This document shows positions 1 to 40,676 of a stretch of DNA of 40,676 nt, one piece after another. The notes under the pieces are model-generated. The model had not been told where the DNA came from, did not search any database, and saw only the letters and a program-made list of their open reading frames with translations. The stretch is from Nitrospirota bacterium (GTDB lineage Bacteria > Nitrospirota > Thermodesulfovibrionia > Thermodesulfovibrionales > UBA6898): contig SCQH01000043.1 in the NCBI GenBank assembly GCA_004321925.1, positions 1 to 40,676 on the forward strand, in the 5' to 3' direction. The position numbers were made by a program, and so were the translations under genes. Each line of letters starts with the position of its first letter. The stretch's first letter is position 1.

Positions 1-193
1 CTCTTTATGAGGATGTTCCGAAGGTGTCTTATTCTGGTTGTACTCTCGAAAAGTTTGCGGTTTCTTGACAGTATCGGATTGTCGGCGGTACCGTGCAACT
101 CACCAGCGTAAGGACAGTGTTGGTTATCAGGTGGACTCCATGGAATTTGCAGACGACAGAATTGGCCGCAATAGTTTGAAATAGTCGGAGTTG

Positions 194-260
194 TTGTATT
201 TGCTGTCGGATCTCGGTAGAATACTATTAATAATACTCTTAAGAGTGAGGTAAATAGTAT
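194..260 (+). promoter_or_regulatory. Promoter and nested operator-like palindromes of the TA operon
   Basis: A plausible sigma70-type promoter is TTGTAT (194-199), a 17-base spacer and TAGAAT (217-222). Two palindromes follow. The outer arms ATACTATT (221-228) and AATAGTAT (253-260) overlap the -10 box and the start codon. The inner palindrome ACTCTTAAGAGT (235-246) is perfect. Type II antitoxins usually repress their own operon by binding such palindromes, so autoregulation is inferred. The rest of 1-193 shows no gene I can support. Confidence 0.5.
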
Positions 261-507
261 GATTGTGACGGCTAATGATTTGAAGGTCAAGGGCATCTCT
301 TATCTTGAAGGGCTGGTGAAGACGTATACGGAGATCGTTATTTCCGTGCGCGGCAGAAATAAGTTTGTTGTCCTGCCGATAGAGGAATACGAACGTCTGA
401 AAGAGGCCGACCTGGAAATGGCGGTCAGAGAGTCGGAGGAGGATTACCGGAAGGGCAGGTACACGGTGGAGACGGCAGCGAAACACTTTAAACGGGTCGG
501 GATTTGA
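259..507 (+). CDS. Phd/YefM-family antitoxin
   Basis: This 82-residue protein has the antitoxin layout. The N-terminal DNA-binding half (about residues 1-55) contains the family-like stretch FVVLPIEEYERLKE. The charged C-terminal half (about 56-82) would wrap the toxin. It should neutralise the toxin encoded directly downstream and repress the operon. The ATG sits at the end of an operator-like palindrome, behind GAGTGAGG. The stop overlaps the TTG start of the toxin gene (TTGA), which fits translational coupling. The family call rests on the N-terminal pattern, size and gene order; the exact subfamily is not certain. Confidence 0.75.
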   Translation: MIVTANDLKVKGISYLEGLVKTYTEIVISVRGRNKFVVLPIEEYERLKEADLEMAVRESEEDYRKGRYTVETAAKHFKRVGI

Positions 508-782
508 GCGCTTTTCGCTTGGTCTTCACCGAAAGCTATCTGCGCAGGGAGAGCGCTTTCATCAGGCAGCATCCTGATCTGATCAGCCGGTACAAGAAGG
601 TCCTCAGGCTGCTCGAACTGAACCCTTTTCACCCCTCACTGAGGCTTCACAAGCTTAAGGGCAAATTCAGGGACAAGCACTCTGTCTCAATTACCCTGGC
701 GTACAGGCTCGTGGTCGCTCTGGTGATCACAGAAACAGAGATCATCCTGATCGACGTTGGACATCACGACGAAGTGTACTGA
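504..782 (+). CDS. RelE/ParE-superfamily toxin
   Basis: This 92-residue basic protein probably acts as an mRNA interferase or related toxin. It shows family features: a helical N-terminus (residues 5-25), the middle stretch HPSLRLHKLKGKFRD, a strand with YRLVVAL, and the C-terminal signature IDVGHHDEVY, close to the usual GxHDEVY ending of YafQ/RelE-like toxins. The start is TTG, overlapping the antitoxin stop by three bases (TTGA); no ATG lies near. A low level of translation from TTG would suit a toxin. Ribosome-dependent RNase activity is the family expectation and is not provable here. Confidence 0.75.
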   Translation: MSAFRLVFTESYLRRESAFIRQHPDLISRYKKVLRLLELNPFHPSLRLHKLKGKFRDKHSVSITLAYRLVVALVITETEIILIDVGHHDEVY

Positions 783-798
783 CCCGGCAGACGCCGGG
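783..798. terminator. Short GC hairpin between convergent genes
   Basis: CCCGGC and GCCGGG enclose a 4-base loop directly after the toxin stop codon, between convergent genes. No T-run follows on the plus strand, so intrinsic termination is uncertain. Confidence 0.25.
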
Positions 799-846
799 AT
801 ATCGGCTTGAGGCCCCCGCGGCGCAGTTCCGGTCGGCTGAATAAAA

Positions 847-1719
847 TTATTTAACGCAGGCCTGCTGTTTTAATTTATTGGTATACATACGGGAGTCTGC
901 CTCTGAGATAACCTCCATCAGGTCTTTCCCCTGCTCGAAGATGGAACAGCCGATGCTTACTGATAAGCCATAATCAGGGTCAATGTGGTCTCTGTTCCAG
1001 TTTAAGAGATTTTCATTGACGCGTGAGATCAAGGCCTGACATTCGCTGAGATCGGTCTCCAGGGTAACGACCAGGAATTCATCCCCGCCAAAACGGACCA
1101 GGAGGTCTGAGGACCTGATCGACTTGCCCAGGATCAGGGCGCATTCCCGTAATATCCAGTCGCCGATCAGGTGACCGTAATCATCGTTTACCTGCTTGAA
1201 GTTGTCAATGTCTATGATGACGATCGAGAACTTCTCGCCGTAGCGTTTTGTCCGGTTGATCTCATTGGCTATTGTCTCATTGAAAAAATTCCTGTTATAC
1301 ACGCCGGTCAGCGGGTCCCTGACCGCCATGACCTTAAGTTTGTCCTGCGTTGATTTTAGGCTGTGGATCAGGGTGACGACGTGTTCGTAGGTCTCGGTGA
1401 CGGGGTCTTTAAAGACCGCTTCCTGGTAAACTTCGCATTCGGTGCAGCTTCTGTATTTAACGGCAAATTCACCTTGCGGCTTTCCCCCGCACATGGTTCC
1501 AGCCACCAGCCAGCACCTGATGTCCGTGTTGAAATATGCCGGGCAGTCCTTTTTTGAACAACCCTTCTTTTCCCAGCATTTGATCTCGCCTTCTTTTAAT
1601 ATCAGGCGCAGCCACTCTTCCCAGGCTGCATCGGTCTCCTGAAACGATAACTCGATGAATAATCTGAGGTCATGGGTCAGATTTCTCAATGCCATGACCA
1701 AAGGGTGTTTGTTGTCCAT
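847..1719 (-). CDS. Diguanylate cyclase with N-terminal two-CW cysteine domain
   Basis: This predicted cyclic-di-GMP synthase has 290 residues from the ATG at 1719, chosen because AGGAAAGGAGG lies just upstream; a longer frame to 1779 lacks such a site. The C-terminal GGDEF domain (about 130-285) begins with RDPLTGVYNR and carries an intact active-site GGDEF (211-215). An inhibitory-site RxxD (R202-D205) lies five residues before it, so catalysis and product feedback are both expected. The N-terminal half has seven cysteines (C48, C54, C59, C69, C77, C92, C95), two of them in Cys-Trp pairs. This resembles the two-CW domain, which may bind metal or sense redox. No membrane segment is seen. A folded RNA-like element lies upstream, and a broken paralogue tail lies at 3042-3137. 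Confidence 0.9.
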   Translation of the reverse strand: MDNKHPLVMALRNLTHDLRLFIELSFQETDAAWEEWLRLILKEGEIKCWEKKGCSKKDCPAYFNTDIRCWLVAGTMCGGKPQGEFAVKYRSCTECEVYQEAVFKDPVTETYEHVVTLIHSLKSTQDKLKVMAVRDPLTGVYNRNFFNETIANEINRTKRYGEKFSIVIIDIDNFKQVNDDYGHLIGDWILRECALILGKSIRSSDLLVRFGGDEFLVVTLETDLSECQALISRVNENLLNWNRDHIDPDYGLSVSIGCSIFEQGKDLMEVISEADSRMYTNKLKQQACVK

Positions 1720-1783
1720 AACGTACCTGCCTCCTTTCCTCTTCGAGAGAACGTCACTGCCCGAAGCCCGGCAAACCAATAAA

Positions 1784-1903
1784 AAAGTGGTGTTCGTTCT
1801 TCCCGTGCCGCATGGTTAGTTCCTTAGCTTCAAATGCCTGAGACCGTAGCGTCTCTGCGTCCTAAACCCGGTGCGAGTCCGAGAAGAGCAAGACCACCAC
1901 TTT
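1784..1903 (+). ncRNA. Unidentified structured RNA candidate, about 120 nt
   Basis: The ends pair perfectly over 9 bp (AAAGTGGTG 1784-1792 with CACCACTTT 1895-1903). Inside are GTTCTTC/GAAGAGC (1796-1802, 1883-1889) and four arms: CCGTG/CATGG (1803-1815), CTTAG/CTGAG (1823-1842), CGTAG/CTGCG (1845-1859) and CCCGG/CCGAG (1867-1883) with the T-loop-like loop TGCGAGT. The last arm shares one G with the inner stem, so the two compete there. Four helices contain a G-U pair on the plus strand that becomes A-C on the minus strand, so the RNA, if real, is read from plus, opposite to both flanking genes. I cannot place it in a known family. A mobile repeat with terminal inverted repeats is the main alternative. 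The rest of 1720-2097 shows nothing I can name. Confidence 0.45.
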
Positions 1904-2097
1904 GTGAGTTGCTCCTGATCTCAAAATACGCTTATCCTGACGGCGTGTCAACTTCAAAATCAGATTCATATCCCAGCCTATAACCACAGCTTAACAGGCT
2001 GGGGCCGGGACTGAAGAAGGCGGGGAAGAAATTGTATTGACCGGCTGCGCTGGCAGGATCGGGAAAAGGGCAGATCATTGGCAGCGCTTATGTCAAC

Positions 2098-2964
2098 TTA
2101 CAAGAACCTGACCCCTTTGCTTCGGTATTTCCTTGTCCCCTCTATACCCCTAATGCCCAGATGGTTCCACGGCTGCCAATTTTCAGCTGCGGCTGATATG
2201 TGCTGTTCGGAATATCTTCCTTTAATTACCTTTACCTTATTTTGTTGAAGTTTTGGGGAATCGATATAGGTCAGCTTCCGGAAGTTGCTTTCAGAGACGA
2301 TATCGTGCCGGTCCTCCAGGGTGACCGGCACAAAAGGCACACATGCACCACACTGACGGCAATATCTTTCCTGCTGGCCGATAAATTCCTCCGGCCCTTT
2401 TTCCCACCACCCTCTCTCGATGGGATGTCCTCCGGGGCCTTCGAACAGCATGTCCAGAGCAGCCGCGATCTCGCAGAAAAAACAACCTTTCGGATTGATC
2501 GATGCCGACCATCGCTGGTCCACCCAGCACTTATCCAGCAACTTTTTCATATACTCCGTGTCCTTGACCACATCACTGATGCTCAAGAGCATCGGATGGT
2601 GTTTTTGAGTCTTATCGTTATGGTCGTTATAGATGACATTATTGCCAAAGGTATTCCTGATGATCTCCTCAAATTTGTTCCAATTGTATCCAGCCGTCCA
2701 GAGGAGTCTTTTGTGGGGAGGGACCTTTCGTTTCATGAGGTCGCATATTGCTGCAAAATTGGGGTGTAACGTTGGTTCGCCTCCCATAATTCCGATGCCG
2801 CCGCGGAAGCCCTGCAGGGAGTCAAGTGCTCTTTCTACTACGGCAAGGTCCATATAATAGGGCTTCTTGTGATGACCAACGAAACGGGAGCAGTTCACAC
2901 ATTCGTTGGCACAGGCGTTCGTAACTTCGATCTGTATGGTCCACTTTTTCTTAATGGGTTTCAT
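2098..2964 (-). CDS. Radical SAM protein of unknown function
   Basis: The 288-residue protein has the radical SAM cluster motif C18xxxC22xxC25 in the first strand-loop (NACANECVNCSRF) and the GGEPTLHP motif (61-68) expected to contact S-adenosylmethionine. It should bind a [4Fe-4S] cluster and generate a 5'-deoxyadenosyl radical. The C-terminal half has extra cysteines: C146, C161 and C164 (GCFFCE), and C202, C205 and C208 (YCRQCGAC). These may hold an auxiliary cluster. It stands alone with no partner peptide or obvious substrate gene, so the reaction is unknown. The last codons and stop region (GGGGTCAGGTTCTTG on the minus strand) resemble a sequence common in REP-type repeats, so the natural C-terminus may have been replaced by a repeat insertion. 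Confidence 0.8.
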   Translation of the reverse strand: MKPIKKKWTIQIEVTNACANECVNCSRFVGHHKKPYYMDLAVVERALDSLQGFRGGIGIMGGEPTLHPNFAAICDLMKRKVPPHKRLLWTAGYNWNKFEEIIRNTFGNNVIYNDHNDKTQKHHPMLLSISDVVKDTEYMKKLLDKCWVDQRWSASINPKGCFFCEIAAALDMLFEGPGGHPIERGWWEKGPEEFIGQQERYCRQCGACVPFVPVTLEDRHDIVSESNFRKLTYIDSPKLQQNKVKVIKGRYSEQHISAAAENWQPWNHLGIRGIEGTRKYRSKGVRFL

Positions 2965-3041
2965 AGGGTCAGTCTCAAATATGCGTCATGTGCAAGGGCG
3001 ATTGTTTTATTTTCGATCACGGACTTCCGCGGGTGATTCAC

Positions 3042-3137
3042 CTATTTTAATGTGCTTGTATACATGCGGGAGTCTGCCTCTCCTGTAACCCCCGGCAGGT
3101 CTCTTCCTTGCTCGAAGATGGAACAGCCGGTGCTGGC
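3042..3137 (-). pseudogene. Remnant C-terminus of a second GGDEF protein
   Basis: Read on the minus strand, this stretch encodes GCSIFEQGRDLPGVTGEADS, then RMYTSTLK and a TAG stop. It matches the C-terminus of the intact cyclase at 847-1719 (GCSIFEQGKDLMEVISEADS, then RMYTNKLK) with few changes and no gaps. No upstream GGDEF frame remains, because the fragment begins within about ten bases of the accC stop. It is therefore the broken tail of a paralogous diguanylate cyclase gene. Confidence 0.8.
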
Positions 3138-3147
3138 GGGCAGCGCC

Positions 3148-4518
3148 CTACTTGCTCCCGTTCGGCACGACAGCCGGTGCATTCATCTTTTCGATGAAGC
3201 CGGTCGTGATGTCGCCCCTGATGAAGTCGGGGTTGTCGAGGACCCTCTTATGGAACGGGATCGTCGTCTTGATCCCCTCGATGACAAACTCGTCGAGCGC
3301 GCGCTTCATCTTTGCGATAGCCTCGGCCCTGTCCTTGCCGTGGACGATCAGTTTGGCAATGAGCGAGTCGTAGTGCGGCGGGATGACGCAGCCGTTATAG
3401 ATCGCGGTGTCGACCCTGACCCCCGGACCGCCGGGCAGGGAGAGGAACGTTATGGTGCCGGGGCAGGGGATGAAGCGTTCGGGGTCCTCTGCATTGATCC
3501 TGCATTCGATGGAGTGGCCGGAGACCTTGATCTTGGGCTGCTTCAGCTCAAGCGGCAGGCCTGCGGCGATCTTGATCTGTTCCTTGACGATGTCGATACC
3601 GGTCACAAACTCGGTGACCGGGTGTTCGACCTGGAGGCGGGTGTTCATCTCCATGAAGTAGATGTTCCCTTCAATGTCGACGATGAATTCGACGGTGCCG
3701 GCGTTCTTATATTTTATCGCCCGTGCAGCCTTGACCGCATATTCGCCGATCTTCTTGCGGAACTTCTCGTTTGCGAAGACCGAGGGCGATTCCTCTATCA
3801 GCTTCTGGTGCCTTCTCTGGACAGAGCAGTCGCGTTCCCCGAGGTGCAGGATATTGCCCTTTGCGTCCGCAAGGATCTGGACCTCGATATGCCGCATCTC
3901 GGGGATATATTTTTCGACATAGAGCTCGCCGTTGCCGAATGCGGTGAGGGCCTCGCGCTGCGCCATAAAATAGAACTTTTCGAGTTCTTCTTCGCTGGTG
4001 ACTATCCGCATGCCTTTGCCGCCGCCGCCGGCCGACGCCTTGATAATGACCGGGAAGCCGATCTTCTTCGCTATCTTCATGGCGGTCTCCTCGGAGACGA
4101 CCGGGCCGTCGCTGCCGGGCACGACCGGGACGCCCCGCCGCTTCATGACCTGCCGGGCCTTTGCCTTGTCCCCGCCGAGCTTCATGCTCTCGGGGGAGGG
4201 GCCGATGAAGGTGATCCCTGACGTGGCGCAGGCCTCAGCAAAATGCGCGTTCTCGGAAAGAAAGCCGTAGCCCGGATGGATAGCCTCGGAATCGGTGATC
4301 TCGGCCGACGACAGGATGCTCGGAATATTATTGTAGCTCTGGGCAGAGGCTGCCGGCCCGACACAGACGGACTCGTCGGCAAGTTTCGTATGCATGGCGT
4401 CGCGGTCAACGTCGGAATAGATGGCGACGGTCCTGATCCCGAGCTCTTTGCAGGCCCTGATTATCCTGACGGCGACCTCGCCGCGGTTAGCTATAAGGAC
4501 CTTCTTGAAGAGCCTCAT
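3148..4518 (-). CDS. accC: Acetyl-CoA carboxylase biotin carboxylase subunit
   Basis: The protein carboxylates the biotin on AccB, using ATP and bicarbonate, the first half of malonyl-CoA synthesis. From the ATG at 4518 it has 456 residues, normal for AccC. It opens with [20 protein letters not shown], the biotin carboxylase N-domain signature. The ATP-grasp glycine loop [11 protein letters not shown] and the late catalytic motif [14 protein letters not shown] are intact. A longer frame reaches 4608 but would read through the accB 3' end; the chosen start overlaps the accB stop as ATGA. It is the last gene of the run aroQ-pepP-efp-accB-accC. Because carboxylases of other acyl-CoAs or pyruvate share this subunit, the acetyl-CoA role rests on accB beside it. 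Confidence 0.95.
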
Positions 4519-4955
4519 GCCGGTTCGATCAGGAAGAGGGGTTCGCCGTATTCGACCGGCTGGCCGTTTTCGATCAGTGCCTTGACGACCGTGCCGTCTG
4601 CCTCGCACTCTATCTCGTTCATGAGCTTCATCGCTTCGATGATGCAGAGGACCTGGCCCTTGCGCACCTTCGCGCCGGTTTCGACAAAGGCAGGCGCCTC
4701 AGGGGTCGGGGATTTATAGAAGGTGCCGACGATGGGGGAGGTTATCGTTATCAGGCGCTGGTTGTCCTCTTCGACCATCTCCCTGATCCCCCCTTCCGGC
4801 AGCATGCCCTGGGGTTTGTGGGCTGGAATCTCTATCGTCCCGAAGAGTTTCTCTCTCTTGATCTTAACCTTCGTCCCTTCTTTCTCAACCTGCAGTTCTG
4901 TGATATCGGTTTCCTTGAGCAGTTCGATGAGACTTTTCAGGTCCTCGAGTTCCAT
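4515..4955 (-). CDS. accB: Biotin carboxyl carrier protein of acetyl-CoA carboxylase
   Basis: This 146-residue carrier swings the carboxylated biotin between AccC and the carboxyltransferase. The N-terminal third (about 1-40) resembles the AccB leader ([19 protein letters not shown]). A short linker follows, then the biotinyl domain (about 70-146) with [11 protein letters not shown], whose Lys is the biotin attachment site. The start codon overlaps the efp stop by one base (TAATG), and its own stop overlaps accC, so efp, accB and accC are probably translationally coupled. Length and motif order match typical AccB proteins. Confidence 0.95.
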
Positions 4956-5518
4956 TATTTCACCCTTTCTATGTATTCAGACGTTCTGGTATCGACCTTG
5001 ATCGTGTCCCCTTCGTTGAGATGAAAGGGGACCCTGACCACGGCCCCGGTCTCGAGGGTGGCCGGCTTGCCGCCGCCCGAGGTCGTGTCGCCCTTAAAGC
5101 CTGCCGGGTCTGTTTTTGCAATGACCAGCTCCATGAAGTTCGGGAGCTCGACGTTGATCGGGGTGCCTTTGTAATAGAGGATCTTCACCTCGGCGTTCTC
5201 CTTCAGAAAAAGCGTCACATCGCCGAGCTGCGCTTCGGACAGGGGGGTCTGCTCATAATTCTCCTGGTCCATGAAATAATAAAAACCGTCCTGCGCATAC
5301 AGGTACTGCATCTTTTTTTCCTCGAGCCCGGCAGGAGGGAATTTTTCGCCCGACCTGATCGTCTCCTCGATCACGGCACCTGTTCTCATGTTCTTCATTT
5401 TCGTCTTGACGATGGCCCCGCCGCGGCCCATCTTGACATGCTGGAATTCGACTATCTCATAGGGGTCTCCCTTATATTCCAGCTTTTGTCCTTTTCTGAA
5501 GTCAGATGTTGAAATCAC
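4955..5518 (-). CDS. efp: Elongation factor P
   Basis: EF-P binds ribosomes stalled at proline runs and promotes peptide-bond formation. The 187-residue length and three-domain layout are normal: a KOW-like N-domain (about 1-65), then two OB-fold domains ending with [20 protein letters not shown]. The tip of the N-domain loop, which carries the modified residue in other bacteria, reads VKMGRGGA with Arg32 where E. coli has Lys34. Arg at this place is rhamnosylated by EarP in some proteobacteria, but the SGRN context of those proteins is absent and no earP lies here. No epmA/epmB modification gene is seen nearby either. It is encoded between pepP and accB. Confidence 0.95.
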
Positions 5519-5536
5519 GTATGCGTCCTCCTGCTC

Positions 5537-6598
5537 CTAATGGAGTATCTCTAATGTTTTATTTAATGACGTCAGCACCGAGCAGCCGGTCGTCTTTGCC
5601 AGGACCATGTCCTCGATCCTGACCCCGCCGGTGCCCGGGAGGTAGATGCCCGGTTCGATGGTAAAGACCATCCCCGGCCTGATCGTCTCCCTGCCGATCC
5701 TTGAGATCCTCGGGAGCTCATGTACCTCAAGTCCCACGCCATGGCCTGTGCCGTGGCCGAAGTACTCTCCGTAGCCAGCCTTTTTTATAACATCCCGTGC
5801 CGTCTTGTCAACCGTCCGGGCATGGACGCCTCCGGAAACCGACCCGATGGCCTCCCTGTTCGCCTGCAGCACGATCTCATATATCTCGCGTTTCCGGGAG
5901 ATATCCCTGCCGGCCATCAGCAGGGTCCTGGTCATGTCCGAGAAATAGCCGTCGGCCTCGCCGCCCCAGTCGATGACGACCAGGTCACCCGGCCGTATCT
6001 TATTGCCGGTGGGGCGGGCATGGGGCATCGAGCCGTTCTTTCCTGCCGCGACTATTATATCAAAAGCGGCGGCCCGGCATCCTGTTTTTTTGAGGTTTTC
6101 CTCAAGCATCCCAGCCACCTGGAGTTCGCTCGCTCCGGGTCGTATGAAGGGTCTGGTCAGGCTGAAGGCCTTTTCTGCCCTTTCGATGGCGAGTCCGATC
6201 GTTCTGATCTCGCGCTGTTCCTTGGTCTTTCTGATATCCTCGACAAAACCGGTAAGGGCCTTGATCCTGACCCCTTTTCTGAGAAGGCCCTTGTAAAAGG
6301 CGTAGGAAACCGACGATTCGACCCCGAGTACGTGCATCCCCGAGGTCCGGGCCTTTTCGACAAGAAAGTCCGAGACGTCATCATTGACGATGGCAATATC
6401 GAAGCCCGAGACCTCTGCCCGGGCCTGCTCCTGATATCTGAAGTCGGTAATGAAGAACCTGCCGGAAGGGCCCAGCAGGAGGTATGCGGACGAGCCGGTA
6501 AAGCCCGAAAGGTAGCGTACGTTCCGAATATGCGATACCAGGATCCCATCCACGCCCCGCTCCGGCAGGGTGGTGGTCAAGGCCTGCAGGCGGTTCAT
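5537..6598 (-). CDS. pepP: M24-family Xaa-Pro peptidase
   Basis: This cytoplasmic metallopeptidase removes N-terminal residues that precede proline. The 353-residue protein has a creatinase-like N-domain (about 1-125, with the start region [20 protein letters not shown]) and a pita-bread catalytic domain (about 130-353). All expected dinuclear metal ligands appear in order: [42 protein letters not shown] and RIEDMVL. The length is typical of the shorter bacterial PepP/PepQ-like enzymes. Its ATG overlaps the aroQ stop (ATGA), and efp follows 18 bases later. Aminopeptidase or dipeptidase specificity cannot be told from sequence alone. Confidence 0.92.
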
Positions 6599-7023
6599 GC
6601 GGTCAGGAGCTTGTGAGCTGCCCTTACGGCAAGCAGATAGCCGTCAACCCCGAGCCCGCAGATCTGACCGACGGCAACACCCGAGATGTACGAATGGTGC
6701 CTGAAATCCTCCCTTTTGTAGATATTGGAGATATGGACCTCTATGGCGGGCCTGCCGACGGCGGCCACGGCATCCCGGATCGCAACGCTGGTATGGGTGT
6801 AGGCTGCAGGGTTGATGATCAGCAGGTCATAGGTCTTCTGCTGAATGGCATCGACGATGCCCCCCTCACTGTTAGACTGGAAGATCTCGGCTTCCATGCC
6901 GAGTTCCCGGCAGAGCGCCGAGATCCTGCCGTTGATATCGCTGAGGGTGTCCTCGCCGTAAACGGTCGTCTCCCTGCTTCCCAGCAGGTTCAGGTTCGGG
7001 CCGTGAATGACAAGGATCTTCAT
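6595..7023 (-). CDS. aroQ: Type II 3-dehydroquinate dehydratase
   Basis: This enzyme converts 3-dehydroquinate to 3-dehydroshikimate in the shikimate pathway. The 142-residue length is normal for the dodecameric type II form. The N-terminal loop [13 protein letters not shown] is clear, and Y22 (VYGEDT) corresponds to the catalytic tyrosine. [18 protein letters not shown] and [18 protein letters not shown] supply the substrate-binding Asn, His and Arg. The more usual REP after the first loop is RET here, a minor change. It begins a run with pepP, efp, accB and accC that is common in many bacteria. Confidence 0.95.
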
Positions 7024-7041
7024 ATGCGAAGACAGGGGGCG

Positions 7042-7398
7042 CTAAAATTCGCTCTCGATTTTCGGGACCGTGGTCTTCAGGACAAAACGCCCTTTGCCGA
7101 AGTTTCCCTCGGGCTTGATTACCAGGGCAATGTAATACTCTTCGTTGATCTTTCTCATGATGATGCCGCAGGCGTCAGAGATGATCGAGAATTCGCGCGC
7201 CTCACCCAAACCGAGGTTCTCCGCGGCAAGGCTTACATCCCTGATCATGGCTGAGGCCTCCGCCCCGAGGCCGGTCAGGTCGAGCAGCTTCTCAGAGACA
7301 TACTCCTCGACCGGGATGCCGTCAGCGGCGATGATCATGGCGGCGACGGCGCCGTCGACCTTCTCGGTGGCTTCTTTAAGTATTTCTGAAAAATTCAT
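7042..7398 (-). CDS. Roadblock/LC7-domain protein
   Basis: This small protein (118 residues from ATG 7398) has the roadblock fold pattern. It starts with a helix (MNFSEILKEATEKVDGAVAA), then a strand with ADGIPVEEYV, a central helix rich in Ala (AEASAMIRDVSLAAENLG) and the last strands with YIALVIKPEGNFGKGRFVLK. Roadblock proteins bind small GTPases or act as their GAPs, as MglB does for MglA. The frame extends to a TTG at 7422, but the ATG matches the family start better. Its start lies inside the end of the TPR gene upstream, so the two are probably coupled. An MglA-like GTPase and another roadblock protein are encoded at 14842-15936. Confidence 0.8.
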   Translation of the reverse strand: MNFSEILKEATEKVDGAVAAMIIAADGIPVEEYVSEKLLDLTGLGAEASAMIRDVSLAAENLGLGEAREFSIISDACGIIMRKINEEYYIALVIKPEGNFGKGRFVLKTTVPKIESEF

Positions 7399-8527
7399 CG
7401 CGTTTTTTATTGATCCCTTCAAGTAACGTATTGAGCTGGTCTATCAGCTCTTCCTTGCCCTTGCCCAGCATCTTGAGCAGCTGCCGGAGGTCCTCCATGC
7501 GCTGGAGTATCTGCCGGTCCTCAGGGGCTGCTGCAAGTAGGGTCCGGTAAACCCCGAAGGCCTTCGAGTAGTTGCCTTCAGCGATAGCGCCGTCAGCATC
7601 CGCGACCGTCGTCCCCGCCTTCATGACCTCTGATGCGGGTGCCGGCGTTGTTACGGGCTCGGCAAAGATGTCATCACCGATCTCCTCAGTGATCTCCACG
7701 GGCGCAGAGAAGATGTCGTCACCGATCTCTTCAGGTGCGGAGGAGGTCTCTGCCCCGATCTCCTCTGATTCAGAGAAGGTCTCGTCCAGAGGCTCGTCCG
7801 GTGAGGCGTCCAGCTCAAACACGTCCGAATCACCGAAGTCATCGGACTCGGTGGTGTCGTCAGGATGTTCGATCGTCGTATCTTTTTCTGCCAGCAGGTC
7901 GTCGGGAGAGGTCCCGTCGTCTGCAGAGGTATCGCCGAAGATAGCGCTCTGAAACGCCGAGAGGTCTTCCTCTTTGACCGGTTCAGCCGCGGGTTCCTCA
8001 TTTTCTGCAAAGGGGTCCCCGACCATCATATTTATCTCTCCAAAGCCTGCGGGCTCCTCTTGCGGCTGCTGGGCGGCGCCTGCCGGGGCCGGGGATTCAT
8101 GCATCTTTTCAGGTGATGGTTCAGGCTCTGAACCCTCGATCTCACTGAGGTTGATCAGGGCATCTTCATCCATGGAGTTCAGCTTCAGGACCGTCTTGTA
8201 CGCGCTGATCGCATGGTTGGTGTCCCCGATCCCTTTATAGATCTCGGCGAGCTTCTTGTGGGCATAGAGGTTGTCAGGTATCGCCTTGATGACCTGCTCG
8301 AACTCGGCCTGGGCCTCTTTGAGCATCGCCTTTTCGATATAGATCTTTCCGAGCGCAACCCGGGCGCTCATATAGCCGGGCTGTTTCTCTATACCGCTCA
8401 GCAGGACATTGATCGCTTCATCGATCAGGCCCTCTTTCTTATACTCCTCGGAAAGAGGGACAAAGAGCTTCGAGTTTGGGTCTTTTTCGACCTTTTCTTT
8501 CAGTTTTTCTATATCTTTTAATGACAT
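7376..8527 (-). CDS. TPR protein with long acidic linker
   Basis: The 383-residue protein starts with three to four tetratricopeptide repeats (about 1-135; for example GLIDEAINVLLSGIEKQPGY and AHKKLAEIYKGIGDTNHAIS). A long acidic, low-complexity segment follows (about 140-315) in which EEIGDDIF occurs twice, then a C-terminal helical region (about 320-383) with one more TPR-like unit (AIAEGNYSKAFGVYRTLLAA) and a coiled end. No signal peptide or membrane segment is seen. TPRs mediate protein binding, so it is a scaffold candidate. It overlaps the roadblock gene, which hints that the two work together. No specific function is recognised. Confidence 0.75.
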   Translation of the reverse strand: MSLKDIEKLKEKVEKDPNSKLFVPLSEEYKKEGLIDEAINVLLSGIEKQPGYMSARVALGKIYIEKAMLKEAQAEFEQVIKAIPDNLYAHKKLAEIYKGIGDTNHAISAYKTVLKLNSMDEDALINLSEIEGSEPEPSPEKMHESPAPAGAAQQPQEEPAGFGEINMMVGDPFAENEEPAAEPVKEEDLSAFQSAIFGDTSADDGTSPDDLLAEKDTTIEHPDDTTESDDFGDSDVFELDASPDEPLDETFSESEEIGAETSSAPEEIGDDIFSAPVEITEEIGDDIFAEPVTTPAPASEVMKAGTTVADADGAIAEGNYSKAFGVYRTLLAAAPEDRQILQRMEDLRQLLKMLGKGKEELIDQLNTLLEGINKKRDEFFRNT

Positions 8528-8564
8528 TGTCTTGTCAATTTTTTATCAAATAAGAAGGATAAAG

Positions 8565-9758
8565 TCAAGCCTTGATTTCACGGACCCTGTCAAATATGGC
8601 ATGGGCAACAGAATTCTTGCTCATCAGTTCGGTGCCCTGCTCACCACTCCTGTCGATGATAACGACCCGGTTGGTATCGACATCAAACCCTGCGCCCGGC
8701 TCTGCGACATCATTGAAGACGATCATGTCCATCTGCTTGTCCCGCATCTTTTGCCGGGCCCTGTCCAGGTCCCGGCCGGTCTCTGCAGCAAACCCCACAA
8801 TAAAAGGCCGTCCGGGAGAAGATGCCACCGCAGCAATGATGTCGTCGGTCATGCGCAGTTTCAGCTGCGGCATATCCTTTTTGCCGAGCTTCGTCTCTGC
8901 CCGTGTCTCCGGCGAAAAATCGGCGACCGCCGCTGCCATGACCAGCATGGTTGCGGCCCGGGCTGTTTCCCCGGTCACGGCTGCAAACATGGCGGCAGCC
9001 GTTTCCACGGGGATATATCTGACACCAGCCGGCGGCTGCAGCGAGGTCGGTCCGCTGATGAGCGTCACCACTGCCCCACGGTCCCTGGCAGCTGCTGCCA
9101 GGGCATAGCCCATCTTGCCGGAAGAGCGGTTGGAGATGAACCTGACCGGGTCCAGATATTCACGGGTCGGCCCTGCGGTCACCACGATCCGTTCCCCGAC
9201 GAGGTCCTTTTTTGTCAGGGCCGAGCGTATGGCGTCGATGATCTCCGGCACTCCGGCCATCCTGCCGGTGCCTTCTTCCCCACAGGCGAGGCTGCCCTGT
9301 TCGGGCCCGACCAGGATGACGCCCTGCGACGTCAGCTGACTGAGGTTCCTCTGAACTGCCGGGTTTTCGTACATCCGCCAGTTCATGGCCGGCGCGATGA
9401 TCACCTTTTTGCTGCTGCAGGAGAGAAGACAGGTGCTCAGGAGGTCGTCCGCAATGCCCTGGCTGAACTTGGCAATGAGGTTCGCGGTCGCCGGCGCGAT
9501 GACGGTGATATCGGCCTCCTTGGGGAGTCTGATATGGGCCAGCGGGTCCTCCCAGAGCGAGGTGTATACCCTGTTGCGGGATGCGACCTCAAGGGAAAGC
9601 GGGGTTATGAAATGCCGGGAGGCCTCTGTCATTATGGTAACGACAGAGGCCTCCTCGTCATACAGTCTTCGTGCCAGTTCTACTGATTTATATGCAGCAA
9701 CTCCACCGGTTATCCCAAGCAGGACCGATCTATTCTTCAGTGGATTCAGGAAGTTCAT
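8565..9758 (-). CDS. coaBC: Phosphopantothenoylcysteine decarboxylase / phosphopantothenate-cysteine ligase
   Basis: This bifunctional enzyme of coenzyme A synthesis has 397 residues from ATG 9758; a GTG lies one codon earlier. The CoaC flavin domain (about 1-185) shows LLGITGGVAAYKS, a catalytic-type His in LAHIRLPKEAD, the PAMNWRMYENPAVQ substrate clamp, and the active Cys in GSLACGEEGTGRM. The CoaB synthetase domain (about 190-398) shows VTAGPTREYLDPVRFISNRS, then SGKMGYALA, and the C-terminal KNSVAHAIFDRV. It overlaps the end of rpoZ by about 30 bases. The order yicC-gmk-rpoZ-coaBC is a widespread bacterial operon. Confidence 0.95.
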   Translation of the reverse strand: MNFLNPLKNRSVLLGITGGVAAYKSVELARRLYDEEASVVTIMTEASRHFITPLSLEVASRNRVYTSLWEDPLAHIRLPKEADITVIAPATANLIAKFSQGIADDLLSTCLLSCSSKKVIIAPAMNWRMYENPAVQRNLSQLTSQGVILVGPEQGSLACGEEGTGRMAGVPEIIDAIRSALTKKDLVGERIVVTAGPTREYLDPVRFISNRSSGKMGYALAAAARDRGAVVTLISGPTSLQPPAGVRYIPVETAAAMFAAVTGETARAATMLVMAAAVADFSPETRAETKLGKKDMPQLKLRMTDDIIAAVASSPGRPFIVGFAAETGRDLDRARQKMRDKQMDMIVFNDVAEPGAGFDVDTNRVVIIDRSGEQGTELMSKNSVAHAIFDRVREIKA

Positions 9759-10161
9759 CACCCTTCTTGTCGCTGAAGAGCTCCTCGAATGCCTTTTTGT
9801 CTATTGCTGCCTCTTTTTCGTGGAGATAGACCTGGAGGTCCTTCTCGAGTTCAGAAAGGTCCTGTGTGGCCGCTGCCTTGCGGGAGTCTTCCAGCATCTT
9901 GCGGTAATCGAACTTGTTTGCCTCTTCCTTGGCGACGACCGCCTCGGCACCGGTCAGATATTCGAGTACCATGTTGCCGTCCTTGTCCAGGCTTGCGGCC
10001 TCTTCGATCGCTATGGATGTTACTTTTTTCGTCTTTGTCTGGATCTTCGACTTTGCGCCGAAGGAAAGGTCCTTGGCCCGCTGTGCCGCTATGGCGACAA
10101 GCCTGAACTTCCCGTCTATCTTTTCATGGTCGAACTCTACTGGCAGGGATATGATATCCAT
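9730..10161 (-). CDS. rpoZ: RNA polymerase omega subunit, extended
   Basis: Omega helps assemble RNA polymerase and binds beta'. The N-terminal region carries the omega signature KFRLVAIAAQRAKDLSFGA (about 18-36) and the following stretch that contains TSIAIEEA. At 143 residues it is longer than the usual 70-110. The extra C-terminal part (about 85-143) is charged and helical, of unknown role. The start is supported by GAGGAG eight bases upstream. Position between gmk and coaBC agrees with the identification. Confidence 0.88.
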   Translation of the reverse strand: MDIISLPVEFDHEKIDGKFRLVAIAAQRAKDLSFGAKSKIQTKTKKVTSIAIEEAASLDKDGNMVLEYLTGAEAVVAKEEANKFDYRKMLEDSRKAAATQDLSELEKDLQVYLHEKEAAIDKKAFEELFSDKKGDELPESTEE

Positions 10162-10174
10162 TCGTTTTTCTCCT

Positions 10175-10801
10175 CTATCTGAAAATATTTCTTTTGATCC
10201 AGCTCATGGTGATCTTGCTGCTGCTGAGGCGCTCAGCCGTGATGACCGCCTCGAACTTCCTGAGGGAGCTGGTCAGCTCGTCGTTGATTATAACATAATC
10301 GTACATATCGTAGTCCTTAATTTCGTCTTCTGCCTTGCTGAGCCTCCGCTGTATGTCGTCTGACCGCTCCCGGGTGTTGCTCATCCTTTTCTTGAGACGC
10401 TCTCCCAGCACGGTCAGGGAAGGGGGGAGTATGAAGATAAAAACACCCCCGTCGTACGAATCCTTTATCTGGCGGGCGCCCTGCGTGTCGATATCCAGCA
10501 GTACATCGACCCCAGAGGCCATCAGTTTTTCGAGCCTTTTTTTCGAGGTGCCGTAGAGGTTGCCGTGGACCTCTGCCCATTCCACAAAATCACCCTTGCC
10601 GATCATCTTCCTGAACTCTGTGTGGCTGACGAACGTGTAGTCGACGTTCTGGACCTCTCCGGTTCGGGGTTCCCTGGTGGTGTACGAAACGGACGGCACG
10701 ATATTGCCGAGCTTTGCCATGACCTTTCTGCAGAGGGTCGTCTTCCCTGCCCCGGAGGGCGCTGAAATGATGAAGATGCTGCCTTTAGTCTTCTGCTGCA
10801 A
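10175..10801 (-). CDS. gmk: Guanylate kinase
   Basis: The enzyme phosphorylates GMP to GDP with ATP. The 208-residue protein has the P-loop SAPSGAGKTTLCR (about 14-26). GMP-binding residues are present in SYTTREPRTGEVQNVDYTFV and FVEWAEVHGNLYGTSK, and the DIDTQGARQIK motif is clear. The LID region reads ERLKKRMSNTRERSDDIQRR. The first codon is TTG (10799-10801) with GGGGAG about nine bases upstream; no better ATG lies nearby, so inefficient initiation is possible. It sits between yicC and rpoZ. Confidence 0.95.
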   Translation of the reverse strand: MQQKTKGSIFIISAPSGAGKTTLCRKVMAKLGNIVPSVSYTTREPRTGEVQNVDYTFVSHTEFRKMIGKGDFVEWAEVHGNLYGTSKKRLEKLMASGVDVLLDIDTQGARQIKDSYDGGVFIFILPPSLTVLGERLKKRMSNTRERSDDIQRRLSKAEDEIKDYDMYDYVIINDELTSSLRKFEAVITAERLSSSKITMSWIKRNIFR

Positions 10802-10819
10802 TGGTCTAGCTCCCCTCTT

Positions 10820-11668
10820 TCACTGAATGTTCTGGACCTGCTCCCTGAGCTGTTCGATCACCGTCTTCATCTCCACGGTCAGGCCCGAGATGCCGAAGTC
10901 GACGGATTTGGAGGCTATGGTGTTCGCCTCCCTGTTGCATTCCTGAAGGATGAAGTCGAGTTTCCTGCCTATGATGCCGCCCCGGGTCAGGGTCTCGTCA
11001 AACTGGCGTATATGACTGTCGAGGCGGGCAAGTTCCTCGGCAATATCTATCTTCGCTGCCATGATCGCCGCCTCCTGCAGTATCCTGCTGCTGTCGATCT
11101 CCCTGCCGTCAAGCAGCAGCCTGATCCTTTCGTTGAACTTATCGTGGGCGCCCTGCAGTACGCTGCCGCAGGATCCCCTGATCTGTTCTGTCATGGTCTG
11201 CAGGGCCGCGGTCAGTCTTCTGAGCTCAGTGGTCAGCGACTCCCCTTCACGGGTCCTCATGGCCAGCAGGTTGTCAAGGGCCTGCCTGAATATCCCGGTG
11301 ATGATCTCGGGGTCGAGATGCTGGTCTTTTTCCATGAACATATCATGCAGGGCGATCAGGGCATTGATGTCGATCTCTCCGGGGATGTTGAGCTGCTCCT
11401 GGAGCTGTCTGAAGGCGCCGTGCGTCTTTTTGACCAGTTCGGTATTGATGCGCAGGTCTGTTGCCGCCTCTTCCGAGACCACAACGGCCACATCGAACTT
11501 CCCCCGCGAGAAAGAATCCCTGATGATATTTCTGAACGGGATCTCAAGCTGGTTCAGGAACGAGGGCGACTTGACCGAAATGTCGAGGAATTTGTGGTTC
11601 AGGGACCGGACCTCGATCCTGCAGCCGTCCTTCTCCGCGCTTCCAAATCCTGTCATGCTCTGTACCAT
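10820..11668 (-). CDS. yicC: YicC-family endoribonuclease
   Basis: The protein starts with the family signature MVQSMTGFGSAEK, which is why the ATG at 11668 is preferred to a longer frame at 11713. The length from there is 282 residues, close to the E. coli protein. The C-terminal DUF1732 region (about 200-282) has EELARLDSHIRQFDETL and LDFILQECNREANTIASKS, which are diagnostic. YicC proteins have been reported as RNases. The gene heads the conserved yicC-gmk-rpoZ-coaBC operon and is divergent from porG. Confidence 0.9.
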   Translation of the reverse strand: MVQSMTGFGSAEKDGCRIEVRSLNHKFLDISVKSPSFLNQLEIPFRNIIRDSFSRGKFDVAVVVSEEAATDLRINTELVKKTHGAFRQLQEQLNIPGEIDINALIALHDMFMEKDQHLDPEIITGIFRQALDNLLAMRTREGESLTTELRRLTAALQTMTEQIRGSCGSVLQGAHDKFNERIRLLLDGREIDSSRILQEAAIMAAKIDIAEELARLDSHIRQFDETLTRGGIIGRKLDFILQECNREANTIASKSVDFGISGLTVEMKTVIEQLREQVQNIQ

Positions 11669-11762
11669 AATCCGATAACTATAATGACTGGCAGCTTCTT
11701 TAGTCAAATCCATTTCAAATCCATTAATAATTTAAATAAACATATTTGTTCCTATATCTTCC

Positions 11763-11821
11763 TTGCAAAAATCATTTTTAATTGTCTAAAATGATAATTC
11801 AATACTGAAGAGACGGGAGGA
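11763..11821 (+). promoter_or_regulatory. Promoter and RBS of porGDAB
   Basis: TTGCAA (11763-11768) and TAAAAT (11787-11792), with an 18-base spacer, lie in an AT-rich gap between divergent yicC and porG. GGGAGGA (11815-11821) precedes the porG ATG by five bases. This is the only gap large enough for a promoter ahead of the plus-strand operon. Confidence 0.55.
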
Positions 11822-11826
11822 ACATT

Positions 11827-12402
11827 ATGTCAGAAACAACCGAAATACGGTGGCATGGACGAGGCGGGCAGGGCACTGTCACGGCAGCCAAGGTGCTCGC
11901 TGATGCCTGCTTAAGCGGAGGAAGGCATGTGCAGGCCTTCCCGGAATACGGTCCTGAACGGGCTGGGGCCCCCCTGAGGGCCTATAACAGGATCAGTGCA
12001 AAGGAGCTCAGGATGCATTGCCCGGTCCTGAACCCGGACATCGTGAGCGTCGTGGATGCGACCCTGCTTGACAGCATCAATATAGCAGAGGGCTCGAAAG
12101 AGAACACGGTATTCATCATCAACACCACCAAAGACCCGAAAGAGGTCCGGCAGAAGCTTAAGGCCTCGGACAAACAGAGGGTCGTCACGGTTGACGCCAC
12201 CAAGATAGCGATAGACTGTTTCGGCAGGGCGCTCCCCAATTCCCCCATGCTCGGCGCGCTCTGCAAGGTGACCGGTCTCATCTCCCTTGACCACCTGCTT
12301 GAGGATGTCAGAAAAAGTTTCGGCAAGAAATTCTCCCAGAAGGTGATAGACGGAAATCTGGACGCCACCAGGAGAGGCTACGAGGAGGTACACGAAGGAT
12401 GA
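11827..12402 (+). CDS. porG: Pyruvate:ferredoxin oxidoreductase gamma subunit
   Basis: This is the gamma subunit of the four-subunit oxidoreductase that interconverts pyruvate plus CoA with acetyl-CoA, CO2 and reduced ferredoxin. The 191-residue protein shows the family start EIRWHGRGGQGTVTAAKVLA (about 7-26) and the CoA-region motif FPEYGPERAGAPLRAYNRIS (about 39-58). The C-terminal half contains the expected AALPNSPMLGAL-like stretch (RALPNSPMLGALCKVTGLI). Its stop overlaps the porD start (ATGA). It is the first gene of porGDAB. Confidence 0.92.
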   Translation: MSETTEIRWHGRGGQGTVTAAKVLADACLSGGRHVQAFPEYGPERAGAPLRAYNRISAKELRMHCPVLNPDIVSVVDATLLDSINIAEGSKENTVFIINTTKDPKEVRQKLKASDKQRVVTVDATKIAIDCFGRALPNSPMLGALCKVTGLISLDHLLEDVRKSFGKKFSQKVIDGNLDATRRGYEEVHEG

Positions 12403-12692
12403 AACAGAAAGGTTGGAAGGATCTTGTCCCGGGTTCCGTTATCCTGGAAGGCGGCAGCGCTGCCAGGTTCAAGACAGGTTCATGGAGGGCATACAGGCCC
12501 GTCTGGAAGGAAGAGAACTGCATCCAGTGCCTTTTCTGCTGGATATACTGCCCTGATATGTCCGTCAAGGTGAAGGACGGCAAAAGAGGCGAGTTCGATT
12601 ATGACTACTGCAAAGGGTGCGGGATCTGCGCACTTGAATGCCCCGGGAAAAAGGGCAATAAGGCGATCGTCATGGAAGAGGAGGGCACATAG
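12399..12692 (+). CDS. porD: Pyruvate:ferredoxin oxidoreductase delta (ferredoxin) subunit
   Basis: This 97-residue 2[4Fe-4S] subunit transfers electrons from the TPP site to external ferredoxin. The first cluster motif is CIQCLFCWIYCP, the second CKGCGICALECP; all eight cysteines are present. The start overlaps the porG stop by four bases, and porA begins directly after its stop. Length and spacing match PorD proteins. Confidence 0.93.
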   Translation: MKQKGWKDLVPGSVILEGGSAARFKTGSWRAYRPVWKEENCIQCLFCWIYCPDMSVKVKDGKRGEFDYDYCKGCGICALECPGKKGNKAIVMEEEGT

Positions 12693-13871
12693 ATGGCCAA
12701 GGTCGTTGCTGTTACCGGAAATGAGGCGGTTGCCAATGCGCTTCGCCAGGTGAACCCTGATGTCTGCGGTATCTATCCGATAACTCCCCAGACAGATATG
12801 ATGCAGAGATATGCATCGTTCATATCAGACGGCAAGGTGGACACAGAGGCGGTCCTTGTCGAAAGCGAGCACAGCTCCATGAGCGCCTGCATCGGCGCTT
12901 CAGCGGCTGGAGGCCGGGTCGTAACGGCCACCTCGTCACAGGGGCTTGCCCTTATGTGGGAGATGCTGCATATAGCCGCAGGCGACAGGCTTCCGATCAT
13001 CATGCCTGTGGTCAACCGGGCCCTGTCGGCCCCGCTGAACATCCATGGCGACCATTCCGATGCCATGGGCGCCCGCGACACCGGCTGGATACAGATATGG
13101 TCCGAAAACGGCCAGGAGGCCTATGACAACACCATACAGGCCTTCAGGATCGGCGAACATATGGATATCAGGCTCCCGGTCATGGTCTGCATGGACGGGT
13201 TCATCATCAGCCACTCGATCGAGAGGATGGAGTATCTCGATGATCCGGAGGTGAAGAATTTTGTCGGACCGTTCAAGAACCTTTACCCCCTGCTTGATCT
13301 CGACAAGCCCAAAAGCTACGGTCCGCTCATACTGACCGACCTCTATCATGAATACAAGAGGGCCCAGCATGAGGTCATGCTGAAGACCAAGGATGTGGTC
13401 CTTGAGGTCGCCAAGGATTTTGAGAAGCTCAGCGGCAGGAAATACGGCCTCTTCGAATCGTACCGGCTTGAGGATGCCGACATAGCGCTCGTGATCCTGA
13501 ACTCGGCGGCAGGCACCTCAAAGGATGTTATCGACGAGTTCAGGGGCAAAGGCATCAAGGCCGGCCTGCTGAAGCCGAGGCTCTTCAGGCCTTTCCCCTA
13601 TGAAGAGGTTGCCGAGGCGCTGAAGAACACCAAGGCGGTCTGTGTCATGGACAGGTCGGATTCTTTCGGGGGCTACGGCCCGCTGTTCATGGAGATAAGC
13701 TCGGCACTGTACCAGCTGAAACAGAAGCCCGCACTGATCAACAAGATTTACGGACTGGGCGGAAGGGACTACCTGCCGTCGCATGCCGAAGAGGTGCTTC
13801 AGGAACTGCATGAAATAGCACAGGGCGGAAAACTGAAAATCATCAAAGAATATATAGGAGTGAGGGAATAG
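12693..13871 (+). CDS. porA: Pyruvate:ferredoxin oxidoreductase alpha subunit
   Basis: The 392-residue alpha subunit contains the pyrimidine-binding domain at the N-terminus with GIYPITPQTDMMQRY and VESEHSSMSACIGASAAGGR. The stretch APLNIHGDHSDAMGARDTGW is typical of pyruvate-type rather than 2-oxoglutarate-type enzymes; substrate is inferred from this. The transketolase C-terminal-like domain (about 250-365) follows. The direction, oxidation or reductive carboxylation of acetyl-CoA, is not visible from sequence; the rest of the gene set would decide. The ATG directly abuts the porD stop. Confidence 0.92.
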   Translation: MAKVVAVTGNEAVANALRQVNPDVCGIYPITPQTDMMQRYASFISDGKVDTEAVLVESEHSSMSACIGASAAGGRVVTATSSQGLALMWEMLHIAAGDRLPIIMPVVNRALSAPLNIHGDHSDAMGARDTGWIQIWSENGQEAYDNTIQAFRIGEHMDIRLPVMVCMDGFIISHSIERMEYLDDPEVKNFVGPFKNLYPLLDLDKPKSYGPLILTDLYHEYKRAQHEVMLKTKDVVLEVAKDFEKLSGRKYGLFESYRLEDADIALVILNSAAGTSKDVIDEFRGKGIKAGLLKPRLFRPFPYEEVAEALKNTKAVCVMDRSDSFGGYGPLFMEISSALYQLKQKPALINKIYGLGGRDYLPSHAEEVLQELHEIAQGGKLKIIKEYIGVRE

Positions 13872-13873
13872 AT

Positions 13874-14809
13874 ATGGCAACACCACTTACCTTAAAAGAG
13901 CTTTCAAAGAAAGAGGACCTGCTGACCCATGGCCACCGTATGTGTTCGGGCTGCGGGGCGCCGACCGTCGTCAAGATGGTCCTTCTCGCCACCGAACACC
14001 CCGTGATCGCGGCGAACGCGACCGGCTGCCTTGAGGTCTCCACCTGCATCTCGGAATATACCGCCTGGAAGATCCCCTGGATACATACGGCCTTCGAAAA
14101 TGCGGCAGCCACCCTCTCCGGGGTCGAGACGATGTACCGGTCGCTGAAGAAGCAGGGGAAGATCGACAAGGATGTCAAGTTCATCGCCTTCGGCGGCGAC
14201 GGCGGCACCTATGATATCGGCTTCCAGAGCCTTTCCGGGGCGATGGAGCGCGGGCATGACATGATCTATGTCTGCTATGACAACGGCGCTTATATGAATA
14301 CCGGCATACAGCGCTCAAGCGCCACGCCTCTCGGCGCCGACACGACCACCTGCCCGGCAGGGTCGGTCATCCCGGGCAAGCTCCGCGCGCGCAAGAACCT
14401 GACGAAGATCATGGCAGCGCATAACATCCCGTACACGGCGCAGGCATCCCCGTCACACTGGATGGACCTGATGAAGAAGGTCCAGAAGGCGCATTCCTAT
14501 GAAGGGCCCAAGTTCCTGAACATCATTGCCCCCTGCAACCGGGGCTGGCGTTCCAAGACGAACGATTCGATATTGCTCAGCAGGCTCGCGGTCAATACCT
14601 GCTACTGGCCGCTCTATGAGATCGAAAACGGCGTGACCAAGATCACCAGCACGCCGAAGGAGAAACTGCCGATCGCGGATTTTATGAAACCGCAGGGCAG
14701 GTTCAAGCACATTTTCGATCCGGGGAACGAATGGCTCCTGACGAGAATCCAGGAAGAAGTCGATGCAGAATGGGAAAAATTAAAGTATGCGGAAAAATGC
14801 GGTTGCTAA
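13874..14809 (+). CDS. porB: Pyruvate:ferredoxin oxidoreductase beta subunit
   Basis: The 311-residue beta subunit binds thiamine diphosphate through GDGGTYDIGFQSLSGA (about 115-130) and the following YDNGAYMNTG. The N-terminal motif HRMCSGCGAPTVVK provides two of the cysteines expected for a [4Fe-4S] cluster; further cysteines occur in the TGCLEVSTC stretch and near the C-terminus (AEKCGC). Length is normal. It starts two bases after the porA stop and completes the gamma-delta-alpha-beta order. Confidence 0.93.
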   Translation: MATPLTLKELSKKEDLLTHGHRMCSGCGAPTVVKMVLLATEHPVIAANATGCLEVSTCISEYTAWKIPWIHTAFENAAATLSGVETMYRSLKKQGKIDKDVKFIAFGGDGGTYDIGFQSLSGAMERGHDMIYVCYDNGAYMNTGIQRSSATPLGADTTTCPAGSVIPGKLRARKNLTKIMAAHNIPYTAQASPSHWMDLMKKVQKAHSYEGPKFLNIIAPCNRGWRSKTNDSILLSRLAVNTCYWPLYEIENGVTKITSTPKEKLPIADFMKPQGRFKHIFDPGNEWLLTRIQEEVDAEWEKLKYAEKCGC

Positions 14810-14841
14810 ACCAGCATGAAGTATGATATTTTTGAGGTGTT

Positions 14842-15336
14842 ATGAGCGGCTCTGACCTGATAATGTATGAAGAGGAGTTCAGCAAGATCGATGAAGAACT
14901 CCAGAAGCTGTACATCCAGACGAACGCAAAGGTCGTTTTCCTGGTGGACAAGAACGGTCAGCTGATAGCCTCTGCCGGGGAGACCCGGGAGATCGACACC
15001 ACATCGCTTGCATCCCTGACCGCGGGCAATATTGCCGCGACCGGGGGCATCGCCAGGCTCCTTGGCGAAAAAGAGTTCACGATCCTCTTCCATGAAGGGG
15101 AGAATGACAATATCCATATATCGCTCATAGGCCAGAGGGTGATCCTTGTCGTTATCTTCGACAAACGGTCATCCCTTGGTCTGGTGAGGCTGCGGGTCAA
15201 AAAATCTTCCGAGGCGCTGGTAACGATATTCAATGAGATTACCAATAAGTCAGAGAAGGAAAAGGGCTCCGACAGCCTTGATGAATCACCCTTTGCCGAG
15301 ATCAGCGATGAGGATATTGATAATCTATTTAAGTAG
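14842..15336 (+). CDS. Roadblock/LC7 protein, MglB-like
   Basis: The 164-residue protein has a roadblock core (about 8-125). Typical features are the N-terminal helix (YEEEFSKIDEELQKLYIQT), VVFLVDKNGQLIASAGE and LASLTAGNIAATGGIARLLG. The C-terminal tail (about 130-164) is acidic. It is encoded 12 bases ahead of an MglA-like GTPase, the arrangement of mglBA in Myxococcus, where MglB is the GAP that shapes cell polarity. Its partner is therefore likely the next gene product. GAGGTG precedes the ATG by four bases. The gap of 32 bases after porB suggests possible cotranscription with por. Confidence 0.85.
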   Translation: MSGSDLIMYEEEFSKIDEELQKLYIQTNAKVVFLVDKNGQLIASAGETREIDTTSLASLTAGNIAATGGIARLLGEKEFTILFHEGENDNIHISLIGQRVILVVIFDKRSSLGLVRLRVKKSSEALVTIFNEITNKSEKEKGSDSLDESPFAEISDEDIDNLFK

Positions 15337-15348
15337 GTACATGGTCAC

Positions 15349-15936
15349 GTGTCTTTCATAAACTATTCCTCCCGCGAAATAAACTGTAAGATCGTCTATT
15401 ACGGGCCCGGCCTCTGCGGCAAGACGACGAACCTGCAGTATGTCTATAAAAAGACGAACCCCGACCAGAAGGGCAAGCTTATCTCGCTTGCGACAGAGAC
15501 GGAACGGACCCTCTTTTTTGACTTCCTGCCGCTTGCCCTCGGTGACATCAAGGGCTTTAAGGTAAGGTTCCATCTCTATACCGTCCCCGGCCAGGTCTTC
15601 TATGCGGCCAGCAGAAAGCTGATCCTCAAGGGGGTTGACGGCGTGGTCTTTGTGGCCGACAGCCAGATCGAGAGGATGGAGGCGAACATCGAGAGCCTCG
15701 AGGACCTGCGGATCAACCTTGCTGAGCAGGGCTATGACCTCGACAAGCTCCCCTACACCATTCAGCATAACAAGAGGGACCTGCCGAACGTCGCGCCGGT
15801 GGAGAGCATGAACAAGCTCCTCAATCCGCGCAATGTCCCGTGGTTCGAAGGTGTGGCCGTCACCGGGCCCGGCGTTTTCGAGACCCTGAAGAACGTCGCC
15901 AAACAGGTCCTGATCGAGCTCAAGAAGCATTACTGA
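15349..15936 (+). CDS. mglA: MglA-like small Ras-superfamily GTPase
   Basis: The 195-residue protein matches MglA along its length. The P-loop is GPGLCGKTT (19-27), the switch II region [13 protein letters not shown], and the guanine motif NKRDLP. A C-terminal ALTG-like site reads [11 protein letters not shown]. MglA proteins are cytoplasmic switches that localise motility or division machinery, with MglB as GAP. The start is GTG at 15349; the nearer ATG at 15341 is out of frame. It is preceded by a roadblock gene. Role in this organism is inferred; pilus or gliding genes are not in the window. Confidence 0.9.
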
Positions 15937-16032
15937 AAAGATCGTCCGCGCAGTTCCCCTTCTGTTGTCCGCCTGCTTAGACCACCCTCGGCGCAATACC
16001 TCCGCCCGGGCAATCAGGCGCAGCGGCAGCGC

Positions 16033-17382
16033 TCAGGAGGCCGCCTGCAGCGAACGGGCGATCTCTTCAGCCAGGACAGAAAGCGAGTCGTCGCGGGCCC
16101 CGAGGACGACAAAGGCATGCTCTTCCAGGGGCGCCTCAAATATCCCGGCCCTGCTCTGCAAAGCGGCAGCCGATCTTCCCGCAGACCGTAACGGCCCGGC
16201 AATATCTGCGCTTGAAATGTCCTGTGCCGCTGTGCCGCCCGCATAATAGATCGGCAGCAGAAGCAGGCGGTCCGTCTCCCTCAGGTATCTGCTGAACACG
16301 TTAATATACCCGTCCTTCATCATGCGGGTCGGGCCAAAGCCATGCGGCTGAAAGATATAGCAGATGCGTTCACTTATCCCCTGCATCGTCCGCATGAGGC
16401 TCGCTATTTTGTGCGGGTTATGGGCGTAATCGTCAACGACGAGGTGGCTGCCGTCGTTCAGGTGAATATCGAACCGGCGTTCGATCCCGCTGAATTCAGG
16501 CAGAAGCTCTGCGATCCTCTGCAGGGGGATCCCCATCTCGGCGAGCAGCGCGATACAGGCGAGGGCATTATAAAGATTATGCTCCCCCGGCAGGGAAAGA
16601 CTGAAATGCTGGCCGCCAACCGTGAACTGCGAACTGAACCGTTGATAGATGATATCTGCTGCCCGGTATGCTGATCCCGTATTGATCGAGTACTTCACCT
16701 GATTGCTGATGCTGCAGGCGGCGAGGTTCCGGTCATCTCCGCCGGTGATGACCAGGCCTGACGTATGACCGGCGAGCAGTTCGAACATGCGTGAGGTCTC
16801 GGCGACGGAGTGGTGGTCAAGCTGCAGGTTTGCGATGATGGAATGCTCCGGCCTGTAGTTGACGATGCTGCCGTCCGATTCGCAGGCCTCGATGACGAGG
16901 ATATCGGAATTTCCGGCAGAATAGTTCCCGGGGTTCGCTGCTGTCCTGAACTGCTTCACCCTGCCGCCCCCAATGAACCCGGGCGACATACCGAGCCGCT
17001 GCATCAGAAAGGCAAGCATGCCGGAGGTCGTCGATTTTCCGCTGGTCCCTGCCACGGCAATCGTCCTGAACTGACCGACCAGCTCAGCGAGATACTCCGG
17101 CCTGGTCCTGATGCTGACCCCTGAAGCCCGTGCCTGGATGAGGTCGGGATTGCTCTCTTCAATGGCGGTTGAAAAGACGGCGAGGTCGCAGGAAGGGTCA
17201 ATGCCCTCGCCGTTTTGAGGGGCAAGCCTGATACCGCTTCGGGTCAATGTGCTGATGAGCGGGTGCTGAGGATCATTATCGAAAAGGCGGTCAGAGCCGG
17301 CAACCGTATGTCCCTTTGCCGCAGCAAATCCGGCCAGGGCGGAGACACCGCTGCCGCCGATACCCGAAAAGAAGATCTTCAA
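16033..17382 (-). CDS. Mur ligase family protein (MurC/Mpl-like)
   Basis: This 449-residue protein has the three-domain layout of ATP-dependent amide ligases of peptidoglycan synthesis. The N-domain begins MKIFFSGIGGSGVSALAGFA, close to MurC. The ATP loop is VAGTSGKSTTSGML (about 113-126), differing from the usual GTHGKTTT. The central domain has EACESDGSIVNYRPE and NLQLDHHS, and the C-domain has VDDYAHNPHKIASL. MurC itself usually lies in the dcw cluster; this gene is alone with cell-envelope genes, so a recycling ligase of the Mpl type or a MurC-like enzyme with another substrate is possible. The start is four bases after the stop of the REC-TM-SPOR gene. Confidence 0.8.
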   Translation of the reverse strand: MKIFFSGIGGSGVSALAGFAAAKGHTVAGSDRLFDNDPQHPLISTLTRSGIRLAPQNGEGIDPSCDLAVFSTAIEESNPDLIQARASGVSIRTRPEYLAELVGQFRTIAVAGTSGKSTTSGMLAFLMQRLGMSPGFIGGGRVKQFRTAANPGNYSAGNSDILVIEACESDGSIVNYRPEHSIIANLQLDHHSVAETSRMFELLAGHTSGLVITGGDDRNLAACSISNQVKYSINTGSAYRAADIIYQRFSSQFTVGGQHFSLSLPGEHNLYNALACIALLAEMGIPLQRIAELLPEFSGIERRFDIHLNDGSHLVVDDYAHNPHKIASLMRTMQGISERICYIFQPHGFGPTRMMKDGYINVFSRYLRETDRLLLLPIYYAGGTAAQDISSADIAGPLRSAGRSAAALQSRAGIFEAPLEEHAFVVLGARDDSLSVLAEEIARSLQAAS

Positions 17383-17386
17383 CGTA

Positions 17387-18865
17387 TCAGTTGTGGTAGA
17401 TAACGACCTTTAAGCCTTCCTTCTCCTTGAGGGTCTTTGCCTGGACAGCGGCCATTTTGGAGCTGTCGAATTTCCCGATGAGGACCCGCACCCCTTTTTT
17501 GCCGGCCTCGGCCTTCATGCTGAAGGCATCGTAGCCCTTCTGTTTAAGGCTGCTGACAAGGGACTCGGCATTTTTTTCGCTCTCAAAAAAACCGGCCTGG
17601 ACCGAAAATTTAAAAGCACCCCCGGTCATCGCAGCGGTCTCTTTTTTGGCTTCCTTTGTCTTGGCCTCTTTCTTTTCAGCAGGTTTCGGCGCGGCCTCGG
17701 TCTTCGGCCTGGCGGTCTCTTTCACCGGCGGTGCGGCCTTGGGCTTTTCGGCAGCCGGGGCAACCGGCGCCGCCGGAGGTACTGCCTTGGCTTCCTTCTG
17801 CGGGGCAGGGACAGCCGGAGTCGGAGCAGGGGCTGCGGTCTCGGCAGGCTTTACCTGGCCTGACGACGGCAGGGACTCGGTAACTACCTCTTTCACTGCA
17901 GGGGCGGACGGTGCCGGCGCAACAGCCGGTTTGCCCGTCTCCTTAAAAAAGGTCTGTTTCAGCTGATAGGCGCCGACGCCGAGCCCGGCAATGATGAGCA
18001 CCGCCGCGGCAACCATCATGATCTTCTTTTTCTTGCCGGGTTTCTCTTCTTCCGTCACGTCATCTTCATACTCTTCCATATCCTCATGCGAGGCCTGGCT
18101 CAGCTGTTCGTGCATCTCGTCATCATCACGTTCTTCATCAAAGGATCTTTTCAGCGGCTTGTCCTTCTTCTTTTCTTCTTCATCATCGTCAAATAGATTG
18201 CGGTCATCCATCTTTATCTCCTCATCTGACTGAAGATCTTTCTTTTCCTGCAGTTCTTCCCTGGGTGACGCGGGCCTTTTGAGGTGTATCACATCGGGTT
18301 CTGCATGGCGGTCTTCAGCCTTTGCTCTGTCATGTTTCAGTATGCTCTGGTCGATCAATTTGTCGGCCTCGGTCACAAAATCACGATCGTCGGCAGTGAA
18401 TCCTGCCGCGGCCTGACTGTCCTGCATCGAAAAGGCCTCGAGTTCCTCGTCGGTAAGCGGCTCTGCCTCGATCTCGGCACTGTCAGCGCTGCCCGGCTCC
18501 TCACCGATAATGGCCATGGTCGTTGCAACGATGTCGTCGGTGGTGAAGGGCCGTACGAGCGTGCCGACAACTCCGATCGTGGCGGTATATTTCGGGTCCA
18601 GGTCGCTCCGGTGGGATATCAGCATGACGATAGGGACCTTCTTCAGTTTTTCGACGGCATGGATGAGCTTGCTCACCTTCAGGCCGTTCGATTCCTTGAA
18701 GATGAGGTCTATGAATATCAGATCAGGTTCGATTTCGATGGCCTTTTCGATCCCTTTGTCCGGGGTATCGATCGCATACACATCGATCCCTCTGGGTTCA
18801 AGGGCCTTCCCGAAGAGGCTGACGGTCTTTTTGTCCTCGTCTATGACCAGTATTCTCTTTCCCAT
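17387..18865 (-). CDS. Response-regulator receiver fused by a TM segment to a SPOR domain
   Basis: The 492-residue protein has an N-terminal REC domain (about 1-122). The acidic pocket is D9, E10 and D11 (VIDEDK), the phospho-acceptor is D53 (FIDLI), and S84 is in place, but the conserved Lys is Arg105 (LVRPF). A charged cytoplasmic linker follows (about 125-278), then a single TM helix (about 281-302, IMMVAAAVLIIAGLGVGAY), an Ala/Pro/Lys-rich spacer (about 310-415) and a C-terminal SPOR domain (about 418-492, FKFSVQAGFFESEKNAESLV). SPOR domains bind denuded septal glycan. The topology would put REC inside and SPOR outside, coupling phospho-signalling to the cell wall. That role is inferred. 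Confidence 0.85.
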   Translation of the reverse strand: MGKRILVIDEDKKTVSLFGKALEPRGIDVYAIDTPDKGIEKAIEIEPDLIFIDLIFKESNGLKVSKLIHAVEKLKKVPIVMLISHRSDLDPKYTATIGVVGTLVRPFTTDDIVATTMAIIGEEPGSADSAEIEAEPLTDEELEAFSMQDSQAAAGFTADDRDFVTEADKLIDQSILKHDRAKAEDRHAEPDVIHLKRPASPREELQEKKDLQSDEEIKMDDRNLFDDDEEEKKKDKPLKRSFDEERDDDEMHEQLSQASHEDMEEYEDDVTEEEKPGKKKKIMMVAAAVLIIAGLGVGAYQLKQTFFKETGKPAVAPAPSAPAVKEVVTESLPSSGQVKPAETAAPAPTPAVPAPQKEAKAVPPAAPVAPAAEKPKAAPPVKETARPKTEAAPKPAEKKEAKTKEAKKETAAMTGGAFKFSVQAGFFESEKNAESLVSSLKQKGYDAFSMKAEAGKKGVRVLIGKFDSSKMAAVQAKTLKEKEGLKVVIYHN

Positions 18866-18870
18866 AGCGG

Positions 18871-19335
18871 TTATAGTGACATCCTTTTTTGTTCCATCGT
18901 ATGCATCTCCCCTTCGATCTCTTTTATTCTGCTCCTCTGATTATACAGAATTATAAAAAATAATAAATAGCCGGCGACAGGAATGACCGCGAAATAGGCG
19001 AGATAATCGGTGACCACGCTGTCTTTGAGGAATTCAACGAAATCCATCAGCCCGAGCCTCATGGTAATGAAAAAGACCGCAAAGAGAAGAAAAATGAACT
19101 GCAGCAGTTTCAGGAAATCCTTGAGCCCCTTCTCAGCCTGCCTGAGTTCCAGGATCTCTTTATGCTTTTGCTCAAAGACACAGCTCACACATTCCCTTCT
19201 GCCGGTTATCCGGTGTTTTCTGCAGAACGGCCCTTTCCTGCACCGGGGGCAGGTGAACCCCTCTGCAGCCCTGATATAGCTGTTACAAAGGGGACAACGC
19301 ACCAGTTCTTCCTGCTTCTCAATTTTGTCAGCCAT
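18871..19335 (-). CDS. Zinc-ribbon membrane protein of unknown function
   Basis: The 154-residue protein has CxxC pairs in its first third: CPLC (14-17), CPRC (29-32) and CVSC (49-52), plus a further Cys in PFCRKH. They form likely zinc-binding knuckles. Two hydrophobic helices follow (about 78-95, FIFLLFAVFFITMRLGL, and about 110-130, YFAVIPVAGYLLFFIILY), then a charged C-terminal tail (about 131-154). It is encoded five bases before the REC-TM-SPOR gene and two bases after the U32 gene. No family is recognised. Confidence 0.7.
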   Translation of the reverse strand: MADKIEKQEELVRCPLCNSYIRAAEGFTCPRCRKGPFCRKHRITGRRECVSCVFEQKHKEILELRQAEKGLKDFLKLLQFIFLLFAVFFITMRLGLMDFVEFLKDSVVTDYLAYFAVIPVAGYLLFFIILYNQRSRIKEIEGEMHTMEQKRMSL

Positions 19336-19337
19336 GC

Positions 19338-20570
19338 TTACTCCTTGTCCGAGAGTTCCCTGAAGCTCTTCTCTCTCCTGATAAGATCGTACGGCCTGAT
19401 CCCGTCCGGGATATTAACATAAACAATATCTTCATTCCGGGCAGAGGATATGTCCGCCCCTGTGCTGTCCTTCATGGTGCTGATCTCAAAGAGCCTTCCT
19501 TCCAGCCCGGGCGACAGGTATCCAACGCGGTCCTGTTTATCGACCCTGTTGCGCAGCCCGACCCGTGCAAGGCCGTCCTGAACATCAAGGACCACGCCGA
19601 CCAGTTCATGGCTCATCCGGTAGCTTTCTCCGTCAAAATTATAGCCGGCGTCCGGCTGTTTTCCAAAGAACATGCCTGTCGTATACCCCCTGCTGCTGAA
19701 CATCCGGAGCTCTGCCAGCCAGCGCTCTTTTACATTATATGCTATCTCGCTGCCGATTGCATCAACAGCCTCGCGGTATGTCTTGACGACCCCGGCAACA
19801 TAGTTAATGCCTTTCATCCTGCCTTCGATCTTGAAGCTGTCCACCCCGGCGGCAGCAAGGTCCGCAAGGTGTTCGATCATGCAGAGGTCCTTTGAGCTCA
19901 TGAGGTAGGTCCCCCGTTCGTCCTCGAAGACCGGGAAGTATTCCCCCGGCCGCTTTTCCTCCATGAGACGGTAGTTCCATCTGCAGGAGTTCGTGCAGGC
20001 CCCCTGGTTGGCGCTCCGCGCTGTCAGAAAACTGCTGATATAGCACCTGCCCGAATAGGATATGCAGATCGACCCGTGGACAAAGGTCTCGAGTTCAAGA
20101 CTGCTGTTGCTGCGGATATCCCTGATCTCGTCAAGAGAAAGCTCCCGTGACAGGACAAGCCGCCTGGCCCCGAGCCGCTCCCAGAACTTGACTGCCTGCA
20201 GGTTCGTGATATTTGCCTGCGTGCTGATATGGATGCCGAGCTCCGGAGCCCTTTCCCTGACCATGGAAAAGACCCCGGGATCGGAAAGGATGACCGCATC
20301 CGGCCGCGCCTCTTTCAGCAGGTCTATATGCTCCGCGATCCCCGGGATATCCCGGTTGTGCGGAAAGATATTCATGGTCACATAGGCCTTTGCCCCGTGA
20401 TCGCGGGCAAAGCGTATGGCGTCCCCGAGCTCTGCAGGGCCGAAATTGCCTGCCTTGCCGCGGAGGCTGAAGCGCGAGTCTCCCAGATAGACGGCATCGG
20501 CCCCGTAATGGATGGCTGTCCTGAGCTTTTCCAGATCTCCGGCAGGGGCAAGGAGCTCGGGTCGTTTCAC
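19338..20570 (-). CDS. U32-family protein (tRNA/rRNA hydroxylation, TrhP/RlhA-like)
   Basis: The 410-residue protein opens with [20 protein letters not shown] and GADAVYLGD, the U32 signature. The four-cysteine region is [11 protein letters not shown] and [13 protein letters not shown], and the conserved [10 protein letters not shown] and [14 protein letters not shown] follow. Members once called collagenase-type peptidases are now known as RNA hydroxylases (TrhP for tRNA uridine, RlhA for 23S rRNA). TrhP-like is the best guess, but subfamily assignment needs alignment. The start codon is GTG, overlapping the rnhA stop (GTGA). Confidence 0.88.
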
Positions 20571-21031
20571 CGGCCGAGACCTTTCCTGAAATCAGTGATG
20601 CACTGCCGGGCAAGTTCGTCGCAGCGTTCATTCTCGTCATGACCATTGTGGCCCTTGATCCACTGCCATTCGACCGAGTGAGGGGCCGCAGCCCTGAGCA
20701 GGCGCTCCCAGAGGTCCCTGTTCATGACCTCTTTTTTCTGGGAGTTCCTCCAGTGGTTCTTTATCCAGCCCTTGATCCATTCGGTCATCCCCTTGACCAC
20801 ATAGCTCGAATCGGTCATGACCCTGACGGAGCAGGGTTGTTTCAGGGCCTCCAGGGCGGTGATGACACCCAGCAGTTCCATGCGGTTGTTCGTCGTCATC
20901 TCCTCGCAGCCGGAAAGTTCCCGGCTCCTGTGCTCTGATCTCAGGATCGCCCCGAAGCCGCCCGGACCGGGGTTTCCGCTGCAGGCGCCGTCTGCAAAGA
21001 TCTCAACGAAGGGTTTATGGCCTGTTTTCAT
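20567..21031 (-). CDS. rnhA: Ribonuclease HI
   Basis: This 154-residue nuclease cuts RNA in RNA-DNA hybrids. It starts the fold with [20 protein letters not shown], where the Asp in FADGAC is the first catalytic acid. [11 protein letters not shown] supplies Glu, [12 protein letters not shown] supplies Asp, and [16 protein letters not shown] gives the final His-Asp pair. All catalytic residues are present. It precedes the U32 gene and overlaps its start by four bases. Confidence 0.95.
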
Positions 21032-21118
21032 GGTTATTATGTTACCTCATACAGGGGCCGGTTGTCTGCAGGCAAGGCCCCGGAGGGATGCACTGATATG
21101 CCCCGGAACGCATGCCTT

Positions 21119-21784
21119 TCAGGAACGTTTCTCCCAGAGGAGGGCCTTGTCATAATGATGGAACAGACGCTCCTTCTCCCTGAACGTGCGCGGGTGGACC
21201 GACCTTCTGCCGTTCTTTTTTTCGACACCAAGGTCTGCATGCAGCATCTCGTGATAGACGATGAATTCAAGGTAGTACAGCGGAACGTCTTTCCTGTCGA
21301 GGACCGGGTTGATCCGTATGGTATTGGTCCGGCTGTTGTAGCTGCCGAGGATCCTCCGCCTGATACCGTGGCTGACCTTTTTGCTGCCCCAGGTAATGCC
21401 GGCAGAGATCCGTCCGTTGAAGTAAGCGGCATTTACCCGTTGGCTGACAGCTGAAAGGTCATGATGTCTTCCCCTGGTGACCAGGACCTGCTTTCTGGAC
21501 GGTTTTGGCGCGACTGAACCCGCATGCTCAAGGATATACCGGCGGATCAGGGGGGTCCTGTGGCGCCGGTTCCGTATGAACTGCCCGAGCTCCTCGATGA
21601 CTGTCCTGTCGGCCTGAAGGAATATCCGGTGCAGCCGCAGGGCGACGGCAGGACCTTTTTTTCTATAGGAGATCATGCTCGAGACATTGTCCGTTATCGT
21701 CAGCGAGATCCCGTATCCGGTGAGCCGGGTGAGATGAGAAAGCAGGTCCTCCTGCCGATGTGAGAACGGAAGGGACAGCTGCAT
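21119..21784 (-). CDS. SprT-like zinc metalloprotease
   Basis: The 221-residue protein has a C-terminal SprT-like domain (about 115-221). It shows VNAAYFNGRISAGITWGSK, the usual SprT strand-loop, then the zinc site HEMLHAD, matching HExxH, with a later His-rich tail (RSVHPRTFREKERLFHHY). The N-terminal half (1-110) is not recognised. SprT/Spartan proteins degrade DNA-crosslinked proteins in eukaryotes; roles in bacteria are less clear. The ATG shares one base with the EndoQ stop (TGATG), so the two are coupled. A repair function would fit the neighbours EndoQ and RNase HI. Confidence 0.8.
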   Translation of the reverse strand: MQLSLPFSHRQEDLLSHLTRLTGYGISLTITDNVSSMISYRKKGPAVALRLHRIFLQADRTVIEELGQFIRNRRHRTPLIRRYILEHAGSVAPKPSRKQVLVTRGRHHDLSAVSQRVNAAYFNGRISAGITWGSKKVSHGIRRRILGSYNSRTNTIRINPVLDRKDVPLYYLEFIVYHEMLHADLGVEKKNGRRSVHPRTFREKERLFHHYDKALLWEKRS

Positions 21785-23055
21785 CAGAAGAGCGGTCTCT
21801 GCCCCCGGCCGGCCTTTTTGACGGGTCCTGCGAAGATCTTCACCTTTCCGAACTCACCGTCGTATCCGGGAGTGATGCTGATGTCCCCCGAGCGCATTTT
21901 CCCGAGGGCTTTCGCAAAGATCGGGGAGGAGGCCGCTTCTACCTCCCCAAGCGGGAGGTCAAGCAGTATCGGGAGTTCACTGCCAAGCTTCTGAAGCAGG
22001 CCGAAGTAGGCCGCGGACACTGCCTTGCTGGCCGGTCCCACCCCGAGTATCTCCGAGATGATCTCGGTGAGGGGTATGACCGGGTAATAGGGTGGAGAGA
22101 CGGTCTGCCCGGAGCCTGCCTCCCGGTCGGCAAGTGCCCGGACCCTGTGCATGACACCGACGGTCACCTTTTTCCCGCATACCGGACAGAGGCCATTATG
22201 CCTGATAGTCTCTTCAGGCGACAGGTTCACTCCGCAGTTCCGGTGGCCGTCATGATGATACTTGCCTTCTTCGGGAAAGAACTCGACCGTGCCGGACAGG
22301 CCCCTTCCTGACCGGAGGGCATCCCGCATTGCCGGGTAAGAGGTCTCCGTATCAAAGATGCTGGCCTCCCTGCCGATCTTGGAGGGCGAATGCGCATCCG
22401 AATTCGATATCAGGGTGATCCTGTCGAGGGCCGAAAGACGCCGGTTCATCCCGGGGTCTGAGGAGAGTCCGGTCTCGATCGCACAGATATGGGAGGTGAG
22501 CTCCTCAAAGCAGTCCTCAATGGCATCAAACCCCGACATGGAGCCGAAGAGCGAGAAATGGGGGGTCCAGGCATGAGCGGGGACCACGATGGCCTCCGGG
22601 GCATGGTCCAGGACGATCTTCAGGAGCTCCTTCGCGTCGAGTCCCAGGATAGGCCTTCCGTCGGACCTCAGGTTCCCGATCGCCGACAAGGCGGTGTTGA
22701 TCCTCTCTGCATCCCCGAAGGCAGGGACATAGACGAGCAGATGGATCTTGCGGGTCCTGTCGTTCTTCCGGTAAATGCAGCTGATCTCTGCCGTCAGGAG
22801 AAAGGAGACGTCTGCCAGGCAGGAACCGGGGATCCCGTCCGTCCGGAAATCCTTCTTCAGGGAGAAGAGCCCTCTGCTGTCCGGTTCAAGTTTTTCACGG
22901 AGCTCGGCGAGCCAGGCCGGATGGGTGAAGTCTCCGGTCCCTATGACCGATATCCCCTTGAGCTGAGCCCATTTCCAGATGCCCTCCGGCGACATGTCCC
23001 GGCTGGTTGCCCGTGAATAGCGCGAGTGGATATGCAGGTCGGCGAAGAAGGGCAT
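21784..23055 (-). CDS. Endonuclease Q (PHP-domain DNA repair nuclease)
   Basis: The 423-residue protein matches the COG1379/EndoQ family. It begins with the PHP metal site ADLHIHSRYSRATSRDMSPE and has GTGDFTHPAWL, VVPAHAWTPHFSLFGSMSGF and SNSDAHSPSKIGREA in order. The C-terminal zinc-type region has HHDGHRNCGV and GLCPVCGKKV. EndoQ of Thermococcales cuts DNA 5' to deaminated bases such as uracil, hypoxanthine and abasic sites. The length is near the archaeal enzyme. Bacterial copies are known but patchy. It heads a run with the SprT-like, rnhA and U32 genes. Confidence 0.85.
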   Translation of the reverse strand: MPFFADLHIHSRYSRATSRDMSPEGIWKWAQLKGISVIGTGDFTHPAWLAELREKLEPDSRGLFSLKKDFRTDGIPGSCLADVSFLLTAEISCIYRKNDRTRKIHLLVYVPAFGDAERINTALSAIGNLRSDGRPILGLDAKELLKIVLDHAPEAIVVPAHAWTPHFSLFGSMSGFDAIEDCFEELTSHICAIETGLSSDPGMNRRLSALDRITLISNSDAHSPSKIGREASIFDTETSYPAMRDALRSGRGLSGTVEFFPEEGKYHHDGHRNCGVNLSPEETIRHNGLCPVCGKKVTVGVMHRVRALADREAGSGQTVSPPYYPVIPLTEIISEILGVGPASKAVSAAYFGLLQKLGSELPILLDLPLGEVEAASSPIFAKALGKMRSGDISITPGYDGEFGKVKIFAGPVKKAGRGQRPLF

Positions 23056-23061
23056 GCAGTG

Positions 23062-25056
23062 CTAAGCTTCAGCGCCGGTTAAGACTTCGTGCAGGACCTG
23101 GCTGAGCCGGGGGATGCGGTAGGGTTTGGGCAGTGCGGCCTTAAACCCGTAATCGCGGTAGTTGGCCATGATAAGGTCTTCGGAATATCCGCTTGAAACG
23201 ATAGCCCTGGCATGCGGGTCAAGCTCCAGGAGCTTTTTTATAGCATGCTTGCCGCCCATCCCTGACGCTATGATAAGGTCTATGATAACAACATCAAAGG
23301 GGTGGCCTACCTCCAGCGCCTCCGCGTATTTACTGAGCATCTCCTCCCCGTTATTGGAGAAGGCCGCATTGCAGCCGCACTGGTTGAGCATCCTTTCGAC
23401 GACATGCCTGACGAGCTCATCATCGTCCATGACGAGGATATTTCTTCTTCCAACGGGGATCCTCCTGTTTCGGTCATTCTGCTGTGTGGCGGCCCTGGCC
23501 GCAGGGATATAGATATGAAAGATGGTCCCGGTCCCTGCCTGGGATTCGACCGTGATATAGCCGTCATGGCCCTGGATGATCGAGAACGCGGTGGTCAGAC
23601 CAAGGCCGACGCCTTTATGCTTTGTGGTGAAAAAGGGCTCAAAGATCCTCTCGATGCAGGGTTCGGCTATCCCGCTGCCCTGATCAGAGACTGAGAGCTT
23701 CAGGTAGCGCCCCTCGCGTATGCTCGGGATCGCCGCAGGCGCTGCCTCAATGTTTTCGGCCTCTACGGTTATCAGGCCGCCGCTGGACATCGACTCCCGG
23801 GCATTCTCAATGATGTTGGTCAGGGCCTGCCTGATCTGTTCCTCGTCGACCTCGACAGGCCAGAGGTCCTTCTGCAGGGAAAGTTCGCAGCGTATCGGGG
23901 AGTCGTCCTGCAGCGCGGTCAGGCCCTCAAAGAGCTCCTCGGCGGTGATGATCTTTTTGAAAAGGGTGCCGCCCTTCGAAAAGACGATGAGCTGCCGCGT
24001 GAGCTTCTCGGCCTTCTGAGACCCTTTTTCCGCCTCTGAGAGGATATCAGCGATCTCCGATCCCGGCTTGGCATACATCTTCGCCAGCTGGATATTTCCG
24101 GTGATAGCGGTCAGAACATTGTTATATTCGTGTGCGATGCCGGCTGCCAGCATGCCCAGGGACTCCAGCTTCTCGACCTTCAGGGCCTCCCGTTCGAGCC
24201 TCCTGCGCTCGGTGATATCGATGACGGTCCCTATGATGACACGGCAGTTGTTAAGTTCGGCCACGGTGCCCTGGGCCTCAAGGTCCAGGATCGCTCCGTC
24301 CTTTCTTCTGCCTTTAAAGGTATAGTGGACGGTCTTTACTTCACCGGAAAGGCGTTTCCGGATATTTTCGGCAACGATCTCCCTGCTTTCTTCAGTGACC
24401 AGGTCGATCGCAGGCTTTGAGACAAGCTCGCCCGGAGCATAGCCGAAGATCTCTGAAAAACGGGGGTTCACGTAGACCAGTAGGTTGTCCTGGATGATAT
24501 AGATGCCGACGAAAGACTGTTCGATGAGGGTCCTGAACTTGGTCTCGGCAGCGTAGAGCGCCATTTCGATCTGCTTGCGCTGGGTGATGTCCCTGACCGC
24601 CTCGATCCCTGCAATGATCTTTCCGGTCGCGTCCGTTAACGGAGACGATTTTATTTCGTAGTAGATGATGCCTCTGTCGGTCGTCCTGGTCTGTTCCTTT
24701 ACATGTACCTTGCCGTCAATGAACGATTCCGCAAGGTGGCAGCCTTCGCAGACAGCATCTCTGCCCTGGAATGCCTTATAGCAGAACTCCCCGATATGAT
24801 CCCCCACCATGTCCTTATGGTTCTGGTTCTGAAGCAGCACCCTGAAGTTTGTGTCCTGGACACTGATGCCGTCGCCGATGGCGGCAATGATGGCCTCGGT
24901 CCGTGCCTTTTCTTCCCCTGCCATGATGACCGCCTGTCTCATGACATTTTCGACACGTTTGAACTCGGCCTTGAGCTTTTCGAACTCCGAGGCCTGCCGG
25001 CATGCCTCGGCCAGTTCTTCTATAAGGTCCTCTCTGGTTTTCTCTTCATTTTTCAT
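23062..25056 (-). CDS. PAS-PAS hybrid sensor histidine kinase with C-terminal receiver
   Basis: The 664-residue protein starts with a coiled coil (about 5-55). PAS1 (about 56-160) contains C92, C103, C106 and H107 (FCYKAF, CEGCH). PAS2 (about 172-283) follows, then HisKA with H309 (GIAHEYNN), the N box (TNIIENARES, about 413), the G boxes (DQGSGIAE and GVGLGL, about 458-486) and a receiver (about 538-660) with D544-D546, D593 and K644 intact. No TM segment is found, so it senses inside the cell. The short CxxC in PAS1 could hold a metal; the CEGCH string is a CxxCH match but the protein is cytoplasmic. No cognate regulator lies next to it. Confidence 0.92.
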   Translation of the reverse strand: MKNEEKTREDLIEELAEACRQASEFEKLKAEFKRVENVMRQAVIMAGEEKARTEAIIAAIGDGISVQDTNFRVLLQNQNHKDMVGDHIGEFCYKAFQGRDAVCEGCHLAESFIDGKVHVKEQTRTTDRGIIYYEIKSSPLTDATGKIIAGIEAVRDITQRKQIEMALYAAETKFRTLIEQSFVGIYIIQDNLLVYVNPRFSEIFGYAPGELVSKPAIDLVTEESREIVAENIRKRLSGEVKTVHYTFKGRRKDGAILDLEAQGTVAELNNCRVIIGTVIDITERRRLEREALKVEKLESLGMLAAGIAHEYNNVLTAITGNIQLAKMYAKPGSEIADILSEAEKGSQKAEKLTRQLIVFSKGGTLFKKIITAEELFEGLTALQDDSPIRCELSLQKDLWPVEVDEEQIRQALTNIIENARESMSSGGLITVEAENIEAAPAAIPSIREGRYLKLSVSDQGSGIAEPCIERIFEPFFTTKHKGVGLGLTTAFSIIQGHDGYITVESQAGTGTIFHIYIPAARAATQQNDRNRRIPVGRRNILVMDDDELVRHVVERMLNQCGCNAAFSNNGEEMLSKYAEALEVGHPFDVVIIDLIIASGMGGKHAIKKLLELDPHARAIVSSGYSEDLIMANYRDYGFKAALPKPYRIPRLSQVLHEVLTGAEA

Positions 25057-25220
25057 AGCGGTCTCAGAGGTATCAGGTTCCGTGCATATATTTTATCAAG
25101 TGTAACATTTGAATTTGGATCTCTGCAATGAGGAATGATGGTTTTTCTTCCGGGGTCCCCTGTTTTCATGAAGAAGGACAAGTATGATATTATAAGAGAA
25201 TTTTTTATCAGGAGGAGACA

Positions 25221-26300
25221 ATGTCAAAGACATATACGATAGCGGTTATCCCCGGCGACGGCACCGGTCCCGAGGTGGTGAGAGAGGGCATGAAGGTCAT
25301 GAAGACCGCTGCGGTCTCGGGCGGCTTCAAGCTCGAATTCACCGAGTTCAATTTCGGCGGGGAGCTGTATCTGAAGACGGGAGAGACGCTCCCTGACAGC
25401 GCCGTCGATGAGTTCAGGAAATTTGATTCCATCTTTCTCGGCGCCATCGGGCACCCGGATGTGAAGCCCGGCATCCTCGAGACCGGCATACTGCTGAAGG
25501 CCCGTTTCGCCCTCGACCAGTATATCAATCTCCGGCCGGTGAGGCTCTATCCGAATGTCGAGACCCCGCTCAGGGACAAGGGGCCTGAGGACATCGATTT
25601 TGTGGTGATCCGCGAAAACACGGGCGGCATCTATACCGGCATCGGCGGGGCTACCCGGGTGGGCACACTGGACGAGATCGCCACCCAGGTGATGGTCTAC
25701 GACCGCCGTACGGTGGACCGCTGCCTGAGGTATGCCTTTGAGCTCAAGAAAAAGCGCAATACATTAAATCCGAAGTATGCTGAAAAACCGATAACGCTGA
25801 TCCATAAACGCAACGTGCTGACGCATTGCGGGGACCTCTGGTACCGTGCCTTTGAGGAAATGGGGGCCCGGGACTACCCCGGGATCAAACGTGACTATAA
25901 TCATGTGGATGCCGCAAATATGTGGCTCGTGAAGAACCCTGAGTGGTTCGACGTGGCGGTCACCGAAAACCTCTTCGGCGACATTATCACCGACGTCGGT
26001 GCGATGATCCAGGGCGGCCTGGGTGTCGCTGCCGGAGGGAACATCAACCCTGAGGGTGTTTCAATGTTCGAACCGATGGGCGGCAGTGCCCCGAAGTATG
26101 CCGGCCTGAACGTCATCAACCCCATGGCGGCCATCGGGGCCGCGATGATGATGCTCGATACCCTGGGAGAGACAAAGACCGCCCAGGCCATAGAGTCGGC
26201 GATGATGACGGTCATGCAGAAGATGAAGAGCCAGGCAGCCGGCAAGATGGGATATTCCACGACCGAAGTGGGAGATATGGTCGCGGCGCTGCTGGCCTGA
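25221..26300 (+). CDS. leuB: 3-isopropylmalate dehydrogenase (isocitrate/isopropylmalate family)
   Basis: The 359-residue enzyme likely oxidises and decarboxylates 3-isopropylmalate in leucine synthesis. It has the family start IAVIPGDGTGPEVVREG, the substrate stretch FALDQYINLRPVRLYP, RENTGGIYTG, and the metal-binding stretch NLFGDIITDVGAMIQGGLG. The NAD-side loop reads MGGSAPKYAGLNVINPMAAI. Overall it resembles LeuB of Geobacter type rather than the GSAPDIAGKGIANP form. An isocitrate or homoisocitrate role cannot be excluded. AGGAGGAG lies just before the ATG, and asd follows. Confidence 0.85.
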   Translation: MSKTYTIAVIPGDGTGPEVVREGMKVMKTAAVSGGFKLEFTEFNFGGELYLKTGETLPDSAVDEFRKFDSIFLGAIGHPDVKPGILETGILLKARFALDQYINLRPVRLYPNVETPLRDKGPEDIDFVVIRENTGGIYTGIGGATRVGTLDEIATQVMVYDRRTVDRCLRYAFELKKKRNTLNPKYAEKPITLIHKRNVLTHCGDLWYRAFEEMGARDYPGIKRDYNHVDAANMWLVKNPEWFDVAVTENLFGDIITDVGAMIQGGLGVAAGGNINPEGVSMFEPMGGSAPKYAGLNVINPMAAIGAAMMMLDTLGETKTAQAIESAMMTVMQKMKSQAAGKMGYSTTEVGDMVAALLA

Positions 26301-26344
26301 CCGTTTCTGAAGGATAGACAAAAACAATCAAGGGAGTGATGATC

Positions 26345-27457
26345 ATGATGCGAGTTGGTTTTATTGGATGGCGTGGTATGGTAGGCTCGGTGCTGATGGG
26401 GAGGATGCTTGAGGAGAAGGATTTCGCGGGCATCGATCCGGTCTTTTTTACCACCTCGAATATTGGCGGCAAGGCCCCGGATATCGGCAGGGATGTGCCG
26501 CCTCTGAAGGACGCGAAGAATATAGATGACCTGAAGGATATGCATGCGATCGTCTCCTGCCAGGGGGGAGATTATACGAACGAGGTCTACCCGAAACTGC
26601 GCGCTTCAGGCTGGAAGGGATACTGGATCGATGCAGCCTCGGCCCTCCGCATGGAGAAGGATGCGATCATCATCCTCGACCCGGTCAACCGCGGCGTGAT
26701 CAGGGACGGACTCGCGGCAGGCATCAGGAATTATATCGGCGGCAACTGTACGGTCTCTCTGATGCTCATGGCCCTGGGCGGCCTTTATGAGCGGGGGCTG
26801 GTCGAATGGATGAGCGCCATGACCTATCAGGCAGCTTCGGGTGCCGGGGCCAACAACATGCGCGAACTGCTCAGGCAGATGGGGTCCATCCATGACTCGG
26901 TGAAGGGACTTCTGGAGACCCCGGCAAGTGCCATCCTCGAGATCGACCGCACCGTGGCGCAGCATATACGTTCTGACGCCTATCCCCGCGAGTATTTCGG
27001 CGTCCCGCTTGCCGGATCGGTCATCCCCTGGATCGATAAACAGCTCGAAAGCGGGCAGAGCAAGGAGGAATGGAAGGGGCAGGCCGAAACGAACAAGATC
27101 CTCGGACGGGAGGCCAACCCTGTCCTGATAGACGGGACCTGCGTGCGTGTCGGCGCCATGCGCTGCCATAGCCAGGCGCTGACGATCAAGCTGACAAAGG
27201 ACGTCCCCCTGGATGAGATAACCGGGATGATCGCCGGACATAACGAGTGGGTGAAGGTGGTGCCGAACCAGCGTGAGATCACGGTCGCCGAACTCACCCC
27301 TGCTGCCATCACCGGTACCCTGGCGGTCCCGGTCGGCCGCCTGCGCAAAATGAATATGGGACCGCAGTTCCTCAACGCCTTTACCTGCGGCGACCAGCTC
27401 CTCTGGGGGGCTGCAGAGCCGCTCCGGCGGATGCTCCGAATTATTGTTGAGCAATAA
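26345..27457 (+). CDS. asd: Aspartate-semialdehyde dehydrogenase
   Basis: The enzyme reduces aspartyl phosphate to the semialdehyde for lysine, threonine and methionine. It has the NADP-binding start [20 protein letters not shown], the active Cys in [16 protein letters not shown], and [15 protein letters not shown], typical of the gamma-proteobacterial Asd type. Several in-frame starts exist (GTG 26336, ATG 26339, 26345, 26348); AGGGAG at 26331-26336 fits the ATG at 26345 or 26348. From 26345 the protein is 370 residues, normal in length. It is 44 bases after leuB, likely in one operon. Confidence 0.93.
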
Positions 27458-27462
27458 GAAGC

Positions 27463-27480
27463 AGGCCGGCACCGGCCTTT
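27463..27480 (+). terminator. Possible weak terminator after asd
   Basis: AGGCCG and CGGCCT enclose GCAC, followed by only TTCC. A second GC hairpin (GGGGC/GCCCC) follows within 20 bases. Termination would be partial, since the deaminase gene starts 40 bases on. Confidence 0.3.
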
Positions 27481-27519
27481 CCTGGGGCCGTCTGCCCCGG
27501 GCTTGGGGACATCACAGGT

Positions 27520-28842
27520 ATGGAAGCTGCTGACGTAATCATCAGGGCCGGTCATATACTGACCATGAATGACAGCCTGGACCTTTACCGGGACGGGGCT
27601 GTTGCGGTCAGGGACGGCAGGGTCCTGGCTGTCGGACCCGAAGAGGAGATCGACCGGCTCTATTTCTCCGAAAAGAGCCTTGGCGGGGAGAATGCCGTTG
27701 CCTTCCCCGGGTTGGTCAATGCCCACACGCATTCCCCCATGGTCTATTTCCGCGGACTGGAAGACGACCTGCCGCTGAAGGTCTGGCTGGAGGAGCATAT
27801 CTGGCCTGCGGAAAACCGGTGGCTCAGCCCCGAGTTCGTCAGTGATGCGGCCGGGCTGGCCTGCATCGAGATGCTGAAGGCCGGGATCACTGCCTTTGGC
27901 GACATGTATTTTTACGGGGACGCGATCGCGCAGACGGCCAGAAAGAACGGGATGCGGGCGGTGGTCTGTTCCGGCATCCTCGATTTCCCGAGCAGGACCG
28001 CTTCGTCTGCCGATGAATACCTCCGCAATGCCGAGACCTTTATCCGGGACTGGAAGGACGACGACCTGATCATCCCGGGGGTTGCGCCGCATGCGCCCTA
28101 TACCTGCTCGCCCGACACCCTGAAAAGGGCAAAGGAGCTTTCCGGGAAGTACGGTGTGCCCCTGCACCTGCATCTCTCGGAGACCCGGTGGGAGGTGCAG
28201 GAGGTCCTGACCAGATATGGCAAGACGCCTATTGCCCTGCTTGAGAGCATCGGCATCCTCGACAAGAGCGTGATCGCGGCTCATTGTGTCTGGCCCACGG
28301 AGGAGGAGATCGGGACGCTCGCCAGGACCGGCGTCGGGGTCGTGCACTGCATCGAGAGCAACCTCAAGCTTGCCTCCGGCATTGCGCCAGTTGTGCAGAT
28401 GCTTGCTGCGGGCTGCAGGGTCTGCTTCGGCACGGACGGGGCTGCAAGCAACAATGACCTCAATATCCTCAGCGAGATGTCCACTGCTGCCAAGGTCCAT
28501 AAGGCCGTGGCGGGAGACCCGACCGTGCTGGATGCACGTCAGGCCCTGCTGATGGCAACGCGGTGGGGGGCCGAGACCCTGGGCATCGGGCATCTTGCCG
28601 GAAGCATCGAAAAGGGCAAGTCTGCGGACATTGTCATCGCAAGCCTCAACAGGCCACATATGGTCCCGCTCTATGATATCTATTCCCATATTGTCTATTC
28701 CATGCACCCCTCGGATGTCTCAACCGTGCTGGTGAGGGGCAGGGTCCTGATGGAAGAAAGAAGGCTGACCAGCGCGGACGAGGCCGGTATCATCCGAAAG
28801 GCCGTCGAGTGGGGCAGGCGCATAAGGGCACGGGAAACGTAG
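27520..28842 (+). CDS. mtaD: MTA/SAH-type amidohydrolase deaminase
   Basis: The 440-residue protein is an amidohydrolase of the 5-methylthioadenosine/S-adenosylhomocysteine deaminase type. Metal and substrate ligands appear in order: VNAHTHSPMVYFRG, PHAPYTCSPDTL, LHLHLSETRWEV, IAAHCVW and FGTDGAASNNDLN. The C-terminal small beta domain carries GSIEKGKSADIVI. The usual product is the inosine derivative of MTA or SAH, so it would act in methionine salvage or SAH removal, matching asd upstream in methionine supply. Guanine deaminase or related specificity is possible. Confidence 0.85.
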   Translation: MEAADVIIRAGHILTMNDSLDLYRDGAVAVRDGRVLAVGPEEEIDRLYFSEKSLGGENAVAFPGLVNAHTHSPMVYFRGLEDDLPLKVWLEEHIWPAENRWLSPEFVSDAAGLACIEMLKAGITAFGDMYFYGDAIAQTARKNGMRAVVCSGILDFPSRTASSADEYLRNAETFIRDWKDDDLIIPGVAPHAPYTCSPDTLKRAKELSGKYGVPLHLHLSETRWEVQEVLTRYGKTPIALLESIGILDKSVIAAHCVWPTEEEIGTLARTGVGVVHCIESNLKLASGIAPVVQMLAAGCRVCFGTDGAASNNDLNILSEMSTAAKVHKAVAGDPTVLDARQALLMATRWGAETLGIGHLAGSIEKGKSADIVIASLNRPHMVPLYDIYSHIVYSMHPSDVSTVLVRGRVLMEERRLTSADEAGIIRKAVEWGRRIRARET

Positions 28843-28883
28843 CAGTTTACAATTACTTCTGAAACGAATTACAATGGAGCATT

Positions 28884-30239
28884 ATGCCTGACAGCAACTG
28901 GAAAGAACTCTTCTCGGCCATCCGGGAGGAGGAATGGGACGATGCGATACTGAGCATCGACGGCCTTATCAAAAAAGAGCCTTCTGACCCTGAACACTTT
29001 GTCAAGCTCGGTGACCTGTATGTGAACGGCAGGAACTTTCATGGGGCGGTCCTTGCCTACAGGAAGGCCCTGGGGTTTTATAAACAGGCCCATGACACGG
29101 CGAAGGCCATCATGATCTGCAAAAAGATACTCGAACTCGAACCTGCAGACAGGGATATGGCGCAGCAACTGGACGACCTGCTGGCCGGGCATAAAAAAAA
29201 TGCCCCGCTCACCATACAGCTCAGATCAGGACAGTTCGAGGGAGAAGGGACAGAAGCCGGGCCTGCTGATGAGCGGCTCAGGAAATATATCGGGTCAGAG
29301 CACGCCCCTGAACTGCTCAAACTGATCCTCAGCCACGGCGGTGATGAGATACTGAAGCAGCTTGCGGTCATCTGCTTCAAACCCGGCGACCAGGTCATCA
29401 GGGAAGGCGAAGCGGGCGATTCGCTCTTTATCATCCTCTCCGGCGCTGTGGAGATCTCCAGCCGGGTCCAGGGGAGGCAGGTCGGACTTGCCTCGCTCAT
29501 GGACGGCGATATCTTCGGTGAGATGGGTTTCCTCTCCTCCAAACCGCGGACAGCGACCGTGACAGCCATCACCGACCTTGAAATCGTTGAGGTGATCAAG
29601 CCGGTCCTTGACATGGTCATTGAGCGGAAGCCGGACCTCCTGAGGCATCTCTATAATGTCTATATCTCGCGGATGGACATGACCCTTGCCGAATTCAGAA
29701 GATCGGCAGGCGGCAGCCTTGCCGGCAGCCTGAAGGAACTGGCTCTCCCGGATCTCATGCAGGTCTTTGAACAGACCAGAAAAGAGGGGGTCCTGTCGGT
29801 CACTGCTGAGGGAGGAAGCGGCCGGGTCTCTTTCAGGGAGGGGATGGTCGAGGATATGTCGTTCCGGGACCTCAGGGGTGAGGATGCCCTGGTGGAACTT
29901 CTGCTGCTCAGGGACGGGAGCTTCCATTATGAGAATAAAGAGGTCGGCAAGGGTGCGGTCTCGAGACCGGTCGGCTTTCTCCTGATGGAGGGAGCCCGCC
30001 TCATCGACGAGCAGTCTGCCTTAAAGGAGCATATGCCCGAAGGCGGTGACATACTGGAGCTCACCGGCAGTCCTGACTCAGGGGATCATGATATGAATGT
30101 TGTTGCTGCCTGCCTGCAGAAGAAGGCCCAAAGGCTCGGGGAGGCGGCAGAGGCCTCCGGACTTTCCCGCATCAGGGCCGCTATTGCAGCGGCAAAGCTC
30201 AGAAGGGGAGGTCTGCTGCAGATCAGATCCAAATTTTGA
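28884..30239 (+). CDS. TPR / cyclic-nucleotide-binding / DUF4388 protein
   Basis: The 451-residue soluble protein has TPR-like helices at the N-terminus (about 5-105, HFVKLGDLYVNGRNFHGAVL). A CAP_ED domain follows (about 160-265) with EGEAGDSLFIILSGAVEI and the phosphate cassette GEMGFLSSKPRTATV, whose Arg would bind a cyclic nucleotide. Then comes DUF4388/PATAN (about 275-370; SLAGSLKELALPDLMQVFEQ) and a C-terminal helical tail. DUF4388 proteins occur in bacterial signalling, often with GTPase or response regulators. It has no DNA-binding domain, so it likely acts by protein contact. It may be cotranscribed with mtaD, 41 bases upstream. Confidence 0.8.
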   Translation: MPDSNWKELFSAIREEEWDDAILSIDGLIKKEPSDPEHFVKLGDLYVNGRNFHGAVLAYRKALGFYKQAHDTAKAIMICKKILELEPADRDMAQQLDDLLAGHKKNAPLTIQLRSGQFEGEGTEAGPADERLRKYIGSEHAPELLKLILSHGGDEILKQLAVICFKPGDQVIREGEAGDSLFIILSGAVEISSRVQGRQVGLASLMDGDIFGEMGFLSSKPRTATVTAITDLEIVEVIKPVLDMVIERKPDLLRHLYNVYISRMDMTLAEFRRSAGGSLAGSLKELALPDLMQVFEQTRKEGVLSVTAEGGSGRVSFREGMVEDMSFRDLRGEDALVELLLLRDGSFHYENKEVGKGAVSRPVGFLLMEGARLIDEQSALKEHMPEGGDILELTGSPDSGDHDMNVVAACLQKKAQRLGEAAEASGLSRIRAAIAAAKLRRGGLLQIRSKF

Positions 30240-30317
30240 ATTCTTAATTCTTAATTTTTTTATTCAGGAAGAACAACATTCTATTTCAGCAATTCAAAAT
30301 TCATAATTCAAAATTAT
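30231..30317. repeat. AT-rich palindromic repeat, copy 1
   Basis: AATTTTGAATTCTTAATTC on the left and AATTCATAATTCAAAATTA on the right form an imperfect inverted repeat between convergent genes. A close relative lies at 33239-33322. The left arm overlaps the last codons of the DUF4388 gene. A role as bidirectional terminator is possible for this copy only. Confidence 0.7.
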
Positions 30318-30331
30318 AGCTGCCTGGACTT

Positions 30332-30922
30332 TTAGAGGTCCCGCCTGCCCTCCAGGGCCTTTCCGAGAGTTACTTCGTCCGCGAATTCAATATCGCTTCC
30401 CATCGGAAGCCCGTAGGCGATCCTGGTCACCCTGACCGGCAGTGACGACAGAACCTCTTTGATATACTGGGCTGTCATCTCGCCCTTTGTGTTGGGGTTC
30501 GTGGCGATGATCACCTCAGTCACCCCGTTGTCCCTGACCCTGTCGATCAGTTCCTGTATCTTCAGCTTCTCAGGGGTGATCCCGTCCAGGGGCGACAGGG
30601 CCCCGAGCAGCACATGGTACTTCCAGTTGATCCCCTTGACGCGCTCGAGGACCAGGATGTTGCTCGGCTCCTCGACAACGCAGATCCTGCCGGCATCGCG
30701 TGAGGGGTCGCTGCAGATGCTGCAGAGGTCATGCTCGGTGATGTTGAAACACTGCCTGCAGAACTTTGCCTTTTCCTTGACCCGTTCTATGGCGCGTGCC
30801 AGGGCAAGGGCATTACCCTCAGGCATCGAAAGGATGAAGAAGGCAAGCCTCTGGGCCGACTTTCTGCCAATGCCGGGCAGACGGGTCAGTTCAGTGATAA
30901 GCTCCTCGATGATGCCATGCAT
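30332..30922 (-). CDS. recR: Recombination mediator RecR
   Basis: The 196-residue protein helps load RecA with RecO/RecF at gaps. It has the helix-hairpin-helix LTRLPGIGRKSAQRLAFFIL (about 12-31), a four-Cys zinc site (FCRQCFNITEHDLCSIC, about 54-70), and a Toprim domain with ICVVEEPSNILVLER (about 79-93), then the Walker-B-like C-terminus ASNPNTKGE-type ATNPNTKGEMTAQYI. Length is normal. It ends the run ffs-dnaX-ybaB-recR, a widely conserved order. Confidence 0.96.
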   Translation of the reverse strand: MHGIIEELITELTRLPGIGRKSAQRLAFFILSMPEGNALALARAIERVKEKAKFCRQCFNITEHDLCSICSDPSRDAGRICVVEEPSNILVLERVKGINWKYHVLLGALSPLDGITPEKLKIQELIDRVRDNGVTEVIIATNPNTKGEMTAQYIKEVLSSLPVRVTRIAYGLPMGSDIEFADEVTLGKALEGRRDL

Positions 30923-30934
30923 GGGTGTACTGCC

Positions 30935-31276
30935 TTACCGTCCGAACATGTTCCCGATGCCGCCCATGCCCGGGATCTGAAGACCGCCGGTGATCTTTGA
31001 CATCTCGTCGCTGACCATTTCCTGGGCCCTTCTGATAGCCTCGTTCGAGGCCGCAAGGATAAGGTCCTGAAGCATATCCACGTCGTCGGGGTTGACGACC
31101 TCCCGGTCGATCTTTATCGAGACAAGCTCCCCTGACCCGCTGGCAACGACGGTTATCATGCCTCCGCCTGCCGTGGCCTCAGCCGTTTTCTTCTTTGCCT
31201 CCTCCTGCGCCTTCTGCATCTCTTCCTGAAGCTTCTGTGCCTGACGCATCAGGTCACCCAGCATCTTCTTTGACAT
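30935..31276 (-). CDS. ybaB: YbaB/EbfC nucleoid-associated protein
   Basis: This 113-residue DNA-binding protein has the family N-terminal helix (LGDLMRQAQKLQEEMQKAQE), the central strand GMITVVASGSGELVSIKID and the C-terminal LILAASNEAIRRAQEMVSDE helix, then a Gly/Met-rich tail (GGLQIPGMGGIG). The frame opens earlier, but the second of two ATGs (31276) has GGAGG at good spacing and the family start. It overlaps the end of dnaX by about 20 bases and precedes recR. Confidence 0.93.
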   Translation of the reverse strand: MSKKMLGDLMRQAQKLQEEMQKAQEEAKKKTAEATAGGGMITVVASGSGELVSIKIDREVVNPDDVDMLQDLILAASNEAIRRAQEMVSDEMSKITGGLQIPGMGGIGNMFGR

Positions 31277-32978
31277 CATCTCCTCCGTTTGGTGCGGCGT
31301 TATTATTCTCAAGCGAGGTGACCTCGACGATCCGGCCGTCAAAGAGTTCGAGGGCCTCCTTGACGAGCGGGTCCTCCATCACCTTTTCCTTAAGGTCTTT
31401 TTTCCGGACCCCCTTTTTGGCTGTTGTTGCAAGTCTGATCTTCAGCTGACTGCCGTAGGACTCATGCAGGAGCCTTTCGATCCCGCTGAGGTTCTTTTTT
31501 ATGGAGTCCTCAAAGACCGCATGCCCTCCGTTGAGGGTCAGGACAAGCTCCTGCCCCGAGAGCTCTATATGTGTCTGAGAGAGTTTGGACGCAAGAGGGG
31601 GCTCAACCCTGCTGAGCACCTTTTCCCAGGCCTCGGTGATGCCTACGGAACCCTCCTGGGGCATCGGGGCCGGCGAAGGAGGCTCATCCGGTTCGGGCAG
31701 AACGACCGGTGCCTCCTCTTTCTTCGGAGGTACCGGGTCAGCTGCCTGCTTTGCGGCCGGTCTTGCCGGAGCGCTGACAGGGGAGGGCCTCTGAGGCGGG
31801 ACTGATCTGGCTGTGGCGGCCGGGGTATTCTTTGCAGCCCCGCTGCCAACCTGCCCGCTGAGGGCATTGATCACGTCGGTGATCGGGGTCAGGCCGCTCA
31901 GGAAGCTTGCCCTGATGAGCGCCATCTCGAGGGCCAGCCTCGGGGATGAGGCATGCCTCACCTCGGTGTCTGCCTTCATGATCTCGGTCAGCACCAGGGT
32001 CAGCTGGTCTTCGCTGGTCCTGCTGATGATCTCTTGTACTGCGGGGATCTCCTCAGCGCTGAAGTCGAGCGCTGTCTCAGGATTTTTCATGACGCTTGCC
32101 ACAAGAAGGTCCCTGAAGAACTGGACCAGTTCCCGGGTGAAGGTCCTGATATCGGTCCCCTGCTCGGAAAGGAGATGCACCGTCTCGAGGAGCGCAACCC
32201 GGTCGCCGCAGAGCAGGGCCGTGGCGACCTTCGAGAGCAGGCTGAAGTCGGTGATCCCGAGCATGTTCTTGACATCCTCTTCGCTGATGTCGGAGGAGAA
32301 GGAGGATATCTGGTCGAGGATGGTCAGGGAATCGCGCATGCTGCCGTCAGCGGCACGGGCGACAAGGCCCAGGGCCGCTGATGAGACCTGTATCTGCTCG
32401 CTGTCCGCTATCTGCCTGAGGCGGGCCTTTATCTCTCCCGCCGATATCCTGCGAAAAGGCATGTGCTGGCAGCGCGACAGGACGGTCGCCGGGATCTTCT
32501 TCATCTCGGTCGTTGCCAGGACGAAGATGACGTGGGCCGGAGGTTCCTCGAGGGTCTTCAGGAGGGCATTGAAGGCAGAGCCGGAGAGCATATGCACTTC
32601 ATCGATGATATAGACCTTATACTTGCCGTAGGACGGGGCATACTTGACCCTCTCCCTGAGGTCCCGGATATCGTCGACGCTGTTGTTTGAGGCGCCGTCG
32701 ATCTCGGTCACATCGACCGACGACCCGTCGGCGATCCCGGTGCATGAGGCACAGATGCCGCACGGGGAGAAAGTGGGTCCTTCGACGCAGTTCAGGGCCT
32801 TTGCCAGGATCCTCGCAGAGGAGGTCTTGCCGACCCCGCGGGGGCCCGAAAAGATATAGGCATGGGCGATCTTCCCCTGGGTGATCGCGTTTTTCAGGAT
32901 CCGCATGATCGGTTCCTGGCCGACAAGGTCGTCAAACCCCTTCGGTCTCCATTTGCGTGCAAGTACGAGATAGCTCAT
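31254..32978 (-). CDS. dnaX: DNA polymerase III gamma/tau subunit
   Basis: The clamp-loader ATPase has 574 residues from the ATG at 32978 (MSYLVLARKWRPKGFDDL); a longer frame to 33041 would run into the SRP RNA gene and is rejected. It shows the Walker A FSGPRGVGKTSSARI, a zinc module (SPCGICASC), the Walker B region VYIIDEVHMLS and the sensor LATTEMKKIPATVLSRCQ. Domain III (about 220-355) follows, then a Pro-rich linker (about 370-450) and a C-terminal tail, as in full-length tau. I could not confirm a frameshift site for gamma. Confidence 0.95.
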   Translation of the reverse strand: MSYLVLARKWRPKGFDDLVGQEPIMRILKNAITQGKIAHAYIFSGPRGVGKTSSARILAKALNCVEGPTFSPCGICASCTGIADGSSVDVTEIDGASNNSVDDIRDLRERVKYAPSYGKYKVYIIDEVHMLSGSAFNALLKTLEEPPAHVIFVLATTEMKKIPATVLSRCQHMPFRRISAGEIKARLRQIADSEQIQVSSAALGLVARAADGSMRDSLTILDQISSFSSDISEEDVKNMLGITDFSLLSKVATALLCGDRVALLETVHLLSEQGTDIRTFTRELVQFFRDLLVASVMKNPETALDFSAEEIPAVQEIISRTSEDQLTLVLTEIMKADTEVRHASSPRLALEMALIRASFLSGLTPITDVINALSGQVGSGAAKNTPAATARSVPPQRPSPVSAPARPAAKQAADPVPPKKEEAPVVLPEPDEPPSPAPMPQEGSVGITEAWEKVLSRVEPPLASKLSQTHIELSGQELVLTLNGGHAVFEDSIKKNLSGIERLLHESYGSQLKIRLATTAKKGVRKKDLKEKVMEDPLVKEALELFDGRIVEVTSLENNNAAPNGGDDVKEDAG

Positions 32979-33011
32979 AGTATTATTTGGCCAAAGAGTT
33001 GCTGCCTTTGT

Positions 33012-33122
33012 GCAATCTGCGAACGACTTGCTGCGGCACACAGGAAGAATGCTTATCGCTGCTTCCTTCCGGACCTGACGAGATTCACACCTGCCTGTTG
33101 CGCAGGGCCGCTCACAGACTGC
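33012..33122 (-). ncRNA. ffs: Bacterial small SRP RNA (4.5S type)
   Basis: On the minus strand the apical hallmark CAGGTCCGGAAGGAAGCAGC is present. The two ends GCAGTCTGTGAGCGGC and GTCGTTCGCAGATTGC pair over 16 positions with G-U wobbles but no mismatch, giving a rod-like RNA of about 111 nt with the conserved asymmetric loop. It binds Ffh for membrane targeting. It lies 33 bases upstream of dnaX, as in many bacteria. Confidence 0.95.
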
Positions 33123-33131
33123 AGAAAAACA

Positions 33132-33160
33132 GTGAATAATCCCGGCAAGGGATTACTCAC
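33132..33160 (-). promoter_or_regulatory. Hairpin upstream of SRP RNA, followed by a T-run
   Basis: GTGAGTAATCCC and GGGATTATTCAC pair over 12 positions with one G-T, with TTGCC between, and TGTTTTTC follows before the SRP RNA 5' end. It looks like an intrinsic terminator or operator ahead of ffs, though no minus-strand gene lies upstream to be terminated. Confidence 0.45.
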
Positions 33161-33238
33161 ATAAAATCAATCAGTTATTTTAGCATAACCCCCAAGCCTT
33201 TTGTCATAAAGGGCCTTTCCAAACAACGACGAACTGAT

Positions 33239-33322
33239 AATTTTGAATTCTTAATTCTGAATTTTTAATTATGGAAATAACACTGCGTGTTACCTTAATC
33301 AAGAATTAAGAATTCAAAATTA
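33239..33322. repeat. AT-rich palindromic repeat, copy 2
   Basis: It shares AATTTTGAATTCTTAATTC with the copy at 30231-30317 and ends in AAGAATTAAGAATTCAAAAT. Together the two copies bracket ffs-dnaX-ybaB-recR. It lies between divergent ffs and the MEMO-AMMECR1 gene. Confidence 0.7.
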
Positions 33323-33369
33323 GAATTGTCTTTTATAATTGTCTTTTTTTTGTAGTAACATATAAAGAT

Positions 33370-34812
33370 ATGCTTTTGAAGATCGTTATGAAACTCATGG
33401 GCAGCAGGGGGGTCGGTATCGGGGGACTTCTGCTGATGCTTCTTCTTTCCGGCTGCATGCAGAATATCAAGGAGCCCTCCTATGCCGGCAGGTTCTATCC
33501 CGCGGACCGGTATGAGCTGAGGGATATGGTCACTGACCTGCTCTCAAAGGCAGAGCCGTCTAAGACAGACGGAAGGCTGGTTGCCCTGATAGCGCCTCAT
33601 GCAGGCTACCGGTTCTCGGGCCAGACGGCTGCGAAGGCAGTGCAGCAGCTCAGGGACCGTCAGATCGATACGGTCATCATCATAGGGGCGAGTCATCACC
33701 GGAATTTGCAGGGGGCCTATGTCTATAGCCGGGGCGGCATGCGCACTCCCCTCGGAGACCTCATGGTCAACGAGAAGGTCAGCCAGGCCCTTATCAACCG
33801 CACTGCCGGGGTGACCGATGATCCTGCCGCCTTTGAGAAGGAGCATGTCATTGAGGCTCTCCTGCCGCTGCTCCAGGGGGTGAGGAAGGACCTCATGATC
33901 GTGCCTGTCCTCACCGGGAACCTGTCGCGGGAGACCTTTGACTTTCTCTCAAAAAGGCTGGCCGAGGTGGTCGGCGCCGACGACAGGATCATGCTGCTTG
34001 CCAGCACCGACCTGTCCCATTATCATGACTATGCTACGGCCATGAACATGGACCGCAAGATCATCGAAGCCCTCGAAAGGATGTCTCCGGACGATCTGGA
34101 GCAGTACCTCACCGCCGGGGAGGGTGAGATGTGCGGAAGATTTCCGGTGATGCTCACGATGAATGCCGCGGCCCGGCTCGGCGCCAACAGCGGGCAGCTC
34201 TATGATTACAGGAATTCCGGGGACGCCACCGGTGAGAAGGACAATGTCGTGGGCTATGCGGCGCTGGGGCTTTATCAAAAGATGCTCGACGAAAAGGAGC
34301 GCTCAGAGCTCCTGTCGATCGCCCGCAGGACGGTCGACGACTATATCAGGCATGGCAGGGTCCCTGATGTGACGACTGCCGACCCAAGGCTCAATGCTTA
34401 CGGCACCACCTTCATTTCCCTGACCCGCAAGGGGACGCTTCGGGGCTGCATCGGCAATGTCCGCAACCCGATGCCTCTGTATAAATCTGTCCTGCTGAAC
34501 ACAATCGCGGCCAGCTCAAAGGACCACCGCTTTGCGCCGGTGAAGCAGGAGGAGCTGCAGGACCTTGAGGTAGAGGTCTCTGTCCTCTCGCCGTTCGAAC
34601 CGGTGTCTGATATCGGTGAGGTGAACATAGGCACTCATGGCCTCTATCTCGTGAAAGGGAAGAACAGCAGCATCATACTCCCCCAGGTCGCCGCTGAGGC
34701 CGGATGGGACATCTATCTCTTTCTCGGCAAGCTTGCGGTCAAGGCAGGGCTGAAGCCGGAGGAATGGCGGGAAGCCCAGCTCTTCAGGTTCACCGCAGAG
34801 GTCATACGCTGA
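33370..34812 (+). CDS. Lipoprotein fusion of AmmeMemoRadiSam B (MEMO) and A (AMMECR1)
   Basis: The 480-residue protein begins with a signal ending in a lipobox (LLSG, C29), so it is probably a membrane-anchored lipoprotein. The MEMO domain (about 35-305) retains the metal-type residues H77 (APHAGYRFSG), H109/H110 (GASHH) and C255 (MCGRFPV), plus STDLSHYHDY. The AMMECR1 domain (about 310-478) has LRGCIGN (358-363) and KDHRFAPV. In many prokaryotes MEMO, AMMECR1 and a radical SAM enzyme form the AmmeMemoRadiSam system, function unknown. The radical SAM partner is not beside it. The export signal is unusual for this family, which is normally cytoplasmic. Confidence 0.85.
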   Translation: MLLKIVMKLMGSRGVGIGGLLLMLLLSGCMQNIKEPSYAGRFYPADRYELRDMVTDLLSKAEPSKTDGRLVALIAPHAGYRFSGQTAAKAVQQLRDRQIDTVIIIGASHHRNLQGAYVYSRGGMRTPLGDLMVNEKVSQALINRTAGVTDDPAAFEKEHVIEALLPLLQGVRKDLMIVPVLTGNLSRETFDFLSKRLAEVVGADDRIMLLASTDLSHYHDYATAMNMDRKIIEALERMSPDDLEQYLTAGEGEMCGRFPVMLTMNAAARLGANSGQLYDYRNSGDATGEKDNVVGYAALGLYQKMLDEKERSELLSIARRTVDDYIRHGRVPDVTTADPRLNAYGTTFISLTRKGTLRGCIGNVRNPMPLYKSVLLNTIAASSKDHRFAPVKQEELQDLEVEVSVLSPFEPVSDIGEVNIGTHGLYLVKGKNSSIILPQVAAEAGWDIYLFLGKLAVKAGLKPEEWREAQLFRFTAEVIR

Positions 34813-34824
34813 TAATTCGGCCTG

Positions 34825-35175
34825 CTATTTAAGATGACACGTAAGGCAGAGGTCTGAGGGCATTATCCTGAGGAGCTTTGGGTTGCCGGACTTTTCATGC
34901 GGATCATGGCAGGTGATGCAGGTCATTTTCCCGTCCCTGCCAAGAGGCAGTACCCCGCTCTTCATGGCCGGGACAACATCGACCTTGTGTTCTGCCGCAC
35001 CCATCCTGTCAGGGTGGCATTCCAGGCAGAGTCCGGACAGGGGAGCCTTCAGGAGTGTCCCGGCAGCGGCATTATGAGGCGCTGATCTGTGGCATGAGGA
35101 ACAGGGATGTTTTTCAGCGAAGGCGAATGATGCTGACAGGATAATAAGGCTCAGTATAAGCCCGGTCGTTTTCAT
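34825..35175 (-). CDS. Small four-haem c-type cytochrome
   Basis: The 116-residue protein starts with a signal peptide (MKTTGLILSLIILSASFAFA), then four CxxCH motifs: PCSSCH, LCLECH, TCITCH and LCLTCH. It should be exported and carry four covalent haems, as an electron carrier related to doubled-CxxCH or cytochrome c nitrate/sulfate-chain proteins. The ATG at 35175 is chosen because GAGGAGG precedes it and the signal peptide starts there; the longer frame to 35316 lacks a signal. It is convergent with the MEMO-AMMECR1 gene. Electron donor and acceptor are not evident. Confidence 0.88.
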   Translation of the reverse strand: MKTTGLILSLIILSASFAFAEKHPCSSCHRSAPHNAAAGTLLKAPLSGLCLECHPDRMGAAEHKVDVVPAMKSGVLPLGRDGKMTCITCHDPHEKSGNPKLLRIMPSDLCLTCHLK

Positions 35176-35240
35176 CCGCGTCCTCCTCTTATCCCCTATT
35201 ATATCAGATATTATTAACCCGACAATTGAATATCCCAATC

Positions 35241-35328
35241 TGTCATCCCCGGGCTTAAAGCCCCTACTGTTGGCTTGTCGGGGATCTTTCTTTGTTTTCA
35301 GAGAGATTCCGGACAAGCCGGAATGACA
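35241..35328. repeat. 88-bp MITE-like palindromic repeat
   Basis: The ends TGTCAT and ATGACA are inverted. Inside are GGGCTT/AAGCCC and ATTCCGG/CCGGAAT hairpins. It resembles the small palindromic intergenic repeats frequent in Nitrospirota and deltaproteobacteria. It encodes nothing and separates the cytochrome gene from the aminotransferase-like gene. Confidence 0.7.
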
Positions 35329-35360
35329 ACGTTAAACTATTTGCTTGCCGGTTTAATATA

Positions 35361-36404
35361 TCAGACCATGGTTTCTTTCAGGACCCTGAGGAGTTTTTTG
35401 TTCATGTCGTGAGACAGGATGGACAGCCGGAGGAAGCCGTTCCCGAGCCCGTCGATATCACTGCAGTCCCTTATCAGAAAGCCTGCCCTGGATAATCCGG
35501 ACATCACTTTTGCGGCATCTCCATCGATCTTCAGGAGAAAAACATTTGAGTCTGAAGCACAGACGGCCATCCCCGGTATCTTCCTAAGGCCTGAAAAAAG
35601 CGCCCTGCGCTCGTCATCAGTAAATTTCTTTGCGGTCTTTATATAGGTCTTGTCCTTTAAGGCGGTCATGGCTGCCGTGGCAGCGAGGATATTGACGCCC
35701 GCAGGCGCATGTTCCTGCAGCCGCAGGATGGTCGCAGGGGAGGAGACCGCATAGGCGAGTTCAAGCCCCGGGACCCCGAAAAAATGTGCGGTGGTCCGTA
35801 TGACGATGATATTGTCTGACGCACCCGCTCTCTCATACAGCTGGTCATCGCCGGTGAATTCGACGAGCGATTCGTCAAGGACAACATAACTGCCGCTTTC
35901 GGCAACCGCGGAGAGGACCTCGAAAAGCTCTCTCCTGTCGGCCATCCTTCCGGTCATCCTGTTGGGGTTTGAGATGAGCAGGAGGTCTCCCTTGACGCAG
36001 AGTCCTTTGAGCATCACCGGGCCTGCGTCCTTATCAGCAGCTGCATCGCTGGTCAGGATCACCTCTGTCTTATATCCCGCCGCAGCTTTCCGGTACAGCG
36101 GCAGGGCAGGTCCTGCTATCCTGATCGTCCCCGGCCTCAATACTGAAGGTATCAACTCAAGCAGTCCCTGTACTGATCGGCCGAAGAGGAAGCAGTCTTC
36201 AGGAATGCCGAATTTGGAGGAAAAGAATTTCCTCAGCCTGCGGGAGTTTGGGTCGGGATAAAGGTCAACGTCCCTGACAGCCTTTCTGATCGCTGCCTTC
36301 ACCTTCTTTGACGGCCCGAGGGCGCATGTCCCGGCGCTCGCATCGACCACCCTGCTGAGATTCCTGTCCCGCTCTGCTGCGAAGGTATAGATATCTTTTT
36401 CCAT
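35361..36404 (-). CDS. Aminotransferase-fold protein lacking the PLP lysine
   Basis: The 347-residue protein has the fold type I layout of HisC/CobD-type aminotransferases. Conserved pieces are YPDPNSRRLRKFFSSKFGI (49-67), SNPNRMTG (145-152, containing the Asn that contacts PLP), VLDESLVEF (175-183, Asp) and the C-terminal FLRLSI (Arg). The Schiff-base site, RSLTKFYALPGLRLGY-like in relatives, reads RTTAHFFGVPGLELAYAV: the Lys is His207 and the Arg of RLGY is Glu. The DNA reads CAT here on the coding strand. It may bind PLP non-covalently, act as a pseudoenzyme, or carry another function. Divergent from the DUF815 gene, 30 bases apart. Confidence 0.8.
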   Translation of the reverse strand: MEKDIYTFAAERDRNLSRVVDASAGTCALGPSKKVKAAIRKAVRDVDLYPDPNSRRLRKFFSSKFGIPEDCFLFGRSVQGLLELIPSVLRPGTIRIAGPALPLYRKAAAGYKTEVILTSDAAADKDAGPVMLKGLCVKGDLLLISNPNRMTGRMADRRELFEVLSAVAESGSYVVLDESLVEFTGDDQLYERAGASDNIIVIRTTAHFFGVPGLELAYAVSSPATILRLQEHAPAGVNILAATAAMTALKDKTYIKTAKKFTDDERRALFSGLRKIPGMAVCASDSNVFLLKIDGDAAKVMSGLSRAGFLIRDCSDIDGLGNGFLRLSILSHDMNKKLLRVLKETMV

Positions 36405-36434
36405 AGAGAGCTATTATATCATCTCAGGCTGAAT

Positions 36435-37313
36435 ATGGACGATGTATTGGATGAGATCAGGCAGTTGAGGCTGGCCCTCACAAGAATTGCTGATGCCCTT
36501 GCGCCCCGGGCAGACGCGGAAGTGTTTGACCGGCACAGGTCGTTCCGGGCCCTTTCCGGGGGAGGCTGGCTTGTCATAAAAGGGATCGCCTCTCCTGATC
36601 CCGTCAGGTTCCGTGAGTTGAAGGGCATCGATGATATTCTGATCAGCCTGAGGCAGAATACCGAACAGTTCATCCAGGGGCTTCCCTGCAATAATGTGCT
36701 TTTGTACGGCCCCCGGGGGACCGGCAAGTCTTCCGCTATCAAGGCCCTGCTGAGTGAATACGGCCGCCGCGGCCTGCGTATCATCGAGATGCCGAAGGGC
36801 TCCCTTGTCCATCTTGCCGAACTTCAGGAGATGCTCTCTCCGCGGAAGGAAATGTATATCCTCTTTTGCGATGACCTCTCCTTTGACGCAGACGATGAAT
36901 CGTATATCAGCATCAAGACCGTCCTCGAAGGGGGGCTTGGGGCAAGGCCTCAGAATATGCTCATCTATGCCACCTCCAACAGGCGGCATCTCATGCCGGA
37001 GCGCTTCGAAGACAACCTGCCGGTCTTTTCTGAAGGAGAGCTGCAACCCGGCGAGACGCTCGAAGAGAAGATGTCCCTGAGCGATCGTTTCGGCCTGAGG
37101 CTCGGCATCGGCCATTTCGACAAAGAGACGTATCTCGCCATCGTCAGCAATTATGCGCAGATAAGGGGTATCAGGCTCGCAGAGGAAGAGCTGCAGGCCA
37201 GGGCCATGCAGTGGTCTGTCTCCCACGGCAACTTCTCCGGCCGGACCGCCCGCCAGTTCATCGACGACCTCGACGGCCGCCTCAAGACAGATAAAAAGAG
37301 AAAAAAGAAGTAA
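36435..37313 (+). CDS. DUF815-family AAA ATPase
   Basis: The 292-residue protein has a short coiled N-terminus (1-50), a Walker A LLYGPRGTGKSSAIKALL (about 94-111), Walker B ILFCDDLSFD, and the DUF815 stretch SYISIKTVLEGGLGARPQNM and YATSNRRHLMPERF. A C-terminal helical lid ends in a Lys-rich tail. DUF815 proteins are soluble P-loop ATPases without an assigned function. It is divergently placed to the aminotransferase-like gene, sharing a short regulatory gap. Confidence 0.85.
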   Translation: MDDVLDEIRQLRLALTRIADALAPRADAEVFDRHRSFRALSGGGWLVIKGIASPDPVRFRELKGIDDILISLRQNTEQFIQGLPCNNVLLYGPRGTGKSSAIKALLSEYGRRGLRIIEMPKGSLVHLAELQEMLSPRKEMYILFCDDLSFDADDESYISIKTVLEGGLGARPQNMLIYATSNRRHLMPERFEDNLPVFSEGELQPGETLEEKMSLSDRFGLRLGIGHFDKETYLAIVSNYAQIRGIRLAEEELQARAMQWSVSHGNFSGRTARQFIDDLDGRLKTDKKRKKK

Positions 37314-37348
37314 CTGATACGTTCATTGGTAGTCGGAAATTTTTCAGC

Positions 37349-37444
37349 AAATCTCCCCACCCCCTCTTTGCCAAAGAGGGCAATGTTCCCTCCCTTGCCT
37401 CAGGCACCTACCGTTGGTTGGCAAAGGGAGGTCAGGAGGGATTT
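37349..37444. repeat. MITE-like palindromic repeat, 96 bp
   Basis: AAATCTCCCC and GGAGGGATTT form the ends. Inside is a perfect hairpin CCCTCTTTG-C-CAAAGAGGG (37362-37380) and a second arm with GGCAAAGGGAGG. It encodes nothing and lies after the DUF815 gene. The rest of 37314-37608 holds only the vapBC promoter. Confidence 0.7.
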
Positions 37445-37553
37445 TACGACTATCTTTGATGGTTAATACCGATAAACGCATTAATAACTACATTCATTTT
37501 CGAATAACAGTCATAATCAGCCTGCAGCACTGGACTAGTCACTATCCCTCCCC

Positions 37554-37600
37554 TTGACAAGTACCAGAATACTGCATACAATAAAAGCATACAAAGGAGG
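37554..37600 (+). promoter_or_regulatory. Promoter and RBS of vapBC
   Basis: TTGACA (37554-37559), a 17-base spacer and TACAAT (37577-37582) form a near-consensus sigma70 promoter. AAAGGAGG (37593-37600) precedes the vapB ATG (37609) by eight bases. Near-consensus strength suits an antitoxin-first, self-repressed operon. Confidence 0.75.
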
Positions 37601-37608
37601 TGCGTAAT

Positions 37609-37839
37609 ATGCGTGCGACATTAAACATACCTGACGAGCTCCTTTCTGAAGTGCAGAAGATCTCGGGTGAAAAATCCAAGACCAGGGCCATCATCGTTGC
37701 CATGGGGGAGTATGTGCGGGAAAAGAAGATCAGGGACCTGCTGGCCCTCAAGGGGAAGGTGCAGATCGACTATGACTGGGAAAAAGAAGAGGAACTCGAA
37801 CTGAAGCATCAGGAAAAGAGACTGAAACGCCTTGAGTAA
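37609..37839 (+). CDS. vapB: VapB-type antitoxin
   Basis: The antitoxin has 76 residues from the ATG at 37609; an in-frame GTG at 37600 overlaps the RBS and is rejected. The N-terminal ribbon-helix-helix region (MRATLNIPDELLSEVQKISG) should bind the operon promoter. The C-terminal part is highly charged (EKEEELELKHQEKRLKRLE), as expected for the toxin-binding tail. Its stop overlaps the TTG start of vapC. Confidence 0.85.
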   Translation: MRATLNIPDELLSEVQKISGEKSKTRAIIVAMGEYVREKKIRDLLALKGKVQIDYDWEKEEELELKHQEKRLKRLE

Positions 37840-38236
37840 AGCTGAAACGTATATTCTTGCCGATACTACGGTCTGGATCGAGTACTTCAGAGGAAATGCT
37901 CCGGAATCTGTCCTTGAATCGCTTATCCTTGATGGAAAGGTATGGACCTGCGGCCCGGTCCTTTTCGAACTCCTGCAGGGAGTGCGCTCACCGAAGCAGA
38001 AAGAAGCGGTCAAAAATGCGTTCGAAGGCCTGCCATACGTCGAGATGTCAACCGCCCTTTGGGAGCAGGCAGCAGAAATTTACATGTCATTGAGAAAGAG
38101 CGGCATCACCGTCCCTCTGTCGGACTTATTCATAGCTGTCATTGCCATCGAACATAACCTTGCCGTCTTTACCCTGGACAAACATTTCGCCCAAATCCCG
38201 GGCGTAAGGCTCTATCCTGCGCCGCACACCTCATAA
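37832..38236 (+). CDS. vapC: VapC-type PIN-domain toxin
   Basis: The 134-residue PIN ribonuclease has the acidic residues in order: D11 (LADTTVWIEYF), Glu in LFELLQG, Asp in PLSDLFIA, and Asp in FTLDKHFAQ. Such toxins cut tRNA or rRNA and are held by VapB. It starts at TTG, overlapping the vapB stop by eight bases. The last 14 codons are repeated at 40101-40145 in an orphan copy. Confidence 0.88.
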   Translation: MSKAETYILADTTVWIEYFRGNAPESVLESLILDGKVWTCGPVLFELLQGVRSPKQKEAVKNAFEGLPYVEMSTALWEQAAEIYMSLRKSGITVPLSDLFIAVIAIEHNLAVFTLDKHFAQIPGVRLYPAPHTS

Positions 38237-38250
38237 CTGATGTGATGGCA
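38195..38250 (+). repeat. Direct repeat, left copy (vapC 3' end)
   Basis: This 56-base stretch holds the end of vapC and the bases after its stop. It matches 40104-40159 at 52 of 56 positions. The two copies flank the AT-rich membrane protein gene. Confidence 0.85.
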
Positions 38251-38251
38251 C

Positions 38252-38297
38252 ACAATGATAAAGTTAACTAATTCACAATGATAAAGTTAACTAATTC
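38252..38297 (+). repeat. Exact 23-bp tandem duplication across a start codon
   Basis: Two identical 23-base units (38252-38274 and 38275-38297) begin with ACAATGATAAAGTTAACTAA. The second supplies the ATG of the next gene (38278). The first makes a mini-ORF of eight codons (MIKLTNSQ) that ends in a stop overlapping the gene start. Confidence 0.9.
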
Positions 38298-39960
38298 ATC
38301 AACGTCCCCCCAGAGAATTTACTCATATGTGATTGTTCTGTTCCTTTTCCTGTGTCCGACCTCTATGGCCTTAGCCAACCCTACAGTCGGCCCACCAGAT
38401 CCGGCCTCGGCTTTTATATTCCCGATTATTGCAGAGATCGGCGTTGTGATGTATCTCTTGCGGAATCTTTCTTGCAATAAATTTCGGCTTGCCGGCGCTT
38501 TGGTATTACTTCATTCAATCACATATCCTGCATTCCTTTTCGGGACTGCCTCGTTGAAAGGTTCTTCCGTAGGAGGATTTGCTGTTTTGATAGGAGAATT
38601 GATTGTAGTTCTCGTTGAGGGTTCTGGTATATATCTTATAAGTAGATTTAAATGGATTGGACCGTATTCCTCTGGCCGTCTGTCTTATAAACGGGCAATT
38701 GTCGTTTCGACCATTGGAAATATTTGCTCGTTCGTAGTTCCCATAGTAGCCCTTTTCTTTTCGCCATTTTTGGTAGCTGTATTGTTGTCCCTTCCATTTA
38801 CTTTGCCAATATATTTGTTCCTGATATTTTTTTACCTGAGGCAGAAACCATTTATAAAAGCATGGCCTCAAAGAAAACGGATGGTTTTTGTCGCAGCATT
38901 CCTATCAGCAGTTGTTATATGTTCTTTATATTCCTATAATCGTCTTACAAGCTTTTCGCCACCTTATTCTCACGAAAGAGATAAGACTTGTTCTTTGTCA
39001 GATGAGGAAGCAGTGTCTAAAGTTCATGGCTTAATGGGAAAACTAAATATAAGGTATGACACAGCGCCGATTGTCGAAGACAAGTCGCTTTCTAATGTCG
39101 ATTATCCTGGAATACGAAAATTCAAAGATGTCAGATTTGAGTATCCTAACAGAGAGATGAAAGGTCGTTTTTATGTCGGTTGCGAATCCCGTGAAGTCGA
39201 GCACTTTGACAATTTTGAGGCCAAAAAGAAAAATGCAACTGCAGTAGTTTCAAATAAATCACTCGACTATAAGTCAGTTATTGAATCCCTAGCCAAGAAG
39301 ATAGGGATTCCCTCCGACATGCTTTTTGATAAAGTCGACAGGGACTGGCGTAAGGATATCTGGGAAGGTAGGTTTGTTAGGGCGAAGGATGAATACAGGT
39401 ATGAGATGGATTTTGTAAGTATCGGTGTATACCCGAAAACTGGCGAGTTGGCCAAGTATAATAAAGTATACTTTGGCCAAAATTGTCCAACTGACGTTAA
39501 TATTCAAAAAGATAAGGCAATGAAAACTGCAGAATCGGCGTTTCATAAGTTTATATACGGTAAAATACGTGAGCGCGCACATGAATTATATAGCCATGAT
39601 GCTAAGCTTCTTATCATCCAACCCGACCGACCGACTCACGGTCTTAGTGTCGGACAGATCGACAATCTGCCTCTAAAAGAGAGGACTTCACGCTTGGCCT
39701 GGGTAGTGCGCTTTTATTTTACCGGAGGTATCAGTTATCCGAACGGCACAAAATCTGTACCTGACATAAATTCGCCAGACAGAAAAGCATACGAAATGAC
39801 GTTTAATACACGTCGGCATTTATTGAGAAACTTAGGTAGCCCTTTGCAATCTTTTGAAATAAGGATTGATGCGGGTAATGGTGAGATTTTATATGTTTCA
39901 GAAAAGGACTCTCTTAAATACTTTTATCGGTGGCTCTTACCAGAGTATTTGCTAATATGA
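38278..39960 (+). CDS. AT-rich multi-pass membrane protein of unknown function
   Basis: The 560-residue protein has about seven hydrophobic segments in residues 15-225 (for example FIFPIIAEIGVVMYLL and VVSTIGNICSFVVPIVALFF). A large, probably extracytoplasmic domain follows (about 228-545). Its end, IRIDAGNGEILYVSEKDS, resembles the closing strand of PepSY/YcdB-type propeptide domains, a weak match. Base composition is visibly AT-richer than all neighbours, and rarer codons are frequent, suggesting recent transfer. It lies between two copies of a vapC 3' end. No clear RBS precedes the ATG. I do not recognise the family. Confidence 0.7.
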   Translation: MIKLTNSSTSPQRIYSYVIVLFLFLCPTSMALANPTVGPPDPASAFIFPIIAEIGVVMYLLRNLSCNKFRLAGALVLLHSITYPAFLFGTASLKGSSVGGFAVLIGELIVVLVEGSGIYLISRFKWIGPYSSGRLSYKRAIVVSTIGNICSFVVPIVALFFSPFLVAVLLSLPFTLPIYLFLIFFYLRQKPFIKAWPQRKRMVFVAAFLSAVVICSLYSYNRLTSFSPPYSHERDKTCSLSDEEAVSKVHGLMGKLNIRYDTAPIVEDKSLSNVDYPGIRKFKDVRFEYPNREMKGRFYVGCESREVEHFDNFEAKKKNATAVVSNKSLDYKSVIESLAKKIGIPSDMLFDKVDRDWRKDIWEGRFVRAKDEYRYEMDFVSIGVYPKTGELAKYNKVYFGQNCPTDVNIQKDKAMKTAESAFHKFIYGKIRERAHELYSHDAKLLIIQPDRPTHGLSVGQIDNLPLKERTSRLAWVVRFYFTGGISYPNGTKSVPDINSPDRKAYEMTFNTRRHLLRNLGSPLQSFEIRIDAGNGEILYVSEKDSLKYFYRWLLPEYLLI

Positions 39961-40007
39961 ACCTTTCACAATCAATCATTCCGGCCGATCGATGATAAAG
40001 CGCGTGG

Positions 40008-40100
40008 AATAAATAGGGACACATCCCATTTTATACGCCGGTTTAGCTATAGCTGAATGAAGAAGAGAATTTTTGTAAATGGGATGTGTCCCTATTTATT
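40008..40100. repeat. Perfect 24-bp inverted repeat
   Basis: The arms 40008-40031 and 40077-40100 are exact reverse complements, beginning AATAAATAGGGACACATCCC, with a 45-base spacer. It looks like a MITE or a REP-type hairpin of the kind mobilised by REP-associated tyrosine transposases. It abuts the orphan vapC tail. Confidence 0.85.
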
Positions 40101-40159
40101 GAGATTCCGGGCGTAAGACTCTATCCTGCGCCGCACACCTCATAACTGATATGATGTCA
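40101..40159 (+). pseudogene. Orphan 3' end of a second vapC
   Basis: The frame GAG ATT CCG GGC GTA AGA CTC reads EIPGVRLYPAPHTS and stops. It differs from the intact vapC tail (QIPGVRLYPAPHTS) in its first residue only, the other coding changes being silent. No upstream PIN frame remains. It is the right copy of the 56-base direct repeat. Bases 40160-40305 hold no gene I can support. Confidence 0.8.
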
Positions 40160-40305
40160 GATTATAGGAAGACCGGATGTGTCTTTTTGATCCCCTTTGC
40201 CAAATTCCCCATAAATTACCATCCTTACCTTTAGTCCGTAATACCAGGAAATACCATGTGAGGTTAATTCAAAGCCCTTATTATTGCACCATATTTTCTA
40301 TTCAA

Positions 40306-40676
40306 AGGTAGTGTCAAGAATCTTTCGCACATTTGATCTAGTGGCCTCATCTGGTTTTCCCTAAGCTGCCAATTCCCTAGCCTGATCCTCAAGCCGGTCC
40401 ATCTTCAGATACTGTCTTAGGCCCCACTTCGACCCTGCGATGTGTCTGAGCCTGGCCGCAACCAGCATCAGTGCTGAGTTGCCGTCTGGAAATGCGCCAA
40501 CCACCCGTGTCCGTCTTCTGATCTCTCGCATAATCCGTTCAAGGGGGTTATTTGTACGAATACGCCGATGATGCTCCTCAGGGAAATCATAGTAGCTCAG
40601 TGTCTCCTGGATTCCCTCACTCAGGAGCTTCGCAGCCTTGCCGAGTTTCATTAACTCAAGCTTCTTAGCCACACTG
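40306..40676 (-). mobile_element. End of an IS256-family insertion sequence
   Basis: The 3' half of an IS256 transposase gene runs out of the window. The probable terminal inverted repeat starts near 40306 with AGGTAGTGTCAAGAATCTTT, a TGTCAA-containing end as in this family. The exact boundary and target duplication cannot be fixed without the other end. Confidence 0.65.
40361..40676 (-). CDS. IS256-family (Mutator-type) transposase, C-terminal part
   Basis: About 105 C-terminal residues are visible; the frame is open to the window edge, so the gene continues. RIRTNNPLERIMREIRRRTR, followed by VVGAFPDGNSALMLVAARL, is diagnostic for IS256/Mutator DDE transposases, and the Glu in NPLERIMRE belongs to the catalytic triad. 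The other two acidic residues would lie outside the window. It ends with a normal stop, so this end looks intact. Confidence 0.9.
   Translation of the reverse strand, partial: SVAKKLELMKLGKAAKLLSEGIQETLSYYDFPEEHHRRIRTNNPLERIMREIRRRTRVVGAFPDGNSALMLVAARLRHIAGSKWGLRQYLKMDRLEDQARELAA

Follow-up and report, generated by a model that had tools for sequence, protein, structure and literature searches.

A family of Nitrospirota membrane proteins that joins a pseudo-receiver to a SPOR domain

The window, a stretch of 40,676 nucleotides from a Nitrospirota genome, contains a gene for a protein in which a receiver domain (REC) that has lost residues needed for phosphorylation is joined through a single transmembrane (TM) helix to a SPOR domain. 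This REC-TM-SPOR architecture recurs in a family whose receivers share a new signature in helix alpha4, and whose members are, in one large group, encoded directly after an amidase and a MamK-family actin. Our leaning, a slight one, is that these proteins are phosphorylation-independent adaptors that span the envelope, with the SPOR domain placed on amidase-denuded glycan and the pseudo-receiver docking a cytoplasmic partner. The usual view of SPOR proteins is that they read denuded glycan from the periplasm; with a conserved dead receiver added on the inside, there would be a concrete route by which the state of the wall could reach the cytoplasm without phosphorylation. The gene linkage of the relatives hints at a connection between the cell wall at the division site and the cytoskeleton. 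If that is true, MamK-family filaments would gain, through the pairing of an amidase with a MamK-type actin, a function beyond magnetosomes, and the anchoring of an internal filament to a spot on the wall would become testable with three genes. In an open literature search, MamK and "SPOR domain" were not found together, and SPOR domain, response regulator and receiver domain occurred together only in a resistance-screen paper.

Architecture and distribution of the family

As the preliminary description had proposed, one frame encodes a receiver, a charged linker, a single TM helix, a Pro/Ala spacer and a SPOR domain, and this layout is borne out by the open reading frame, Pfam and AlphaFold2 (Table 1; frames were called mechanically and TM helices by hydropathy). 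Both domains scored above their Pfam gathering cut-offs (Response_reg, residues 5-114, E = 5e-12; SPOR, PF05036, residues 419-486, E = 3e-12), and AlphaFold2, given a 27-sequence alignment, returned a confident (beta-alpha)5 domain at residues 1-120 (block pLDDT 83-97), then a single long helix spanning 278-307 and, at 420-491, a SPOR fold that is again confident, with disordered linkers. Basic residues are more numerous on the N-terminal side of the TM helix in 65 of the 75 proteins of the family, which supports, by the positive-inside rule, the expected topology with REC in the cytoplasm and SPOR outside that had been suggested before. Within the SPOR domain, Q423 and F427 are invariant in 27 sequences; matched by their spacing in the motif, they correspond to Q270 and F274 of RlpA, which contact glycan (PMC6895207). 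The conservation of this Gln/Phe pair lends weight to the earlier suggestion of glycan binding, and the SPOR domain of the window protein probably grips denuded glycan on the outside.

Table 1. Features of the REC-TM-SPOR gene and its surroundings, in positions of the window
Feature	Position	Strand	Basis
REC-TM-SPOR gene, type 1, 492 aa, ATG start	17387..18865	(-)	ORF, Pfam for both domains, AlphaFold2 model, relatives
Pseudo-receiver domain, aa 1-120	18506..18865	(-)	Pfam PF00072 and fold matches
Asp53, phosphosite position; Asp in just 4/75 relatives	18707..18709	(-)	Receiver alignment
Ile83 replacing conserved Thr/Ser	18617..18619	(-)	Receiver alignment
Arg105 replacing conserved Lys	18551..18553	(-)	Receiver alignment
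Signature of the family in alpha4, aa 90-101; window copy DPKYTATIGVVG, family consensus DPRYTxxYGIVD	18563..18598	(-)	Receiver alignment
Acidic disordered linker, aa 125-277, 35% D+E in scored part	18035..18493	(-)	AlphaFold2, composition
RNLF motif within linker	18191..18202	(-)	Motif count in type-1 proteins
Transmembrane helix, aa 278-307, KKKK at start	17945..18034	(-)	Hydropathy, AlphaFold2
Pro/Ala-rich periplasmic spacer, aa 308-418	17612..17944	(-)	Sequence
SPOR domain, aa 419-488, with Q423 and F427	17402..17611	(-)	Pfam, alignment, AlphaFold2
MurC-like Mur ligase, second copy	16033..17382	(-)	Pfam, profile score, conserved linkage
Cys-rich zinc-ribbon-like protein, two hydrophobic stretches	18871..19335	(-)	Sequence; adjoins type-1 genes in relatives
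U32 peptidase / TrhP-like gene of cluster	19338..20570	(-)	Domain and profile matches, conserved neighbourhood
RNase HI gene of cluster	20567..21031	(-)	Conserved neighbourhood
mglB-mglA pair, convergent with cluster	14842..15936	(+)	Domain and profile matches, neighbourhood

A combination of profile search, frame extraction and local HMMs, covering 129 genomes of the order of the window genome and then the wider phylum Nitrospirota, yielded 75 relatives in which a single frame encodes REC, a hydrophobic helix and SPOR, among them proteins of this layout from the same genus and family as the window genome. The preliminary description had allowed for two genes with a missed stop, or for homologues lacking REC; because all 75 relatives share the layout in one frame, we conclude that this is a single gene, and a frame-fusion artefact is ruled out. 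Within the order, 63 of the 129 genomes are positive, and one more (G313, L204) carries a copy truncated by the contig end; profile search found none in families f8, f10, f12 and f13. Matches elsewhere in the phylum all fall in the same class, where two genomes (G170 and G199) carry the gene and G266 gave a match in the receiver range only. When genome contigs were scanned with the window protein alone, a single full-length relative turned up, in a Nitrospirae MAG. Profile A1 matched nothing at 1e-32 among 296 genomes around a Desulfotignum record (L039) and nothing at 1e-30 among 189 genomes around an Omnitrophota record (L040), and since few candidates were scored per genome and no positive control was included, this negative for other phyla is a weak one. 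Two single cases may be mentioned here: a genome of family f4 carries two REC-TM-SPOR genes in tandem (L134:5760-8275), and one relative from the clade of the window copy (L025 / L055, G005 contig C5) has an in-frame TAG close to the beginning of its frame and may be a pseudogene or the product of an error in assembly.

Loss of phosphorylation residues and a conserved alpha4

Receiver columns were set by alignment to CheY, which served as the ruler. Not one of the 75 relatives is intact in the five catalytic residues, and the phospho-Asp is absent in 71 (the phosphosite column reads N 38, S 15, K 14, D 4, R 2, E 2); among 45 ordinary receivers encoded at these loci, 42 are complete in all five. 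The window receiver has D9, E10 and D53, with Ile83 in place of Thr and Arg105 in place of Lys; D53 and Arg105 had been read correctly before, and Ile83 at the Thr/Ser position is an addition. The domain has the (beta-alpha)5 fold of PF00072 (Pfam, AlphaFold2, VIA Z about 20), and the window copy departs from the DD, D, T/S, K pattern of a phosphorylatable receiver. A 2025 review applies the term pseudo-receiver to receiver-like domains without key catalytic residues and cites FrzS (PMC12632262). By its aligned residues, the REC domain of the family is such a pseudo-receiver, recognized as a receiver and lacking these residues. As the window copy keeps D9, E10 and D53, a weak phosphorylation could still occur.

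Compared with the control receivers, and leaving the phosphosite aside, the strongest family-specific conservation lies in alpha4 (mean KL 3.0 bits versus 0.5-1.9 in the other elements), where the pattern D-P-R-Y...Y-G-I-V-D runs across the family: Tyr93 occurs in 64, Arg/Lys92 in 62, Asp90 in 56 and Tyr97 in 55 of the 75 proteins. Of these, the window copy retains D90, K92 and Y93, with Ile in place of Tyr97. Within type 1 (the clade of the window copy, see below), REC is the best conserved region, with 52% mean identity versus 22% for the linker, and the dead receiver is thus under constraint. The linker itself carries an R[ND]LF motif in 9 of 17 type-1 proteins and in none elsewhere. Fold matches of the window receiver include CheY4, DivK, PhoP and FrzS, the last of which is among both sequence and fold matches, though not at the top.

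Gene neighbourhoods of the two types

The window copy and 16 relatives form a single clade with a support of 100, which we call type 1. Its members lie in a conserved cluster, observed in family f1 only, of rnhA, a U32 peptidase gene, a gene for a small Cys-rich membrane protein, REC-TM-SPOR and a Mur ligase gene. The Mur ligase gene that had been noted four bases on was confirmed; its product is MurC-like at 283 bits, below the cut-off of 335, and we regard it as a second copy because Mur ligases, including a MurC-like one, are encoded on contig C39. For the Cys-rich protein, no Pfam family reaches its cut-off. In many genomes the type-1 cluster has an mglBA pair close by, and MglA identities within the family are mostly 90-96%. 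A close coupling to MglA was nevertheless rejected, as the two distributions fit poorly: many genomes have MglA and no REC-TM-SPOR, and in family f3, where REC-TM-SPOR occurs, MglA is missing from nearly all genomes. The window also encodes a PAS-PAS-HisKA-HATPase-receiver hybrid kinase (23062-25056), the position of which is conserved in the same genus.

Type-2 genes directly follow genes for an Amidase_3 protein and a MamK-family actin, with the amidase at position -2 in 23 loci and the actin at -1 in 21, as scored on contigs of limited length. As called, the amidase and actin frames abut or overlap, and 24-107 bases usually separate them from the REC-TM-SPOR start. Compared with the PDB, the actin matched solved MamK at E = 3e-84 and MreB only at about 1e-8, and one of these actins (L136:4343-5368) belongs to the NCBIfam MamK family with 411 bits against a cut-off of 400. 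The amidase carries a conserved basic stretch resembling ILRGVYEDNLRIIGK before its TM helix in at least 23 of 30 proteins (L077:4719-5768 and 29 others); on what is presumably the cytoplasmic side, this stretch is a possible docking site. Other neighbours of type-2-like genes (ribD, cysS, HDAC-like and deoxyhypusine-synthase-like) occurred in subclades and had no common theme.

The operon-type actin, defined by at least 63% identity to the query, occurs in 31 genomes of the order, all 31 of which have a REC-TM-SPOR gene, and in none of the 66 genomes scored REC-TM-SPOR-negative, with G313 and its truncated copy counted among the 66. When presence was shuffled within families, 20,000 draws never reached the observed co-presence, a test that is generous because of the linkage in one operon and shared ancestry. 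The genome of the window has such an Amidase_3 and MamK-family actin pair (G000 contig C72, L171:8004-10053) with no REC-TM-SPOR gene adjoining; its sole REC-TM-SPOR gene is the window copy, on another contig. Likewise, G002 and G011 have the pair without a third gene alongside and a type-1 gene elsewhere, and G003 has the pair too, as judged from two match positions; in the type-1 genomes G004, G014 and G022, a MamK search gave no match. A pair that lacks an adjoining third gene is consistent with, and no proof of, a type-1 protein that would serve the amidase and actin in trans. Separately, a genome from the phylum of the Desulfotignum record (G494, L199:4787-6950) has an amidase and MamK-like pair with 70% identity and no REC-TM-SPOR neighbour.

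A candidate adaptor and its alternatives

Amidases strip stem peptides at the septum, and SPOR domains bind the bare glycan that results (PMC6895207). For an envelope-spanning adaptor, this would mean that the protein is kept at denuded glycan by its periplasmic SPOR domain, at the septum and then at the new pole, while the pseudo-receiver, carried by the long acidic linker, uses its conserved alpha4 face to recruit or anchor a cytoplasmic partner. The amidase linkage counts for such an adaptor because the amidase makes the expected SPOR ligand, and FrzS provides a case of a pseudo-receiver that binds a protein, SgmX, via alpha3-beta4-alpha4 (PMC12632262). Candidate partners are a MamK-like actin, MglA/MglB or a divisome protein: for type 2, the first candidate would be the filament of the co-operonic MamK-family actin; for the type-1 protein of the window, it may be the same actin, encoded in trans, or else the polarity module MglA/MglB, whose genes lie close by. 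A more specific version is tentative and on balance somewhat doubtful: amidase, non-magnetosome MamK-type actin and TM pseudo-receiver/SPOR protein would form a three-gene module linking an actin filament to septal or polar wall that has been denuded, and the window protein would be a relocated paralogue acting on the same pair in trans. The position of the window copy outside the amidase-MamK operon counts against the adaptor and its actin partner, as do the type-1 genomes in which MamK was searched for and gave no match.

Other explanations differ in what they make of the receiver. The preliminary description had it as a true response regulator, in which phosphorylation of D53 by a sensor kinase would control a SPOR protein at the division site. 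D9, E10 and D53 of the window copy and an Asp at the phosphosite of L042, from the same genus, would suit this, but other proteins of the genus have Asn at 53, the window copy lacks Thr and Lys, and the contrast between the relatives and the largely complete control receivers speaks against kinase control; the nearby PAS kinase that had been put forward as partner is a hybrid with a receiver of its own, and a neighbour in the same genus only. We thus consider phosphorylation control very unlikely. Loss of the catalytic residues would also be expected if the receiver were a mere fold, a stable spacer or dimer module without a specific partner; this is improbable in view of its standing as the most conserved part of type 1 and of the new family-specific conservation in alpha4. 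A plain divisome SPOR protein, FtsN/DedD/DamX-like and with its pseudo-receiver docking FtsA or FtsZ and not an actin or polarity protein, is unlikely in our judgment, if deserving of attention: anchor, low-complexity spacer and SPOR domain are the usual layout of SPOR proteins (PMC6895207), and Mur ligase and SPOR genes share one cluster, but many genomes of the same order do without the gene, which would be odd for a core divisome part, and the strongest linkage of the relatives is to the amidase and MamK.

The adaptor that we favor would resemble several known systems in part. In Sinorhizobium meliloti, growth polarity is set by a landmark that an amidase makes and a SPOR protein reads: RgsS and AmiC likewise combine a SPOR protein with an amidase, and denuded glycan is proposed as the polarity landmark (PMC7822825). 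RgsS is described as FtsN-like, with no mention of a receiver domain, and differs from the window family in having no MamK operon. Magnetotactic bacteria likewise combine a MamK-family actin with an acidic tether, MamJ (PMC7017999, PMC10653835), and the acidic linker of the window protein recalls the acidic MamK-binding proteins MamJ and LimJ, which we take as a lead only; the type-2 actin adjoins amidase and SPOR genes, whereas MamK of magnetotactic bacteria adjoins magnetosome genes. FrzS of Myxococcus xanthus (PDB 2i6f, 2gkg) has a receiver fold like that of the window protein (24% identity, VIA Z 19.4), although ordinary receivers match equally well by fold; it works without phospho-control, through binding to other proteins, and has a link to MglA (PMC12632262). 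The FrzS family combines a pseudo-receiver with a long coiled coil and has no TM helix or SPOR domain, whereas the linker of the window protein is predicted to be disordered and leads into TM helix and SPOR domain. FtsN, DedD and DamX of Escherichia coli share with the window protein a membrane anchor, a disordered spacer and a SPOR domain. None of the three is known to have a receiver domain, and the window protein differs from them in its cytoplasmic part of about 277 residues.
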